From Thauera humireducens (GTDB taxonomy: Bacteria; Pseudomonadota; Gammaproteobacteria; Burkholderiales; Rhodocyclaceae): a stretch of 64,000 bases of DNA. The translations under genes and the position numbers were made by a program. Location: assembly GCF_001051995.2 (NCBI RefSeq), contig NZ_CP014646.1, positions 1,860,001 through 1,924,000 on the forward strand, written 5' to 3'. Shown here piece by piece: positions 1-64,000 of the stretch (within the stretch, counting starts at the first letter, position 1; each line of letters opens with the position of its first letter). Below the pieces are notes generated by a model. That model did no database searches. It was not told the DNA's origin and worked only from the letters and a program-made list of their open reading frames with translations.

Positions 1-1012
1 CCGAGGAGCGCTCGGTGGTCTGCAGCGACAGGCTGGCATGCGTTTCCACCTGGTCGATCGAATGGACCAGGGCATTGGCCGCCTCGGACATGCGGTTGAG
101 CGCCTCTTCCTGCGACAGCGCGTGCTGCGAGGCCGTCCCGGCGATGCCCGACATCTGGCGCGCCTCCACGCCCAGTTGCTTCACCTCGCGGCGCAGGTCG
201 TCGACCAGGCCGTGGAGCCGGTCGCGCATGTGCCCGATCTCGCCGAGCAGCACGCCGAACTCGTCCGAACCCAGCGCGGGCACGCTCACCGAGAGGTCGC
301 CATCCGCGATCGAGCGGGCGACACGCGACGCCACGCCGAAGGCGGTGCGCAGGCGCCGGAGCGTACTCACCGCGATGAAGACCCCGCACAGCGTGCCGAT
401 GACCGAGAGCGCCAGATAGGCGCTTATGGTGGCGTGGTAGCGCTCCTGCGCGGCCTCGTACATGCGGGCGGTGACGTCGGTCTGGTGGGCATGGAGCGCG
501 GCCAGGGCCTCGCCCGTGGCATCGCCCGCCGGTTCGCCGCCCTGGACGAAGGCGCTCATGTAGGTCAGGCGGAAGTGGCCGGTGCGCAGCGACGCCAGCA
601 CCTCGTCGACCTGCGCCAGCCACTCCCGGTAGTGCCCCTCGAAGGCGGTGAACAAGGCCTCTTCCTCGGGGTCGCGCAGCCGCTCGCGCTGCGCCTGCAG
701 CAAGGTCTCGATCTCGCGCGTGTTGCGGTCGATCTGCTCGAGGTAATAGGGCAGCGGGCGCTCGTGCGCCGAGGCCAGACCGCCCTCGGGGTCGAGCTGG
801 AAGGCGAGCGGGATCAGCCGGCGGTTCGACAGCAGCCGCAACTGGATCGCCTCCAGCCGCCCCAGGGTGGCGATGTTGATCTCGTGAACCTCGCGCAGGG
901 ACTCCTTGGCCTGGTGAAGTCCGTACCAGCCGAAGGCCACTGCCGCGAAGAACAGGAAGCCCGCGACCGCGGCCCAGATCCACAGGCGCTGTGCAATGCT
1001 GAGTTTCGTCAC
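1..1012 (-). CDS. Methyl-accepting chemotaxis protein, 3' part cut by window edge
   Basis: Inner-membrane chemoreceptor signalling to CheA/CheW. Reading leftwards from a GTG at 1012 (GAGGG about 9 nt upstream), the protein starts with a short cytoplasmic stretch and a hydrophobic helix (IWAAVAGFLFFAAVAF). A roughly 150-residue helical periplasmic region of the four-helix-bundle type follows (EINIATLGRLEAIQLRLLSN), then a second membrane helix (AYLALSVIGTLCGVFIAV). Next comes a HAMP-like linker (LRTAFGVASRVARSIADGD) and the start of the methylation/signalling coiled coil (residues about 270 to 337). The conserved hairpin tip lies outside the window. The ligand is unknown. The gene lies 15 bp downstream of the catabolic operon on the same strand, so it may sense that operon's substrate (inference). 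Confidence 0.85.
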   Translation of the reverse strand, partial: MTKLSIAQRLWIWAAVAGFLFFAAVAFGWYGLHQAKESLREVHEINIATLGRLEAIQLRLLSNRRLIPLAFQLDPEGGLASAHERPLPYYLEQIDRNTREIETLLQAQRERLRDPEEEALFTAFEGHYREWLAQVDEVLASLRTGHFRLTYMSAFVQGGEPAGDATGEALAALHAHQTDVTARMYEAAQERYHATISAYLALSVIGTLCGVFIAVSTLRRLRTAFGVASRVARSIADGDLSVSVPALGSDEFGVLLGEIGHMRDRLHGLVDDLRREVKQLGVEARQMSGIAGTASQHALSQEEALNRMSEAANALVHSIDQVETHASLSLQTTERSS

Positions 1013-1027
1013 GTTGTCGTGCCCTCG

Positions 1028-2254
1028 TCAGCCCGCCGCACGCACCCGGTTCAGCGCCGGATCGTTCGGTGCGTTCAGCACGCACATGGTCCCGGCCGGG
1101 TGATAGATGTAGGGCACGCAGCGGTTGCAGTTGATGCAACCCGATGCGCGGGCCTCGCCACGCTGGAATTTGTTGACCAGCTGCGGGTCGTGGATCAGCG
1201 GCCGTGCCATCACGACCGCGTCGAAACCCTCGGCCATGGCCTGGTTGGCGTTGTCCAGCGAACGCGCGCCGCCCAGGTAGCCCAGCGGCACATCGACCGC
1301 GGCCCGGATCCTGCGCGAGTACTCGAGGAAGTACATCTCGCGGAAGCTCACCTTCGGCGTGCCGAACTGCGACAGCTTCATCATCAGCCCGGTCATCCAG
1401 CTGCCCTTGAGCACCTTCTTCATCTCGTCCATGTTGAAGTTGCTGCCGAACATGAACCAGCCCGATTCGATGTTGCGCCCGCCGGACAGCACCAGCAGAT
1501 CGGCGCCGGCCTGCTGCAGCAGGCGCGCGGTGACGATGGCATCCTCGACCGTCGCCCCGCCCGGCACGCCGTCGGCGACGTTGATCTTGGCCAGCACCGC
1601 CATCTGTTGGCCGACCTTTTCCTTCACCCGGCGCAGCACCTCGACCGGGAAGCGTGCGCGATTCTCGGCGCTGCCACCGTACGCGTCCTTGCGCTTGTTC
1701 GAGAGCGGCGAGATGAACTGGTTGAGCAGGTAGCCGTGCCCCATGTGGATCTCGACCGCGTCGAAGCCGGCCTGGCGGCACAGCTCGGCCGCGTCGACGA
1801 ACTGCTGGACGACGAGATCCATGTCGGCGCGGGTCATCTCGCGCTGGAAAAGGTTGCCGCGCATCAGTCCGGCCTTGTTGAGGCCGCCCGAGGCGCTCAT
1901 CGTCGGCCCGTCGACCTTGATCGAGGTGACGAAGGAGCCGCCGTGGGTGAGCTGGTAGGAGATCGCCCCGCCTTCCGCATGGACCGCGTCGGCCAGTGCC
2001 CGGAGATCAGGCAGGATCTCGGGGCGCATCCACACCTGGTTGGGCAGGGTACGGCCGACCTTGGCGACCGCGCCGTAGGCGACGGTGGTGAGGCCGACGC
2101 CGCCGGCGGCCATGTCGCGGTGATGCTTGACCAGGGCCTTGGTCGGCGCCCCCTGCCACACCATGCCCTCGTTGGCGCCGGCACGGATGAAGCGGTTGCG
2201 CAGGGTGACGGGCCCCAGCTTGAAGGGGGCGAACAGCTTGCTTGTCTCGTTCAT
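1028..2254 (-). CDS. NADH:flavin oxidoreductase (Old Yellow Enzyme family)
   Basis: 408-aa FMN-binding TIM-barrel oxidoreductase, likely reducing an activated C=C bond. Evidence: the N-terminal LFAPFKLGPVTLRNRF start of the 2,4-dienoyl-CoA reductase/OYE family, the catalytic-loop HMGHGYLLNQFISPLSNKR (about residues 170-190) and the C-terminal GCINCNRCVPYIYHPAGTMC. That last motif resembles the 4Fe-4S site of 2,4-dienoyl-CoA reductases, but the spacing is C-x2-C-x2-C rather than C-x2-C-x3-C. The FAD/NAD(P)H domains found after it in full-length dienoyl-CoA reductases are absent. ATG 2254 is chosen because it begins the domain. It is last in the operon with the acyl-CoA ligase (46-bp gap), which suggests an enoyl-CoA-type substrate (inference). 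Confidence 0.85.
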   Translation of the reverse strand: MNETSKLFAPFKLGPVTLRNRFIRAGANEGMVWQGAPTKALVKHHRDMAAGGVGLTTVAYGAVAKVGRTLPNQVWMRPEILPDLRALADAVHAEGGAISYQLTHGGSFVTSIKVDGPTMSASGGLNKAGLMRGNLFQREMTRADMDLVVQQFVDAAELCRQAGFDAVEIHMGHGYLLNQFISPLSNKRKDAYGGSAENRARFPVEVLRRVKEKVGQQMAVLAKINVADGVPGGATVEDAIVTARLLQQAGADLLVLSGGRNIESGWFMFGSNFNMDEMKKVLKGSWMTGLMMKLSQFGTPKVSFREMYFLEYSRRIRAAVDVPLGYLGGARSLDNANQAMAEGFDAVVMARPLIHDPQLVNKFQRGEARASGCINCNRCVPYIYHPAGTMCVLNAPNDPALNRVRAAG

Positions 2255-2300
2255 GGATGCCTCGCTGGATTGGGCGGCATGGGCCGGTGACGGCGCACGC

Positions 2301-3890
2301 TCACGCAGGAACACGCACCTTGGTCCGCAGTTCGTTCTTGGCGACCTTGTTCGACGCATTGACCGGCAGCGCGTCGAAGAAGCGCACGAAGCGCGGCACC
2401 TTGTAGTTGGCCATGCGCTCGCGCGACCAGGCGATGAGCCCGGCCTCGTCCAGCGTCTCGCCGGGCCGCAGCACCACGCAGGCGCAGCCGACCTCGCCCA
2501 TGCGCTCGTCGGGCACACCGATGACCGCCACCTGTGCGATCGCCGGATGGGTGGTGAGCGCGGCTTCGATCTCGGCCGGGTAGCAGTTGAAGCCGCCGAC
2601 GATGAACATGTCCTTGAGGCGGTCGGTGATGCGCAGGTAGCCGCGCTCATCCAGCGTGCCGACGTCGCCGGTGTGCAGCCAGCCTTCGGCGTCGATGGTC
2701 TCGGCTGTGGCCTTGGCGTCCTCGAAGTAACCCTGCATGACGTGGAAGCCGCGCAGGCAGATCTCTCCGGCCTCGCCCGCGGACAAGGGACGATTGTCGG
2801 CATCGACGATGCGCACTTCGGTGCCCGGGATGGCGTGGCCGCTGGTCAGCGCCACGGTTTCGGCGTCGTCGTCGGCCGCGCAGATGGTGGCGAGCCCGCC
2901 GCATTCGGTGAGGCCGTAGGCCGTCAGCACGACCTCAAAGCCGAGTTCGCGGCGCATGCGCTCGATCAGCACCGGCGGAATGGTGGAGGCGCCGGTCACG
3001 GCGACGCGCAGGCTGGACAGGTCGGTCTGCGCCAGCTTCGGATGCGCGAGCATCGACAGGTAGAGCGTGGGCGGTCCGGGCAGCACGCTGATGCGGTCGG
3101 CCTCGATGCGGCGGAACACCGCTTCGGCATCGAACACGGGGTGCGGCAGCACGGTGGCGCCGGCGATCAGGCAAGTGACCCAGCCGGCCTTGTAGCCGAA
3201 GGTGTGGAAGAAGGGATTGACGATCAGGTAGCGGTCACCGGCGCGGATGCCGGCGATCTGCACGTATTCGCTGAAGGCCTGGATGATCTGGCGGTGGGCG
3301 CTGACGACCCCCTTGGGGCGACCGGTGGTGCCGGAGGTGAACATCAGGTCCGACATGTCGTCGGGCTGCACCGCCTGCGCGCGCACGCGCGCCTGCGCCT
3401 CGCTCACGCCCGCCCCGCCGGCGAGGAAGCCTGCCCAGTCGGTGTCGGCATGGGCGCCGGCCTGGCCGATCGCCACCACCCGCTCCAGCGTCTCGGGGCG
3501 ACAGTCGGAAAGCATCGCCGGGTAGTCGATGTCGAGGAAGCGGTCGATCACGAAGAGGATGCGGGCGCGGCTGCGCCCGATGATGTCCGCGGCCTCGGCG
3601 CCCTTCATGCGGGTGTTGATCGGCACCATCGCCGCACCCGCGCAGTGGATGCCGAGTGCGGCGATGATCCATTCGGCGCCGTTGGGCGCCCAGATCGCGA
3701 CCCGGTCGCCCGGTGCGATGCCGTGGGCGATCAGCGCGCGGCTGACGGCGAACACGCGCGCGGGCAGGCTGGCGTAGTCGATGCGGGTGTCGCCGTCCTC
3801 GATGAAGGTGCGCTCGCCATGGCGTTGCGCGGCTTCGAGGACGAGTGCCGGCAGCGTGCGCGCAAACGGCGGTACGAAATGTGCGGTCAT
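2301..3890 (-). CDS. Acyl-CoA ligase, FadD3-like (ANL superfamily)
   Basis: 529-aa AMP-forming acyl-CoA synthetase that would activate a carboxylate with ATP and CoA. Visible motifs: the P-loop-like [12 protein letters not shown] (about residue 180), YGLTECGG (about 320), GWLHTGDVG (about 405), the hinge [17 protein letters not shown] (about 430) and a C-terminal catalytic lysine region (NKVAKNELR). Length is normal for the family. The sequence style resembles FadD3, which activates the C/D-ring propanoate remnant of steroids. Together with the KstD-like gene upstream this supports a steroid-type substrate, but specificity cannot be read from sequence. A GGAAAC ribosome site precedes ATG 3890. 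Confidence 0.9.
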
Positions 3891-3916
3891 GATGTTTCCG
3901 GTGATAATGCGGCCGC

Positions 3917-4678
3917 TCAGATGCTCATGACAAACTGGCCGCTGTCGACGCGCAGCTCGATGCCGTTGACCGCGCGCGAGGCGTCGTCGGCCAGGAACAG
4001 GATCGCGGCGGCCACGTCCTCGGGCAGACAGGCGCGGTTCATCGGGTCGGCGTCGATGGTGAAGCGCGTCGGGTCGATGCCCTTGGGGTACGAGCCCGCG
4101 GTCATCGGCGTCATGATGCCGTCGGGGTGGATGGAGTTGCAGCGGATGCGGTACTTGGCCTTGCGGCAGTGTGCGGCGACTGCGCGCGTGAGCCCGGCGA
4201 TGGCGGCCTTGGAGGCGCCGTAGGCGGCGTAGTCTTCCTTGGCGGCGATGCCGGCGATCGAGGACATGTTGATGATCGAGCCGCCACCGCCCTCCTTCAT
4301 CAGCGCCACGCCGGCCTTGCAGCCGAGGAAGACGCTGTCGGCGTTGATCCGCATGAGGCGCTGCCAGTCGTCCAGCGTGGCGTCCTCGATCGAGCCCTTG
4401 ACCAGGATGCCGGCGTTGTTCACCAGGATGTCGAGGCGGCCAAAGCGCTCGCGCACCGTCGCCATCACTGCGTCCCAGTCGGCGGCCGAGGCGGCGTCCT
4501 GGCGGATGAAGACGGCCTTGCCGTCAAGACCGGCGGCCAGCGATTCGCCCGCATCGACGTTGAGGTCGGTGAACACGACCTGTGCGCCCTCGCGGACGAA
4601 GCATTCCACCGTCGCGCGCCCGACGCCGCTCGCACCCCCGGTGACGAGCGCCACCTTGCCTTCGATTCGTCCTGCCAT
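3917..4678 (-). CDS. Short-chain dehydrogenase/reductase (SDR)
   Basis: 253-aa classical SDR, NAD(P)H-dependent alcohol/ketone oxidoreductase. The glycine-rich cofactor site TGGASGVG lies near residue 13, NNAG near 88, and the catalytic Ser plus YGASK (Tyr-x3-Lys) near 140-157. An Asp after beta-strand 2 (FTDLN) suggests NAD preference. ATG 4678 is preferred over an upstream in-frame ATG (4705) because AGGAG lies 9 nt before it and it avoids overlap with the previous gene's stop at 4702. It sits in the operon between the KstD-like dehydrogenase and the CoA ligase, so a hydroxysteroid or hydroxyacyl-CoA substrate is plausible. Confidence 0.9.
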
Positions 4679-4701
4679 GTGCAATGTCTCCTGAATTACG
4701 G

Positions 4702-6411
4702 TCAAGCGTTGGCTGCGATGTGGTGTGCCGCGATGTAGCCGAAGGTCATCGCCGGCCCGATGGTGGCGCCGGCGCCGGGATAGGCGGTGCCCATCACCGA
4801 GGCCGAGGTGTTGCCGATGGCGTAGAGCCCCTCGATCGGCGTGCCGTCGGCGCGCACCACGCGGGCCTGCGCATCGGTGAGCAGACCGCCCTTGGTGCCG
4901 ATGTCGCCCGCATCCATGCGCATCGCGTAGAACGGCCCTTTCTGGACCGGCGCGAGGCAGGGGTTGGGCTTGACGTTGACGTCGCCGTAGTAGCGGTCGA
5001 ACACGCTGTCGCCGCGGCCGAAATCGGCGTCCTTGCCGCTACTGGCATAGGCGTTCATCTTCGCCACGGTCTCGCGCAGTCCGGCCGGGTCGACGTCGAT
5101 CTGGCGTGCCAGCTCATCGAGCGTGTCGGCCTTCCAGTACACGCTGCCGAGCCACTCCTTGCGCAGGCGGCTGTCGGGCATGATCTGCGCCGGCATCAGC
5201 GGGCCCATCGCATAGTTGAAGCGGAAGTGGGCATCGAAGATGCACCACGCCGGCACGTTCTTGCCGCCGGTGGCGTCGCGGTCCTTGTACATCGCGTCGC
5301 CGAACTCGAGATAGCCCTGAGCTTCGTTGCAGAAGCGCTTACCCAGGCTGTTGACCACGATCGCGCCGGGGAAGGCCCGCTCGGCAAACACGCCGCGCGG
5401 CTTGTCCTCGCCGACCACGGCAATGGTCGGCGCCCACCATGCCCATTCGAGCAGGTCGGTGGCGGCGCCGGCAGCCATGCCCGCCTCCAGCGCGGCGCCG
5501 GTGTTGTTGCCCGGCGGCGTGGCGCTCCAGGCGGTCTTCGTCGGCTGCGGCAGGTACTTCTCGCGCAGCGCCTGGTTCTGCTCGAAGCCGCCGGCGCCGA
5601 GGATCACGCCACGGCGCGCCGTCAGCGTCAGCGCGCGACCTTCGCGCACCACACGGACACCGATGACCCGGTCGCCATCGAGCACCAGCTCGCGGAAATC
5701 CGTCTTCAGCCACAACGGCACCTTGCGGTCCAGCAGCGAGGCGCGCAGCGCGCACACCAGCGAGCTGCCGAGGCCGGCGCGGCGGTCGAACTTGCTCTTC
5801 TTGCGCCACTTGAAGTCGAACTTGTAGCGCAGCATCAGGCCGAGCACCTTCAGCCGCCAGCCGCGCTCGCGTGCCATGGCGACGTGGGCGTCGCGCGCGG
5901 TCCACGCGATGCGCCCCATCAGCAGCGTCGAGGGCGAAGGCCGGCGCAGGTTCTCCAGCTCGTCGCCGAGCGTGCTGGTGTCGAACAGCTCGGGGTCGAG
6001 CGAGCGCCCGCCGGGCAGCGCGCCCGGCAGGTGCTGGTAGTAATCGGGGTACTTCTCGGCCACCGCGTAGCGCACCCGGGATTTTTCCTCCAGGTACTTG
6101 ATCATCTCGGGCGCATGGTCGAGATAGGCGCGCACCTTGGTCTCGTCGGCCTTGCCGCCGCCGGCGGCGAGGATGTACTGCAGCGCCTTGTCGTAGCTGT
6201 CCTTGCCGCCCTTGGCCGCAAAGTAGTGGTTGTTGGGGATCCAGATGCCGCCCCCGGAGATCGCCGAGGTACCGCCGAACTTTTCGCTCTTCTCGACGAC
6301 GAGGACCGAAAGGCCCTGATCGGCAGCGACCACGGCCGAGGTCATCGCACCTGCTCCCGAGCCGACGACGATGACGTCCCACTCCGTCCGAGACTGATCT
6401 TGCACGCTCAC
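4702..6411 (-). CDS. 3-oxosteroid 1-dehydrogenase-like FAD flavoprotein
   Basis: FAD-dependent dehydrogenase of the fumarate reductase/KstD superfamily that desaturates 3-ketosteroids next to the carbonyl. The FAD dinucleotide motif VVGSGAGAMTSA is at the N terminus, with SGGGIWIPNN about 40 residues later. The C-terminal KstD-type block has GDIGTKGGLLTDA, then GLYAIGNTSASVMG and GAGATIGPAMTFGY. Length is about 569 aa. I chose GTG 6411 because AGGGG lies 6 nt upstream; an in-frame ATG at 6456 would add 15 unconserved residues and has no visible ribosome site. It is first in the operon and divergent from another FAD dehydrogenase. Steroid specificity is inferred from the C-terminal block. Confidence 0.85.
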   Translation of the reverse strand: MSVQDQSRTEWDVIVVGSGAGAMTSAVVAADQGLSVLVVEKSEKFGGTSAISGGGIWIPNNHYFAAKGGKDSYDKALQYILAAGGGKADETKVRAYLDHAPEMIKYLEEKSRVRYAVAEKYPDYYQHLPGALPGGRSLDPELFDTSTLGDELENLRRPSPSTLLMGRIAWTARDAHVAMARERGWRLKVLGLMLRYKFDFKWRKKSKFDRRAGLGSSLVCALRASLLDRKVPLWLKTDFRELVLDGDRVIGVRVVREGRALTLTARRGVILGAGGFEQNQALREKYLPQPTKTAWSATPPGNNTGAALEAGMAAGAATDLLEWAWWAPTIAVVGEDKPRGVFAERAFPGAIVVNSLGKRFCNEAQGYLEFGDAMYKDRDATGGKNVPAWCIFDAHFRFNYAMGPLMPAQIMPDSRLRKEWLGSVYWKADTLDELARQIDVDPAGLRETVAKMNAYASSGKDADFGRGDSVFDRYYGDVNVKPNPCLAPVQKGPFYAMRMDAGDIGTKGGLLTDAQARVVRADGTPIEGLYAIGNTSASVMGTAYPGAGATIGPAMTFGYIAAHHIAANA

Positions 6412-6597
6412 GCTCCACCCCTGATCTTGTTGGAATGTGAGCGATGGTGGCGGCATGGCGGGCGGGGATCATCGTCAATGCGGACTAGACGACGAACGTC
6501 AGCCGCCCGCAGGAAAGAATCGTTCAATCGGAGGATGCACCGCCGCAGCCTTGCCGGGATCATCGTGCACGCAGACACACACGACAAGGAAGCCCAC
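6412..6597. promoter_or_regulatory. Divergent promoter region between two FAD dehydrogenases
   Basis: The 186 bp between the KstD-like gene (minus) and the FAD oxidoreductase (plus) must carry both promoters. A direct repeat GGGATCATCGT occurs at about 6467 and 6556. CGGACTAG at about 6480 matches half of the palindrome found upstream of the second catabolic block (17,166-17,177). No clear -10/-35 pair was recognised. Confidence 0.45.
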
Positions 6598-8106
6598 ATG
6601 AGCATGAACACAGCCCCCTCCTCCCACGCCACCCCCACCTACAGCCCCGGACACCCCTGCCCCGTCGAGGACGTGCCGCAGTGGGACATCGAGACCGACG
6701 TGGCAGTGATCGGCTTCGGCGCCGCCGGTAGCTGTGCCGCCATCGAAGCGCGCGCGGCCGGCGCCGACGTGCATGTGTTCGAGGTCGCGGCCGCGCCCGG
6801 CGGCAGCGCCTCGTGGTCGGGCGGCGAGGTCTATGTCGGCGGCAGCGGCGGCACCCGGGTGCAGAAGGCCCACGGTTTCGAGGACAGCACCGAGGATCTC
6901 TACACCTACCTGATGATGGCCGGCGGCCCCGGCGCCGACGCCGAGCGCGTACGCGTCTATGCCGAGGGCGCCGCGGCCCACTTCGACTGGCTCGAGGCGC
7001 AGGGCGTGCCGTTCAAGGGCACCTACCTGCCGGGCAAGTGGATCGAACCGACCACCGACGACACCCTGCTGTGGTCGGGCAGCGAGGCCGCCTGGCCGTT
7101 CAGCGCGAAGGCGAAGCCGGCACCACGGGGCCATACCGCGCAGTTCAAGGGCTGGGGCGGCGGCAAGATCCTGATGGAAAAGCTGTGCGCGCGGGCCGAG
7201 GCCCTGGGCGCAGTGGTCCACTGCAGCAGTCGCGCCCTGTGCCTGATCGTAGACCGCGCGCGCGCGGTGGTCGGCGTGGTGGTGCGCATCGAAGGCGAGA
7301 CACGGTACGTGCGAACGCGCAAGGGCGTGATCCTGTGCGCGGGCGGTTTCATCGTTAACCGCGAGATGGTCGAGCGCTTCGCGCCGGCCGCGCTCGCCTG
7401 CAGCGAGGTGGTGTCCGGCGGCAACGATGACGGCTCGGGCATCCGCATGGGCATGAGCGTGGGCGGCGCCACCATCCACATGGACCAGTTCTTCGCCACC
7501 ATCCCCTTCTTCCCGCCCGAATCGCTGGTCAAGGGCATTTTCGTCAACAAGCGCGGCGAACGCTTCATCAACGAGGACGCCTACCACGGCCGGGTCGGCC
7601 ATTACGTGCTGCGCCAGCCGGAGGGCAAGGCCTGGCTGCTGGTGGACAACGAGATCTTCGGTCGCCCGGTGATCCAGCCCGACATCGAAGTCGCCGCGGT
7701 CGGCGAGACCTGGGAGGAAGTGGAACGCGAGCTGGACCTGCCCGCCGGCAGCCTGGTGCGCACCGTGACCGAGTTCAACCGCCATGCCGCCGAAGGCCAG
7801 GACCCGCTGTTCCACAAGGCATCGAACTGGCTGCGCCCGCTCACCACGGCCCCTTTCGCGGCACTCAGCTACTGCGTCGGCGACCTGAAGGCCCACGCCT
7901 TCACCATGGGCGGCCTGCACACCCGGCCGAGCGGCGAAGTGCTCGACGCCGACGGCCAGCCGATCGCCGGGCTCTTCGCGGCCGGCCGCAGCGCCTGCGG
8001 CCTGCCACGCTGGGGCGAAGGCTACAGTTCGGGCATGTCGCTGGGCGATTCGACCTTCTTCGGCCGCCAGGCCGGACTGGCCGTCGCCACCCGCCAGGAC
8101 ACCTGA
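6598..8106 (+). CDS. FAD-dependent oxidoreductase (fumarate reductase/KstD superfamily)
   Basis: 502-aa flavoprotein. FAD site VAVIGFGAAGSCAAIEA is near residue 35, PGGSASWSGGEVYVGG near 65-80, a central ILCAGGFIVN, the superfamily FVNKRGERFINEDAY near 315, and the C-terminal TMGGLHTRPSGEVLD with FAAGRSACGLPRWGEGY. It is a paralogue class of the divergent KstD-like protein but lacks that protein's GAGATIGPAM ending, so it probably acts on a different substrate or position. ATG 6598 has AAGGAAG 8 nt upstream; a following in-frame ATG is 6 nt later. The gene is monocistronic. It probably belongs to the same catabolic regulon (inference). Confidence 0.85.
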   Translation: MSMNTAPSSHATPTYSPGHPCPVEDVPQWDIETDVAVIGFGAAGSCAAIEARAAGADVHVFEVAAAPGGSASWSGGEVYVGGSGGTRVQKAHGFEDSTEDLYTYLMMAGGPGADAERVRVYAEGAAAHFDWLEAQGVPFKGTYLPGKWIEPTTDDTLLWSGSEAAWPFSAKAKPAPRGHTAQFKGWGGGKILMEKLCARAEALGAVVHCSSRALCLIVDRARAVVGVVVRIEGETRYVRTRKGVILCAGGFIVNREMVERFAPAALACSEVVSGGNDDGSGIRMGMSVGGATIHMDQFFATIPFFPPESLVKGIFVNKRGERFINEDAYHGRVGHYVLRQPEGKAWLLVDNEIFGRPVIQPDIEVAAVGETWEEVERELDLPAGSLVRTVTEFNRHAAEGQDPLFHKASNWLRPLTTAPFAALSYCVGDLKAHAFTMGGLHTRPSGEVLDADGQPIAGLFAAGRSACGLPRWGEGYSSGMSLGDSTFFGRQAGLAVATRQDT

Positions 8107-8209
8107 GGGATCCGGGCCGCTCGCCGATGCACCCGCGCATTACCCGAGCGCTCTACCCTACTCCCAGGCCGGGAACCAGGGAACCGTGCCCCTTGATGCC
8201 CTGAGAGGC

Positions 8210-8272
8210 CGCCAGAGCAAGCAACAGCGTCGATCGCCCGCTGGTGGCCTCGACCGGTCACTTGCTCTGGCG
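8210..8272. repeat. 12-bp perfect inverted repeat in intergenic region
   Basis: CGCCAGAGCAAG (8210-8221) and its exact reverse complement (8261-8272) are separated by 39 bp, in the 200-bp gap between two convergent genes. There is no T-run, so an ordinary intrinsic terminator is not supported. A bidirectional structure or a remnant of a mobile element end is possible. Confidence 0.5.
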
Positions 8273-8307
8273 ACGGGCGAAGAACAAGGCTGCTCCGAAC
8301 GCCCGGG

Positions 8308-9132
8308 CTAATCCGCGCGCCTCAGCCAAAGCGCAGGCCAATGCGTCGCCCAACAGCAGCGATGATCGAACCCCGGCACCACATCCACACGAGGTCGCAC
8401 GGCGGCGGGGAATCGATCGGCAAAGGCGTTAACCAGCGCTGGGGTAATGTTGCGGTCGTCCTCGCCGACCAGGTGGAGTTGGGGTACGTCGACCAGTCGG
8501 CCCACTCCATCGGCAGGATTGAGCGAGGCCGCCAGCGGCTCCAACCGATGCAGCATCGCCCACGCCGCGTGGTCGAGATTCCCAGCCACTGTTACCAGTT
8601 CATTGACATCATCGCGTCGTGCCGCCACCAGCGCCGCCAGCCCGCCGCCGCCGGAATAGCCGACCAGGACCAGCCGCCTCGCGCGGAAGCGTGTTTTCAG
8701 CGCATCAATCGCGGCACTGGTCGCCGCAACCACTTCAGGCGCGAAACGGGCTTCGGCCCAGTAGCGACTGGCGCAGCCCCTTATTGCAGGAGCGCCGTAC
8801 TGGCAGGGGCGCGCAAGATAGGCCGCCGCGCCATCCGGCTGGGACAGCGCCAGCCGCAAGGCAAGGGGATCGCGCGGGCTCGGATCGTCGGAAAGCTGCG
8901 AGCTTGAGATCCAGGCCAGACCGTCGCCTTCTAGGTAGACCGTCAACTCATCGGCGGCAACGGGTAGTGGAGGTAGATAAGCGACCAGATCGAAATCGCC
9001 TGCAGGCAACACAGCCGCCACCCAGCCTTTCGCCGCGGCCAGCGCATCTGCATGGTCGCGTCGCGCAGCCGGCGACGGGATCGCTGCGCAGGCGGCAAGC
9101 AGCAAGCAACAGATCGACGCGATCAATCTCAT
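8308..9132 (-). CDS. Alpha/beta-hydrolase lipoprotein
   Basis: 274-aa predicted lipoprotein: MRLIASICCLLLAAC is a type II signal peptide with lipobox LAAC, the Cys being residue 15. The mature part has an alpha/beta-hydrolase nucleophile elbow GYSGGGG (about residue 160), an Asp-rich turn (HLVGEDDRNIT) and a candidate catalytic His in GFDHRCCW near the C terminus. It is probably an envelope-anchored serine hydrolase or esterase of unknown substrate. ATG 9132 is preferred because the signal peptide starts there and a G-rich ribosome site precedes it; the frame stays open about 70 codons further upstream without meaning. It lies downstream of the autotransporter, across a terminator. Confidence 0.75.
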   Translation of the reverse strand: MRLIASICCLLLAACAAIPSPAARRDHADALAAAKGWVAAVLPAGDFDLVAYLPPLPVAADELTVYLEGDGLAWISSSQLSDDPSPRDPLALRLALSQPDGAAAYLARPCQYGAPAIRGCASRYWAEARFAPEVVAATSAAIDALKTRFRARRLVLVGYSGGGGLAALVAARRDDVNELVTVAGNLDHAAWAMLHRLEPLAASLNPADGVGRLVDVPQLHLVGEDDRNITPALVNAFADRFPAAVRPRVDVVPGFDHRCCWATHWPALWLRRAD

Positions 9133-9156
9133 TTGCCCCCCTCGTCCCCAGGCCGG

Positions 9157-9193
9157 AAAAACAGGGAGCCGGGGCAAGCCCCGGCTCCCTGTT
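9157..9193 (-). terminator. Intrinsic terminator of the autotransporter gene
   Basis: A perfect 16-bp GC-rich stem (AACAGGGAGCCGGGGC) with a 2-nt loop lies 17 bp after the autotransporter stop. Read on the minus strand it is followed by a T-rich stretch. It separates the autotransporter from the lipoprotein hydrolase. Confidence 0.8.
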
Positions 9194-9209
9194 GCACGAG
9201 CATGAAGGA

Positions 9210-12200
9210 TCAGAACGTCCAGCGTGCCTTCACCGACGCGGTCTGGTTGATGAAGCTCTCGCGGTACTCGGCATCGTAGCGACCTGTGATCTCGACCCCT
9301 CCGGTCCTGAACACGGCGCCAAGGCCGCCACGCACGAGCCACGGCTCAAGCTCGAGGCCACGGGTGACGAAGGCCGCTCCCGGCGCACCGACGAACGCGG
9401 CGGTGACAGTTGCCCGTTCGTTGATCGTGTCATAGCCGACGCCCAGGTTGGCGAGCAAGGACGCACGCTCGCTGAGGCGATGCTCGAGCTTGCCATCCAC
9501 GCTGATCACCAGCGCCTCGGTACTACGGCTGTCCACATCGAGGTTCAGCACCCCTGCACCCTTTTCGGTGTAGGCGTCGTCCTTGATCCAGCTGTAATCG
9601 ACGCGGACCGACGGCGTCAGGCTGGTTTGGGCGCCGAGCGCGTAACGACGTCCGATGCCGAGGCCGAGGTAGGCGGTGTCGCTGGTGAAATCGGCCTCGG
9701 CCACACGCGCGGCAAAGGTGATCTTGCGACGCCCCTCGTTGCGGTTGCGGCCAATACCGGCCAAGAAGTCGATCTCCGTGCGCTCGTCGAGGCTGTAGCT
9801 GCCGTAACCGGTGAGCTGGAAAACGTCGATCTCGGCACTTTGCGGCGTAGCGCTCGAATTGCCGTCAACGTCGCCCTTGGCGTACGCAAAGGCTGCGCCG
9901 ACGCGCAGCGCCGACGACAGTTCGCCATCGACCCCCAGCGCCACGCCATAGGTCCGAGCCTCGTAGCCCGTTACCTCGCGGCGGTCCTTCTGGTCTGCCC
10001 AGGAGCCGAAGGGCTTGAGCCAGAGGTGCTCGTCGCCGAGAAATTCGTCGCCGGAAGAGAGGCCGCGCCGGCTGTCGATGCGCGACTGCAGCACCCGGCC
10101 GATATCCCCCATGACGTTTTGCGCCGCCTTGGTGGTCCCACCACTGAGCAGCGGCAACGTCTGGCTAGCCGCAACCGCAACGTCCTGCTGGGTCGTCAGC
10201 GGCACGAACAACAGGGCCAATGGGCCTGTCGGGTTGGTGGCCAGCACGTTGTCAAGCACGTGAGCGGCGCCCAGCGCGGGTGAATTACCGAACGCGTTCA
10301 CGCTACCGACGATCGTGGCTCCGCCTCCGCCACCGGTATCTCCACCGCCGGTATCTCCACCACCGGTATCTCCGCCGCCACCGACCGTGGTCACGATCAG
10401 GCTCACATCGTTGGCGCCATAGCTCACCCCAAAATCGAAGAGCACACTGTTGTCCGACACCGAGCTGAAGCTGCCGCTTACTCCACCGTCGGCGTGTATC
10501 ACCGAGGAGAGCGTGCCATTGGTGAGACCGACCGCCGACGCTGCATCGACGGTGAGACGACCACCGAGTATGGCTGTGCCTGCAGCGTCTATCTTGCCGT
10601 AGCTACTCATGCTGCCCACTGCGACGCTCAGGGTATCGGTGGAGGAAAGGTTACCGCCCACCATCAGCGTCTTGCCGGCCGCAACGGACAAGGTGCCGGC
10701 ATTGCTGAGATTGCCACCGATAGCGACGGAACCCACGCCGAGGCTGCCCCCCGACAATACTGCAACCGCACCGGCCAGACCGGCACCATCCGCCAGGTTC
10801 AAAGCGCCACCATTTACGTTAGTAGCGCCGGTGTAGGTATTGTTTGCCGTCATCATCACCGTCCCACCAGCGACCATCACGCTGCCGCTGCCGCTGATCG
10901 CATTGGCAACGGTGATGACATCCGAGCGATTGAAGGTGAGCGTGCCGTTGTTGCTCACCACGCCACCACCCAGTGCACCGCTGGTGCCGCCGTTGCCGAC
11001 CTGCAGCGCCGCGCCGCTGTCGATGGTGGTACCACCGCCATAGGTGTTGGCACCGGTCAGCGTCACCACGCCGGTTCCAGTGGCGACCACCGCACCGCTG
11101 CCGCCAATGGCGTTGGCAACGGTGATGGCGTCCGAACGATTGAAGGCGAGCGTGCCGTTGTTGGTCACCGCACCGCTGCCCAGTGCGCCGCTGGTGCCGC
11201 CGTTGCCGATCTGCAGCGTGGTGGCGCTGTCGATGGTGGTGGCACCGCTATGGCTGGTACCGGTGACAACGGTCGTGCCGGCGCCGCTGAACGTCAGATG
11301 GCCGCTACCGGTGAAAGCGCCGGAGAAGACGTCGGAGTGCCCCCCGTTGTCGATGGAGCCACCGCTGGCGCCCACCGAGATCGCACGGGAACTGGTGAGG
11401 TCCGCGGTCGTCAGCAGCGTGCCCCCGTCCAGGGTGAGCGCGCTCCCGGCCGCACCGAGCGCGCTGTCGGCGGCGATGCTGAGCGTGCCCTGTTTGACGA
11501 TCCACGGCGTCGCCGCGGTAGTGGTATTGACCAAGGCCCAGGTGCTGGTCCCGGTCTTGGTGAAATTCTGGAAGCCTTTGAACTGTGCGGAATTGCCGAT
11601 CTTGGAGGCGTCGAAGCTGCCGTTGGTGCCCCCGCCCAGCGTGAGCGTGTCGCCGCCGTTGGTGCTGCCACTGGTGCTGACGACGTTGCCGGTGAAGGTG
11701 CCGCCGGACAGGATCACCAGTTCGTTGCCGCCGCCCGAAAGCGACACCGCATTGGCCCGCGTTACGCCATTCCCGTGCAGCCCGCCGCTGATGACGCCGC
11801 TGTTGGTAATGGTCGAATTGCCGGTGGAAATGACCCCGGCACCACCCGCCCCCGCCGCACCCGAATAATAGCCCGGCCCCCAGGTACCGATACCGGCGAC
11901 ACCACCGGCGCCGCCATTGCCGCCGGCCAGACTTCCACTATTGATCAAGGTGAAACCCGCCCCGGCCACCGCAGCAGCACCCGCTCCGCCGTCACCACCA
12001 TATCCGCCGTACTTTGAGCTGGTGGCATTACCGCCTCGACCGCCGTCGCCGCCACGCCCGCCAGTCACGTTCGTGGCGTTGGTCAGGGTGAAGCCGGTGC
12101 CTGTAATGCCAGTAACGCCCGCCCCCCCCGCGCCCCCTATTCCACCCGATCCACCGTCTGATCCCGCCGCGCCGGCAGCGCCGTTGCCCAGTGCCCAACT

Positions 12201-12653
12201 ACCGGCGCCCGACAGCGTCAGGTTGCTGCTGCCTGCACTGATCGACTGCCCGGCAACCACGGCCGTGCCAGCGTTGGTGATCGTCGTGGTCCCGGTAAGG
12301 GTGGGCAGCGGGCTGGACGGTGTCAGGTCGAGCGAGCCGCTCAATTCGATCGTGCTGCCCGCATCGGCGTTGGCATCGGTGATCGCCTGGCGCAGCGAAC
12401 CGGCGCCGCTGTCGTTATCGTTCACCACAGTGTAGGTCGCCGCCGTGGCCGCCTGGGCGACCAGCGCCAGCAGGCCCAGCGACAGTGCCCGGCACACCGG
12501 CTTCAGCAGCGGACTGGCGGCCGGTCGGGCGATACCGGCGAACACCGGGCGCGATGCGGGCGAGCCGCCGGCGCAGACGTGCGCCGATTCGGGCACGGCC
12601 TGAAGGATGCCGGAACGGCGATTGCGGACGAGGCGGTAGGCAAGCTTGTTCAA
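9210..12653 (-). CDS. Type V autotransporter with glycine-rich passenger
   Basis: 1,147-aa outer-membrane autotransporter. The N terminus carries an extended signal peptide region (MNKLAYRLVRNRRSG) and then a hydrophobic core (LSLGLLALVAQAATA). The passenger is Gly/Thr/Ser-rich beta-helix sequence, including Gly-rich loops (GGSGGIGGAGGAG) and passenger-associated repeats (NGGTSGALGSG). A GGGDTGGGDTGGG spacer precedes a C-terminal 12-strand barrel ending in W-T-F (KARWTF). Translation appears to start at TTG 12653, with AAGGAG 7 nt upstream. The 98-bp gap to the GNAT gene allows co-transcription with the sulfotransferase/radical SAM cassette. Likely role: surface adhesion or aggregation (family inference). 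Confidence 0.9.
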   Translation of the reverse strand: MNKLAYRLVRNRRSGILQAVPESAHVCAGGSPASRPVFAGIARPAASPLLKPVCRALSLGLLALVAQAATAATYTVVNDNDSGAGSLRQAITDANADAGSTIELSGSLDLTPSSPLPTLTGTTTITNAGTAVVAGQSISAGSSNLTLSGAGSWALGNGAAGAAGSDGGSGGIGGAGGAGVTGITGTGFTLTNATNVTGGRGGDGGRGGNATSSKYGGYGGDGGAGAAAVAGAGFTLINSGSLAGGNGGAGGVAGIGTWGPGYYSGAAGAGGAGVISTGNSTITNSGVISGGLHGNGVTRANAVSLSGGGNELVILSGGTFTGNVVSTSGSTNGGDTLTLGGGTNGSFDASKIGNSAQFKGFQNFTKTGTSTWALVNTTTAATPWIVKQGTLSIAADSALGAAGSALTLDGGTLLTTADLTSSRAISVGASGGSIDNGGHSDVFSGAFTGSGHLTFSGAGTTVVTGTSHSGATTIDSATTLQIGNGGTSGALGSGAVTNNGTLAFNRSDAITVANAIGGSGAVVATGTGVVTLTGANTYGGGTTIDSGAALQVGNGGTSGALGGGVVSNNGTLTFNRSDVITVANAISGSGSVMVAGGTVMMTANNTYTGATNVNGGALNLADGAGLAGAVAVLSGGSLGVGSVAIGGNLSNAGTLSVAAGKTLMVGGNLSSTDTLSVAVGSMSSYGKIDAAGTAILGGRLTVDAASAVGLTNGTLSSVIHADGGVSGSFSSVSDNSVLFDFGVSYGANDVSLIVTTVGGGGDTGGGDTGGGDTGGGGGATIVGSVNAFGNSPALGAAHVLDNVLATNPTGPLALLFVPLTTQQDVAVAASQTLPLLSGGTTKAAQNVMGDIGRVLQSRIDSRRGLSSGDEFLGDEHLWLKPFGSWADQKDRREVTGYEARTYGVALGVDGELSSALRVGAAFAYAKGDVDGNSSATPQSAEIDVFQLTGYGSYSLDERTEIDFLAGIGRNRNEGRRKITFAARVAEADFTSDTAYLGLGIGRRYALGAQTSLTPSVRVDYSWIKDDAYTEKGAGVLNLDVDSRSTEALVISVDGKLEHRLSERASLLANLGVGYDTINERATVTAAFVGAPGAAFVTRGLELEPWLVRGGLGAVFRTGGVEITGRYDAEYRESFINQTASVKARWTF
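10320..10392. repeat. Short tandem repeat encoding the GGGDT spacer
   Basis: A 15-bp unit (ACCGGTATCTCCACC and variants) is repeated about three times. It encodes the Gly-Gly-Gly-Asp-Thr linker between passenger and barrel, so the spacer length could vary by slipped-strand replication. Confidence 0.7.
10885..11304. repeat. 210-bp tandem repeat in autotransporter passenger
   Basis: Two copies with a 210-bp period (starts near 10,885 and 11,095) encode about 70-residue passenger repeats containing ITVANAI, TLTGANTYGG and LQVGNGGTSGALG. They are diverged but easily recognised at the DNA level, as expected for autotransporter-associated beta-strand repeats. Confidence 0.65.
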
Positions 12654-12751
12654 CTTAAACTCCTTTGGTTTTCTTGTTGCGTCGCTGTTGTGTGCTGCCC
12701 GGCTTGTAGGCAGGGCTTAATCTGCTTTGGGGAATTCAGGCGTGCGGGCGC

Positions 12752-13288
12752 TCAGGCATCGTCGAAACGGCGGCGCCACACGCTGCGGCCGTGGGCATCG
12801 GTGCCGAGCAGGGCCAGGCCGCTCTGGCGGATCACGCGCAGCCCGGCAGGCGTGTCGAGCTTCGGGTTTTCCATGGTCGCGACCACGCCTTCCGGCGAGC
12901 CCGGCTCCCCGCCGTAATCAGCGGCCAGGGTCGCAAAGGTGCAGTCGAACAACTGCAGCGCCAGGCCCACGATGCGGCTGTCGGGCCGCACGAAGGTGCG
13001 GTAGAACCAGTAGGGCCGGCCGTCGGCGGGCAGGATGTCCGGGTAGAACGACGACACGCCGGCAATTTCGCCGTGCACGTCGAGCGCCACCGCGCCCACC
13101 TCGAAGGTGCGCCGCCAGGCGGCGAACGGGGTTCCGATGGCGCCGTGGTCGGCCCAGAAGCGGGCGAGCGCGGCACGCGTTTCGGCCGTGTTCCCGCCGC
13201 CGAACAGCCAGACGATGGAGTAACCGCGAAACGTGCGCAGCCTGCGGGCGGAATCGCTGAAAGGCATGTGGGACGGAGCTCCGGTCAT
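12752..13288 (-). CDS. GNAT-like acetyltransferase (inferred)
   Basis: 178-aa protein. A central AVALDVHGEIAGVSSFY strand-turn-strand and WFYRTFVRPDSRIVGLALQLF resemble the acetyl-CoA-binding core of GNAT N-acetyltransferases, but a canonical Q/R-x-x-G-x-G/A loop is not obvious, so the assignment is tentative. ATG 13288 overlaps the radical SAM stop by 4 nt (ATGA), so the two are translationally coupled; ATG 13267 is an alternative start. It is the third gene of the sulfotransferase/radical SAM/GNAT set just upstream of the autotransporter. It may modify a peptide or surface structure made by its neighbours (inference). Confidence 0.6.
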   Translation of the reverse strand: MTGAPSHMPFSDSARRLRTFRGYSIVWLFGGGNTAETRAALARFWADHGAIGTPFAAWRRTFEVGAVALDVHGEIAGVSSFYPDILPADGRPYWFYRTFVRPDSRIVGLALQLFDCTFATLAADYGGEPGSPEGVVATMENPKLDTPAGLRVIRQSGLALLGTDAHGRSVWRRRFDDA

Positions 13289-14388
13289 GGGGCAGAAGCG
13301 ACGGCGGCGAGACCGTCGTCGTTGAGGAAGAGCGCGCACCACACCCGCCACATGCGGATCGCCCGCGCCAGCTCCTGCGGCCGGCGCAGCGAACGGGTCG
13401 CGCGCGCCAACACGGTGGCATAGCTCTGGGCGTAGAGCCGGCATGAACGGCAATCGACGTTGGGCGTGCAGCACTTTTCGCTGCTGGCGCTGAAATCGGT
13501 GTTGTAGTGGCGTAGCGCGTTGGTCAGCCGCACGGCGCAATCGGCCGCCACGTCGGAACCGGGCAACAGTTCCGGGTACAGGCCGGCCGGGTCGTGGATG
13601 AGCGCGTTGTATTCATGGCTGTAGACGACCTTGCAGGTGGCGTCGTCCATCAGCCGCGCGATCGCGTCGTGTGCGCGGGCGAGATGCACCGGCTGCAGCA
13701 CCAGGTTGTCGGCCGCGGAGCTGATCGCGTGGTAGCGGTCACCCGGGCCTTCGCCCTGTATGAAGCGGCTGTAGCGGGCGGTGGGGCTGTAGTGGTTGAA
13801 GGTCAGCGCGAGGTCGTTGTCCGCACACATCGCCGCGACCTCGCCGATCTCGTCGATGTTGCGCGCATTGAGCGTCATCACGAAGACCGCGCGCGGGTCG
13901 CCGCGGTAGTTGCGCACCTGCTTCTGCTGGACGTCGGCACCGCGCAGCGCCTTGTCCGTGGCCGCCCCTCCCCACACCGACACATGAATGCGGTACGGCA
14001 CTTCGGCGGAAATCCGCTGGATCCCGTTGGTGAAGACCACGCCATAGGGCAGATGGCGGGCGGCAATCACCAGCTTGTGCTGCACCAACGACGGTTCGGC
14101 CCCGCTGAAATAGCCGTAGCGCACGCCCCGCGCCGCCTCTGCGGCGAAGAAGCGCTCGACCCCGCCCCCCTCGTCGGCATCGACATGGCCGAGGTAATCG
14201 TTACCGGAAAAGTAGAGACAGCCTTCGCAGCGCAGATTGCAGCGGGAGGTCAGGTCGTACTGACTTGGCCTCAGCGGCAAGGCGCGTTCGCGCAATGCCC
14301 GCCAGAACGCGAGATCGGCGGTAGAGGGCGCCTCCACCAAGGATGATCGCACCACCCCACTCACCAGGACATCACCGCAACGCGTCAT
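13285..14388 (-). CDS. Radical SAM protein
   Basis: 367-aa radical S-adenosylmethionine enzyme. The cluster motif CNLRCEGC (Cys-x3-Cys-x2-Cys) is near residue 50, in the context QYDLTSRCNLRCEGCLYFSG. A SAM-binding GYFSGAEPSL (the GGEP-like element) and FTNGIQ follow. A C-terminal Cys-rich segment (CCTPNVDCRSC, about residue 310) may hold an auxiliary Fe-S cluster. The start ATG overlaps the sulfotransferase stop by 4 nt (ATGA), and its own stop overlaps the next gene the same way. No precursor-peptide gene was recognised nearby. The substrate is unknown; the coupling suggests one pathway with its two partners. Confidence 0.85.
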   Translation of the reverse strand: MTRCGDVLVSGVVRSSLVEAPSTADLAFWRALRERALPLRPSQYDLTSRCNLRCEGCLYFSGNDYLGHVDADEGGGVERFFAAEAARGVRYGYFSGAEPSLVQHKLVIAARHLPYGVVFTNGIQRISAEVPYRIHVSVWGGAATDKALRGADVQQKQVRNYRGDPRAVFVMTLNARNIDEIGEVAAMCADNDLALTFNHYSPTARYSRFIQGEGPGDRYHAISSAADNLVLQPVHLARAHDAIARLMDDATCKVVYSHEYNALIHDPAGLYPELLPGSDVAADCAVRLTNALRHYNTDFSASSEKCCTPNVDCRSCRLYAQSYATVLARATRSLRRPQELARAIRMWRVWCALFLNDDGLAAVASAP

Positions 14389-15197
14389 ACGATCCGCACC
14401 TTGCGGGTGTTCAGTGCCGGATTACGCCAGAAAGCGTCGTTCTGGAAACGCTGGAAGATATCCGGTGGCAGCACACTGGTCCGCGGTGTGGCCACCACGC
14501 GCTGCCGCACCGCATGCAGCCCCGGCGTGCCAGTGCGGGCGTCGAACTCGTCAGCCTCGAAGCGGACGTTATCGAAATCGTGGCGGAAGGCAGGTTCGCC
14601 GATGAAGTCGTAGATCGCATCGAGGACAAGCTGCGGCTTCGCCACCAGGGTGTCGTACTGGACCAGCATCAGGTTGGCCGCGTAATCACCGAAGAAGGCT
14701 TCCTTCAGCGCGTTGTACGCGTAGCCCACCAAGCCCTCACCGTTGGCGATGCCTTCCGCCCGGGAATACACGGTGCCGCTGGTCTGGTAGTTGAAGATCG
14801 ACGACGGTGACAAGGCGTTGCGCTGGATCAGGCGCTCGACGCTGTCGATGATCCAGGGCAGGTCGCGCACGCAGGCGATCACCTTGCCCTGCGGAAACAG
14901 CGTGCGCAGCAGCGACATGCGCGCGCACCACACGCGGTTGGTGTCGAAGATCACTGCGGCCTCGTATTCCGGGCCGTAGTAGTGCTCGAAAACGCCGCGC
15001 AGGATGCGCTCGCGCTGAGCGTCGCTGAGGAATACCGCGTACTCGTTGCGCGCGCTCATTTCTTGTTGCAGGACACTGAGCATGCCACCCACGGGCCCGC
15101 TCATGCCGGCGTGAACACGGGGATTCTGGCGCAGGAGCGCAGCGAGCAGAGTGGAGCCGGAGCGAGGCAGACCCGATATGAAATGGATTGCAGACAC
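14385..15197 (-). CDS. Sulfotransferase family protein
   Basis: About 270-aa PAPS-dependent sulfotransferase. The 5'-phosphosulfate loop FISGLPRSGSTLLAALL is at the N terminus, and the 3'-phosphate loop region CVRDLPWIIDSVERL is near residue 110. The C-terminal half includes LVQYDTLVAKPQLVLDAIYDFIGEP, typical of protein/carbohydrate sulfotransferases of bacterial origin. The frame is open to 15302, but GTG 15197 sits directly before the conserved start; its ribosome site is weak. Stop and next start overlap (ATGA). It is first in a tightly coupled three-gene unit leading to the autotransporter, so a surface sulfation role is possible (inference). Confidence 0.8.
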   Translation of the reverse strand: MSAIHFISGLPRSGSTLLAALLRQNPRVHAGMSGPVGGMLSVLQQEMSARNEYAVFLSDAQRERILRGVFEHYYGPEYEAAVIFDTNRVWCARMSLLRTLFPQGKVIACVRDLPWIIDSVERLIQRNALSPSSIFNYQTSGTVYSRAEGIANGEGLVGYAYNALKEAFFGDYAANLMLVQYDTLVAKPQLVLDAIYDFIGEPAFRHDFDNVRFEADEFDARTGTPGLHAVRQRVVATPRTSVLPPDIFQRFQNDAFWRNPALNTRKVRIV

Positions 15198-15601
15198 GAC
15201 AGGCGAAATGCAATGGTTGTTCGGATGGGTGGCACCGACACCTGCGCTCCGCCGCCTGACCCTTACAGGTGCAGCCGATTGCCCATGTCGGGTACAGCCC
15301 ACGCAGTGTAACCAAAAGTGTTCGACGCGATGCTGTCGCAGCCGATTTCTCTACACATTTTAAATACTCGATATGTGATCAATTCATATGACGAATCGAC
15401 TTTGCCGCCCACACGAGGTCGTAAACCGAGGCGGCCCAGTGACGCCCCATCTCGGCGAGCGCGCGCCTGCCGGAGCAAGCGCGCAGCCCTTGGAGGCTCG
15501 TGTCGGCCTTTGCCACCATGGAAACACCCAAGCGGATACGCCCCCGGGAGATGCCCACCCCACCACGTTCTTTGAGCAAACGCCGGAGAACTCACCCGCA
15601 C
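15198..15601. other. Intergenic region with an AT-rich patch
   Basis: About 400 bp. The stretch 15,300-15,400 is clearly more AT-rich than its surroundings (TTTTAAATACTCGATATGTG) and probably holds the promoter of the sulfotransferase operon. A 66-codon minus-strand frame (15,379-15,579) starts with a plausible coding texture but has no recognisable domain or ribosome site, and I do not call it. Confidence 0.4.
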
Positions 15602-17038
15602 TCAGCGGGTCACCTGCGCCTCCATCATCGCCAGGAACTGATCGGAGTACGGCGGCAGCAGACCCCACTCGCGGCGCGGATCGTAGGCCGGCGCCTTGAA
15701 CACCGTGCGCGCATGGCTGAATTCGAGAAAGCCCTCGCGACCGTGGTAGTGCCCCATGCCGGAGGCGCCCACGCCGCCGAAGGGCGCGTCTTCCATCGCG
15801 GCGTGGAACATCGCCTCGTTGATCGTGACGCCACCCGACAGCGTGTGCTCGAGCACGCGCTTCTGCTCGCCCTCGTCCTCGCCGAAGTAGTACAGCGCCA
15901 GCGGACGCGGACGGCTGTTGATGTCGGCGATGACCGCGTCGATCGCGTCGTAAGGCTTCACGACGACCGCGGGACCGAAGATCTCTTCCTGCATGATCAT
16001 CGCGCTCGACGGCGGATCGATGACGATGGCGAGCGGGCGGCGGCGCCCAGCCGCATCGGCCGCCAGCGGCGCCGGCGCGCAGTCCACCCGGGCGCCGGCA
16101 CGGGCCGCATCGCTGACATAGGCGTCGACCCGGGCCACGTGGCGCTCGTTCACCACCGCGACCATGTCCGGGTTCCCCGCCACACTCGGGAACAGTTCGC
16201 CGAAGCTGCGCTTGAGCGCGGCGACGAAATCCTCGAGCTGCTCGCGGGCCACATAGACGACGTCCGGATTTACGCACAGCTGCCCGCCGTTGCTCGCCTT
16301 CGCGGCGGCGATGCGGAAGGCCGCGGTCGGGAGATCGGCGCTTCGGGCAACGATGGTCGGCGACTTGCCGCCCAGCTCCAGCGTCACCGGCACGAGGTTC
16401 TGGGCGGCGTTGCGCATGACCGCCTTGCCGACCTGGGTGCTGCCGGTGAACACGATGTGATCGAAGGGCTGAGCGGTGAAGATCTCGCCCACGTCAGGGC
16501 CGCCGGTGACGACGCCGACCTCGAGCGGATCGAACATGTCGACGACCGCCTCGGCCACGACCTGGGCCGTGCGCGGCACCACCTCGGAAGGCTTGAGGAT
16601 GGCGCGGTTGCCGGCAGCGAGCACACTGGCGAGCGGACTGAACAGGGTGAACAGCGGCGCGTTCCAGGTGCCGATGATGCCCACCGTGCCCTTGGGCTGG
16701 TACATCACCCAGGCCTGGGCGCCCAGTTGGTCATAGGGCGGGAACGGCGTGCGCGGTTCGCTCGCCATCCAGGGCTCGAAATGATCGCGGGCATACTTCA
16801 GCGAGGTCAGCGAACCGAGCACATCGTTCATCAGCGAATAGCCCTTGGGACGGCCGCCGAAGTCCGCGTCCATGGCCTCGACCAGGGGCTTGTGGTACTT
16901 CACCAGCAGGTCGATCGCCGTCTGGATGCGGCGCTTGCGCTCCGCGGCACTGACGGCGCCAGCGGCATCGAACGCGCTGCGTTGTTGCTGGAGCAGGCCG
17001 ACCAGGCCTGCGGCGGTAGTGATGATCTCTTTCGTCAC
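15602..17038 (-). CDS. Aldehyde dehydrogenase, coniferyl-aldehyde dehydrogenase type
   Basis: 478-aa NAD(P)-dependent aldehyde dehydrogenase. Conserved elements: GTVGIIGTWNAPLF (about residue 110), the coenzyme loop FTGSTQVGKAV (about 185), general-base Glu in TLELGGKSP (about 210), active-site Cys in GGQLCVNPD (about 245) and EEIFGPAVVV (about 340). This short subfamily includes coniferyl aldehyde dehydrogenase and alkanal dehydrogenases. GTG 17038 is chosen, with CGGAG 7-8 nt upstream; the open frame continues far upstream without homology. It is divergent from the flavin reductase gene across a region with two palindromic sites, so the two units are likely co-regulated. Confidence 0.88.
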   Translation of the reverse strand: MTKEIITTAAGLVGLLQQQRSAFDAAGAVSAAERKRRIQTAIDLLVKYHKPLVEAMDADFGGRPKGYSLMNDVLGSLTSLKYARDHFEPWMASEPRTPFPPYDQLGAQAWVMYQPKGTVGIIGTWNAPLFTLFSPLASVLAAGNRAILKPSEVVPRTAQVVAEAVVDMFDPLEVGVVTGGPDVGEIFTAQPFDHIVFTGSTQVGKAVMRNAAQNLVPVTLELGGKSPTIVARSADLPTAAFRIAAAKASNGGQLCVNPDVVYVAREQLEDFVAALKRSFGELFPSVAGNPDMVAVVNERHVARVDAYVSDAARAGARVDCAPAPLAADAAGRRRPLAIVIDPPSSAMIMQEEIFGPAVVVKPYDAIDAVIADINSRPRPLALYYFGEDEGEQKRVLEHTLSGGVTINEAMFHAAMEDAPFGGVGASGMGHYHGREGFLEFSHARTVFKAPAYDPRREWGLLPPYSDQFLAMMEAQVTR

Positions 17039-17120
17039 GGCAATCGCTCCGGGTTGAGAGGCGGGATTTGACGCAGTTGCGCACGCTGCGAACTTAACCC
17101 GCGAACCCCGAAGCCGCGTA

Positions 17121-17177
17121 GTCCGATCGGACGATCGCCCCAGGCCGCGCCGGCAAAAAACGCTAGTCCGTTGGGAC
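17121..17177. promoter_or_regulatory. Two candidate operator palindromes
   Basis: GTCCGATCGGAC (17,121-17,132) is a perfect 12-bp palindrome. GTCCGTTGGGAC (17,166-17,177) keeps the GTCC/GGAC arms. The centres are 45 bp apart, and both sites share a preceding TA and following GA. They lie in the 205-bp divergent promoter region between the aldehyde dehydrogenase and the flavin reductase operon, as expected for binding sites of a dimeric repressor. No regulator gene is adjacent. Confidence 0.6.
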
Positions 17178-17243
17178 GATGACCCTGTCAGGGGCGAATT
17201 CCATACTCGGCGCCATCTTCTCTCCCGTCTTGCGAGACACGAC

Positions 17244-18221
17244 ATGACGACGCACAAGGGTTTCGACCCCCAGGCATTCCGCGCCGCGCTCGGCACCTTC
17301 ACCACCGGGGTCACCATCATCACGACCCGCACCCCGGATGGCGAAGCGATCGGCATCACCGCCAACAGCTTCAACTCCGTCTCCCTCAATCCGCCCCTGG
17401 TCCTTTGGAGTCTGGCGAAGAATGCCCGCAGCCTGCAGGCCTTCTCGAGCGCGAAGCACTGGAACGTGCACGTGCTGTCGGCCGACCAGGAGCCGCTTTC
17501 GGGCCGCTTCGCCCGCCAGGGGGAAGACAAGTTCGCGGGACTCGAGCTGGACGACGGCATCAGTAAGGCACCGCTGCTGAAGGACTGCACGGCACGCTTC
17601 CAGTGCCGCACTGCCTTCAGCTACGACGGCGGCGATCACGTCATCTTCGTCGGCGAGGTGCTCGCCTACGACCACAGCGATCTGCCGCCGCTCGTCTTCC
17701 AGAGCGGCCAGTACGCGCTGGCCGCGCGCAAGCCACGCGAGGAAGTCCGCCTCGGGGCGACGCCGCCGCCCGAGTGCAGCTACACCGAGGACCTGCTCGG
17801 CTACCTGCTGGGGCGCGCGCACTACCAGATGCTGTTCGCCCTGCGCCAGTTGCTGAACACACAGGCCCTGGACGAGCGCTCGTTCTTCGTCCTGTCGGTG
17901 CTGTCGATCCGCGACCGCCTGACGCTGAACGAACTGAACGCCTTCATTGCATACACCGGCATGCTGGCCACGGACGAGTCGATGGCTTCGCTGGAATCGC
18001 AGCGCCTGGTCGCGCTCGAAACCCACGACGGCGAAGAGCGTTACGTCCTGACGGCCGACGGCCGCGAGGCCTCGCTGCGCCAGATCGCGCTGGCAAAGGC
18101 CGTCGAGGAAGACATCGCGGCCAAGCTCGGCGCAGGCGACGCGATGGCCCTGAAACTGCTGCTCAAGCGCCTGATCGCCAGCAGCGACCCGGGCATGCCC
18201 GACCTCTGGTCGCCACGCTGA
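17244..18221 (+). CDS. Flavin reductase with C-terminal MarR-like domain
   Basis: 325-aa protein. The N-terminal half (about 1-165) is a flavin reductase domain: FRAALGTFTTGVTIITTR, then GITANSFNSVSLNPPLVLWSL (flavin-binding strand) and HVIFVGEVLAY. The C-terminal half (about 180-310) looks like a winged-helix MarR-type domain: LTLNELNAFIAYTG, MASLESQRLVALETHDGEERYVLTADG. This architecture is known from C1, the reductase of 4-hydroxyphenylacetate 3-hydroxylase of Acinetobacter, where the tail senses the substrate. It would supply reduced FMN to a two-component monooxygenase, but no oxygenase gene is adjacent. First gene of the plus-strand block. Confidence 0.85.
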   Translation: MTTHKGFDPQAFRAALGTFTTGVTIITTRTPDGEAIGITANSFNSVSLNPPLVLWSLAKNARSLQAFSSAKHWNVHVLSADQEPLSGRFARQGEDKFAGLELDDGISKAPLLKDCTARFQCRTAFSYDGGDHVIFVGEVLAYDHSDLPPLVFQSGQYALAARKPREEVRLGATPPPECSYTEDLLGYLLGRAHYQMLFALRQLLNTQALDERSFFVLSVLSIRDRLTLNELNAFIAYTGMLATDESMASLESQRLVALETHDGEERYVLTADGREASLRQIALAKAVEEDIAAKLGAGDAMALKLLLKRLIASSDPGMPDLWSPR

Positions 18222-18267
18222 GCGCCCGCTGACGACACCCCGAACGCTTAATCGAAAAGGACATCCC

Positions 18268-19041
18268 ATGCCTCTCATCGACCGTTTCCGCCTCGACAAC
18301 CAGGTCGCCATCGTCACCGGCGGAGGCCGCGGCATCGGCCGTGCCATCGCCCTGAGCTACGCCGAAGCCGGCGCCGACGTCGTGTGTGCTGCACGCACGC
18401 TGGCCGACGTCGAGGCGGTTGCGAACGAGGTCCGCGCCCTCGGCCGCCGTGCCCTGGCTGTTCAATGCGACGTCACCGACCTGCCGCAACTGGCCAGCGT
18501 GGTCGAGGCCGCAATGAACGAATTCGGTCGTATCACCCATCTGGTGAACAACGCCGGTGGTTCGGGGCCCAACGACCCGCTGAAGATGTCGGCGGAGAAG
18601 TTCGAGGGGGTGTTCCGCTTCAACGTCAGCTCGGCCTACGAGCTGACCCGCCTGTGCGTGCCGCACATGCGCGCGGCTGGCGGCGGCAACGTGGTCAACA
18701 TCACCTCGGGCGCCGCTCGCTACGCACAACCCTATTTCAGCGCCTACGGCACCGCCAAGGCCGGGCTGAGCCAGCTCACCCGCCTGCTGGCGCAGGACTT
18801 CGCCCCCGACGTGCGCGTCAATGCGATCGCGCCGGGACCGATCATGACCGCCGCGCTCGACCGTGCCCTGCCCGCCAACATGCGCGAGGGCATGATCAAG
18901 AACACGCCACTGAAGCGGCTGGGCGAAGTCCAGGACATCGCGGCCGCCGCGCTCTACCTCGCGACCCCGGCCTCCGCCTGGGTCACCGGCAAGATCATCG
19001 AGGTCGACGGCGGCGCCGAGTCGAGCGTCTGGCCGGGCTGA
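18268..19041 (+). CDS. Short-chain dehydrogenase/reductase (SDR)
   Basis: 257-aa classical SDR: cofactor motif TGGGRGIG near residue 17, NNAG near 94, catalytic Ser (ITSGAAR) and YGTAK near 155, and the C-terminal IIEVDGGAESSVWPG. An Arg after beta-2 (CAARTLADVE) suggests NADP use. A purine-rich GAAAAGGA lies before ATG 18268. It sits 46 bp after the flavin reductase gene and before the hydratase, so it is in the lower-pathway operon. The substrate is unknown. Confidence 0.9.
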   Translation: MPLIDRFRLDNQVAIVTGGGRGIGRAIALSYAEAGADVVCAARTLADVEAVANEVRALGRRALAVQCDVTDLPQLASVVEAAMNEFGRITHLVNNAGGSGPNDPLKMSAEKFEGVFRFNVSSAYELTRLCVPHMRAAGGGNVVNITSGAARYAQPYFSAYGTAKAGLSQLTRLLAQDFAPDVRVNAIAPGPIMTAALDRALPANMREGMIKNTPLKRLGEVQDIAAAALYLATPASAWVTGKIIEVDGGAESSVWPG

Positions 19042-19085
19042 GCCCGCCCCGGACACACGGCCCTCCTTCATTCACGGACGCAAGC

Positions 19086-19874
19086 ATGGACAACACCCTG
19101 ATCCGCCAGCTCGGCGATGAACTCTATGACGCGCTTCGCCAGCGCCGGACGCTGGCGCCGCTGACCGACCGCCATCCCGACATCGACGTCGACGATGCCT
19201 ACCACATCTCGCTGCACATGCTGTCGCGGCGCGAAGCCGATGGCGAGAAGGTGGTCGGCAAGAAGATCGGCGTCACCAGCAAGCCGGTGCAGGACATGCT
19301 GAACGTGCACCAGCCCGATTTCGGTTTCCTGACGGATGCCATGCACTACCCCGACGGCGCCACGATCCCGATCGCGAAAGCCGGCCTGATCCAGCCGCGC
19401 GCCGAGGGCGAGATCGCCTTCATGCTGAAGGCCGACCTGCGCGGCCCGGGCGTGACCCGCGAAGACGTGCTGGCGGCGACGGCCTGGGTCGCGCCCTGCT
19501 TCGAGATCGTCGACTCCCGCATCGACGACTGGAAGATCAGGATTCAGGACACGGTCGCCGACAATGCCTCCTGCGGCGTGTTCGTCATCGGCGATCGGCA
19601 CACCGACCCGGCCGGCCTCGACCTGGCGGCGGTCCGCATGTGCATGATGCGCAACGGCGAACCGGCCGGCGAAGGCCTGGGGTCGGCCGTTCAGGGCCAT
19701 CCGGCCGAAGCCGTGGCCTGGCTCGCGAACACCCTCGGCCGCTTCGGCATTCCCTTCCGTGCCGGCGAGCTGATCCTGTCCGGTTCGCTGGCGCCGCTGA
19801 TCCCCGCTCGCGCAGGTGACCGTTTCGAGATGGAAATCGAGGGACTCGGCCGCTGTTCGGTCGCGTTCTCCTGA
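19086..19874 (+). CDS. 2-hydroxypenta-2,4-dienoate hydratase family
   Basis: 262-aa hydratase of the MhpD/HsaE/TesE family, which adds water to 2-hydroxy-2,4-dienoates to give 4-hydroxy-2-oxo acids. Family signs: GKKIGVTSKPVQDMLNVHQPDFG (about 55-80), the metal-site PRAEGEIAFML (about 105), EIVDSRIDDWK with DTVADNASCG (about 140-165), and HPAEAVAWLANTL. Length matches the family. The acetaldehyde dehydrogenase and aldolase genes follow, so the three consecutive steps of the meta-cleavage lower pathway are encoded in order. Confidence 0.92.
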   Translation: MDNTLIRQLGDELYDALRQRRTLAPLTDRHPDIDVDDAYHISLHMLSRREADGEKVVGKKIGVTSKPVQDMLNVHQPDFGFLTDAMHYPDGATIPIAKAGLIQPRAEGEIAFMLKADLRGPGVTREDVLAATAWVAPCFEIVDSRIDDWKIRIQDTVADNASCGVFVIGDRHTDPAGLDLAAVRMCMMRNGEPAGEGLGSAVQGHPAEAVAWLANTLGRFGIPFRAGELILSGSLAPLIPARAGDRFEMEIEGLGRCSVAFS

Positions 19875-19893
19875 CTTTCGCGGCTTGCAGGTG

Positions 19894-19931
19894 CGCGGCG
19901 GCACACCCTCCCTCTTCCACGTGCCGCCGCG
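19894..19931 (+). other. Intergenic hairpin within the lower-pathway operon
   Basis: An 11-bp perfect stem (CGCGGCGGCAC and complement) with a 16-nt pyrimidine-rich loop lies between the hydratase and acetaldehyde dehydrogenase genes. There is no T-run. It may be an mRNA processing or stability element that sets relative expression. Confidence 0.5.
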
Positions 19932-19998
19932 TGGCCTGCATCCATCGTTTTGCTGCATCGGGACGGCCGGTCAGGCCCCCACTCGGAGAGCTTAATCC

Positions 19999-20925
19999 AT
20001 GAGCAAGAAGATCAAATGCGCCCTGATCGGTCCGGGCAACATCGGCACCGACCTGCTGTACAAGTTGAAGCGTAGCCCGGTGCTGGAGCCGGTGTGGATG
20101 GTGGGCATCGACGCCACCTCCGAGGGTCTGGCGCGTGCGCGCGAGATGGGCCTCAAGACCACCGCCGAGGGCGTCGACGGCCTGCTGCCGCATGTGCTGG
20201 CCGACGGCGTGCAGATCGCCTTCGACGCCACCAGCGCCTACGTCCATGCCGAGAACAGCCGCAAGTTGAACGAACTCGGTGTGCTGATGATCGACCTCAC
20301 CCCGGCCGCGATCGGCCCGTTCTGCGTGCCGCCGGTCAATCTGGCCGAGCACGTGGGCAAGGGTGAAATGAACGTCAACATGGTCACCTGCGGCGGCCAG
20401 GCCACGATCCCGATGGTCGCGGCGGTGTCGCGCGTGCAGCCGGTGGCCTACGGCGAAATCGTCGCCACCGTGTCGAGCAAATCGGCCGGTCCGGGCACGC
20501 GCAAGAACATCGACGAGTTCACCCGCACCACCGCCGGTGCGGTCGAGAAGGTGGGCGGCGCCAAGAAGGGCAAGGCCATCATCATCCTGAACCCGGCCGA
20601 ACCGCCCCTGATCATGCGCGACACGGTGCACTGCCTGACCGAGACCGAGCCCGACCAGGCCGCGATCACCGAATCCATCCACGCCATGATTCGCGAAGTG
20701 CAGAAGTACGTGCCCGGCTACCGCCTCGTGAATGGCCCGGTGTTCGACGGCAACCGCGTCTCGGTCTTCCTCGAAGTCGAAGGCCTGGGCGACTATCTGC
20801 CCAAGTACGCCGGCAACCTCGACATCATGACCGCGGCCGGTGCGCGCACCGCCGAGATGTTCGCCGAGGAGATCCTCGCCGGGCGCCTGAAACTGGAATC
20901 CAACCGCGCCGTGATGACGGCCTGA
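19999..20925 (+). CDS. Acetaldehyde dehydrogenase (acylating)
   Basis: 308-aa MhpF/DmpF-type CoA-acylating aldehyde dehydrogenase, converting acetaldehyde (or propanal) with CoA and NAD to acyl-CoA. Evidence: NAD site [13 protein letters not shown] at the N terminus, the catalytic Cys in [13 protein letters not shown] (about residue 130), [17 protein letters not shown] (about 160) and the C-terminal [10 protein letters not shown] that contacts the aldolase. Length is normal. ATG 19999 follows a GGAGAGC site. It forms a substrate-channelling complex with the downstream aldolase in known homologues. Confidence 0.95.
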
Positions 20926-20939
20926 CGAAGGAGATGAAC

Positions 20940-21980
20940 ATGGAACTTCGCAACAAGAAAGTCACCGTCCACGACATGACCCTGCGCGACGGCATGCACC
21001 CCAAGCGTCACCTGATGACGCTCGAGCAGATGAAGACGATCGCCATCGGCCTGGACGAAGCGGGCATCCCGCTGATCGAGGTCACCCACGGCGACGGCCT
21101 CGGCGGCAGCTCGGTGAACTACGGCTTCCCCGCCCACAGCGACGAGGAATACCTCGGCGCGGTGATCCCGCTGATGAAGCAGGCCAAGGTCTCGGCGCTG
21201 CTGCTGCCGGGCATCGGCACGGTCGATCACCTGAAGATGGCGCACGAGATCGGCGTCTCCACGATCCGGGTGGCCACCCACTGCACCGAGGCGGATGTCT
21301 CCGAGCAACACATCGGCATGGCCCGCAAGCTTGGCATGGACACCGTCGGCTTCCTGATGATGGCGCATATGAACAGCCCCGAAGGGCTGGTCAAGCAGGC
21401 CAAGCTCATGGAGAGCTACGGCGCCAACTGCATCTACGTCACCGACTCGGCCGGGCACCTGCTGCCCGACACGGTCAAATCCCGTCTGGCCGCGGTGCGC
21501 GATGCGCTCAAGCCGGAAACGGAACTGGGCTTCCACGGCCACCACAACCTCGCCATGGGCGTGGCCAACAGCCTGGCCGCGCTCGAAGTGGGCGCCACCC
21601 GCATCGACGCGGCGGCCGCCGGGCTGGGTGCCGGCGCGGGCAACACCCCGATGGAAGTCTTCATCGCGGTGTGCGACCTGATGGGGATCGAGACCGGGGT
21701 GGATGTGTTCAGGATTCAGGACGTGGCCGAGGACCTGGTGGTGCCGATCATGGACTTCCCGATCCGCATCGACCGCGATGCGCTCACGCTGGGCTATGCC
21801 GGCGTGTATGGCTCCTTCCTGCTGTTTGCCAAGCGCGCCGAGAAGAAGTACGGCGTGCCCGCGCGCGAGATCCTGGTCGAGATGGGCCGGCGCGGCATGG
21901 TCGGCGGGCAGGAGGACATGATCGAGGATACGGCGCTGAATCTGGCGCGGGCGAGACAGGCGGCACACGCCAGGGCATGA
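20940..21980 (+). CDS. 4-hydroxy-2-oxovalerate aldolase
   Basis: 346-aa DmpG/MhpE-type class II aldolase that cleaves 4-hydroxy-2-oxo acids to pyruvate and an aldehyde. HMTLRDG-like metal/substrate motif [11 protein letters not shown] is at the N terminus, HGDGLGGSS near 50, [11 protein letters not shown] near 170 and the metal-binding [11 protein letters not shown] near 200. An ATG at 20934 also exists, but AAGGAG abuts it directly, while ATG 20940 has ideal 6-nt spacing, so 20940 is taken. It is 14 bp after its partner dehydrogenase; its stop overlaps the MFS start. Confidence 0.95.
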
Positions 21981-23314
21981 CGACCAAGGCCATGGACACG
22001 CCTGCCACCGTGTCGCCGTGGAGGAGCCATGGCCTGCTGCTCCTGCTGGCAATGATGTATGCCGACAACTTTGTCGGCCGACAGATCATCGCGGTGATGA
22101 TCGAGCCGATCAAGCACGAGTTCGGCGCCAGCGACACCTCGATGGGGCTGATCTCGGGCCTCGCCTTCGCAGCCGTCTTCGCAGTGCTCGGGCTGCCAGC
22201 CGGGCGACTCGCCGACCGTGTGCCGCGCGTCCTCCTGCTTTCGGCATCCTGCATCCTGTGGGGCATTGCAACCATCCTGTGCGGGCTGACCGGCAGCTTT
22301 CTCCTGCTCGTTCTCGCCCGCATGGCCGTTGCCGCCGCAGAAGCGCCTTCAGCGCCCGCGGCGCTGTCGTTGATCGCAGACCTCTACCCTCCTCAGCGGC
22401 GCGCATTCGCCATCAGCGTGTTCACCACCGCACCGACCTTTGCCGCAATCGTCGCGCTCAGTCTGGGCGCGTGGCTGGTCGACGCCTATGGCTGGCGCAC
22501 GAGCTTCATCGTGGTCGGCCTTCCGGCAATGCTGATCGGGATCTTGCTGGCCTTTCTCGGACGCGAGCCCGTGCGCGGGCGATGGGACGCCCCGGTCACA
22601 CACACGGCCGCGTCGGACATGCGCTCCACAGTCAAAGGACTGTGGGCTGACCGGCCGGTGCGTTACCTCATTCTCGCCAGTGCGACCGCAACCCTGGGCG
22701 GGACCTCTTTCGGCATGTGGAACGCGACCTTTCTGGTGCGTTCGCACGGCATCGCGCTGCAACATGCCGGGCTGCTGACTGGCCTCGTCGGCGGCATCAG
22801 TGCCGGCCTGGGTGCGATGTTCGCTGGCTGGCTGGCGGACCGCGCAGGCGGCCGTGGGCCGCAATGGCGTATCCGCATTCCTCTCATCGGGCACCTGATT
22901 GGCGTGCTCTCCCTGATCACCTACCTGTTCTGGCCCACTGACCTCCTGACGACCATTCTCGGCGTCCCCGTGCCCGAGGCCATGATCTGGTGTGCGCTGA
23001 ACGGCTTCGCATCGGTATGGTGGCTCGGCCCCTCGTTTGCCCTCCTCACCACCTTGACCGTTTCGCGCAACCGAGCCGTTGCCTTCGCGCTTCAGACCTT
23101 GCTCAGCACCTTGCTGGGCCTGGGGATCGGGCCGCTTCTGACGGGGCTCATCAGTGACATCCTGCTACCGCATTTTGGCACCGACACACTCCGCTATGCC
23201 CTGCTGGTCAGCTGCGTCACGGCGGCATGCGCAATGCTCCTGCTGCTAAAGGTCGCCAGGGCGCTGCATTCGTCGGAAACAATCATGGGCCGCAAGTCGA
23301 CAAGCGCAGCCTAA
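21977..23314 (+). CDS. MFS transporter
   Basis: 445-aa major facilitator with about 12 membrane helices. The cytoplasmic motif between helices 2 and 3 reads [14 protein letters not shown], and a related loop ([12 protein letters not shown]) follows helix 8. The acidic YADNFVGRQ in helix 1 is typical of the spinster/aromatic-acid type. ATG 21977 overlaps the aldolase stop by 4 nt (ATGA), so it is translationally coupled to the lower pathway and probably imports the substrate or an intermediate. Last gene of the operon, followed by a stem-loop. Confidence 0.88.
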
Positions 23315-23335
23315 GGGCAAGCCCGTGGTTGGGAT

Positions 23336-23355
23336 GAGCCTGCCTGAGCAGGCTC
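23336..23355 (+). terminator. Stem-loop after the MFS gene
   Basis: GAGCCTGC / GCAGGCTC 8-bp stem with a 4-nt loop, 22 bp after the stop. No T-run follows, so it is a weak or Rho-assisted terminator candidate. Confidence 0.4.
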
Positions 23356-23650
23356 GCCGCCCCATCGACAGCGGCAGATTGGCAACGGTCGGCGCACAGA
23401 CTGTGTTCCCTTGGGACACGAGGAGGCACTCCGCCCCTTGCTCGAAGAACGAGCCCTCTGCGCGCCTTGATCCGCCATGCAAGCTGCCCCGCGAATGGCA
23501 GCTGCCTCCCGCTGACCCGGTACACGAGTGCTTACCTCGTCGTTCCCGGACCTCTGGCAAGATCGCAAGCCCGGTGCACGAATTACCCGAACCACTGATC
23601 ACGACTGGAGCTGCCAGGTTCTGTTTCGAGACGCCTTGCCAGCACCCATG

Positions 23651-23694
23651 AAAAAGCCCACCAACACCCGACGTGAGCAGGGTAGTGATGGGCT
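23651..23694 (-). terminator. Intrinsic terminator, probably original end of the tRNA-Ser transcript
   Basis: Read on the minus strand: AGCCCATCA... pairs with ...TGGTGGGCT (9 bp with one G-U pair), continued by CTACCC/GGGTGT, then TTTTT. No minus-strand gene ends here. It lies 65 bp beyond the left copy of the tRNA-Ser 3' end, which is where the tRNA terminator would lie before island insertion. Confidence 0.65.
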
Positions 23695-23758
23695 TCTCAG
23701 ACTTCAGATCGGCTAGACCACTTAATGCGATTAGCTTCTAACCGACTGATTTATAAGG

Positions 23759-23776
23759 CTGGCGGAGACGGAGGGA
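23759..23776. repeat. Left attachment site (copy of tRNA-Ser 3' end)
   Basis: CTGGCGGAGACGGAGGGA is identical to 56,044-56,061, the CCA-bearing 3' end of tRNA-Ser. The rest of the tRNA is absent here, as expected for the distal att site of a tRNA-integrated island. Confidence 0.85.
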
Positions 23777-23839
23777 GACGTTAGATTGAATGAAATTACT
23801 CTTTCAATTCAATGCCTTGAAGACATCTACTCAATGCCT

Positions 23840-23862
23840 TGTAACACCATCCTGTAACACCA
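23840..23862. repeat. Paired TGTAACACCA repeats (putative integrase arm sites)
   Basis: TGTAACACCA occurs at 23,840-23,849 and 23,853-23,862, and again at 55,972-55,981, with GGTGTTAC inverted at 56,037-56,044. Placement just inside both island ends suggests integrase arm-type binding sites. Confidence 0.55.
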
Positions 23863-24058
23863 GAACCAGCAGTGCTGGCGATGATGCCAATGATCTCCAG
23901 CAAGCGCAAGGGCCGTCGTGATGGTTTTAATTCGCATCAACGGAACGAACGCACCTTGTACAAGGGGAATCCGTCCTTTCGGAAGGGAACACCACGCTTC
24001 GACTGGACGCAGACTGCGCGGGGCCAATCAGCCCGCTGGCGTCCAGAGTCGCAAAAGT

Positions 24059-24370
24059 TCATCCCGCGCCACGAACCCTCGCCGTGCGAGACGCACGCAG
24101 GCGAGGCTGCGCATCTCGGGTGAGCGCCAGTGGATTGATGCTGGGCACCGGTGCAATCGTTTGTAGCCATTCTTGCCGTCCCAGAGCCCGAAGCACGCGC
24201 AAGAGCGTCTTGAGTGTCGAGCCCTGCCCGGCCTCCAGATTACGTAACGCGCGAACACTCACACCCGCGCGCTCCGCCAGTGTTTTTTGGTCCAGGTTGC
24301 GATAGAGGCGGAGGGTCTTGAGTTTCTCGCCCAAGTCGGTCTCCATCTCCTGTGGCGTCATGTGGTTCAT
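24059..24370 (-). CDS. XRE-family helix-turn-helix regulator (HipB-like)
   Basis: About 103-aa DNA-binding protein. The HTH is clear: LGEKLKTLRLYRNLDQKTLAERAGVSVRALRNLEAGQG, followed by LKTLLRVLRALGRQEWL. Proteins of this type are often the antitoxin of HipBA pairs, but no hipA follows: about 280 bp downstream to the island edge holds no recognisable gene. The start is ATG 24370 (ATG 24361 is the alternative). The frame runs on to 24472, but those codons come from the tail of the adjacent ISL3 element. It may be a leftover regulator of a lost operon. Confidence 0.7.
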   Translation of the reverse strand: MNHMTPQEMETDLGEKLKTLRLYRNLDQKTLAERAGVSVRALRNLEAGQGSTLKTLLRVLRALGRQEWLQTIAPVPSINPLALTRDAQPRLRASRTARVRGAG

Positions 24371-24465
24371 CGCTATGGGTCCCCGAAATCCGTAACACAG
24401 CAACCGGAGCATCCTCTCACTGCCCCCCAAGGCACAGCCGAATGCGCTCCCCTCCGGCTTTTTTT

Positions 24466-25777
24466 GGTTCATCGCGCCTTTCCGGGGAAGGCGGCCTTGA
24501 TCTTCAGGAAGAAATAGGCTGAATCCCGGAACCCGTAGGCCATACGCTTGATGACCTTAATGCGGTTGTTGACGCCCTCGAGAATGCTGGTGTTCAAGGG
24601 AAAGATGGCTGAGGCGAGGATGCCACGCCGGTACTTTCGGAGTCGCTTTGCAAAGGCGATCGCCGGCGCGATGCCGCTTTCGATCGCCAAGCGGTACCAG
24701 TCTTTCCATCTTCGGGCGCCGTCTCTGACCGATGGCGCAAACCAGATTTCCTTGATGGCGGTCTTCAGCAGATAGACGGTAGCCAGCGGTGCGTTGGCCG
24801 CCAGCAGTTCCTCGAGCTTGACCGCCTGCTCGTTGCCCAGGTTGTCGCGGTTGCGCAGCAGCAACCAGCGCGAGCGCTTGATGACCTGACGTTGTGCGGG
24901 CGCACTGCGCAAGGCATTGGCCTGATCGACGCGCACCCGGTCGACGACCTCCCGACCAAAGCGGGCGACGACATGGAACAAGTCATAGACGACTTCGGCG
25001 TTCGGGCAATGGGCGCGCACCTCCAGATCGAAGGCGGTGTTCATGTCCATTGCGACCGCCTCGATGTGCTGACAGCCCTCTTTGCCCAGCAATTCGAAGA
25101 AGGGCCGGATCGCCTCGCGGCTGTTGCCTTCGCCGACCCACAACACGCGCATACGTTCAGCATCCATGATCACCGTCGCGTAGCGGTGCCCCTTGTGCAG
25201 CGCGAACTCGTCCATCACCAACCGACGCACGCCCTGCGCATCGAAAGCGCCATACCGGGTCTGCAGACGCCGATGGTCGATGCGCTTGATGGTGTGCCAG
25301 TGCAAGCCCGTGAGTTGGGCGACGTGGGCGATCGGCAGGATCTGCACCAGCGCCTCGATCCAGGCGCGTAATCGGTGTGTGATGCGCTCACCCGTGTCGA
25401 GCCAGCTCAGGCGCTCGGCCGCCCGTGCGCCACACTGGTAACAGTCGAGGCGGCGAATCGGCACATCCAGCCAGACGCGTCGATCGAACCAGTCTCGATC
25501 GCGCACCCGGCGTCGCCGGCGCTCGTGGAGCAGAACACCGTCGCTACCGCAGCGCCCACATCGCGGGCGGTGTGAGGGGTCTTCAGAGAGGGTGAGAAGC
25601 AGCGAACCGTCGGCTCGCTCCTGGCATGAATCGACGAGGCGGCCTTCCCAGAAGACCACGCCCAACATAGCATCGCACATGACGGGGAAGAGGAAGGGGA
25701 TCGGTTTGTTTGGCGACTGCCAATCTACCAACCTCAGAACCGTCAACCACTACTACCCCCAGATCGCGCGAAGAACC
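24466..25777 (-). mobile_element. Complete ISL3-family insertion sequence
   Basis: 1,312 bp with imperfect terminal inverted repeats (GGTTCATCGCGCC at the left, GGTTCTTCGCGCG read inward from the right). It is flanked by an exact 8-bp target duplication CTTTTTTT (24,458-24,465 and 25,778-25,785), the size typical of ISL3 elements. Contains one transposase gene. Confidence 0.88.
24469..25680 (-). CDS. ISL3-family transposase
   Basis: About 403-aa transposase. An N-terminal zinc-finger-like region (CGRCGSDG and CYQCGARAAERLSW) precedes the helix-turn-helix VAQLTGLHWHTIKRIDHRRL. The DDE core includes RLVMDEFALHKGHRYATVI (first Asp), AVAMDMNTAFDLEVRAHCPNAEVVYDLFHVV (second Asp) and the C-terminal NTSILEGVNNRIKVIKRMAYGFRD (Glu). 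The ORF reaches 3 bp from the IS end. The start is uncertain: ATG 25680 or TTG 25746. Confidence 0.88.
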   Translation of the reverse strand: MCDAMLGVVFWEGRLVDSCQERADGSLLLTLSEDPSHRPRCGRCGSDGVLLHERRRRRVRDRDWFDRRVWLDVPIRRLDCYQCGARAAERLSWLDTGERITHRLRAWIEALVQILPIAHVAQLTGLHWHTIKRIDHRRLQTRYGAFDAQGVRRLVMDEFALHKGHRYATVIMDAERMRVLWVGEGNSREAIRPFFELLGKEGCQHIEAVAMDMNTAFDLEVRAHCPNAEVVYDLFHVVARFGREVVDRVRVDQANALRSAPAQRQVIKRSRWLLLRNRDNLGNEQAVKLEELLAANAPLATVYLLKTAIKEIWFAPSVRDGARRWKDWYRLAIESGIAPAIAFAKRLRKYRRGILASAIFPLNTSILEGVNNRIKVIKRMAYGFRDSAYFFLKIKAAFPGKAR

Positions 25778-25891
25778 CTTTTTTTTGACGAAGTCACTCA
25801 AACGTATAGCAGGAGCGCAATAACAGGCAGCTTTACGCCTCTAGTCCAAGTTTATCCGCTTTTATAGGCAATATTTCGCCGCTTGTAGCAC

Positions 25892-26321
25892 TGAGCTGCC
25901 CTACGTTTTCCGCCTTCCAACTTGCCGTCCTCATGCTGCCATTTCTTGCTGATCCTGCCGTTCGATCCAGTTCTGCAAGAACGTGGTCGGCGACAGATAT
26001 CCCAAGCTGGAGTGGCGGCGGCTCCGGTTGTAGAACACGGCGATGTATTGGAACAGATCGCTCGTGGCCTCGTTTCGGGTCGCGTAGCTCACGCCATGCA
26101 CTCGCTCATTCTTGAGGCTGTTGAAGAAGCTCTCAGTCGGTGCGTTGTCCCAGCAGTTACCCTTGCGCGACATCGAACCGCGCATGCCGTAGGCAGCCAG
26201 ACGGGCCTGGTAAGCCTGGCTGGCGTACTGACTACCCCTATCGGAGTGAAATAACACGCCCGGTCCGGGCCGCCGGCGAAACCATGCCATCGACAGCGCA
26301 TCGAGCACCAAGTCTGTCGTC
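25892..26321 (-). mobile_element. Truncated IS3-family element (3' end)
   Basis: About 430 bp nearly identical to 48,317-48,745 of the intact IS3 copy in this island. Identity starts at the terminal TGAGCTGCCCTACG and stops abruptly after CTGTCGTC, where ISL3-type sequence begins. Confidence 0.85.
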
Positions 26322-26473
26322 TTGTGCTCATGGATGACGACCTTGCCTGCCGGGCCACATGACGGGCACTGGCGGGATACCGCCTTCGCTTTGGCGCGGA
26401 CATGATACTCAGTCGCAGTCTCCCGGAAATCGACGACATCAAGGCCGGGAAGGTTCAGGATATTGACTGGCAT
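25931..26473 (-). pseudogene. Chimeric ORF: ISL3 transposase N terminus joined to IS3 transposase C terminus
   Basis: A 180-codon open frame. The first ~50 codons (MPVNILNLPGLDVVDFRETA ... CPSCG) are the start of a second, different ISL3-type transposase. From TTDLVLDALSMAWF onward the sequence is the C-terminal 130 residues of the IS3 orfB found intact at 48,356-49,246, with HSDRGSQYAS, GNCWDNAPTESFF and YNRSRRHSSLGYLSP. It lacks the first catalytic Asp of the IS3 DDE domain and most of the ISL3 domain, so it is inactive for both. Likely made by deletion between two insertion sequences. Confidence 0.85.
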
Positions 26474-26530
26474 GGCGGCAGGCGAAAGGAGCGAATTTTA
26501 GCGCTTTTGACCCGCTATCCCGTAGACATG

Positions 26531-26562
26531 AAAAAACCCCGGTAGCAGAACTGCACGGGGGT
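26531..26562 (-). terminator. Intrinsic terminator of ccdAB
   Basis: On the minus strand AACCCC(C) pairs with GGGGTT across a loop, followed by a T-run, 9 bp after the ccdB stop. Confidence 0.75.
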
Positions 26563-26570
26563 TAAAGTGG

Positions 26571-26870
26571 TTAAATGCCTTGAAACAAGATGTCTAAGGC
26601 TTGAACTATTTCAGTTCTTTTGTCCACAAGCGACGCAACAGGCCGCTTTAAGATTTGGCCTGGAACAGCCGCAAGACCTTGGGTAGCCATAACTACCAGT
26701 TCGCCTTCAATTTCAAAGACGGGGTTCAATGTCTTGGCATAGTCAGGAATTTCATCCTGAGCAACTAGCGGAACAACTACGCGAGTCGAAAAGTGGCTGA
26801 TGATGTCTGATTGGACATCAAGCAGATACCCCGCTCCGTCAATGTTCCGATAGACGGTGTATTGCGCCAT
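26571..26870 (-). CDS. ccdB: CcdB-family toxin
   Basis: 99-aa toxin that in known cases traps DNA gyrase. It has the CcdB fold signature: QYTVYRNID...YLLDVQSDIIS, then RVVVPLV, LNPVFEIEGELVVMATQGLAAVP, and the C-terminal ALDILFQGI ending that carries the Trp/Phe-Gly-Ile gyrase-poisoning tail of F-plasmid CcdB (here FQGI). Its ATG overlaps the ccdA stop by one base (TAATG), the usual antitoxin-first coupling. Likely stabilises the island. Confidence 0.9.
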   Translation of the reverse strand: MAQYTVYRNIDGAGYLLDVQSDIISHFSTRVVVPLVAQDEIPDYAKTLNPVFEIEGELVVMATQGLAAVPGQILKRPVASLVDKRTEIVQALDILFQGI

Positions 26871-27118
26871 TAAAAACTCCTGTACTTTGCCAAAGGCAAG
26901 CCGTTCTTTTCAACGTACGCATTCCAGCAGTCGAACGCTTTCGCATTCTCGGCTACCCACTGTTCAGCACGCTTTGCAGCAACGGCTTGTGCAACACCGG
27001 CTTCAGCGGCCTGAGAGACGTTGATACGCAGCTCCTTGGCTTCCGCCAAAAGCGGTTCCGCCAACGAAACATTCGTAGCTTTCTTGGCTGCATTGGCATA
27101 TGAGGCGGGATGTCGCAT
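26870..27118 (-). CDS. ccdA: CcdA-family antitoxin
   Basis: 82-aa antitoxin. The N-terminal ribbon-helix-helix region (KKATNVSLAEPLLAEAKELRINVSQAAEAGV) would bind the operator, and the C-terminal EQWVAENAKAFDCWNAYVEKNGLPL neutralises CcdB, ending in the family LAKYRSF. AAAGGAGCC precedes ATG 27118. Autoregulation is suggested by palindromes overlapping its promoter. Confidence 0.9.
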   Translation of the reverse strand: MRHPASYANAAKKATNVSLAEPLLAEAKELRINVSQAAEAGVAQAVAAKRAEQWVAENAKAFDCWNAYVEKNGLPLAKYRSF

Positions 27119-27148
27119 GATAGGCTCCTTTCCTACAGTATAGGATTA

Positions 27149-27193
27149 AGCATACTACGCATGCGCATTTAATTCAATATTGACGATGCGCAT
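27149..27193 (-). promoter_or_regulatory. ccdAB promoter and operator
   Basis: On the minus strand: -35 TTGAAT (27,172-27,177), 17-bp spacer, -10 TATGCT (27,149-27,154). ATGCGCAT palindromes lie in the spacer (27,161-27,168) and just upstream (27,186-27,193), 25 bp apart, suited to cooperative CcdA/CcdAB binding and autorepression. Confidence 0.7.
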
Positions 27194-27213
27194 TGCGCTC
27201 GACAGGCTATTAA

Positions 27214-28310
27214 CCCGGCAATCAAATAGATTTTGATATAATTCGGGCATGGAAAGGATCGATGCCCGCAAGCTTCCGCCCGAAGCCCTGGAACACATTC
27301 GTCGCCAAGCATTTGTACTGCGCAAGCAAGGCTACACATGGACGCACATTGCTGAAGTGTGTGGGGTTCATGTTGGGACCGTTTTGAAATGGGCACGCCG
27401 CGCGCAGGCCGACGACCTCGACGCCGTCATCAAGGGCGGGCAACGTGGTCGGCGCCATGGCTCGGGACGAACTCTGACGCTGGTTCAAGAGGAGCAGCTG
27501 CGCTTGAAGATCATCGGCTCGAATCCCGCCCAGCTTCAGCTTGAGTTTGCGCTGTGGAATCGTCGCGCAGTGATGCTCGCCATCAAGCAGCTCTTTGGCA
27601 TCGACATGCCCATTCGCACCGTCGGTGAGTACCTTCGGCGGTGGGGTTTCACGCCGCAGCGGCCGGTCAAGCGTGCGCTTGAGCAGGATCCGGCCCGGCT
27701 CAAGGCGTGGCTTGAGGACGAGTATCCGAAGATCGTTGCGCGCGCCAAGACTGAGGATGCCGAGATCTACTGGGGTGACGAGACCGCCATTCGCCAGGAC
27801 TCGCACTGGGTGCGCGGCTACTCGATGGCGGGGCTGACGCCTGAGCTTCGACTGCCGGCCGGTCGCCATGGATCGACATCGATGATCTCGGCGATCACCA
27901 ACCAGGGCTTGGTGCGCTTCTCGTTCTTCGAGGGCGCCATTGATGCGGACCGCTTCATCGTGTTCTTGAAGGGCCTGATTCAGGATGCGCAGCGTAAAGT
28001 GTTCCTGATCGTCGACAACTTGCGCGTGCACCGCGCCAACCGTGTCCGCGAGTGGGTTGCCGAAAACACCGAGAAGATCGAGCTGTTTTACCTGCCGCCG
28101 TATGCGCCGGAACTCAACCCCGACGAGTATCTGAACCGGGATCTGAAAACGACGATACGCTCCGGGCCGATTGCCAAGACCGCCGCCGCACTTCTTGAGA
28201 AGGCGCGTACGTGCATGGAACGCATCGCTGCGATGCCGGATCGTGTGCGGTCGTATTTCAGCCATGAGTACGTTCGCTACGCTCAGTAATTTGGCTATTT
28301 GATTGCCGGG
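27214..28310 (+). mobile_element. IS630-family insertion sequence
   Basis: About 1.1 kb with 16-bp perfect terminal inverted repeats CCCGGCAATCAAATAG (27,214-27,229) and its complement (28,295-28,310). TA is present just outside on the left only, so the right flank was rearranged after insertion. It separates the ccdAB promoter from IS66 remnants. Confidence 0.88.
27249..28289 (+). CDS. IS630-family transposase
   Basis: 346-aa transposase. N-terminal helix-turn-helix GYTWTHIAEVCGVHVGTVLKWARR, then the winged-helix part with RTVGEYLRRWGFTPQRP. DDE core: YWGDETAIRQD (first Asp), FLIVDNLRVHRANRVREW (second Asp) and FYLPPYAPELNPDEYLNRDLK (Glu in the typical PELNP-E context). Complete and probably functional. 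Confidence 0.92.
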   Translation: MERIDARKLPPEALEHIRRQAFVLRKQGYTWTHIAEVCGVHVGTVLKWARRAQADDLDAVIKGGQRGRRHGSGRTLTLVQEEQLRLKIIGSNPAQLQLEFALWNRRAVMLAIKQLFGIDMPIRTVGEYLRRWGFTPQRPVKRALEQDPARLKAWLEDEYPKIVARAKTEDAEIYWGDETAIRQDSHWVRGYSMAGLTPELRLPAGRHGSTSMISAITNQGLVRFSFFEGAIDADRFIVFLKGLIQDAQRKVFLIVDNLRVHRANRVREWVAENTEKIELFYLPPYAPELNPDEYLNRDLKTTIRSGPIAKTAAALLEKARTCMERIAAMPDRVRSYFSHEYVRYAQ

Positions 28311-28571
28311 CTCGCGCAGGTGGTGCGCGTGTTCGGCCAAGCGCAGCCGCATCACGCCTACCTCTTCAGCAACCGGCGCGGCACGCGCTTGAAGGTGCTG
28401 GTCCACGACGGCTTCGGGGTGTGGCTCGCGTGCCGGCGCCTGAACCAGGGCCGCTTTCACTGGACCGAGGGCCAGGGCGGTGTCGCACTCACCCGGACGC
28501 AGTTCGACGCGCTGGTGCTCGGGCTGCCGTGGCAACGGCTGGGGGACGGCGGTGTGATCCGAACACTCTGA
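28311..28571 (+). pseudogene. IS66 accessory protein TnpB, 5'-truncated
   Basis: About 86 residues of the IS66 Orf2/TnpB family: AYLFSNRRGTRLKVLVHDGFGVWLACRRLNQGRF and ALVLGLPWQRLG. The first ~25 residues (the usual MDMRKG start) were replaced by the IS630 right end. Confidence 0.85.
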
Positions 28572-28632
28572 ACACGCGCTATCGGCGGATGCCCCGATGG
28601 TGGCGGAGGCGTGCATCGGACATGATCGATCC

Positions 28633-28800
28633 ATGCCGCTGCCCGCCGACCTCGATCAACTGGATGCCGACGCCTTGCGTCGCCTGCTCATCAAGCAGGA
28701 GCGCGAACTCGTGTGGCGCCAGACCAAGATCGAGCGGCTCACGCATGAGCTGGCGCTGCACAAGCGTCATCGCTTCGGCGTGAAGGCCGAGCGTCTGTCT
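28633..28800 (+). pseudogene. IS66 transposase TnpC, N-terminal fragment
   Basis: The first ~56 residues of an IS66 transposase (LDADALRRLLIKQEREL ... LTHELALHKRHRFGVKAERLS), cut by the IS5-type end at 28,801. The catalytic domain is missing. Confidence 0.8.
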
Positions 28801-28801
28801 A

Positions 28802-29201
28802 GGTTCTGTTCACATATATCGATATGAGATCACCGCACAAACGATCCGCACGAATGCCATGTAGCTGCATGCGAGCTTGTCGTAGCGTGTGGCGATCCGA
28901 CGGTAATGCTTGATACGGTTGAAGAAGCGCTCGATCAGATTTCGCGCGCGGTACGCACAGCGGTCGTAATGCCTGGGGGCAATGCGGTTGGATCGAGGCG
29001 GGATGACTGCTTGGGCACCGGATGCTTCGATACTCATGACCAAGGCGTTGGCATCGTATCCTTTGTCGGCAACCAAGCTGGCGCACGGCATATCGGCAAT
29101 CAAATCGTGCGCACACTCGATGTCGGCGACCTGTCCTGCGCTCAGAATCATGCGCAGCGGTTTGCCCAAGGCATCCACGGCAAAGTGCAACTTGGTCGTC
29201 A
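28802..29201 (-). mobile_element. Truncated IS5-family element (3' half)
   Basis: About 400 bp, nearly identical (inverted orientation) to the right half of the intact IS5 copy at 44,466-45,289. It begins with the terminal GGTTCTGTTCAC next to a TA and loses identity just past the codons for TTKLHFAVDALGK. Confidence 0.85.
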
Positions 29202-29217
29202 CTCTGGCGACGGGCAT
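28810..29217 (-). pseudogene. IS5-family transposase, C-terminal fragment
   Basis: 135 codons including LVADKGYDANALV (second Asp of DDE), IPPRSNR, and YRARNLIERFFNRIKHYRRIATRYDK (Glu region). The N-terminal ORF of this two-frame transposase is missing, so it is inactive. Confidence 0.85.
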
Positions 29218-29487
29218 GTACCAGGCATCTCAGAAGTGTCCGGACGGAAAACGTGCGCCGCGCGTTTAGATGCGACCGAGCGACTCATCGCTGCCAGTGT
29301 CGGGGATGCGGTTGCCGCCCTTCGACAACGTGCCGCAGTCCCGAAGCAGGCGTAGCCCCCGCCCTTCAGCAGGCCGTCCCGGGTCCACGCGGCCCGGTCC
29401 CAATGCTTGCATCGCGCTGCACAAGCCCTAGACTGCAATAACGCACCCCACTCAGCCAGCAGTCAACCGAGGCGCAGTATAGACACC
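29202..29487. other. Intergenic junction with no recognised gene
   Basis: About 290 bp between the IS5 remnant and the MocR gene. Nothing recognisable is encoded. GC content is high like the following genes, so this is likely the native upstream region of that module. Confidence 0.4.
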
Positions 29488-30957
29488 ATGCGTGATCGCC
29501 CCACAGCCGCCTCAACAAGGTTCGAATTGCTCGCTCGCGAGCTTGAGCAGCAGATCGCTGCCGGCGTGCTGCGCGCGGGGGATCGCTTGCCTTCCGTGCG
29601 CCAAGCTTGCGCCAGTCGGGGCGTGAGCCCCAGCACGGTGTTCAAAGCCTACTACCTGCTCGAATCTCGGGGCCTCGTGCGCGCCGCGCCACGGTCGGGC
29701 TACTTCGTTGCCGCACGCGCGGGCGGCGTGCTGCTCGCCGAGCCGGAAACGTCGGAGCCCCAGTCCGGATCGCAGCCCGTCGAGGTCAACGACCTGGTCT
29801 ACGCGATCCTTGGCGCCGCACGCGCACGCGACATCGTGCCCTTCGGTTCCGCGTTCCCGAGTCCCGTCTTGTTCCCTCTCGATCGACTGCGTCGCGCGCT
29901 GGTCTCGAGCACAAGGCGGCTCGAACCCTGGAGCATGGTCGATGATCTGCCGCCGGGCAACCTGCGGCTCAAGCGCGAGATCGCCAAGCGCTATCTGCTT
30001 CAGGGCATGACTGTGGCTACCGACGAGATCGTGCTGACCCACGGTGCGATGGAGGCGCTGAATCTGTGCCTCAACGCGGTGACACGGCCGGGTGATGCAG
30101 TGGTGGTCGAGTCGCCGACCTTCTACATGGCGCTGCAGGCGCTGCAGCGCCTGGGCCTGCGTGCCATCGAAGTGCCAACCCATGTGCGCGAGGGCATCGA
30201 TCTCGGACGCCTGGCGCAAGTGATCGAGCTCTACCGCCCGCAGGCCTGCTGGCTGACGACGACCTTCCAGAACCCGCTCGGCAGCCTGATGCCCGAAACG
30301 AAGAAGCGCGACCTCGTCGAACTGCTCGCCCGCCACGACCTGCCGCTGATCGAAGACGACGTCTGTGCGGAGCTCTACGAAGGCAACGTGGCGCCGCTGC
30401 CGGCCAAGGCCTACGACCGCCGCGGTCTGGTGATGCACTGTTCGTCGTTCTCGAAGTGCCTGGCTCCGGGCTACCGCGTCGGCTGGGCGGCGCCCGGCCG
30501 GCTGGCGCGCGAGGTCGAACGGCTGAAGCTGTTGACGAGCCTGTCCGGCTCGATCCCGGTGCAGGCGGCGCTGGCCGAGTACCTGCAGGAAGGCGGTTAC
30601 GACCGCCATCTGCGCAGCCTGCGTGCGTCGCTGCAGGCGCAGCGCAACAGCCTGTTCGACGCCGTCAACAGGCTATTTCCTGACGGCACACGGGTGGTAC
30701 GGCCGGCCGGCGGCTACTTCGTGTGGGTCGAGTTGCCCGTCGGGGTGGACGCGATGGCCCTGCACCGTGCCGCGCTGGCACAACGCATCAGCCTGGCCCC
30801 GGGGCCGATGTTCTCGGCGCGCGCCGAGTTCCAGCACCACATCCGGCTGACCTGCGGCCAGCATTGGGACGAGGCGCTCGAGCGCGCCATGCGCACGCTG
30901 GCACGGCTGGTCGATGACGCACCGCGCGTCGATACACCTTCGCATTCGTTGATCTGA
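29488..30957 (+). CDS. MocR-type PLP-dependent transcriptional regulator
   Basis: 489-aa fusion of a GntR-like winged helix (residues ~10-75: FELLARELEQQIAAGVLRAGDRLPSVRQACASRGVS, SPSTVFKAYYLLESRGLV) and a fold-type I aminotransferase domain. PLP site elements: GAMEALNLCL, ESPTFYMALQALQRLG, IEDDVCAELYEG, and the Schiff-base Lys in SSFSKCLAPGYRVGW. Such proteins sense amines or vitamin B6 and usually control a neighbouring gene; here the upstream neighbour was replaced by IS debris, so its target may be lost. ATG 29488 starts the HTH domain. Confidence 0.88.
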   Translation: MRDRPTAASTRFELLARELEQQIAAGVLRAGDRLPSVRQACASRGVSPSTVFKAYYLLESRGLVRAAPRSGYFVAARAGGVLLAEPETSEPQSGSQPVEVNDLVYAILGAARARDIVPFGSAFPSPVLFPLDRLRRALVSSTRRLEPWSMVDDLPPGNLRLKREIAKRYLLQGMTVATDEIVLTHGAMEALNLCLNAVTRPGDAVVVESPTFYMALQALQRLGLRAIEVPTHVREGIDLGRLAQVIELYRPQACWLTTTFQNPLGSLMPETKKRDLVELLARHDLPLIEDDVCAELYEGNVAPLPAKAYDRRGLVMHCSSFSKCLAPGYRVGWAAPGRLAREVERLKLLTSLSGSIPVQAALAEYLQEGGYDRHLRSLRASLQAQRNSLFDAVNRLFPDGTRVVRPAGGYFVWVELPVGVDAMALHRAALAQRISLAPGPMFSARAEFQHHIRLTCGQHWDEALERAMRTLARLVDDAPRVDTPSHSLI

Positions 30958-31045
30958 TCCGGTCGTCGGCGTTTCCAACTGCTCACACCACCGGCGCAGG
31001 CCGCTAGGCAGACTGAGGGCATGTTCAACCCACCCTTATCTGCGT

Positions 31046-33961
31046 ATGCCGCATCACGATGCCGCGCTGACGCTGGTGAGCGCCCACCGCGTGCCACCCG
31101 CCTCCGAACGCTCTCTGCACGAGGTGCTGGACCGATTGGGTCCCTCGGTCTTTGCCGGCCTGCTCGATGCCGACGGCACGCTGCGCTACGCCAACCAGGC
31201 CGCGCTGCGGGCCATCGGCAGCACGCCGGCGCAGGTGCTCGGTCAGCGCTTCGAAGCCACCCCTTGGTGGCAGAGCTCCGAGTTGTCGCAGCTACGGTTG
31301 CGACAGGCGCTAGTCAGTGGAGCGCGGGGTGAGGCCTCGCGCTTCGACGTGCGCATCGCCACCCGCAGCGGCGACACGCTGGCGATGGACTTCTCGTTGC
31401 TGCCGCTCTTCGGTCCCGACGAGCGTGTGGCCTGGCTGATCGCTTCTGCGTGCGACGTGAGCGCGCGAGACAAGGTGCAGAGCCAGTTGCTGCTGACCCG
31501 CCATGCCGTCGAACAGGCCAACGACGCCTTGCTCCAGGTTGGGCCGGACGGCGCCGTTCGCGATGTCAACGCCGCCGCCTGCCGGCTGCTGGGCCTGGAG
31601 CGCGAGCAACTGCTTCGGCTACGTGTGCCCGACATCGACACCCAGATCGACGAGACGCAGTGGCCGCAGCGCTGGCACGAGTTGTGTGAACGCGGCTCCT
31701 TGCGTTTCGAGTCCAGCGTCCACCACCACGACGGCCATGAGATTCCGGTCGATGTCTCCGTCAGCCTGGTGACAAGCGGCGACACGTCCTTCTCCCATGT
31801 CTGCATCGAAGACCTGCGCGAACGCCGCGCCGCCGAGCGCCGCATCCGGCAACTGCTGCAGTTCGACGAGCTGACAGGGCTGCCGAACCGCCAGCTGCTG
31901 TTCGAGCGCCTGGGCGCAACCTTGCAGACGGGCGCCCAGACCGTGGTACTGGTGTTGGAGCTCGACCGGTTCAAGCGTATCAACGACGGTCTCGGCACCC
32001 ACATCGGCGATGCCGTGCTGCGCGAAGTGGCACAGCGTATCACCGCCACCGTGCGCACCATCGACCTGGTGGCGCGTAGCGGCGGCGACGAGTTCGTGGT
32101 CGTGCTGCCGACCTCGTCGGTGCCGCCGATGCACACGGCGCAGGCGCTGCTCGACGGCATCGCCCGGCCGATGGCGATCGAGGGAAACGAGATCCATCTC
32201 ACCTGCAGCATCGGCATCACCACGGCGCCCGCCGATGGGGACAACGCCGACACCCTGGTGCGCCGCGCCAACGCCGCCCTGCACCAGGCCAGGCTGCTGG
32301 GCCGCAACCAGATCTGCGTCTATGCCGGCGCACCGGACGATGAAGACCCTGCACGGCTGGCGCTGGAGACAGCGCTGCGGCAGGCGCTGCGCGACGAGCA
32401 GCTCGAACTGCACTACCAGCCCCAGGTCGACCTGGTGCATGGCCGCATCGTCGGTGTCGAGGCCTTGTTGCGCTGGCAACACCCGACGCTGGGCCGCATC
32501 GGGCCGGATCGCTTCATCCCGATCGCCGAGGAGACCGGCCTGATCGTCGCCATCGGCGACTGGGTGCTGCGTCGCGCCGTCGAGCAGGCAGCGGCCTGGC
32601 AGCGTGCCGGGCTGCTGCCGCTGCGCATGGCGGTCAACCTGTCGGCGCGCCAGCTGCTGCAGCCGGACCTGGCGCGGCGCATCGAAGGCCAGCTCGCCGC
32701 GAGCGGCCTGAACCCGCGACTGTTCGGTGTCGAGGTCACCGAGAGCATGCTGATCACCAACTTCGATCAGGCGGTGCAACACCTGCGAGCGCTGCGAGCG
32801 CTCGGCGTCGAGATCTCGCTCGACGACTTCGGCACCGGCTACTCGAGCCTGAGTTACCTGCGCCGGCTGCCGGTGGACGTGGTCAAGATCGACCGCTCGC
32901 TGGTGCCCGACGCCACTGCCCCGGCAGAAGATGTGTCGATCACGCGCGCCATCATCACGATGGCGCACCAGCTGCAGATGAAGGTACTCGCCGAAGGCGT
33001 CGAAAGCGAAGGCCAGGCGGCCCTGCTAGCCGCGAACCAGTGCGACCAGATGCAGGGCTACTGGTTCAGTGCCGCACTGCCGGCGGCAGCGGTCGAAACG
33101 ATGCTGCGAGAAGGCCGGCAGATCGATCCGGCGCTGCTGGGGCGGCGGTCGCGCGAGCGCACCCTGCTGCTCGTCGACGACGAGGAGAACATCGTCGCCG
33201 CGCTGCGCCGGCTGCTGCGCGCCGAAGGCTGGCGCGTGCTGAGTGCCACCAGCGCCGAGCAGGCGCTGCAGCTGATGGCACGGCACGAGGTCGACGTGAT
33301 CCTGTCCGACCTGCGCATGCCGAGCATGACCGGCGTCGAGCTGCTGCGCCGGGCCAGGCAGCTGTACCCGGAAACGATCCGGATGGTGCTGTCGGGCTAC
33401 ACCGGGCTGCAGTCGATCACCGACGCGATCAACGAGGGGGCGATCTACAAGTTTCTCGCCAAACCCTGGGACGACGAACAGCTGCGGACGCACTTGCGCG
33501 AGGCCTTCGCGTTGAAGGAGATGGCCGACCAGAACCGCCGCCTCGACCGGGAGGTGTAGGCTGCCAACCGGGAACTGGCTGACTTGAACCAGCGGCTGCA
33601 GACGCTGCTGAGTGCGCAGCGCGAGAAGAACGAGCGCGAGAAGAACGAGCGCGAGGTCGGCAGCCGCGAGGCGGCGCAGGAACTGCTGGATGCCGTGCCG
33701 GTGCCTGTGTTCGGCGTCGACGACGAAGGCCTGCTGGTATTCGCTAACGCGCCAGCCCAGGCCTTGCTCGGACTTGAGGGCGACCTGCTGGGCCGACCTG
33801 CGACCGAGCTGCTGCCGCAAACCTTCCAGCACCTGCTGCAAGGTGCCTCCATGCCGGTGATGCTGGCGAGGCGGCGCTGGTGGGCGATGAGCCAGCTGTT
33901 GAGCGGCAAGGCGCGCGGCCGCCTGATGGTGTTGCTGCCGCAAGCCGGAGCGTCGACATGA
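31046..33961 (+). pseudogene. PAS-GGDEF-EAL-REC(-PAS) protein interrupted by an in-frame TAG
   Basis: Cyclic-di-GMP signalling protein. PAS domains lie at about 30-135 and 150-265. The GGDEF domain follows (FDELTGLPNRQLLFERL; the active-site loop is SGGDEF, so a cyclase is possible). The EAL domain starts at about 435 with VEALLRWQHP, i.e. the canonical EAL triad, plus DDFGTGYSSLSYL and KVLAEGVE. A receiver domain follows (LLLVDDEENIV, ILSDLRMPSMTGVELL, FLAKPWDDEQL). The frame meets TAG at 33,557-33,559, then stays open in the same frame to 33,961, encoding a coiled coil (REKNEREKNERE) and another PAS-like piece (LLDAVPVPVFGVDDEGLLVFAN). The context EV-stop-AANREL fits a CAG-to-TAG change. 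The N-terminal 837-aa product may still work. Confidence 0.82.
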
Positions 33962-34089
33962 CCGCCCCCACAACTCACGATGCGCCGCCGGTGGCGCTGA
34001 CACACCTGTTCCGTCACAGCCTGCGCGACGGGCGGGTGCATCCGCAGATGCACATCGTGCAGCGCTATCGGCAGGAGGCGCCAAGATGA
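33958..34089 (+). CDS. Small coupled ORF of unknown function (43 aa)
   Basis: ATG 33958 overlaps the previous stop by 4 nt (ATGA), and its own TGA overlaps the HDOD start the same way. The product (MTAPTTHDAPPVALTHLFRH ... VQRYRQEAP) has no recognised domain. The double overlap argues that it is translated; alternatively it is a remnant of a longer gene. Confidence 0.5.
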   Translation: MTAPTTHDAPPVALTHLFRHSLRDGRVHPQMHIVQRYRQEAPR

Positions 34090-34355
34090 CCACGGCCTGT
34101 CACCACATCGCCCGCGACGAGTTGATTGCTGCGCTGCGCGATCTGCCCCCGCTGCCTTCGGTCGTGCTCGATCTGATCACGTCGCTGGGCCATGAGGAAC
34201 TCGGCACCTCGCAGTACGCCGCCAAGATCTCCCGCGACCAGGCGCTGGCTGCCAAGACCTTGCGCTTGGCCAACTCGTCGTTCTACGGACGAGGCAGGCA
34301 GGTCCGCTCGGTCTCCGAGGCGATCACCGTACTCGGCCTGCGCACGGTGCTGAGT
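34086..34355 (+). pseudogene. HDOD-domain protein, 3'-truncated
   Basis: About 90 residues of an HDOD signalling domain: ELIAALRDLPPLPSVVLDLI, QYAAKISRDQALAAKTLRLANSSFYG and VSEAITVLGLRTVLSL. Identity to the family ends where the reverse-strand IS630 fragment begins, and the frame then runs into antisense transposase sequence until 34,535. It is the last gene of the c-di-GMP module. Confidence 0.82.
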
Positions 34356-34576
34356 TTGCTGGGGCGCCCCGGAATCGGCTTGGCCAGCAATGCGTTCTGC
34401 CCGCCATTGGCAAAGTCGGCGAGCCACCGGAAAACGCTGCGCTCATTCACGCCATACGCCGCCGCGACGCTTTGCACTGTCTGCCCCTCACGCACTGCTT
34501 TGACAGCCTGCTGCCGCATCACCTGCAAGGTGTGATGATCGAGGGCACGGCCGTCGGAAGGTCGTTTGCATTTCAT
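34352..34576 (-). pseudogene. IS630-type transposase, N-terminal fragment
   Basis: About 75 residues (MKCKRPSDGRALDHHTLQVM ... VAAAYGVNERSVFRWLADFANGG, LLAKPIPGRPSKLS) of an IS630-family helix-turn-helix region, unrelated in sequence to the intact IS630 at 27,249. The catalytic part is absent. Confidence 0.75.
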
Positions 34577-34605
34577 GGGGCATATTATCGCTCACATGAC
34601 ACTAC

Positions 34606-34821
34606 TTACGGGAACGTTAGTAACTGCAGCCATGTCCCCTCTTCGCGTCTGACATACTCGGCCGCGTTTGTCGAGGAGGCGCGGAAACGCCTGTATGCAA
34701 AGAACAGCAAGATCGCGGCAAACGCGTACTTGACGGCGGCTTCTCCGAGAGATCGAGGACTGGCCAGCAGCAGAAACCAGAGACCTGCAACGCCATAGAG
34801 GACTGCAACGACTCGATGCAT
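34606..34821 (-). CDS. Small membrane protein, two predicted helices
   Basis: 71 aa: VVAVLYGVAGLWFLLLASP and AAVKYAFAAILLFFAYRRF are membrane segments, followed by a charged tail (YVRREEGTWLQLL). GC is lower than in flanking genes. No family recognised. The frame begins at ATG 34821 without a strong ribosome site. Confidence 0.55.
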   Translation of the reverse strand: MHRVVAVLYGVAGLWFLLLASPRSLGEAAVKYAFAAILLFFAYRRFRASSTNAAEYVRREEGTWLQLLTFP

Positions 34822-35159
34822 GGGTATCCATTCCTTCCCGCGCGAGCAAATTCAGAATGAGAACGCCGAAGGCGAAGGCTACTCGAAGAAGGCCATCAAG
34901 GCAGCCTGCAGCGGCGAAGCTCAGCAACGGCAAGGGTCTCACCTATTGGTCGCCGCAACGATTCTGGCCACGTTCGGGGAGATCGCCCGAACTCACGCGG
35001 CAGCCAGGATCGAACATGGCCTCGTCACGAATGCTTTCAGGCTCCTACTCCGGGCCCGGAGTAGGAGCCTCCAACTCGTCTGGGGCGACGCACTTTCCTT
35101 TCTCCCCGTGAGCGAATCCGTACTTCGCGAACCGAGTCAGCATTGGGAGCTTCTTGCTG
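34822..35159. other. Intergenic region with no convincing gene
   Basis: About 340 bp. A plus-strand open frame crosses it, but the composition and lack of any motif suggest it is not coding. It contains the 32-bp palindrome described separately. Confidence 0.4.
35039..35070. repeat. 32-bp perfect palindrome
   Basis: AGGCTCCTACTCCGGG followed at once by its exact complement, no loop. Lies between the small membrane protein and the secreted protein gene; no T-run on either side. Confidence 0.8.
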
Positions 35160-35969
35160 TCAGAGCTTGGGGGCCATTCCTCGACTCTGTAGCTTCTGAA
35201 CAGCTTCCGCCTTCAACTGCTCCACCCACTGAATCGATTTACGGTTCGCAGTGACCATGCCCCCCTGATCGACCAGCCAAGCCTCGAAACTGCGGACAGG
35301 CTCACTCCCCCACTCGTAGCGAAGGACGGTACCGCACTTTGAAGCGTCCCGCGACGCGCCAAGGGCATCGCGAAAGACATCCTGCCGAGCATACTGCTCA
35401 AGTACCTTGACCGCATTCGGCGGAACCAAGGTTCCCATGGCGTTCGATGATGGGCCCCTCTGGCCGTTGCGCTCCTTCGACACGATGCACTGCGCCCTGC
35501 CCTCCTCATCCCAATGCACAACAACACCACCTCCCGCTCGGGGCGCCGAGCGGACGTTGAACTGACCGTGCTTGGCCGTCAGCGCGGAAAGCATCTGTTC
35601 GCTGCTTGGGGGCTGAGCCGGACTGCCTCGACGCATGACGGCAAATACACGTGGCTCGGATGGCGGCGAAGCGAACCACACACCGATACCCGCATCCGCC
35701 GTCCGAAAGCTGATTTGATCCAGGAACTCCGGAGTCTGCAGGTCATTGATCCCGTCGAAATACGGAAAGTAGGCGACCGACCTACTGGTCATTTCCGCGC
35801 TGGAATCGAAGGCCTGAACGGCCTTGACCACCTCAGCCTCGGTCATGCCGATACGCACGCCTGCAATGTCCATCTTGGCCAAGGGTGTGACAGTCTGCGC
35901 CAACACTGGTGCAGCCCATGCGAGCGCAAACGCCCATAAGATGGAGCGACCGAACAGAACGCTTTTCAT
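35160..35969 (-). CDS. Secreted protein of unknown function
   Basis: 269 aa with a Sec signal peptide (SILWAFALAWAAPVLAQ, cleavage after ~25). The mature part begins MDIAGVRIGMTEAEVVKAVQAF, a short N-terminal pattern (G-I-x-x-G-M-t-x-x-E-V) seen in many small periplasmic lipoprotein-like proteins. No catalytic motif recognised; three Cys at most. An AGGAG-like site precedes ATG 35969. Its neighbour 38,314-38,967 has a similar signal-peptide-plus-FRLGQ start and may be a distant functional analogue. Confidence 0.7.
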   Translation of the reverse strand: MKSVLFGRSILWAFALAWAAPVLAQTVTPLAKMDIAGVRIGMTEAEVVKAVQAFDSSAEMTSRSVAYFPYFDGINDLQTPEFLDQISFRTADAGIGVWFASPPSEPRVFAVMRRGSPAQPPSSEQMLSALTAKHGQFNVRSAPRAGGGVVVHWDEEGRAQCIVSKERNGQRGPSSNAMGTLVPPNAVKVLEQYARQDVFRDALGASRDASKCGTVLRYEWGSEPVRSFEAWLVDQGGMVTANRKSIQWVEQLKAEAVQKLQSRGMAPKL

Positions 35970-36062
35970 GCGTAGCTCCTATTGGAAAGTCGTCCTGAGA
36001 ATTGTGATACGTTATGAATAGGAACTCGTCTCCCAAATAGGGTAGGAATCAGGCAATTCCCC

Positions 36063-37196
36063 ATGTTCCGTGAATCCCGCCTTTCAGCGCTCGTTGCGCG
36101 TCTCTACGATGCCGCGATGGACCCTGCCCTTTGGCCGGGGACCGCATCGCAAATCGCGCAGGCCTTGGGTTCGACCAGCACAGTGCTCAAGCTGCATGGA
36201 GGCGGTGGCCAGGTAAGCCTGCTGGAGTGCACCAGTAACCTCGTGGTGTCCGAACGCGACCAGGCATGGGCTGATGACTGGCACAGACGTGATCTTTGGG
36301 TGGAGCGCTCTGTGGCCTACGGGATGTCGCGCATCATCACTGACGAGGAATTGGTGACATCCGAAGAGCAGGCTCGCAGTGGTTTCTATCAAGAGTGGCT
36401 GTCTCATCTGGGTATCCACCACATGCTGGGAGCCGTCTTTCCAACAGCGCCCGGTGTAGTCGGCGTCCTGGGGATTCATCGGCCGCGAGATGCCGGAAGC
36501 TACTCAGACCTAGAGCGCCGGCAGGCGGCCTTGGTGTTGCCGCACCTTCAACGTGCGCTTAGGCTCGGTCAGCGATTTGCGGGACTATCCCATCAGCATT
36601 CAGTGGCCTTGCAGGCACTCGACCGGCTCGATAGCGGAGTCCTCGTGGTGGATGCTGACGGCCACATCCTTCAGGCAAGCCCACTTGCCGACACCTTGCT
36701 GCGTCAAAACCCGAAGCACCTTGCTGTGATCGGCGGACGGCTTTCATTTCACCATCCAGCCCTGCAGGGCAAGCTGACAGCCCTGATCCGCGCTGCGTTG
36801 GAAACCGCGCGCGGCGGCTTAGGCACGCCAGGGTCTGACCTACTCATCCCCCGACCTCAGCAGCTGCCGTTGGCGCTGGAAGTTGTTCCCTTGCGACCTG
36901 CAAGCGTCGCCTTTGGTGAGCAGCGCCCAGCAGTGCTGATTTTCGTCCGAGACCCTGAAGCGCCACTCGAAGTGGCCAGACTGCGTGAGCTGTTTGGGTT
37001 CACGCGCACGGAAGCGGCCGTCGCTGGCGCTCTGGGACGAGGACAGTCACTGGAAGTCATCGCGATGCAGATGGGCATAGGCCTTGGAACGGTGCGCACG
37101 CATCTCAAGCGCATCCTCTCGAAAACAGGCACGCATCGGCAGGCGCAAGCCGTGGTGTTGCTCGCTCGATGCATTACGACGGCCGCCCCTCAGTGA
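36063..37196 (+). CDS. LuxR-family transcriptional regulator
   Basis: 377 aa. The C-terminal ~65 residues are a LuxR-type HTH: LRELFGFTRTEAAVAGALGRGQSLEVIAMQMGIGLGTVRTHLKRILSKTG. The N-terminal region (~1-170) is a PAS/GAF-like sensor of unknown ligand, and a second PAS-like segment (LDSGVLVVDADGHILQASPLAD) follows. Divergent from the secreted protein gene 93 bp away, so it may control it. Confidence 0.85.
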   Translation: MFRESRLSALVARLYDAAMDPALWPGTASQIAQALGSTSTVLKLHGGGGQVSLLECTSNLVVSERDQAWADDWHRRDLWVERSVAYGMSRIITDEELVTSEEQARSGFYQEWLSHLGIHHMLGAVFPTAPGVVGVLGIHRPRDAGSYSDLERRQAALVLPHLQRALRLGQRFAGLSHQHSVALQALDRLDSGVLVVDADGHILQASPLADTLLRQNPKHLAVIGGRLSFHHPALQGKLTALIRAALETARGGLGTPGSDLLIPRPQQLPLALEVVPLRPASVAFGEQRPAVLIFVRDPEAPLEVARLRELFGFTRTEAAVAGALGRGQSLEVIAMQMGIGLGTVRTHLKRILSKTGTHRQAQAVVLLARCITTAAPQ

Positions 37197-37749
37197 TCCC
37201 CTGTCCTTGATCTCAAGCCTTGGAGGCTGGCGTGCTGATGCAAAAGCCAGCAATACATCGCCGGCATCGAACGTAGTCGGAGGAATTTAAGGGAAAAACG
37301 TGCGGGTTAGGGCTTCTGCGCCCATCATAACCCCATGCTCTGAGGGTAAGCGCCGTTCGAACCTAGCTCTATCAGGACCATCGATCTTCGTGGGTCACCA
37401 GGCGGCGCCGGACCAAGCGCGCGTCTCTCGACCCAACCCCGAAGAGACGTTCATGTTCTCGGTACCCAACGGCTGTTTTCTGAGAAGAGCAGTTGCACCA
37501 ACGACAACCGAATGAGTGCTCATCGGCCTCAGCTGCCGGTGTGTTGATGGCGCAGTCAGGCAGCAATGTGCTGTTCATCTGCCGTTCGAGCGTCAGGCGA
37601 CGGTGAACGGCGGCTTCCCCATTCTGCCAACTGGAAGTACCGACCCAATCCTGCCTTTGGGCTCTTGGGAAAGCTGTCGTTCAAACTAGACGGCATCTTC
37701 GCCGGGCGGCTTTATCGCGCAGCGTTCGTGTGGACTGTCAAGTAGGACT
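37197..37749. other. Intergenic region with a dispersed repeat
   Basis: About 550 bp without a gene. The part 37,505-37,645 is an inverted near-copy (about 90% by eye) of 46,199-46,335. The remainder shows no recognisable feature. Confidence 0.55.
37505..37645. repeat. Dispersed inverted repeat, copy 1
   Basis: Reverse complement matches 46,199-46,335, including GGGTCGGTACTTCCAGTTGG, CGCCTGACGCTCGAACGGCA and CACATTGCTGCCTGACTGCG. Confidence 0.7.
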
Positions 37750-38187
37750 CTATGCTGAGATCTGAATACGATACTGGACAAGAAGATCGCCTTTAGCTAA
37801 GCGAAGCTTTCCATCCCGATGCGGACGCTTCCGCTTTACTACTTCACTAGGAATGCGATACACCACATATGGCTCGGATAAGTCAGCCACACGCATTACG
37901 CTGTTGGGGCCGAGAATCACAATCAAATCGTCGTAGGCTGTCGGATCACCGACGTCTATCGTAATACTTTTTCCGCCATTGAATTTGACTTGAACCTTTT
38001 TCCCGTCGATGTAACCATCGTGCCCAGGTTCTCGTAGGCTTGAGGTCATTGCCATGCCAAGTTGAGCCTTTGCAATAAACTCTGCGATGTCTCCGAGATA
38101 GCGGTCCGACCGAATGATTTCAAGCTTTTTAAGACGATCTGTGGCGGTGAAAAATTCGCCAATCGCCGCAATCTGTTCGTCAGTCAT
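37750..38187 (-). CDS. Unknown protein with PD-(D/E)XK-like motif
   Basis: 145 aa, GC clearly below the chromosome. The segment LGDIAEFIAKAQLG ... GHDGYIDGKKVQVKF has the E, then D, then Q-x-K arrangement of PD-(D/E)XK nucleases and Holliday-junction-resolvase-like folds. The C-terminal part (YVVYRIPSEVVKRKRPHRDGK) is basic. ATG 38187 is preferred (GGGGAG 10 nt upstream) over GTG 38211. Low GC and the attC-like structure further upstream suggest a captured cassette. Function unknown; nuclease fold is inference. Confidence 0.65.
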   Translation of the reverse strand: MTDEQIAAIGEFFTATDRLKKLEIIRSDRYLGDIAEFIAKAQLGMAMTSSLREPGHDGYIDGKKVQVKFNGGKSITIDVGDPTAYDDLIVILGPNSVMRVADLSEPYVVYRIPSEVVKRKRPHRDGKLRLAKGDLLVQYRIQISA

Positions 38188-38313
38188 CGGAACGGGGCTC
38201 CCCTTTGACACCCAACGTTAAAAACACATGGCTGCTTAGCCGCTTTGCAGCCAAGCAGCCTCAGGAAAGCAAAAGCAAGAAAAGATTGGCAATATCGCGT
38301 AATCGAAAAGATT

Positions 38314-38967
38314 TCACTCAAGAAGACCCTTTATATTTTCTTTTTGAACTTCCTCATCCAATTTCTCCCTCTGTTTCGAAGACATCATGCCTAGCTGTTT
38401 AAGGTGTTTCCACTCTGCATCGCTGGCGTTTGAATAAGAAAGTTCGATTCCACCTTTCCACTTGAGATCAGATATTGAATTTGAGCCATATGGTTGAGTA
38501 ATTTGCGTGTATGCCGTCGCCTTACGATTTCCTGATAAATTCCAATGTTCGAACTCCATTTTGTGGCCATCCATTGCTAGTCCAAGGAGCCGCTGAGGCT
38601 TAGAGTATATGCTGTCCTTACCATCTGGAGCTCGCCCCATCTTTTCTTGCAACGAGGATTTGATTTTTAAAATAGCATCTGAGTCTGTCGACGTTAAATA
38701 GATACGGTCAATCTTATTGTCGATAATGCTACAAGAGACATAGATTGTATGACCTCCGGTAGTTTTAGATTGGTGCTGGTTTCTTAAAACGTCAATCGCG
38801 TCAACTGGATCATCGGGGTTTCGTGCCTCGGATTGCTTTTTCGTGAATTTCGACCCTGTGCAGTCTTGACCCAAGCGGAACCCAGCGATCGATTCAAACG
38901 AATCGTCCGCGAAAGAAAATGAAAATACAGCTAGCCCGCACACCATAGCCACGGCCTTGAGACTCAT
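38314..38967 (-). CDS. Secreted protein of unknown function
   Basis: 217 aa, signal peptide VAMVCGLAVFSFSFA with cleavage near residue 20. Mature start SFESIAGFRLGQDC, then lysine-rich mixed alpha/beta sequence; C-terminal helix (KQREKLDEEVQKENIKGLL). GC about 42%, among the lowest in the window. AAGGAG is 6-7 nt before ATG 38967. No family recognised. Confidence 0.75.
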   Translation of the reverse strand: MSLKAVAMVCGLAVFSFSFADDSFESIAGFRLGQDCTGSKFTKKQSEARNPDDPVDAIDVLRNQHQSKTTGGHTIYVSCSIIDNKIDRIYLTSTDSDAILKIKSSLQEKMGRAPDGKDSIYSKPQRLLGLAMDGHKMEFEHWNLSGNRKATAYTQITQPYGSNSISDLKWKGGIELSYSNASDAEWKHLKQLGMMSSKQREKLDEEVQKENIKGLLE

Positions 38968-39019
38968 TGATGACTCCTTGTGGATCCAATCGGGCTGACG
39001 GACAACTGTGAACCGTGGC

Positions 39020-39079
39020 GCCCAACGATTAACGTTAGATCGTGATCCCGAAGCGAGCCACGATCTAACGTTAATCGTT
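39020..39079 (-). repeat. attC-like 21-bp inverted repeat
   Basis: AACGATTAACGTTAGATCGTG (39,024-39,044), written here as its 21-nt arm of which the core is AACGTTAGATCGTG, and its exact complement (39,059-39,079) enclose 14 nt. On the minus strand the structure starts at the stop of the 65-aa gene and ends in GTTGGGC, matching the integron core GTTRRRY. A second GTTGGGT core lies at 38,210-38,216 before the next gene. Confidence 0.5.
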
Positions 39080-39275
39080 ATTGGTTAACGAGCTTGGCGA
39101 TCTCGCGCTTCAGTTCAGCACCAACCATAACGCCGCGCTGGTAGCTCGCTGAGTGGGTTTCGTGTGTGGCTGCCTCATTGTCTCGGCAGTCGAGCAAACC
39201 ATCAGCGACCCCCTTCTTGAAGGAAAGTCCATGACCGTGTGGAATTCCTGGGATCTCAATTCTTACTGTAGTCAT
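39078..39275 (-). CDS. Small protein of unknown function (65 aa)
   Basis: Start MTTVRIEIPGIPHGHGLSFKKG, ending in AELKREIAKLVNQ. GAGG 6 nt before ATG 39275 makes this start better than ATG 39308. The stop codon forms part of the attC-like hairpin. No domain recognised; low GC. Confidence 0.65.
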   Translation of the reverse strand: MTTVRIEIPGIPHGHGLSFKKGVADGLLDCRDNEAATHETHSASYQRGVMVGAELKREIAKLVNQ

Positions 39276-39491
39276 TTTAAACCTCATATTTAACGCATTC
39301 TTGGCCACACCCTTACCTTTTTGCCTCCGTTTTATTTTCTACCGATCAATTGTCTCAGCGGCACGGCCGTTCTGATAAGCGACTTTTCCGACTTTGCCTT
39401 GGACGGTTATGCGGCAGCCAGTCATGACATCGCCGCATCGCTAGAAAAGCAGCAGCCGACGTCATAGTGGGGTGATGCGACCGATGTGGAA

Positions 39492-40424
39492 CATAGGCTG
39501 AGAGCATACCGCGTCGCCTAGATGGCCGCTATCCGGATCGGGCGGTGACCGGCGGCTCCTGGCCGATAGTACGCTGTGGGCATCTTCCCCGATAGCCGCC
39601 GCACGCCACGGGCTCAAGAATCAGACTCCGATCAACAGCAAGGAGCCTGTCATGGAAACCCGTGAACACCCGCATCGGGAAGCCTGGAACAAGGGGAAGT
39701 TGGTGGGCCAGAAGGCGCCGCTCAAACCCAAAGACATCTGGGCCATCCGTATTCATCTGCAGAACGCGCACGAAGTGCGCGACCTCGCCATGTTCAACCT
39801 CGCGATCGACAGCAAGCTCCGAGGGTGTGACCTCGTCAGCCTGCGGGTGCGCGACGTGACGCATGGAAACCAGGTGCTCTCACGCGCCATGGTCGTGCAG
39901 CGGAAAACGCATCGGCCTGTGCAGTTCGAACTGACCGAGCCGACGCGCACGGCCGTGGCTGCCTGGATCGCAAAGGCCGCCTTGAGGTCGGAAGACTTCC
40001 TCTTTCCGAGCCGCCTGCACGACTCACCGCATGTCTCTACCCGTCAGTACGCGAGGATCGTCGAGCACTGGGTGGTGGCCGCCGGCCTCGATCCGTCCGC
40101 CTACGGTACGCACTCGATGCGACGCACGAAGGCGACATTGATCTACAAGCGCACGAAGAACCTGAGGGCCGTTCAACTCCTACTGGGTCACTCCAAGCTC
40201 GAGTCGACGGTGCGGTACTTGGGCATCGAGGTCGATGATGCCTTGGAGATCTCTGAGCAGACTGAGATCTGAACCCGGCGCGGCTGCCCGCCAAGCGCCT
40301 TTTGCCGGCGGGCGGCTGCTTACGGTGATGATGCTGAGAGGGTACTATCGGCCAGAAGCAGCCACTCACCACCCGCACCAGATAGCGGCCATCCAGTCGA
40401 GGCTGTATGCTCTGCGCCTACATG
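39492..40424 (+). mobile_element. Tyrosine-recombinase unit framed by ~80-bp inverted repeats
   Basis: The inner 14 bp are perfect: CTGGCCGATAGTAC (39,559-39,572) versus its complement (40,342-40,355). Similarity continues outward through GATGGCCGCTATC (39,521) to about AGGCTGAGAGCATAC (39,495), with matching complement ending near 40,424. About 80 bp per arm, roughly 80-85% identical by eye. The only gene inside is the 206-aa recombinase. Either an IS-like unit or an invertible segment. Confidence 0.7.
39652..40272 (+). CDS. Small tyrosine recombinase
   Basis: 206-aa tyrosine-type recombinase, near the size of the FimB/FimE inversion enzymes and lacking an N-terminal core-binding domain. 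Catalytic residues: Arg in NLAIDSKLRGCDLVSL (about 57), HSMRRTKATLIY (His-x2-Arg, about 153), LLGHSKLESTVRYLG (His then Tyr nucleophile, about 180-190). The upstream region contains the left inverted repeat. It is not an IntI: it lacks the IntI-specific extra helix and is 130 residues too short. Likely acts on the flanking repeats (inference). Confidence 0.88.
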   Translation: METREHPHREAWNKGKLVGQKAPLKPKDIWAIRIHLQNAHEVRDLAMFNLAIDSKLRGCDLVSLRVRDVTHGNQVLSRAMVVQRKTHRPVQFELTEPTRTAVAAWIAKAALRSEDFLFPSRLHDSPHVSTRQYARIVEHWVVAAGLDPSAYGTHSMRRTKATLIYKRTKNLRAVQLLLGHSKLESTVRYLGIEVDDALEISEQTEI

Positions 40425-40597
40425 CCAAATGGATCGTATCGCCGCGCTATGCCGACCGCTGCTGCTTTCCGTGTCCCGTTATGTTGGCTTGCGCGTAGGT
40501 TTCTGCTTCTAAACCGTAACTTGCAGAACATGTTATTTCCCACTTCTACGTCATGCGGCAGAACTGTCGCCAGAAAGCAGATTTCGAACTCACAGAT

Positions 40598-41311
40598 ATG
40601 CCTGTCCACATTCACGCCGCTTTGAACCCCGATGATTTGCTCGCCACGCTTCGAAGGATCGACATTTCCGTTCCGGCTCGGACTGATGGGCGAACGACGG
40701 ACCATGCTGAGACATGGACAATTTCACGGCTCCTATCCACGCTCACGAAATATAACCTGCTCGAATTTCCGCTATCGGTGATGCATCGTGATCGACCAGA
40801 TAGCCTCATTCAGTCCAACGGCCGACAGATCGGAGTAGAGATAACCGAGGCCATCTCGCAACAATACGCAGCCTATTGCGCGCTCGCCGAGCGAGAGTTT
40901 CCCGAGCTTTTTCTTGAACCAGCTCATTTTCGCTGGGGTGCGCCAGCAATGACCGTCAACGACATGCGCAATTTGCTGCAACAGAGCAATCTGAGTTCGA
41001 TGGGTTGGGCGGGTAATCGACCAGAACAGGAGTGGGCTCTATTCATTCGGAGTGTCGTTGATTCGAAGCTCACCAAACTCGAACGCGCCGACTTTGCCAA
41101 GTATTGTCAAAACTGGCTGGCTATCTACGACAATCTGCCTCTCCCAAATATCAATCTCAGCACTGCTGTTGCATGCCTTCAACCTCTGCTCCATGATCAA
41201 TGGGGAAAAAAACCTGGCTTTGACACGCTTCTCGTCGAGCACGGTCCTGTTATTGTGCGAATCACTTCATCCGGTTCCGAACACTTGGCGCTTAACGACC
41301 TATGGGAGTAA
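40598..41311 (+). CDS. Hypothetical protein, possible PD-(D/E)XK fold
   Basis: 237 aa if started at ATG 40598; an upstream in-frame start at 40553 also exists. DRPDSLIQSNGRQIGVEITEA (about residue 80) has the PD ... (E)-x-E spacing of restriction-like nucleases, with the catalytic Lys not evident. The C-terminal part carries FDTLLVEHGPVIVRITSSG. No named family recognised. Compositionally closer to the island than to the chromosome. Confidence 0.6.
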   Translation: MPVHIHAALNPDDLLATLRRIDISVPARTDGRTTDHAETWTISRLLSTLTKYNLLEFPLSVMHRDRPDSLIQSNGRQIGVEITEAISQQYAAYCALAEREFPELFLEPAHFRWGAPAMTVNDMRNLLQQSNLSSMGWAGNRPEQEWALFIRSVVDSKLTKLERADFAKYCQNWLAIYDNLPLPNINLSTAVACLQPLLHDQWGKKPGFDTLLVEHGPVIVRITSSGSEHLALNDLWE

Positions 41312-41793
41312 GTCCTAACCCGGCACCGGAGCAGATCAACAAACAGCTGCGCATTTACCTCCGCTGAATTCTCACGCTATGCGTAGGCAATTCGGGACGA
41401 AATCTACATTCTCAATCTGTGAGACGCGATCTTAAGATCGCGGCCGCTGCGTCAGTGTTTGTTTTCGTTTTTGTTAGGTGATACAGGAAGAACACATCCC
41501 GGTCGATGCCTATTACCCTTATCTCGCCTTGGCAATCCGATGCCACGAGAGGTAGTATTGCAAGGCGGCGTCATTTTTCGAAATAAAGCCACTATGAGGG
41601 GTATTCATCGGGGCTGGCTTGTATTGTTGAAAGCCTGAGAATCTTTGCAGGTTGATCGCAGCTAACGTACATGCCAATGGACAAAACGGCGAATATGAGT
41701 TTACGTTATGACTAGGTTATTTTCATGCTTAAGCCAAAAACAGGTTCACAGAAACCCTTAATAAGGTTTTAAATCTAGCTGTTGGAGATTCTG
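41312..41793. other. AT-rich intergenic region
   Basis: About 480 bp without a gene. GCGATCTTAAGATCGC (41,427-41,442) is a perfect 16-bp palindrome followed by a T-rich tract (TTTGTTTTCGTTTTTG), a possible terminator for the preceding gene. The rest shows nothing recognisable. Confidence 0.45.
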
Positions 41794-42573
41794 ATGAAAG
41801 CAAGCATCGGCATATTTGTCGTTGCCCTAACATTATTGTCTGGGTGCGAAAAATCAGTAGATGAAGCGAGAGTGGAATGTCTAACTGAGGCTAGTGAAGT
41901 GCCGACAGACGCGGGGGTCAGGCAGCGTGTAATGCTGTGCCATCAGCAATACCCAAGGGTCACCAACACAAACAACAAGCCAGCAAACGCGGGGGGCGGG
42001 TGGCAAGAAAATGAGGATGCGGTTGACTGGAGCAAGTTCAAGCCAACGGGCGAAATTGTCAATGACGACGCCCAGTACGGCATCTCGGTCACCAGGCCGA
42101 GCGAATGGCTTCCACAGGAACGCCCCTCTCCGGAAGTACGATTCATGTATGGGTTCAAGGGTAACGGATATATTGGCAACTGTAACGTTGTCGTTCTGCA
42201 TTCACCAAGCACAACAGGCGCCAGTCAAAAAGGGGTAGACCAGCAAGAGAATCTACGACAGTTGCCCGCTTCATTTTTTGAGGATCGCCTACGAACTTTA
42301 GGCATTGATGCGAAGGTATTGAACGTCCAGCAAACCCGCCGTGGAGCGTATCTCGGTCATTTGGTCAACTACACCTACCATTCATTCAGTCCGAGTTTGA
42401 ATGCTGTTCTGCATTTTCGTGGAGAGCTTTTTTCGCATTCACGTCCTGGAAGAGTTTATACAATTACGTGCCTCACGGGCGCAACGTCACCTGACGCTGC
42501 GCAGATGGGCTTCGAAAAAGAACGTAATACATTCGAGAATTTTTCAGCAGGTCTTCGGGTCGGAAAATATTAA
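41794..42573 (+). CDS. Lipoprotein of unknown function
   Basis: 259 aa with a lipoprotein signal (MKASIGIFVVALTLLSGCEKS, lipobox LSGC, Cys 18). The mature protein has a Cys pair near the N terminus, Gly-rich GGGWQ, and a C-terminal domain with VNYTYHSFSPSLNAVLHFRGELF. GGAG lies 7 nt before ATG 41794, better than an ATG 12 nt upstream. No family recognised. Confidence 0.75.
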   Translation: MKASIGIFVVALTLLSGCEKSVDEARVECLTEASEVPTDAGVRQRVMLCHQQYPRVTNTNNKPANAGGGWQENEDAVDWSKFKPTGEIVNDDAQYGISVTRPSEWLPQERPSPEVRFMYGFKGNGYIGNCNVVVLHSPSTTGASQKGVDQQENLRQLPASFFEDRLRTLGIDAKVLNVQQTRRGAYLGHLVNYTYHSFSPSLNAVLHFRGELFSHSRPGRVYTITCLTGATSPDAAQMGFEKERNTFENFSAGLRVGKY

Positions 42574-43169
42574 CCGGCCCAGAGAATGGTTCGTTTGAAA
42601 AAGCGAGTGGTCCATGCATGCTTAGAGGGTAGGTTTCGTCATGGCGGGTGAGAGTGTCCCCCCTAACTCAGCCCCAAAACGGGGCGGTACTCGCGGCCGG
42701 ACGAGCTCGGGGGCAGGCGGCGCTGGGCTTTTCCTGGCGCAGGCCATCAAGCGTAGGGATGATGCTCTCAGCATCGAGGGTTCGCTTTGCCGGGCTCGGC
42801 CCGCCCTTGACCCGGCCATACTCACCGTCTTTGGAGCCCATTCACCCGCTCGGAATTAAAAGAGACAGAATTTTCACCGACTGTTTTCGGCTGGCTCCGA
42901 TGGCGGCATCGGGTCGGGTCGAGACGGTCGCAGTTGGTTCGCAGCGTTCCCGCGCAGGAGGGGCCGAAAGTCTCAGTCCGGCCACGACCCGCCGTTCGGC
43001 CTGCAGGAAGAGCTGCCGCTCGAACGGCAGCTCCACTTGGGCTGCAGCCATTCGGTCAGTTCCCTATCCTTTTTTTCCAGAATGCGGAAAGAAAGACGGG
43101 GCTGAAGTAGCGTCGCTGCTGGGGGTGGCGTCCGAAGATCAGACAGAAGGGTTTATTCTTCCCAACGAG
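42574..43169. other. Intergenic region with degraded repeat-like sequence
   Basis: About 600 bp, GC-rich against low-GC neighbours. Contains inverted GCCGTTCG/CGAACGGC motifs around 42,990-43,040 like those in the dispersed repeat at 37,505 and 46,199. No gene supported. Confidence 0.4.
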
Positions 43170-43433
43170 TCACTTCAAAACTTCAACAGGCCATCCGAAG
43201 TAGCTGTACAAGTACTCTCCTTCCCCCTCCCTGTCCGTGAGCTTGACGCGAATTTTGAAACGCGTACCCACGGGGTAGTCTCGGCTCAGGCGCTTCGCAC
43301 ATTCGACCTTTAGTGCCTGCGAGTAGAACTGATTTGGTGCAGGCCGAATATGTACATCGCCATGCAATCCGCTAGTACTCGTCGCCTTGTACGACTCGAC
43401 GATGATTTCCTTGTAGTCGCCGTGCTGTGCCAT
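43170..43433 (-). CDS. Small protein of unknown function (87 aa)
   Basis: MAQHGDYKEIIVESYKATST ... YPVGTRFKIRVKLTDREG, ending GEYLYSYFGWPVEVLK: a beta-rich sequence with basic patches. Start ATG 43433 has GGAGAGGAA directly upstream; an earlier ATG (43448) is possible. Third gene of a three-gene minus-strand set. Confidence 0.65.
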   Translation of the reverse strand: MAQHGDYKEIIVESYKATSTSGLHGDVHIRPAPNQFYSQALKVECAKRLSRDYPVGTRFKIRVKLTDREGEGEYLYSYFGWPVEVLK

Positions 43434-43469
43434 TTCCTCTCCTCCCATTTATCTAGGCTATATCGATAT

Positions 43470-43814
43470 TCACTTCGGCTTGAACGCACTGCCCGGTGCG
43501 CGTGGCATCCAGTCAGTGAAACCGGATTTTTTGTGCGCAAGCTCGATCCGCTCGGTGCACTTGCGTGCATAACAGGCATCCCACAACTTCACTCGTTCGC
43601 GAATCTGCAAGTCGGCCTGCTTCATCTTCTCCAGCTCCCGCCGACACTGATCTTCGATGAGCTTGAGCGCAGCGCGTTCAGCGTCCGACAGATCGAGATA
43701 CGCCCCCAACCGTCGCGCTGTTTCAGGAAACTGCGTGAGAACAGCGTTTTTGGATGGGGTGAGCGGTAGAACTCGCCCAGTGGTCCGCCCGCCAACCTTG
43801 CTCCTGCCTCCCAT
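43470..43814 (-). CDS. Small basic helical protein (114 aa)
   Basis: Basic N terminus (MGGRSKVGGRTTGRVLPLTP), then a long helix (LSDAERAALKLIEDQCRRELEKMKQADLQIRERVKLWDACYARKC). GAGGGG lies before ATG 43814. Suggestive of a DNA- or RNA-binding accessory protein, but no family recognised. Middle gene of the set. Confidence 0.6.
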   Translation of the reverse strand: MGGRSKVGGRTTGRVLPLTPSKNAVLTQFPETARRLGAYLDLSDAERAALKLIEDQCRRELEKMKQADLQIRERVKLWDACYARKCTERIELAHKKSGFTDWMPRAPGSAFKPK

Positions 43815-43824
43815 ATCGCCCCTC

Positions 43825-44019
43825 TCAGTCCAAAAATGACCGCAGTTTCTCGATCGCCGCACGTCGCTGCTCGCGCTGCTCCGGCGTTTCCTTGTCCGCC
43901 GACTTCACCGTTTGCCGCACGATGTTCGGAGGCAGTACCCCCTTCTCGATCAACCGAGCCTGATCTGCCTTGAGATGCTCCGCCATGAGTTGCGCGCGTG
44001 TGCGTTCGCCCTTGTTCAT
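43825..44019 (-). CDS. Small charged helical protein (64 aa)
   Basis: MNKGERTRAQLMAEHLKADQ ... TPEQREQRRAAIEKLRSFLD: strongly charged, helix-forming. Ends 11 bp before the next gene's start. First of a three-gene unit that probably derives from a plasmid or integrative element. Confidence 0.6.
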   Translation of the reverse strand: MNKGERTRAQLMAEHLKADQARLIEKGVLPPNIVRQTVKSADKETPEQREQRRAAIEKLRSFLD

Positions 44020-44402
44020 GACCTACTCTTCCTTCTCTCGCTGCTGCTTGACCGTGACGGGTAAATTGGCACCAATTCGAACAGTTGAGCACCAATCAGA
44101 CTCCCACAACTCCGCTGCCTAGTCATGCTTGCTCATGTTTCTCAAGCTCTACAGCATGTCATGGGCCTATTATCCGACTGAGTGCTCTTACAAGGTGTTG
44201 ACGGACGAGTTATGTCAACTACAGAGACGACTAGCGACTCGCTTGAGTGAAGCACACCTATTACCATCATGCTCGACGGCTCAATATCTCTTTCGTATAA
44301 ATTCACCGAGAGCCTGCTCAGTTGTACGACCGCCCTTCTTCCTACAGGCCGCCAAGCGCTCGAGTTATGCTTAGTGACACTGCTACTTTCTAGATATGCG
44401 AA
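44020..44402. other. Intergenic region, nothing recognised
   Basis: About 380 bp between the small-gene set and the split TPR-like gene; it should contain the promoters of both. No repeat or hairpin stands out. Confidence 0.35.
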
Positions 44403-44465
44403 ATGGACATTGACGACTGCGAAGACCTGCCCTCAGAAGTTTCAGGCAACCTAACCGAAAACCTA

Positions 44466-45289
44466 GGGGCTGTTCACATTTGATGATTTGTGTTTACATC
44501 CTGATCTTTGGGCGGAGATCGGGATGCTTCGGATGGTGCTGACAGATGAACAGTGGCAGACAATCGAAGGGCTTCTACCCGGCAAGCCCGGCGATAGAGG
44601 GCGTTCGGCCAAAGACAACCGGCTGTTCGTTGAGGCGGTCCTTTGGTTGGCACGCACAGGCAGTCCGTGGCGCGACCTTCCGCCCGAGTTCGGCAACTGG
44701 CATTCGACGTATGTACGCTTTGCGCGTTGGCGCGATGCAGGCGTCTGGAATCGGGTCGCCCTCGCACTGGCCGGCGAGCGCGATCTGGGGCGGGTGTTCA
44801 TCGATTCGACCATCGTTCGCGCCCACCAGCACGCCTCAGGCGCCCAAAAAAAGTAGGACCGCAGGCGCTGGGGCGCTCGCGTGGAGGCCTGACGACCAAG
44901 CTGCACTTTGCCGTCGATGCCTTGGGCAAACCGCTGCGCATGATTCTGAGCGCAGGACAGGTCGCCGACATCGAGTGTGCGCACGATTTGATTGCCGATA
45001 TGCCGTGCGCCAGCTTGGTTGCCGACAAAGGATACGATGCCAACGCCTTGGTCATGAGTATCGAAGCATCCGGTGCCCAAGCAGTCATCCCGCCTCGATC
45101 CAACCGCATTACCCCCAGGCACTACGACCGCTGCGCGTACCGCGCGCGAAATCTGATCGAGCGCTTCTTCAACCGTATCAAGCATTACCGTCGGATCGCC
45201 ACACGCTACGACAAGCTCGCATGCAGCTACATGGCATTCGTGCGAATCGTTTGTGCGGTGATTTCATATCGTTATATGTGAACAGGACC
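44466..45289 (+). mobile_element. Complete IS5-family insertion sequence (IS427-like)
   Basis: 824 bp, ends GGGGCTGTTCAC and (inward from the right) GGTCCTGTTCAC, flanked by a TA duplication (44,464-44,465 and 45,290-45,291). Two overlapping frames joined by a frameshift site. Right half repeated at 28,802-29,201. Confidence 0.9.
44524..45281 (+). CDS. IS5-family transposase, two frames with -1 frameshift
   Basis: Frame 1 (44,524-44,856) encodes LTDEQWQTIEGLLPG, RLFVEAVLWLARTGSPWRDLP and VFIDSTIVRAHQHASG (first Asp), ending at TAG. An A7 run at 44,846-44,852 just before the stop allows a -1 shift into frame 2, which reads GRSRGGLTTKLHFAVDALGK, VADKGYDANAL (second Asp) and RNLIERFFNRIKHYRRIATRYDK (Glu). 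This layout is standard for the IS427 group. Confidence 0.9.
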
Positions 45290-46008
45290 TAGAAGGAGAC
45301 TACGGACCTTTAGGGACAAATCGCTCTTATGACGAGGATAAACGCGATGCCGTAACAGACGTAAGGAACGCACTGTATCGAAGACAGCTTTCGGGCGATA
45401 GCACGCCGATAGTTGACCTTCTTTCCCTTACAGCGCCCGCAAAACAAAGCTACTGGACAGAAGTCGCGCAAGAACTCCACTACCAAAAAGAGCACTACGA
45501 GGCATTATACGCTTGGGATCATGCGGCAGAATTCAAGCCAGACGAGTCGAGCGAATTTTCTTTCGAGGAAATGGGCTGGGCGCTTTGGAATGCGAGTGAC
45601 TTCGGTGCAGCAGATACTTACCTTGCTGAACGCGCAGCACAAGCTTTTGCAATAAACGAGGTATGGGTGGCAGTCGCTGCAATAAATCAAGCTCTGGGTA
45701 AGCCAAAAGAGGTGATCATCGGGATCATCGAGACTGCTTTACGGACATCAGGAACGTTTGAGCTTGATGATTGCTGGCACATCGATGGCGGTATCGGAGG
45801 ACTCGCATTCAATGAGCCTTGGACATGGGAAGACTTAGCTTATGCATATAAATTTCTCAACAATCTCCCGAAGGCATTTGAATCTTGGGCAATGGTTGCT
45901 CGCGAGGATGAGAACAAAGCAATTACATCAGCAATTGAATCCTTAATCTACGAAGCGCGCGACCGCGGATACTCAGACGAGGATGTTATTCCTCCTCCGA
46001 TCAATTAG

Positions 46009-46416
46009 CAGAAACCGATTCTGCCCTACAAACGAAAATGCTACGCTGGACGCCAAGCTTCTAGATTATTGCTGTCTGATTGACTGTGCCAGTCGAATAG
46101 CAGCAAAGGTCGAGCGGCTCGCAGCCAGCCACGACTCTTTGCGACGGCTTCGCTCAGAAAACCGCCGCAGGGCCAGCGAGGCCACGAATGTCTCTTACGG
46201 GTCGGTACTTCCAGTTGGCAGAATGGGGAAGCTGCCGTTCGCCCTCGCCTGACGCTCGAACGGCAGGTGACCAGCACATTGCTGCCTGACTGCGCCATCG
46301 AGCCACCGGCAGCTGAGGCCGATCACCAGCCACTCACCGATGTCGCACACAGCCGAAGGCTCCCCGCTCGGCGATCCATGCGCAAATCGGTGGTCGGAGA
46401 CCTACAAATCCACGCA
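46009..46416. other. Intergenic region containing a dispersed repeat
   Basis: About 400 bp between the TPR-like gene and the group II intron 3' end. 46,199-46,335 is the inverted counterpart of 37,505-37,645. Otherwise featureless. Confidence 0.5.
46199..46335. repeat. Dispersed inverted repeat, copy 2
   Basis: Near-copy of the complement of 37,505-37,645 (about 90% by eye). No coding signal is shared beyond a short frame starting STLLPDCAI on the same relative strand. Confidence 0.7.
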
Positions 46417-48257
46417 ATCGGGATAGGGGCGGCCAAGTTTCCTGACCGTTCCCCTCCCACACAACCCGGCATGCGGGTCCGCACCGGGCGGTTCGAGTCG
46501 TTGAGGTTATGAGAGCCGAGGCACACCGAGACGGTCGAAGTAGGCGATAGGCAGCGCGCGGTTCAATCGCATGCGGCTGTTATGCCACCAGCACCGACTG
46601 TTCGCCGCCACCTTGCGGGCGTCCGTCTCCGAAGCGCCCATCGCTTTCAACTCCCGATACATCGTTGTGCCCCGACGCCATTGCTTGAGCTGCACCACAC
46701 GTAGCCGGTGCCTGATCCACTCGTCGAGTTCGCGGAACACCTTGGGTGTCTGCGCAAGCTGGAAGTACGCCTTCCAGCCCGGCATGTAGGCCCGCAGTCG
46801 TTCGGCAATCTCGGACAGGTTGCGCCCACCCGAGCGACGTGTGAGTTGCCGAATGCGTTGCTTGAAGGTCTTGAGCGCCTTGTCGGCCACCCTGCACTTG
46901 ACCTGTCCGCCTGAGCCGTACCAGAAGGCATAGCCCAGAAACTTGCGGCGCGAGGCCGGCGCGACGGCCGTCTTGGCGTCGTTGACCTTCAGGTGGAGTC
47001 GATCATAGAGCTTCGTCAGGCCCGCCAGCACCCGTTCGCCCGCCCGGCGACTGCGCACATATACGTTGCAGTCATCGGCGTAGCGCACGAAGCGGTGACC
47101 CCTTCGCTCCAGTTCCCGATCCACCTCGTCGAGCAGCACATTGGCCAAGAGCGGCGATAGCGGTCCGCCTTGCGGCGTCCCCTCGTATCGCTCCATGACC
47201 ACGCCGCCATCCATGATCCCGGCCACGAGGTAACGACGGATCAGCCGCAGCACGGCCTTGTCCTCGATTCGCCTCGCCAACCGTTCCATCAGGATGTCGT
47301 GGTTGACCCGGTCGAAGAACTTCTCCAGATCCACATCGACCACCACCCGGTAACCGTCTTGCACGTAGCGCTGTGCATCGAGCACCGCGTCGTGCGCACG
47401 GCGTCCCGGACGAAAGCCGTAACTGTGTTCAGAGAACGTCGGATCAATCCTGGGCTGCAGGACTTGCAGCAGGGCTTGCTGGATCAGCCGATCCGTCACC
47501 GTCGGAATCCCCAGTTCGCGCACCCCACCATCGGGCTTCGGGATCTGGACGCGGCGCACCGGCACAGGCCGGTAGCTGCCATCGAGCAAGGATTCCCGAA
47601 TCCGGGGCCAGTGCGCTCTCAGGTACTCCGCCGTCTCGGCAATCGACAACCCATCCGCTCCAGCACTACCGCGATTGGATTTGACGCGTTTCCACGCCGC
47701 CTCCATGTTCGCTTTCGCGAGCGCCTGCGCAAGCAGGTCATCTCGCCCTGGGCTTCCAGTTGCATGCCGCGCCGTCCGTGCTTCATCACGCACCGCTTCA
47801 GGCTCGGCTTCACCTCGCCCTCTCGCGTTGCGCCCCAGTTTCCCAGGCTTCTGATGTATTGCACGTCCGAGCGACACGGCCTTCGGCCCTCCTACTCGTT
47901 CGGCCCTTCGCCCCAAACCAGCGACTACTACGGCCTCTGCTGACTTCTCGCTCCGGCTCAGCGCCGTCGCCCTTTCAGGCACAAGGCGAGATCTCCCCAG
48001 GTAAGAACGCACTCCTTCGCTGCACAACCGCCGGATTTACGCCGCTTCGCCTTGATCACGAGAGCTTCGCGGCTTCTTGCCCGCTCGCCCTGCTCGGCAG
48101 CGCCTTCTATCCGATTCTTGTCCATCGGCTCGCAGCTTATGCTCCACGCTTCCTTCCCACGCTCGGTCGCCCTCACGCAGTTGCGCTTCACTTCGTTCGC
48201 TGTGATCAACTTACGGCGGGACTTGCACCCGCAGGAGTGCGCCCATGCTGGGCGCAC
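46417..48257 (-). mobile_element. Group II intron, class C type
   Basis: About 1.84 kb on the minus strand. The 5' end reads GTGCGCCCAGCATGGGCGC. The 3' part has a domain V hairpin (about 46,457-46,494; CCCGGTGCGG/GCATGCCGGG) and a domain VI-like GGGAGGGG ... CCCCTATCCCGAT ending at 46,417. The 5' edge lies directly after a Rho-independent terminator, the target preference of group IIC introns. Confidence 0.85.
46507..47793 (-). CDS. ltrA: Group II intron reverse transcriptase/maturase
   Basis: 428 aa from GTG 47793 (start chosen at RDEARTARHATG; the frame stays open upstream). Reverse-transcriptase blocks in order: MEAAWKRVKSNRGSAGADGL, YRPVPVRRVQIPKPDGGVRELGIP, FSEHSYGFRPGRRAHDAV, VVDVDLEKFFDRVNHD, GTPQGGPLSPLLANV, active site FVRYADDCNVYV. 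The maturase (X) domain follows with RRSGGRNLSEIAERLRAYMPGWKAYF. A C-terminal HNH endonuclease is absent, as in class C introns. Splices and mobilises its host intron. Confidence 0.92.
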   Translation of the reverse strand: MRDEARTARHATGSPGRDDLLAQALAKANMEAAWKRVKSNRGSAGADGLSIAETAEYLRAHWPRIRESLLDGSYRPVPVRRVQIPKPDGGVRELGIPTVTDRLIQQALLQVLQPRIDPTFSEHSYGFRPGRRAHDAVLDAQRYVQDGYRVVVDVDLEKFFDRVNHDILMERLARRIEDKAVLRLIRRYLVAGIMDGGVVMERYEGTPQGGPLSPLLANVLLDEVDRELERRGHRFVRYADDCNVYVRSRRAGERVLAGLTKLYDRLHLKVNDAKTAVAPASRRKFLGYAFWYGSGGQVKCRVADKALKTFKQRIRQLTRRSGGRNLSEIAERLRAYMPGWKAYFQLAQTPKVFRELDEWIRHRLRVVQLKQWRRGTTMYRELKAMGASETDARKVAANSRCWWHNSRMRLNRALPIAYFDRLGVPRLS

Positions 48258-48260
48258 AAC

Positions 48261-48292
48261 AAAAACGCCCGGACGAGATGCCCGGGCGTTTT
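48261..48292 (-). terminator. Intrinsic terminator used as intron target
   Basis: AAAACGCCCGG / CCGGGCGTTTT stem with a short loop; on the minus strand it is followed by TTTTTGTT and then the intron 5' end. Its gene upstream was displaced by the IS3 element. Confidence 0.8.
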
Positions 48293-48355
48293 CAACTTTA
48301 TTGCCACGTTTTCGACTGAGCTGCCCTACGTTTTCCGCCTTCCAACTTGCCGTCC

Positions 48356-49246
48356 TCATGTTGCCATTTCTTGGTGATCCTGCCGTTCGATCCAGTTCTG
48401 CAAGAACGTGGTCGGCGACAGATATCCCAAGCTGGAGTGGCGGCGGCTCCGGTTGTAGAACACGGCGATGTATTGGAACAGATCGCTCGTGGCCTCGTTT
48501 CGGGTCGCGTAGCTCACGCCATGCACTCGCTCATTCTTGAGGCTGTTGAAGAAGCTCTCAGTCGGTGCGTTGTCCCAGCAGTTACCCTTGCGCGACATCG
48601 AACCGCGCATGCCGTAGGCAGCCAGGCGGGCCTGGTAAGCCTGGCTGGCGTACTGACTACCCCTATCGGAGTGAAATAACACGCCCGGTCCGGGCCGCCG
48701 GCGAAACCATGCCATCGACAGCGCATCGAGCACCAAGTCTGTCGTCATTCGTGGTTTGATCGACCAGCCAATCACTTCACGGTTGAATAGGTCGATCACG
48801 ACCGCCAGATACAGCCAGCCCTCGGCGGTGGCGATGTAGGTGATGTCGCCCGTCCAGACGCGATTGGGGACCTCAGGCGCGAACTGGCGCTCGAGCACAT
48901 TCTCTGCCACCGGTAGGTGATGCCTGGAGTCGGTCGTCGCCTTGTAGCGCCGCTTGTGCCGTGCCCGGATGCCGTTCTCGCGCATCAATCGCTCGATGCG
49001 CGGCAAGCCGATCCGGTAGCCACGCCCACGCAACTCAGCGTGGATGCGTCGTGCCCCGTATGCCTGCCGGACCTCCTGATGAACCGTCCGGATCAGCACC
49101 AGGGCCTGCGCATCGGTGAGTCGCTTGCGGTCCGGTATGCCCCCTCTCCGCCAAGCCCGAAAGCCGCTCTGGCTCACCGATAAGGCGTCGCATAGCACAG
49201 GCAACGGAAAGGATCTGCGTTGCGTCTCGATCCAGGCATATTTCAC
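48356..49246 (-). CDS. IS3-family transposase OrfB
   Basis: 296-aa DDE integrase-type protein: HTH_21-like N-terminal part (VHQEVRQAYGARRIHAELRG, GLPRIERLMRENGIRARHKR), VWTGDITYIATAEGWLYLAVVIDLF (first Asp), VLFHSDRGSQYAS (second Asp), GNCWDNAPTESFFNSLKNE (Glu), YNRSRRHSSLGYLSP. GTG 49246 overlaps the orfA stop; a longer fusion by frameshift is usual for this family. Confidence 0.9.
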   Translation of the reverse strand: MKYAWIETQRRSFPLPVLCDALSVSQSGFRAWRRGGIPDRKRLTDAQALVLIRTVHQEVRQAYGARRIHAELRGRGYRIGLPRIERLMRENGIRARHKRRYKATTDSRHHLPVAENVLERQFAPEVPNRVWTGDITYIATAEGWLYLAVVIDLFNREVIGWSIKPRMTTDLVLDALSMAWFRRRPGPGVLFHSDRGSQYASQAYQARLAAYGMRGSMSRKGNCWDNAPTESFFNSLKNERVHGVSYATRNEATSDLFQYIAVFYNRSRRHSSLGYLSPTTFLQNWIERQDHQEMAT

Positions 49247-49536
49247 AGCAGATCCTTCGCGAAATATGCCGCCGCTTTTTTTGTGATCTCCAGTTCCATC
49301 TCGAGCCGCGCGACCTGAGCGCGCAACCGGGACAGCTCCATCTGCTCGGCAGTGATCTGCTTGGCGCCGGCTGGATTGAGCTTGCCCGCCTTCGCCGCTT
49401 TGACCCAGTTGCGCAGCGTCTGCTCAACCAACCCCAGTTCTTCGGCCACACGGCCGATGCTGCCGACCTCGTCAGCTCGCTTGACGGCCTGCTCCTTGAA
49501 CTCGGCCGTGTAGTCCTGCTTCGGGATGCGCTTCAC
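49243..49536 (-). CDS. IS3-family transposase OrfA
   Basis: 97-aa HTH protein: DYTAEFKEQAVKRADEVGSIGRVAEELGLVEQTLRNWVKAAKAG, then a leucine-zipper-like helix (EQMELSRLRAQVARLEMELEITKKAAAYFAKDLL). Standard partner of OrfB. Confidence 0.9.
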   Translation of the reverse strand: MKRIPKQDYTAEFKEQAVKRADEVGSIGRVAEELGLVEQTLRNWVKAAKAGKLNPAGAKQITAEQMELSRLRAQVARLEMELEITKKAAAYFAKDLL

Positions 49537-49566
49537 GTCGTTGCCGCTGAACGCAGTTTCAGGACA

Positions 49567-49977
49567 ACGTCGGAGTTCCTGAGCCCCTTCTGACCTGCCC
49601 CGTCTTTGATACCAGCGCTTGGTTAGCAGAGTCCCGAAACTTCACTCCTTCGAGTGGTGCTTGGTTTGCCCGTCATCGGGTGAGTTCACCCGATGACGGG
49701 CAAACCAACTCGACCTGGGTCATGTCGTCGCGTGCGCTGTGCGGAATGCCCCGGAGGGCTTGCGCGAAGTCCATGGTGGCCTGCAGAAACTCTTCAATGA
49801 GGGGCGTCACATCTTGAAACGAAAATTTAATTAACCCTTTGATCTATATATTTTTTGTCAAAATATAACAAAAACATTTTTAGCTCATGGTGGTCCCAGA
49901 AAGCGCAAAATCCGTTCTTGGAGAGCGGCGTTGAAAAATGCCGTCTCCCAACGGCTTGACTCTGGGGCAGACGCCGT
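49567..49977. other. Intergenic region with a long hairpin and AT-rich end
   Basis: About 410 bp. The left half contains a 23-bp perfect hairpin (49,661-49,708). The minus strand has an open frame of about 45 codons (GTG near 49,811 to 49,673; IEEFLQATMDFAQALRGIPH) whose stop lies in the hairpin arm; it may be a gene remnant. The right part (49,830-49,885) is very AT-rich. Confidence 0.45.
49661..49708. repeat. 23-bp perfect inverted repeat with 2-nt loop
   Basis: TTGGTTTGCCCGTCATCGGG (plus TGA) and its exact complement are separated by GT. GC-rich, no T-run; more regular than a typical terminator. Confidence 0.85.
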
Positions 49978-51690
49978 TTACGCGGGTATCGCGCAATCCT
50001 CGTCCATCACGTGTGCGGTTTCAGCCAACTCCGAAGTGGTGGCCAACTCCCCGACCTCAACGGACTCCTCAATGACATTCCACACGACCGGGCGACGCGC
50101 ACTACCAATGAGCCTCACGCGAATCACCGCGCGCTCGTCAAGAATCGGAGCGGAGTCCGACAACCAAGCCACCGCAGCACCGGGCGCAAACTCGATCTCG
50201 AAACGCGCGATGTAACGGGACTCCCTGCCGAGAAAGACAAACCTCGGAAACAGCTTGGCGAGCGCCGCGCGCAGGTGCTCAGGCGGCAACTTGCCATCGA
50301 GCAGCTTTTCCGTGAGCGCACGCGGATCGACATCGAGTTGTGCCGCAATGTCCCGCCGCGCCACACTGACTTTTGTTGCTTCGAGTGCCTTGATCTGCCG
50401 TTCCGTGTCCGCCACGCTCTTGGAGTTCTTGGCGTACTCTTCATCAAGCAAGGGGTCCGGCTGCTCGCGCTGATAAATCAACCTCAGCAAATGCTGACCA
50501 ACTTTCACAAGCCGATCCCGCGTCTTACGCAATTCCGCAAGCTCGCCATCCGCGCCCTGCGCCAGACGCTCCCGCAGCCGTGCCCGCAGCGCTTCGATAC
50601 GCTCATCATTCAAAACCCGCTCCAGCGCAAACGAGAGCACTGCGTTCAACCCCGCAACCGAGATTGTCGGCACAGCCAAGACCTGAGGGTCGCCCACAAG
50701 GCGGTTGGAATTGCAGCTGCCACACGTAAACGCCTTGCCTTTCGCCGTGCTCGACAGCAAGTTGCCGCAGTGGCCGCACTTCAAAATGCCCGAGTACGCT
50801 TGGCGGCCACCCCCATAGCCCGAGCGGCTGACCTTGCCCGATTGCCCACAATGCCAAAGTTCGTCGGTGACAATACGCAAGTGCGGGCGCTCAAAAAAGT
50901 GCTCCTTGGTGCTTTTCCCATGAACAGACGCAGGGTCCAGCGACTCCTCCGTCCACGCGACCTCCCCGCGATACACAGCGTTCGAAAGCATGCGCTGCAC
51001 CCCAGCAGAACGCCACAACCGACCGCCCCTTGCAGTTGGCACAGCCGTCTCATTCAGCCAGCGCGCGATTTTGTCGAACGCTGCGCCATCCCGCCGCATC
51101 TCGTACATGCGCTGCACGATCTTCGCTTCCTCAGGCACGATGTGCCAGGACGTGCCGACCGCGCGTCCGGACTCATAGTGTCGCTCTGCGCGATAGCCGA
51201 ACGCAGGAGCGGCCATCATGTATCCGCGAATCAGTTGACCAAGCATCCCGCGCTTCACTCGATAACTCGTACTGCGACTCTCCTCCTGCGCCATAACCCC
51301 TTTGATCCCAAGCGCCATGCGCGAACCTGAGTTGGCGGAGTCGATGCCATCAGCACAGATTAATCGCACTTGCGTACTATCAAGGCGTTCGAGAATCTCC
51401 AGTTGCTGACGCGGATTGCGCCCCAGGCGCGAGAATTCGTCCGCCACCACAATATCGAACGCGCCTGCATCCCAAGCAGCCATCATCGCGTTGAAAGCGG
51501 GTCGTGCGTAGGCTTCACGCGTCTTGTAAGCAGACACATCCTCGTCAATGAAGCGCTCCACCTTTGTCGCCTCAATGCCGATCCGGCTCAAGTAGTCTAG
51601 TGCGCGGCGCATCTGATCCTCAACGGACATCGGACTCTGCGAGTCATCCGAATATCGGGCATATACGCCGACCGCTGCCTTCATTTTCAT
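49978..51690 (-). CDS. Large serine recombinase
   Basis: 570 aa. Resolvase domain with nucleophile Ser in VGVYARYSDDSQ (about residue 14) and the conserved VVADEFSRLGRNPRQQLEILERL. Recombinase domain follows (PAFGYRAERHYESG, FDKIARWLNETAVPTARGG, WRSAGVQRMLSNAVYRGE). Zinc ribbon at CGHCGNLLSS ... CGSCNSN, then a coiled coil (LAELRKTRDRLVKV ... ADTERQIKALEATK). This is the phage/ICE integrase class that needs no host factors. ATG 51690 overlaps the stop of the small upstream gene. Confidence 0.92.
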   Translation of the reverse strand: MKMKAAVGVYARYSDDSQSPMSVEDQMRRALDYLSRIGIEATKVERFIDEDVSAYKTREAYARPAFNAMMAAWDAGAFDIVVADEFSRLGRNPRQQLEILERLDSTQVRLICADGIDSANSGSRMALGIKGVMAQEESRSTSYRVKRGMLGQLIRGYMMAAPAFGYRAERHYESGRAVGTSWHIVPEEAKIVQRMYEMRRDGAAFDKIARWLNETAVPTARGGRLWRSAGVQRMLSNAVYRGEVAWTEESLDPASVHGKSTKEHFFERPHLRIVTDELWHCGQSGKVSRSGYGGGRQAYSGILKCGHCGNLLSSTAKGKAFTCGSCNSNRLVGDPQVLAVPTISVAGLNAVLSFALERVLNDERIEALRARLRERLAQGADGELAELRKTRDRLVKVGQHLLRLIYQREQPDPLLDEEYAKNSKSVADTERQIKALEATKVSVARRDIAAQLDVDPRALTEKLLDGKLPPEHLRAALAKLFPRFVFLGRESRYIARFEIEFAPGAAVAWLSDSAPILDERAVIRVRLIGSARRPVVWNVIEESVEVGELATTSELAETAHVMDEDCAIPA

Positions 51691-51950
51691 GCGTTCTCTC
51701 TCCTATCGTCGGGCGTCGCAGGGCATTCCTTGCCGCTTGCGATGACCCTGGCGGCGTGATGCTGCCCCACCCTTGAGTCACGTCCCGTATAGCCACCGTC
51801 TGCACTTTGCCGGCCGGGTGCGTTCGATCTGCTCGTCTCTGTATCTGGCGCATCGATGAGCAGTCGAGCGACAAGGGCATCCAAGAGGTAGTCAATCGCG
51901 GGCGGCAGCGGTTGCAGGGCCGCGTTACGCATGGGTGTTTGTTTTTTCAT
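51687..51950 (-). CDS. Small protein coupled to the serine recombinase (87 aa)
   Basis: MKKQTPMRNAALQPLPPAID-YLLDALVARLLIDAP, then a polar C terminus. Stop and recombinase start overlap (ATGA), so it is translationally coupled and may control or assist recombination. No domain recognised. Confidence 0.65.
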   Translation of the reverse strand: MKKQTPMRNAALQPLPPAIDYLLDALVARLLIDAPDTETSRSNAPGRQSADGGYTGRDSRVGQHHAARVIASGKECPATPDDRRENA

Positions 51951-52086
51951 TGATTGCTTCCGTGATATTTGTCACAGGCAGATAAAAGTGAACGGGTAGG
52001 CGGTGCTTACACTCTTCACCAGCAGCTCATAAACGACTCAACAGGGCCGATCTGCTGGGACGGACCTGTTGCGCAGTGCCTCCAGC
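51951..52086. promoter_or_regulatory. Divergent promoter region between two recombinase units
   Basis: About 136 bp with a GTGATATTTGTCAC inverted repeat (around 51,971) in front of the minus-strand serine recombinase pair, and presumably the promoter for the plus-strand integrase. Confidence 0.4.
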
Positions 52087-53682
52087 ATGAGCCGCACCAA
52101 GAATCTGACCTACGATAAGAGTCGAAAACGCTACATCTTCCAGATCCGCGTTCCGCTGGACCTAACAACAGCGTTTGGTGGCAGAACGCACATCAAAGCC
52201 GCCCTCGGTCGCATCGAGGGCGCCGCCGCAGTCGCGAAAGCTCAAGAGCTCAGTGCTCACTGGACCGGAAAGTTCGAATCGACCCGGCAGCAGCGAACTC
52301 GGCCATTTCAGGCCATCGGCAACGCCAAGGTCACACTGACGCTCGATGACGCGTTGTTCCGCAGAGCCGTCGCAACGCGCCGTTCGATCACGCTTCGTGG
52401 GCTGCAGCAAAAGCTCTCGGCACTCCGGCAGGGGGCTGACGATGCTTGGGACGTCGCCGTGGCGGAGGCGCAGGATTGGTTGAAAAACTCGCGACGACGG
52501 CTGGCCCGAGGCGCGCTGGACGATGCGAAGCAGGCGCTTGAAGACATCGCCGCGAACTACGGCGTATTGCTCACACGCAAGGAGTGTGACTTCGAGGCGT
52601 TCGCAGATCTGATCAATGCCGACACGGTAACGCTGGCAAGCGCGTGGCTTTCGGCGCTGAACGGCGAATGCGGTCTTGATGCGCTTTGTCCGAAACCCAG
52701 TGACCTTCTGCCGTTGACGCGTTTCTTTGGCACTCCTGCAGCGTCCTTGATAAGCGCGTGGCAAGACCGGCTCAAACTGGTCGGCAAAGAGACTCGCCCG
52801 AAAACAGTCGCCAAGTACGCATCGATCATCGAAGATCTCGCAATCGTTATCGGTGAAGCTCCAGTCGAGGCTCTGAACGAAAGTCAGGTCAAGGCATTGA
52901 TGGCACTGTGGCAGGAGCGCGGAAACGGATCGAGTACGATCGTCGCGAAACTGACAACGGTCATTACTCTCGTAGCGCCTGTTTCGGCTGACGCGGCCGC
53001 GTGCTGTCGCTCGATACTGCCGCGTACGCGGATCGATCGCGCCAAGCGCCTGCCGCTGACTGCAGCGCAGCTTCATAAGGTGCGGGAGGCCATCGTCGCC
53101 GATGAAGTCACCACGGATGACGACACGATGCTCGTCGATCTTATGATGCTCACAGGCGCGCGACTGGGCGAGATGATGCAGATGCGTGTCGGCGACGTGA
53201 TCCAGCACGACGGCCTCTGGCATCTCAAAATCGGTGGCCACGCAGATGCTGTGCTCAAGACAGTCACGTCTTACCGGACTGTGCCCCTTAGCACCACACA
53301 GACACCCGAGCTTGAGCGATGGCTGTCGCTTCGGACCCATACTGCCGCTCCGAGCGAGTTCCTGTTCGGGGATGCACAAGCGGATGGCTTCGGATGCTTT
53401 GGCGGACCTGAGAGCAAGCGTTTGAACCGCGTGATTCGGTCGCTCCACGATGACAAGAGGATTGTTCTGGAGAGCATTCGCAACACGGTCGCGAGGACTT
53501 TGCGCGCCGAAGGGGTCGATCCTCGCGTGCGCCGCGCGATACTGGGCCATACTGATGTGGATATTCATGAGAGGCATTACGATCCCGAGGCCTTGATGAC
53601 AATCGAGGACTTCATGGAAGCCGTCCCCGTACTTGAAGCGCTCGCTGCGAAAGCACGTGGCAAATGCCGCGCAGCGAGCTGA
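52087..53682 (+). CDS. Tyrosine site-specific integrase (DUF6538-type), atypical catalytic box
   Basis: 531 aa from ATG 52087. N-terminal YDKSRKRYIFQIRVPLDL resembles the DUF6538 start. Core-binding region about 230-310, catalytic domain about 330-510. Active site: Arg in MLTGARLGEMMQMRVGDV, then LESIRNTVARTL where the usual His-x2-Arg-His is Glu-x2-Arg-Asn, and ILGHTDVDIHERHYDP with His and Tyr nucleophile. The first His of box II is thus replaced by Glu, so activity is uncertain. Convergent with the 305-aa unknown gene (12-bp gap). Confidence 0.82.
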   Translation: MSRTKNLTYDKSRKRYIFQIRVPLDLTTAFGGRTHIKAALGRIEGAAAVAKAQELSAHWTGKFESTRQQRTRPFQAIGNAKVTLTLDDALFRRAVATRRSITLRGLQQKLSALRQGADDAWDVAVAEAQDWLKNSRRRLARGALDDAKQALEDIAANYGVLLTRKECDFEAFADLINADTVTLASAWLSALNGECGLDALCPKPSDLLPLTRFFGTPAASLISAWQDRLKLVGKETRPKTVAKYASIIEDLAIVIGEAPVEALNESQVKALMALWQERGNGSSTIVAKLTTVITLVAPVSADAAACCRSILPRTRIDRAKRLPLTAAQLHKVREAIVADEVTTDDDTMLVDLMMLTGARLGEMMQMRVGDVIQHDGLWHLKIGGHADAVLKTVTSYRTVPLSTTQTPELERWLSLRTHTAAPSEFLFGDAQADGFGCFGGPESKRLNRVIRSLHDDKRIVLESIRNTVARTLRAEGVDPRVRRAILGHTDVDIHERHYDPEALMTIEDFMEAVPVLEALAAKARGKCRAAS

Positions 53683-53694
53683 CATCACCGATCG

Positions 53695-54612
53695 TCAGGA
53701 GCGCTTTTTGGCTGCCTCGGGCGGCGAGAGCTGAATGAACGCCGATAAACTGAGCGAGCCAAGACTGTCAGCTGCGCTCACACCGACCTCGGCTAACGAC
53801 TCGACCACATGGTGCAGAAATGCGACCAGCCAACCGGGAGAGTCAAGCAGTTGCTCGTCGACGAGTACGACGCGAGGCGTCGCCGTCGACGCCACTTCGT
53901 ACTGTGAGTGGCGTGGATCTCCGAATCCGAGCACGACACTGGCGCGTGTCAGATGAAAGCCACCGGGGTATGCTGCACGCGCTCTTGGATCGCGAACGGA
54001 GTCAGGCACTTCAAACGCAATCCGCGAATGCTCGAGCACGCGTGCGACGATCAGTGACGGAAGGTCAAGCACCCAACCCCCGGTGGTAGCGCAGCCTTCT
54101 TCAGGCATCATCGGGAGCAGGCTCCTGAGATGCGCTTCTCCTCGAGCGTCGAGCGTGCGCTTGACGCCTTCAAAATCGAGCCTTAGCCCCGCTTCGAGGG
54201 AGCCGCGACTATGCAGTTCGGTGTCTTCGAGCGCGCTGGCCTCATCCTCAGTCGCCTCAGCGACGCTTGCATGCACTAATGCGCAAGCGTCGTGAAACTT
54301 GCCTTCGACGTGCATGAGATGGCACGTGCGTGGCGCGTATTGCCACAAGCCGATCGCACAGTCGGCGCCGAAATTCAGCAAGGTAACGCCGAGACTGTTT
54401 GCTGATTGGGTCTGGATCGCATCCCGGCTGAGCCGCAGTGGCCAACCGCAAGCCTGTGCAATCGTTCTGCGCGCCAAGCCCTGTGCGCGAATCACCGACC
54501 AGACTTCAGGCAAGCGCAATGCAACATCAACAAACGAAGCACACTCTACGCGGCGGATCTCTTCGATCCAGGCGATGATCGACGCTAGGGGCGGGTTCAT
54601 GTTGTCAGTCAT
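53695..54612 (-). CDS. Unknown protein in operon with the island integrase
   Basis: 305 aa. No recognised domain. The N-terminal third contains IAWIEEIRRVECASFVDVAL and a possible helix-turn-helix (ARRTIAQACGWPLRLSRDAI). The middle is acidic (ATEDEASALEDTELHSRG); the C terminus has VVLVDEQLLDSPGWLVAFLHHVV. The start (54612; ATG 54600 is an alternative) is 11 bp after the integrase stop, so the two are co-transcribed. Perhaps an accessory or control factor (inference). Confidence 0.7.
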   Translation of the reverse strand: MTDNMNPPLASIIAWIEEIRRVECASFVDVALRLPEVWSVIRAQGLARRTIAQACGWPLRLSRDAIQTQSANSLGVTLLNFGADCAIGLWQYAPRTCHLMHVEGKFHDACALVHASVAEATEDEASALEDTELHSRGSLEAGLRLDFEGVKRTLDARGEAHLRSLLPMMPEEGCATTGGWVLDLPSLIVARVLEHSRIAFEVPDSVRDPRARAAYPGGFHLTRASVVLGFGDPRHSQYEVASTATPRVVLVDEQLLDSPGWLVAFLHHVVESLAEVGVSAADSLGSLSLSAFIQLSPPEAAKKRS

Positions 54613-54623
54613 GATCGTCCCCT

Positions 54624-55922
54624 TCAGACGTCGATGCGCGGGAGCGCAACGGGCAGTTTGATCGCGTGGATCGCTTGGACAAGCGGGCCGATCGGCATGT
54701 CGCCATAACGCCTGCTGACACTCGACGACACATGCCCTGTCAAGGCGTCATGCACTTCTTCGCTGATCCCCGCTGCGCGGCACAGCGTCTTGAACGTATG
54801 CCGAAAGCTGTGAAACACAACTCTGGGGTCAGTGAGGCCGACTCCCCGCCGTCCGCGGAGATAGCGCTGAAACCACTTGCAAAAATTCCCGCCTCGCCGA
54901 CCGTCGTGGTCGGGGAGCAGTTCAGGAAAGAGCCACTTGTGCCCCGACTCACGCACCAGATCGACATAATCCGGGAAACCGGCCCGCAAGATCTCGGGGT
55001 GCAGAGGGACGATGCGGCGGGAGCCGATCGTCTTGAGCCGCTGCGTCTCCCCTTCGTCCGTGATGCGCATCAGCAGTCCGTACTCAGGATCCTCGATGAT
55101 GTCGTGTGTGAGCAGTTGTGCGATTTCCTCGAGTCGGGCGCCAGTGACGAGGGCAAGCATCGGCATCCAGACGCACGCAGGACCACAACCGGCCACAGGC
55201 CGAAAATCTTCGGCGTACACCGGAGACGTGAAGATCCTCTCCAACTCCTGCGCGGTGAACGCCCGACGTTCGAGGGTCGGCACTTCCGCGCGCGGGACCT
55301 TGAGCCCCCTTGCCACGTTCTGCTTGAGGAGGCCGGCATCATATCCAACTTGCAGCAACGTCGAGATGAGGCCGATCCGCTTGGCGACCGTGCCCCTGGC
55401 AAGACGCTTGCTGAGCAAGTGGTCGCGGAAGTCGGCAATGTCCTGTCGCTCGAGCGAGGCCCAAGGCTTGCGACAACGCGACCGGAACTCCTTGATGGCC
55501 GACTTCATGTCCCCGATCGTCGAACTGGCTCGAGTCACGTCGATGCGGGCCCAGGCGTCGAAAAGCGCCTTGTCGGTGAGTTGCTTCGTCGGACTCGATT
55601 TTTTGGGCGGAACCTCAGCGACGACAATGGGCTGTTGAGCCACCTGCGCCACGTGAGGAAGCACATCCTCCGCTTTCGGGACAGCGTCGAAATCTGGAGA
55701 CAGATCGCCGGTCGGCGCATAGGCCGGAACGGCTGCGAGTGCATCGGCTTCCTGGAACCGACTCAGCCACTCGCTCGCCAAGCGCAGCGAAAGAACTCTG
55801 GCAAGCGCAGGGTCACGCGTCTGAAGATTGACTCGGACAACCTTGCCATGGAGTCTTTCAAGACGGGCGGGCACTCGAATCTGGAACCAGAGAGTGCCAT
55901 GATGGGCGGTTACGTACGACAT
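54624..55922 (-). CDS. Tyrosine site-specific integrase of the island (DUF6538-type)
   Basis: 432 aa from ATG 55922 (GGAGAAG 7 nt upstream; frame open to 55982). N-terminal GTLWFQIRVPARLERLHGK (DUF6538-like), core-binding domain about 155-235 (FDAWARIDVTRASSTIGDMK), catalytic domain with all residues: Arg in VTGARLEEIAQLL, Lys region, HSFRHTFKT (His-x2-Arg), LTGHVSSSVSRRYGD (His, Tyr). Its start is about 120 bp from the tRNA-Ser att site, the standard position for the enzyme that inserted the island. Confidence 0.92.
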   Translation of the reverse strand: MSYVTAHHGTLWFQIRVPARLERLHGKVVRVNLQTRDPALARVLSLRLASEWLSRFQEADALAAVPAYAPTGDLSPDFDAVPKAEDVLPHVAQVAQQPIVVAEVPPKKSSPTKQLTDKALFDAWARIDVTRASSTIGDMKSAIKEFRSRCRKPWASLERQDIADFRDHLLSKRLARGTVAKRIGLISTLLQVGYDAGLLKQNVARGLKVPRAEVPTLERRAFTAQELERIFTSPVYAEDFRPVAGCGPACVWMPMLALVTGARLEEIAQLLTHDIIEDPEYGLLMRITDEGETQRLKTIGSRRIVPLHPEILRAGFPDYVDLVRESGHKWLFPELLPDHDGRRGGNFCKWFQRYLRGRRGVGLTDPRVVFHSFRHTFKTLCRAAGISEEVHDALTGHVSSSVSRRYGDMPIGPLVQAIHAIKLPVALPRIDV

Positions 55923-55971
55923 ACAGCTTCTCCAAGAATTGAGATAGCTGCTGGTACGGTGTACACCACTT

Positions 55972-56061
55972 TGTAACACCATCGCAAAACCCTGATGTTG
56001 CTGAATCCCTTATTTCAAGCGGATTCAAGGGCTTGCGGTGTTACTGGCGGAGACGGAGGGA
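55972..56061. repeat. Right attachment region (attR side) with arm-like repeats
   Basis: TGTAACACCA (55,972-55,981), inverted GGTGTTAC (56,037-56,044) and the 18-bp core CTGGCGGAGACGGAGGGA (56,044-56,061) shared with 23,759-23,776. Confidence 0.8.
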
Positions 56062-56137
56062 TTCGAACCCTCGATACCGTTTTTGACGGTATGCTCCCTT
56101 AGCAGGGGAGTGCCTTCGACCTCTCGGCCACGTCTCC
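56045..56137 (-). tRNA. tRNA-Ser(GCU)
   Basis: 93 nt including encoded CCA. Acceptor stem GGAGACG/CGTCTCC, discriminator G, D-arm TGGCCGAGAGGTCGAAGGCA, anticodon arm CTCCC-CTGCTAA-GGGAG (anticodon GCT), long variable arm ATACCGTCAAAAACGGTAT typical of class II tRNAs, T-arm GAGGGTTCGAATCCCTC. Its 3' end is the island att core. Confidence 0.97.
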
Positions 56138-56151
56138 ATCAGGAAGGCGCG

Positions 56152-56180
56152 ATGATAGCGAGTTCGCGCAGTCCGGTCAA
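56152..56180 (-). promoter_or_regulatory. tRNA-Ser promoter
   Basis: On the minus strand -35 TTGACC (56,175-56,180), 17-bp spacer, -10 TATCAT (56,152-56,157), 15 nt before the tRNA 5' end. Confidence 0.8.
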
Positions 56181-56674
56181 ACAGTATTCACTGGCTTTAT
56201 CAGACTCCGGTGATCGAGCCCAGAGCGACCGTTTCCACCTATTCGTCGAAGGCGTGGCCGCCGCGCTCAGGCAAGCCTGGGGCGCCACCGGCAACCACGA
56301 CTTCGCAGTCGCGGCCCCTCCTGCACAGTGCAGCTCGACAGCCTTGCGGGACGCACTTGGCCTTGCGATCGCCCCCCCTTCCGCCCCGCCGCCACGGTAC
56401 TGAACTATCAGTGCCATTGTCGTATCCAACGCCGTGTGGATAAGGCTCGAGATTCTGATGAAGGCGGAGTGTTAGCCCCGCCTTTCACGCCGAACCCAAC
56501 AAATGCGTCTCATACAACTTCTAACGCAAAAATGCGAAATTTGCCATTGTATGTGGAGCGAATAGTGATTTATACTTTTCGTAGGCTATAACTTTAGTCG
56601 TAGAAGCCCGCATATAAAATCGATTCGGAGTCATGCAAAATTCATGCGCTCCACACTCAACCGAGGAACAACAG
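56181..56674. other. Intergenic region, no gene supported
   Basis: About 490 bp. Open frames on both strands look non-coding. The AT-rich part (56,520-56,640) probably holds the promoter of the HTH gene. Confidence 0.45.
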
Positions 56675-56968
56675 ATGAAAGCCACTGACAGCTTTGACGT
56701 TCGCGAAATCCGCCGCAAGCTTGGCCTGAACCAGTCCCAGTTCTGGTCGAAGATCGGCGTCACCCAGAGCGGCGGCTCCCGCTACGAGAGCGGTCGCAAC
56801 ATCCCCCGCCCGGTCCAGGCCCTGCTGCGTCTGGTACACATCGAGCAGATCGACATCAACAAGGTCAAGCGTGATGACGTCGACGTCGCCGAGTACCTGA
56901 AGACGACCAACCCCGAGCTCTACAAGACCCTCAAGAAGGAAGCGCGCGCAAAGAAAAAGGACCGCTGA
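56675..56968 (+). CDS. Helix-turn-helix protein (97 aa)
   Basis: XRE-like HTH: VREIRRKLGLNQSQFWSKIGVTQSGGSRYESGRNIPRPVQALL, then an acidic linker and a Lys-rich tail (LKKEARAKKKDR). ATG 56675 with AGGA about 8 nt upstream is preferred to the in-frame start at 56633. Monocistronic with its own terminator. Small HTH proteins of this pattern are common in betaproteobacterial chromosomes; target unknown. Confidence 0.8.
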   Translation: MKATDSFDVREIRRKLGLNQSQFWSKIGVTQSGGSRYESGRNIPRPVQALLRLVHIEQIDINKVKRDDVDVAEYLKTTNPELYKTLKKEARAKKKDR

Positions 56969-56987
56969 GCGCGATGCCGTCCGGCAA

Positions 56988-57875
56988 TCAGGGGCTGACG
57001 CGAACCGTCAGCCCTTTTTTTTCGATCCGGCTGGCAATGGCCTGCAGCTCGTCCGTTGTCAGTGGCGACAGATGCGCGGCCTCGGGCTGCATCGACTGCC
57101 GCGCGATGCCGTAGAGCAGCACCCCCTGCAGCTTCGACACGCCGGCCTGCTCCAGCAGCCCCAAGTAGGCGTCGATCTCTGCCTCCGACGGCACGGCCCC
57201 GTCCCAGCGGAACATGCAGGTCTGCACCCAGGTGGCACAGAGCGCCGCACAGCGCGCCAGGTTGCGCGCTACCGAATCGGGCTCGAGTTGCACGCCGTTG
57301 ATGCGCGCCATCGCCTCCGGCGTTCCCGCGTCCACCTTGAACCACACTTCCCCGCCCGCCTCGCCGAGCCGCCTTATGCCCGCCTGCACCCGCGCCTGTG
57401 CCAACAGGCTGCCGTTGGTGATCAAGCGCACGGGAACGGTCTCGGCCAGCCCGAACTCGGCGCACAGGCGCACCACCAACCCGACCGCCTCCGGGAAGAC
57501 CGCGGCGCTGGTCGGTTCGCCGTTGCCGGAGAACGCGACGTCCCTGATCACGCGCGCTTCTTCCGGCACGAAACGCTGCATCCAGTCTCCATGGACCAGA
57601 TCCGCCAGGAAGCCGCGCAACTCGTCCTCCAGACGAACGAGGTCGATTTCGGGCGCCTTGCCCCGAACGAGCCCGGGCACCTGGCAGTAGGCGCAATGCC
57701 AGTTGCAGGCATTGTTCGGATTGAGGTTGATGCCGACCGACACGCCGCCTGCACGCCGCGACAGCACCGGATAGACATAGGTCAGCCCGGCAAGGTCGCG
57801 ATCGTGGTTGCGGACGCTCAGGCTGCGCGGAGGGGTCTTGGAGGAAGAAGGGGAAATCATCGTCTGCTCAATCAC
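56988..57875 (-). CDS. Radical SAM protein (wyosine-synthetase-like group)
   Basis: 295 aa. Cluster motif ACNWHCAYCQVPG (Cys-x3-Cys-x2-Cys, about residue 58) preceded by SVGINLNPNNA, then DVAFSGNGEPTSA (SAM-binding GGEP-like) and VRLITNGSLL. This pattern occurs in proteins annotated as radical SAM of the tRNA wyosine synthetase type. ATG 57860 is an alternative start. Divergent from queD (71-bp gap), but the sequence does not look like QueE, so a role in queuosine synthesis is not supported. Confidence 0.85.
   Translation of the reverse strand: MIEQTMISPSSSKTPPRSLSVRNHDRDLAGLTYVYPVLSRRAGGVSVGINLNPNNACNWHCAYCQVPGLVRGKAPEIDLVRLEDELRGFLADLVHGDWMQRFVPEEARVIRDVAFSGNGEPTSAAVFPEAVGLVVRLCAEFGLAETVPVRLITNGSLLAQARVQAGIRRLGEAGGEVWFKVDAGTPEAMARINGVQLEPDSVARNLARCAALCATWVQTCMFRWDGAVPSEAEIDAYLGLLEQAGVSKLQGVLLYGIARQSMQPEAAHLSPLTTDELQAIASRIEKKGLTVRVSP
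56992..57022 (+). terminator. Intrinsic terminator of the HTH gene
   Basis: GGGCTGACG-CGAAC-CGTCAGCCC followed by eight T. The stem lies inside the last codons (TVRVSP) of the convergent radical SAM gene. Confidence 0.9.
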
Positions 57876-57946
57876 TTGCGGAATATACGGAAAGGCCGGA
57901 GCACACGTGCGATGCTATAATCCGCGCCCTTTTCCAGAGGTCAGCC

Positions 57947-58390
57947 ATGCGCATCACCCGCCGTCTCGAATTCGATGCCGGACACCGGATCCCCGATCAC
58001 GCCAGCCAGTGCCGCCACCTGCACGGGCACCGCTACGCCATCGAGGTGACGCTGTCGGGCGAGATCATCAAGGCCGACGGCCTGCCGGTCAATGGCATGG
58101 TGATGGACTTTGCCGACGTCAAGCGCATCGCCAACGAATGCGTGGTCGAGCGCTGGGATCATGCCTTTCTCGTGTATCGCGGCGACACCCAGATCATGAG
58201 CCTGCTGTCGGCGATCCCCGATCACAAGACGGTGGTCCTCGACGTCGTGCCCACCGCCGAGAACCTCGCCGCCGAGGCCTTCCGCATCCTTGACCCGGCC
58301 TATCGCGACACCTACGGCAATCATCTGCGCCTGGAGCGCGTGCGTCTGTACGAGACGCCGAACTGCTGGGCCGACGCCGTTCGGGCCTGA
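57947..58390 (+). CDS. queD: 6-carboxy-5,6,7,8-tetrahydropterin synthase
   Basis: 147 aa of the 6-pyruvoyl-tetrahydropterin synthase fold; converts 7,8-dihydroneopterin triphosphate to carboxytetrahydropterin in queuosine/7-deazaguanine synthesis. Zinc ligands: FDAGHRI and CRHLHGHRY. Catalytic Cys in SQCRHLHGH (about residue 24), FADVKRI and a C-terminal Glu (LYETPNCWADAV). Normal length. Confidence 0.93.
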   Translation: MRITRRLEFDAGHRIPDHASQCRHLHGHRYAIEVTLSGEIIKADGLPVNGMVMDFADVKRIANECVVERWDHAFLVYRGDTQIMSLLSAIPDHKTVVLDVVPTAENLAAEAFRILDPAYRDTYGNHLRLERVRLYETPNCWADAVRA

Positions 58391-58430
58391 ACACCGCCGC
58401 GGGGCGCGATCAGGCGCCCGTATCGCGGCT

Positions 58431-59063
58431 TCAATCCCGCAGCGAAGGCCATGCCGGCAGCTTCCAGCCGAACACGACCGCCAGCAGGCGCGAACCCGTG
58501 GCAGTGCAGATGCCGGCGATCATCGACACATGCGGCGCCGCACCCAGTGCGTGCAGCCCGAGCAGCACGACGCAGCCGACGACGGCGCACAGTGTGTAGG
58601 GCCGGTGGTCCTGATAGACCTTGGGAATCTCATTGCACAGCACGTCGCGCGAGACCCCACCAAACACCGCGGTGATCGCGCCCATGAGTACGGACACGAG
58701 TGGGGGCGTCCCCGCCGCCGATGCAATCGTGGCGCCCGAAATGGCGAACAGACCGAGACCGCAGGCGTCAGCGAACTCCATCGCATTCTCGGTGATGCGA
58801 TGGCGAACGGTCCTCAGCCACAGGGGTGCGGTCAGCGCCAGCGCCAGCACGATCCACACATACTCCTGATTCTGGATCCAGAACAAGGGCCGGCGATCGA
58901 GCAGGACGTCCCGCACCGTACCGCCGCCGAACGCGCTGACAAAGGCGACCGAAAACACGCCGACGATGTCCATCCGCTTCCTGATCGCCTCGAGGAGCCC
59001 GGACATGGCGAACGCGATCGTGCCGCCGACTTCGATCACCAACAGAATCGTTTCGAACTTCAT
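58431..59063 (-). CDS. Trimeric intracellular cation channel (TRIC/UPF0126) family membrane protein
   Basis: 210 aa with about seven membrane helices and the tandem glycine motifs of the family: FAMSGLLEAIRKRMDIVGVF and SAFGGGTVRDVLLDR in the first repeat, FAISGATIAS and TAVFGGVSRDVLCNEIP in the second. Related to E. coli YicG. Possible K+ channel or amino-acid-related role; function in bacteria is not settled. Confidence 0.88.
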   Translation of the reverse strand: MKFETILLVIEVGGTIAFAMSGLLEAIRKRMDIVGVFSVAFVSAFGGGTVRDVLLDRRPLFWIQNQEYVWIVLALALTAPLWLRTVRHRITENAMEFADACGLGLFAISGATIASAAGTPPLVSVLMGAITAVFGGVSRDVLCNEIPKVYQDHRPYTLCAVVGCVVLLGLHALGAAPHVSMIAGICTATGSRLLAVVFGWKLPAWPSLRD

Positions 59064-59160
59064 CTATTCAGAACCGGAAAACCGAGTATGCCGCCGCACC
59101 TGAGGGCCGCGCGGCAACCGAAAAGCAAATGGCAGCCCCCAAGGCCGCCGCCAGAAAAAA

Positions 59161-59190
59161 CAAAAAACACGCTCCGCACCGCGAAGCGTG
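59161..59190 (-). terminator. Intrinsic terminator of the M20 gene
   Basis: CACGCT ... AGCGTG stem followed on the minus strand by TTTTTTG, about 22 bp after the stop at 59,212. Confidence 0.75.
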
Positions 59191-59211
59191 CCAATCCTGT
59201 CCCCGCCGAGC

Positions 59212-60369
59212 TTACTTAAGGTAGTGCTGCACCAGCGCCACCCAGTATGCCGCCCCGACAGGCAGGTTGCGATCATCGAAATCGTACATCGGGTGATGCA
59301 CCATCGGCGTGTCGCCGTTGCCGATGAAGCAGTAGCTACCCGGCTTGTGCTGCGCATAGTACGCGAAGTCCTCGCTGCCCATGAACGTGGGGCCGGGCAT
59401 CACCACCTGGTCGTCGCCCAGCAGGGCGCGCGCGACATCGGCACATTCGGCGGTCTGCACGGGATCATTGACAAGCACCGCGCCCGGAGGGCCTTCGACG
59501 ATTTCGTGACCGACGCCGAACGATGCGGCCTGCGCAGCGGTAATCGCCCGCACCTTGTCGAGCACCAGCTTTCGCGTTTCCGGCGCGCTGCTGCGGATGC
59601 TCAGACGCAAGGTGGCGGTCTGGGGAATCACGTTGCCCGCGTCGCCCGCCAGGAAGGCGCCGACCGTCACCACCGCGGAGTCCTTGGCGCCAACGTTGCG
59701 CGACACGATCGTCTGCAGCGCCATGACCAGGGAAGCCCCCGCCACCACCGGGTCGATGCTCTTCTCCGGCATCGAGCCGTGACTCCCCTTGCCGGTGAGG
59801 ACGATCTCCCAGTTGTCCACCGCGGCCATCACCTGCCCGGCGGTGAAATAGAGCTTGCCGCGCTCCAGCGTCGGCATGTTGTGCATGCCGAACACCGCAT
59901 CCATCGGGAAACGCTCGAACAGACCGTCCTTGATCATGGCCACGGCGCCGCCCATGATCTCCTCGGCCGGCTGGAAGATCAGATTGACCGTGCCATTGAA
60001 AGCGCGCGTGTGCGCGAGGTAATGCGCCGCGCCGAGCAGCATCGCGCTGTGGCCGTCGTGACCGCAGGTGTGGGACTTGCCCGGGATGGTGCTCTTGTGG
60101 CCGCCTTCGATCATTTCCTGCACGGCCAGCGCGTCGGTGTCGGCCCGCAGACCGATGGACTTCTTGCCGTCGCCGCAGCTCATCCGCGCAACCAGCCCGG
60201 TCTTGCCGATGTTCTCGGTCACTTCATAGCCCCAGCCGCGCAGCAGGTCGGCAATGTAGCGGGCGGTGTTGTGTTCCTCGAACGCCACTTCGGGGTGTTG
60301 GTGCATGTGGTGCCGCCAGGCCTTCATCTGTTCCTGGTCGGCGGTCAGTGCATTCAAAAGCATGCTCAT
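59212..60369 (-). CDS. M20-family amidohydrolase
   Basis: 385-aa metallopeptidase-type amidohydrolase (hippurate hydrolase/aminoacylase group), hydrolysing N-acyl amino acids. Metal-site motifs: HQHPEVAFEE (about 25), LRADTDALAVQE (about 75), HTCGHDGHSAMLLGAA (about 100), FQPAEEIMGGA (about 130) with catalytic Glu, GSHGSMPEKSIDP (lid dimerisation, about 185) and MGSEDFAYY (about 320). AGGAG lies 6 nt before ATG 60369. Downstream of the MFS gene (146 bp) under likely LysR control. Confidence 0.92.
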   Translation of the reverse strand: MSMLLNALTADQEQMKAWRHHMHQHPEVAFEEHNTARYIADLLRGWGYEVTENIGKTGLVARMSCGDGKKSIGLRADTDALAVQEMIEGGHKSTIPGKSHTCGHDGHSAMLLGAAHYLAHTRAFNGTVNLIFQPAEEIMGGAVAMIKDGLFERFPMDAVFGMHNMPTLERGKLYFTAGQVMAAVDNWEIVLTGKGSHGSMPEKSIDPVVAGASLVMALQTIVSRNVGAKDSAVVTVGAFLAGDAGNVIPQTATLRLSIRSSAPETRKLVLDKVRAITAAQAASFGVGHEIVEGPPGAVLVNDPVQTAECADVARALLGDDQVVMPGPTFMGSEDFAYYAQHKPGSYCFIGNGDTPMVHHPMYDFDDRNLPVGAAYWVALVQHYLK

Positions 60370-60515
60370 GATGACTCCTGATCGAGATCTGAAATCCTGC
60401 AAGGTGATACCCGGGCGTCACGGGCTTGGGCGATCGGCCCGGGTTGGCTCTGCGCGCGGCACCGTCGCGAACACGGGGCGCACAGAGCGGTGTGTGGTGT
60501 GCTGCGGTTGCCGCG

Positions 60516-61988
60516 TCAGGCTTTCTTGGCGCGGGCCTTCGGAACGGTGAGCATGATCGACAGGATCGCCACCACCACCATGAAGACGTTGAACATCAGG
60601 GCGATGATTGCGGCCTCGCGCACCGCCAGGTTGTCCTGACGGCCCTGGAAGGTGGTCACGCCTTCGAGCCAGGCAACGCTCTCGGGATTGGCGCTGAGCG
60701 CGGTGAAGATCGCGGCAGAGATCGCCACGCCGAAGGCCGCACCGAGCGACGAGGCCATCTTGTAGATCCCGGAACCCGAGCCCGACTGATCGGCCGGAAG
60801 GCTCGACAGGGCGGCGTCGGTGGAAGGGGTGGCGTAAAAGGCCAGGCCCACACCGAACAGGGCGTAGCCGATCATGGCCATGATCTTGTAGTCGCCGACC
60901 AGCAGATTGGCCGGGGACAGCAGCACGATCGCGAGACCGGTGATGAGGCAGCCCCAGATCATCGGCCGGCGGACACCGAAACGCTGCAGCAGCTTCTCGC
61001 CGACGCGGATGAAGGCGATGATCGCAATCGCATAGCCGAGCGTGAGCGTGCCGGCTTGCTGGGCGCTCATGTCGCCGCCGAGCTGTACCAGTTGCAGCGA
61101 AACCAGCAGGGTGCCGGCGACGCCGTTGAGCAGGAAGTTGGAAATGGTGGCGCCGGTGTAGGTCGGGTTGCGGAACAGCTTGAAATCGACGAAGGGCTGG
61201 CCGATCGAGCTCTCGATGCGGAAGAACATCGCACCAAAGACGATCACGGCGGCGATCAGGCCCAGGCTCATCGGGCTGGTCCAGCCCATCTTGTTACCCT
61301 GGGTGACGAGGATCTGCAGGGCCACCATGGCGATCATGAAGGTCAGCACGCCCGCCAGGTCGAACTTGTAGCTGCCCCGGGTTTCGGCCTTGCTCTCCGG
61401 CGTACCCTTGAGCATCAGCAGACCGATCACGGACACGACGATCGAGGCGAAGAAGATGTAGCGCCAGCCGAAATTCTGCGTGACCAGGCCGCCGAACAGC
61501 GAACAGACGCCCGAACCACCCCACGAGCCGATCGACCAGAGGCTCACTGCGCGCTGGCGTGCGGGGCCATCCCAGTACGCCTTCACCAGGGCGAGACTGG
61601 CCGGCATGATGCATGCGGCGGAGACGCCCTGCAGCGCACGCCCGACCAGCAGGAAGGCGGTCGCCAGACTGCCCTCGGGCGCAATGGCGATCAGCAGCGA
61701 GCCGACGATATTGAGGTAGAAGCCGATGCGGACGATCTTCAGCCGGCCGACGCGGTCGGCCAGGCCGCCCATGACCACGATGAAGATGCCGGAGAACAGG
61801 GCGGTGATGGCGACCGCGATGTTCATCATGCTGGCATCCAGACCCAGGTCGCGCTACATGTCCGGCGCAATGTTGAGGGTGGTCTGGGCAAAGAGCCAGA
61901 AGGCGATGACGCCCAGAATGATGCCGTAAAGTAATTTGTCAGTACCCTGGTAGGTGGTACTGGAGGCCGTACCCGCAATAGCTGTCAT
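60516..61988 (-). pseudogene. DHA2-type MFS transporter with in-frame TAG at codon 45
   Basis: Begins at ATG 61988 (AGGAG 7 nt upstream) with helix 1 (LLYGIILGVIAFWLFAQTTLNIAPDM), then TAG at 61,856-61,854, and continues in the same frame (RDLGLDASMMNIAVAITALF) to 60,516: 490 codons, about 14 helices. Conserved GGLADRVGRLK, RALQGVSAACIMPASLALV and GWRYIFFASI. The interrupted context APDM-stop-RDLG fits CAG to TAG. A shorter product could start at 61,829. Lies between the LysR and M20 genes; likely exports or imports the M20 substrate. Confidence 0.85.
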
Positions 61989-62188
61989 GGCAATCTCCTG
62001 AAGGAAGCGGGTTGAACAATGTCTACGCCCTCATCCTAGAGATTCCCCTACAGAAAATAAGGCATTGCGTTTTCCGTGGTGACGACCATCCGGAATCACC
62101 CCAGACGGACGTGCGAATCAGTTGAAACCGCGCCCGGAAGGCGATACGTTGCGCCAGCAAGATGCCAACACGGACACGGGGCGGCCCC
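61989..62188. promoter_or_regulatory. Divergent LysR/MFS promoter region
   Basis: 200 bp between the MFS start and the LysR start; typical location for LysR binding sites. No clear T-N11-A box could be singled out. Confidence 0.45.
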
Positions 62189-63080
62189 ATGAAAGACCAT
62201 CAACTTCGAGCACTGGTACATGTGGCGGAATCCAGCTCGATCCGTGCTGCCGCGCGGGAGATGAACCTGAGCCAGAGCGCCCTCACCAAGGCCTTGCGCG
62301 AGCTTGAGGAAGATGTCGGCGCACCGCTCCTGACCCGCAGCTACAAGGGCATCGAATTCACCGCCGCCGGTTCGGTGCTGCTCAGCCGCGCCCGGCTGGC
62401 CCTGTCGATCCTGGACAAGGCGGTGGAGGAAGTGCGCCAGCTGCATGGCGGCCCCGGGTCACGGGTGGTCATTGCCGTCACGCCCATGGTCGGGGCGCTG
62501 GTGCTGCCCCGGGTACTGCGCGAATACGAGCGCTTGCGGCCCGACACCGAGGTGCATCTCACCGAAGGGCTGCTGACCCAGGTGTTGCCCGATCTGATCG
62601 AGGGCAGGCTCGATTTTGCGATTGCCGTCGCCGACCCTGCGGACCTGCCCTACGAGATCGCCTTTGAACCGCTGGGCCCCGCCGAAGCCGTACTCGCCGG
62701 GCGCGTCGGCCACCCGCTGGCCGCTGCAAGGACCTGGGCCGAGCTGAGCGACGCGAAATGGGTGATCAACCTGAGTCCGGGCAGCCTCGGGCATGCCCTG
62801 CTCGCCTGGGTGAAGCTGCAGGGACTCGCCCCACCCCGGAACATGATCCGCTGCGCCTCGACAATGCTGATGCTCGAACTGATGCAGCGCACCGACTGCA
62901 TCGGGATCGGTCCAGCCAAGCTGTTCGAGGACCGCCTCGTCGGTCACGGCATCGAGCGCATCAACGTCACCCCCCCTGCCGCCGCCGATGAGCTTCGGCC
63001 TGCTGCGGCTGCGTGGCGTGCCGCTGTCGAGTGCAGCGAAGCCCATGGCGACACTGTTCTCGCGCTACCTCGCGCCGTGA
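62189..63080 (+). pseudogene. LysR-family regulator with C-terminal frameshift
   Basis: HTH at the N terminus (LRALVHVAESSSIRAAAREMNLSQSALTKALRELEEDVG), substrate-binding domain with RVVIAVTPMVGALVLPRVL and LLTQVLPDLIEGRLDFAIAV. After a C7 run at 62,970-62,976 the frame reads a low-complexity tail to 63,127, while the next frame encodes the expected family ending PMSFGLLRLRGVPLSSAAKP to a stop at 63,080. One C too many explains it. The loss of about 35 residues may or may not destroy function; base-calling error is possible. Confidence 0.75.
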
Positions 63081-63114
63081 CCCGGAACAGGCCCCGACGC
63101 CTGCGACGGCCGCG

Positions 63115-64000
63115 TCAGACGGCGTAGCGGCGCAGGCGCTGAGAGAACTCCTGCAACTGCTGGATGCCGCTCTGCTCTGCACGTGCGATCCAGTCGTGCA
63201 ACTGGGCCAGCAATTGCTCGCGCGTCGCGTTCGAACGCGCCCAGATCGCCGCCAGCTCCTCGCGCATGGTCATCACGGTGCTCAGCGCTGCGCTCTCCTT
63301 GAGCACCACCTGCAACTGCTGCCGCTGCTCCTCGGCCAGACCACGGTCCTCGCCAGAGAGCACCCAGCGCTTCAGCGCACGGGCATCGAAGCGCACGCCG
63401 TGTGTGGACTTCAGGCGCTCGATCTCGTCGGCGCAGACGCGCTTCAGCGAGCGCATGTAGCGCGTCATCACGTCGTAGCGGTGGGTGACGATCGCCTGCA
63501 GGGTGTCGAAGTCGGGCACGTGCTTGGCCTCGCCGAAGCGCGGCGTCGGAATCACCTTCTTCGCCTTCGCCAGCCCCAGCAGCTCGAGGATGCGGATGTA
63601 CATCCAGCCGATATCGAACTCGTACCACTTGGACGACAGCTTGGCCGAGGTGGCGAAGCTGTGATGATTGTTGTGCAGTTCCTCGCCGCCGATGAGGATG
63701 CCCCACGGCGAGACGTTGCGCGACGCGTCCACGCAGTCGTAGTTGCGATAACCCCAGTAGTGCCCGATGCCATTGATGACGCCGGCCGCCCAGAACGGGA
63801 TCCACACCATCTGCACCGCCCAGATCGTCAGGCCCACCGCACCGAAGGCGATCAGGTCGATGATGAGCATGATCGACACACCCAGCACCGAGCGTCGATA
63901 GACATTGCGCTCAAGCCAGTCGTCCGGCGTGCCATGGCCGTAGCGCTGCAGCGTCTCCTGGTTCTTCGCCTCGGCGCGGTAGAGCTCGGCGCCTTCCCAC
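63115..64000 (-). CDS. Fatty acid desaturase, 5' end beyond window
   Basis: At least 295 residues of a membrane-bound diiron acyl desaturase (delta-9 type). Membrane segments at SVLGVSIMLIIDLIAFGAVGL and VWIPFWAAGVINGIGHYWGY; the third histidine box is EELHNNHHSFATSA. WYEFDIGWMYIRILELLGLA follows, then a long helical C-terminal extension (QQLQVVLKESAALSTVMTMREEL). Histidine boxes 1 and 2 lie upstream outside the window. The stop overlaps the convergent LysR reading frame region. Confidence 0.9.
   Translation of the reverse strand, partial: WEGAELYRAEAKNQETLQRYGHGTPDDWLERNVYRRSVLGVSIMLIIDLIAFGAVGLTIWAVQMVWIPFWAAGVINGIGHYWGYRNYDCVDASRNVSPWGILIGGEELHNNHHSFATSAKLSSKWYEFDIGWMYIRILELLGLAKAKKVIPTPRFGEAKHVPDFDTLQAIVTHRYDVMTRYMRSLKRVCADEIERLKSTHGVRFDARALKRWVLSGEDRGLAEEQRQQLQVVLKESAALSTVMTMREELAAIWARSNATREQLLAQLHDWIARAEQSGIQQLQEFSQRLRRYAV

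Follow-up and report, generated by a model that had tools for sequence, protein, structure and literature searches.

FimB/FimE-type tyrosine invertases are proteins of about 200 amino acids that consist of the catalytic domain only and act on inverted sites. The fim sites contain a 9-bp repeat, TTGGGGCCA, which resembles the core of the element described here. The present system is like FimB/FimE in the size of the recombinase, its restriction to the catalytic domain and the inverted sites, but the element is a multi-copy unit with sites of its own and shows exchange of partners instead of a two-state switch. The dif modules of Acinetobacter are likewise modules bounded by short inverted-arm sites (pdif) and shuffled between plasmids. 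They rely on the host XerC/XerD, whereas here the core and half-site motif is different and a dedicated recombinase lies beside the site; the half-sites of the element are presumably not dif arms. In the class 1 integron (IntI1/attI1/attC) a tyrosine recombinase also lies by its preferred site and partners change on one side, but the site of the element is GGCC-centred, and whole integron platforms are exchanged rather than cassettes. RIT elements and Tn554 use tyrosine recombinases as mobility genes as well. According to the passages concerned of PMC3414803, RITs have a 28-29-bp inverted repeat and fit three recombinases into about 3.5 kb, and Tn554 requires two, whereas here one gene lies in 0.8 kb. 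No such element is described in the passages concerned of two classifications of tyrosine recombinases (PMC8138268, PMC3414803). In the relevant part of PMC5460862, a chromosomal betaproteobacterial integron is captured by a Tn5090-like transposon, and the events are left open. In the literature searched, including passages of PMC5460862, PMC8138268, PMC3414803, PMC3382206 and PMC11676243, we found no report linking the element to class 1 integrons.

The window is the whole stretch of 64,000 nucleotides that was analysed, taken from the 4.17-Mb single-contig genome of Thauera humireducens. It holds one copy (A) of a mobile element that is present in three copies (A, B and C) in this genome. 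Below, L numbers denote loci and G numbers denote genomes in the comparisons. The features of the window are as follows.

39560 to 40354, plus strand: mobile element copy A, core to core, shared with copies B and C and with genus relatives.
39652 to 40272, plus strand: gene of a catalytic-domain-only tyrosine recombinase of 206 amino acids, identified by PF00589 and alignment with XerD.
39560 to 39607, plus strand: left terminal inverted repeat, with the left core TGGCCG at 39560-39565, from copy comparison, end matrix and resampling.
40307 to 40354, minus strand: right terminal inverted repeat, with the right core CGGCCA at 40349-40354, from the same three sources.
39446 to 39559, minus strand: left outer arm, a Y repeat directed away from the element and outside it, 80.8% identical to the repeat left of copy B.
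40355 to 40571, plus strand: right outer arm, a Y repeat directed away from the element, 74.2% identical over 225 bp to the repeat left of copy B.
42897 to 42984, plus strand: module Z, terminating in a second core CGGCCA (42979-42984), from matches to intI1 partners in G299 and G263.

Copy A is a 795-bp repeated element with the recombinase as its sole gene. Copy B is 96.2% identical to it over 795 bp; copy C is 91.8% identical over 781 bp and lacks the first 14 bp. The flanks of the three copies are unrelated. Genus relatives likewise share the region 39560-40354, with unrelated flanks. Around copy A, ungapped inverted arms of 162 nt (39446-39607 and 40307-40468) are 77% complementary, and their score of 80.6 is far above chance (maximum 15.4 in 200 first-order resamplings). 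The initial annotation had described a 206-amino-acid tyrosine recombinase alone between inverted repeats, which is borne out by this score and by a PF00589 match of 78.2 bits. It had also bounded the unit at 39,492-40,424 by arms of about 80 bp; the repeat is real, but the boundaries are wrong and only the inner ~48 bp of each arm are element. Because copies B and C share only 39560-40354, we define the element as 795 bp with ends of ~48 bp. These imperfect terminal inverted repeats match at 38 of the 50 outermost bases and score 26 (maximum 12.4 in 300 resamplings). Within the element, the perfect inner repeat is TGGCCGATAGTAC; the 14-mer given earlier begins with a C that is flank. The outer portions of the arms, about 114 bp each, match at 87 of 114 bases. 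They were considered as a part of the element and ruled out, since copy B has the element without adjoining outer arms; the dispersed repeat Y sits 98 bp from the element there.

Further features were observed in the window. A 137-bp inverted repeat (37510-37646 and 46199-46335, 91% complementary) surrounds an 8.5-kb low-GC stretch that holds the element, and it contains a half-site-like motif. An ORF at 46507-48027, in the same variable region as the element, resembles by eye a group II intron reverse transcriptase.

The recombinase belongs to the tyrosine recombinase superfamily by its PF00589 score (cut-off 27.1). It aligns with XerD from residue 39 and retains the Arg, His-x-x-Arg, His and Tyr positions. 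Its 206 residues leave no space for the N-terminal core-binding domain that such enzymes usually have. The protein falls far under the cut-offs of all eight NCBIfam families that it matched. It is not an IntI by the integron-integrase model TIGR02249 (23.8 bits, cut-off 265) and not a Xer protein by the XerC and XerD models (64.7 and 49.5 bits, cut-offs 335 and 330); the tyrosine-type invertase model gave 24 bits (cut-off 222). With one recombinase gene in a 795-bp unit, the element is also not a RIT, which has three adjacent tyrosine recombinases. In this genome it has the features of an insertion sequence in the wide sense, namely terminal repeats, the recombinase alone, several copies and unrelated flanks. 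Relatives of the recombinase (E ≤ 1e-30) were found in 54 of 297 family genomes, and many of them are fragmentary. A scan of genome contigs gave at least 522 confirmed stretches, the best 80 of which were kept. Relatives occur in Beta- and Gammaproteobacteria; among the matches listed, the closest named ones are Thauera and Zoogloea records. Among the plasmid matches are the IncP plasmid pRSB223 and large plasmids of P. aeruginosa.

The recognised ends carry a directional core, read as outside-T, GGCC, G-inside at both ends. A matrix was built from the inner side of the ends, and the core lies at a near-constant distance from the recombinase gene in the main groups. All six measured loci of the Pseudomonas group are 729 bp from core to core, with one core degenerate in two of them. 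Among the 88 loci with sufficient flank, the matrix recognised both ends in 25, only the right in 27, only the left in 15 and neither in 21, while 12 of 171 control windows scored equally well. On the question of whether the same repeats always flank homologues, both ends are thus present in 25/88, and one end in 42/88 or none in 21/88 speak against constancy. Outside the part used by the matrix, five bases (G-9, C-7, G-5, C-4, T-3) form an outer half-site. At least four of the five were present in 72 of 98 non-redundant outer flanks (left 34/45, right 38/53), compared with a mean of 2.2 and a maximum of 7 in shuffles. From the inner-built matrix and these outer bases together it follows that the site consists of a TGGCCG centre between two half-sites in inverted orientation, the T lying outside and the G inside at both ends. 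The half-sites of the element site are the inverted pair NNAGCNGNC.

A search of 297 family genomes for complete symmetric sites gave 53 rows (49 places); a reversed control pattern gave 9. Four symmetric sites centred on TGGCCA have two outer-type half-sites (G243:C34:76193, G145:C49:2562, G098:C11:23629 and G248:C59:17645), which is the form expected of an unoccupied target. The 64-kb window contains no complete site. Its loose half-sites number 7 in 37.0-46.5 kb and 9 elsewhere, against 3 and 14 for the reversed control, a weak signal. In plasmid pRSB223 (L048, 2192-2397), two tandem 103-bp modules, 74% alike and starting with TGGCCGGG, lie directly before the element. A third related stretch precedes them and also occurs inverted on the other side of the element. 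These core-starting tandem modules suggest that the site can also build arrays. The surroundings in pRSB223 gave only partial matches, in two other records. Fifteen IMG/VR viral contigs (L214-L228) each carry one exact Pseudomonas-type element end, TGGCCGGTTAGCGAC.

Exchange of partners occurs at one core. In all seven inspected locus pairs (L047/L118, L130/L131, L092/L094, L062/L035, L048/copy B, L235/L236 and L052/L021), homology spans the left flank and the element and stops 0-9 bp beyond the right core. The seven were compared base by base, six from the locus comparison and one a plasmid pair; other pairs with only short or repeat-derived common flanks were left out, and L048 and copy B have just ~100 bp of left flank in common. 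In the pair L130/L131, which comes from Hydrogenophaga 2FB and its relative 2FH, the partner swapped off the right end sits elsewhere, inverted, and is joined through its own core and half-site to another sequence. The pair L106/L113 has the opposite pattern: the right flank is common, the left differs, and the break has no recognisable core. As the exchange at the core is seen between genomes, it provides independent evidence that the element is active.

At GGCC, the right end of copy B abuts a class 1 integron carrying resistance cassettes (G000:C1:751749-756096, the same as L213:13750-18097). Its integrase scored 799.5 bits on the 337-residue integron-integrase model (cut-off 435). The integron contains an AAC(6')-Ib gene and a DfrA1-like gene that is split by an IS630-family transposase gene; its hexapeptide-repeat protein lies at the position where matching plasmids annotate catB3. 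Plasmid matches to this region end at the core in 8 of 8 rows among the matches listed. Past the far end of the integron there are genes with contractile-tail domains (sheath, baseplate, Pvc16, AAA). A separate stretch of 279 bp in the window (34345-34623) shares 99.6% identity with a portion of the IS630-type sequence splitting the dfrA1-like gene by copy B.

A query with the intI1 side gave 17 places among the matches listed in genus genomes, of which 11 reach the core and 6 match only further inside. Ten of the 11 were inspected (G263:C21, with 50 bp, was left out), and all ten 3' flanks of intI1 break at GGCCA. Of eight hits in a separate search, outside this count, four (G606, G364, G634 and G335) stop short of the core. 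The partners across GGCCA were the right end of the element at one place, a Tn402-type IRi end at one, module Z at three, sequences resembling by eye the ends of other elements at two (G277, G214) and others at three. Thus intI1 has several partners at the core, including at places without a recombinase element. The two bases following GGCCA vary among the intI1 junctions, and therefore GGCC alone does not simply delimit the crossover. A paper of 2008, reportedly the first on chromosomal class 1 integrons, may already describe this boundary as variable.

The same GGCC joint separates the Tn402-type IRi from intI1 in the 5'-conserved segment, so that the core of the element coincides with the intI1/Tn402 joint. 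The IRi-core-intI1 stretch of G048 (L133:1404-1660) is the 5'-conserved segment of class 1 integrons; it matches at least 5000 plasmid records at ≥99%, and IntI1 is annotated in most of the 40 plasmid rows listed. At the joint it holds a complete symmetric site, GTCCGCTGATGGCCGGCAGCAGCC, which is identical in four of 297 genomes searched, three of which were read. Reciprocally, the 101-bp IRi end was searched in 294 family and 379 order genomes. Identical full-length copies were found in eight genomes. Six of them (G048, G177, G160, G644, G515 and G164) continue through GGCCA into intI1; at GGCCA the end is joined to Y-type sequence in G191 and to a third sequence in G678. The contig of G164 ends 26 bases past the joint and that of G678 after 25 bases. 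In G114 a diverged IRi end (83%) meets the Y-type sequence of G191 at GGCCA (99.6% over 229 bp), and a diverged end in G259 (L245) has no GGCC at the joint position. Read from both sides, the junctions thus give intI1 several partners and the transposon end three, all exchanged at a single core. Tn402 may have captured its integron by such an exchange at the GGCC core.

Modules Y and Z are dispersed in the genus. Many of the Y matches listed in genus genomes end at or beside the core. Y-type sequence joined to Tn402-type ends (L239, L244) is related to the flanks of copy A (77-83% over 35-119 bp), the right outer arm being 77.3% identical to L244 over 119 bp. Better-preserved Y copies terminate in an attI1-like integron site, clearly so in L239, L244 and L017, and G191 and G114 diverge after this site. 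At the Y repeat of copy B the attI1-like end is borderline (score 25, shuffled maximum 24). In the arms of copy A itself it is not significant (right arm 18, shuffled mean 16.9); the attI-like end of the right arm is too decayed for significance. Module Z matches the partner of intI1 at GGCCA in G299 and G263 (two places) over 76-89 bp at 81-92%, and its matches stop at the core.

A junction of joined ends, as in a putative circular intermediate or a tandem, was not found above the control: matches at ≤2 mismatches occurred in 2 of 294 family genomes and control matches in 7, and a scan of viral contigs for joined Pseudomonas-type ends gave no contig. Empty sites were sought as matches running across the junction of joined flanks with long stretches on both sides. 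For copies A, B, C, L017 and L018, no junction-spanning match was among the matches listed in 29 genus genomes; the query covered 2970 of 4235 nt, without L019, L020 and 55 bases of the flank of L018. The joined flanks of L122 had no match in plasmids. Only element-bearing records were matched by the L051 flanks taken singly, by the right L047 flank and by the entire L046 element with short flanking sequence. The left flank of L047 matched 623 records, and the three that were read (L162-L164) are an uninterrupted LysR 3' end. This has TGGAGG at the junction instead of TGGCC and 3 of 5 half-site bases, and is therefore a misfit with a strict GGCC target. The initial annotation had raised a self-inverting switch, and the inverted directional cores are compatible with it, but no inverted form of the element was present in the locus pairs compared. 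The alternative orientation or complete empty site it looked for in related genomes was not found in the comparisons made. Its other two proposals fared better: an IS-like element using a tyrosine recombinase is supported by the several copies, conserved ends, unrelated flanks and presence on plasmids, and the capture or movement of genes fits best, since unrelated modules, class 1 integrons among them, are exchanged at the core.

We consider it probable that the element is a minimal site-specific unit whose own enzyme swaps modules at the core, and that class 1 integrons are moved, and were fused to Tn402, by this enzyme or one with the same specificity. A tyrosine recombinase with only the catalytic domain would be carried between its own recombination sites, or in some lineages beside them. 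It would recombine its own end, usually the right, with further copies of the site, and the sequence past GGCC would thereby be replaced by an unrelated module; modules between two sites could be moved or inverted. Class 1 integron platforms would be such modules, with intI1 joined through the GGCC core to the element, to other partners and to the IRi end. In this way the family, or an enzyme of the same specificity, could move class 1 integrons between chromosomal contexts and could have made the fusion with Tn402. We infer catalysis by the element's own enzyme, and the position at which it would cleave, from these comparisons; conservative site-specific recombination between cores by that enzyme would be the simplest account.

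The element could instead be a passenger, one module among several bearing the site, and the GGCC exchanges could be the work of another recombinase with this specificity, possibly a larger or diverged relative. Such a role agrees with the element being the partner at 1 of 10 intI1 places, with the two further partners (G277, G214) that look like the ends of other elements, and with family recombinases that have no recognisable end. We regard it as unlikely, because the conserved ends of the family, at a fixed distance from their own gene, have the same core and half-sites, the right-end exchange happens with the element present, and no other recombinase lies consistently beside the junctions in the loci read. 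Still less probable is a plain IS-like element that cuts and pastes at GGCC-type targets, the coincidence with intI1 and Tn402 arising because GGCC is a frequent target. Such an element would agree with the terminal inverted repeats, the three copies, the unrelated flanks and the target-like half-sites outside both ends. It would not agree with the one-sided change of partner in seven pairs, or with intI1 and the IRi end swapping partners at the core in places that lack a recombinase element. Homologous recombination or repeated transposition between dispersed repeats is very improbable as the source of the junctions: modules Y and Z and the ~103-bp repeats, being scattered through the genus, could pair, but independent breaks fall at the same core between partners unrelated beyond it, and extended homology on both sides of the break was not seen in the junctions inspected.

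Site-specific exchange by the enzyme of the element, our preferred reading, bears on the history of class 1 integrons, which play a central part in spreading resistance gene cassettes. The site of the element is the exact joint at which class 1 integrons meet their different neighbours, and the element is therefore a candidate for the agent that first moved integrons. A defined site, a gene family and junctions read from both the integron and the transposon side make the proposed reaction testable in the laboratory. Such a reaction would likewise account for a widespread mobile element with a single gene, annotated only as 'tyrosine-type recombinase/integrase'. We give about even chances to the wider proposal that the missing agent of class 1 integron history is this recombinase family, which would shuffle intI1/attI platforms among betaproteobacteria, would have fused one of them to a Tn402-type end and, as at copy B, would still exchange integrons that carry resistance genes.
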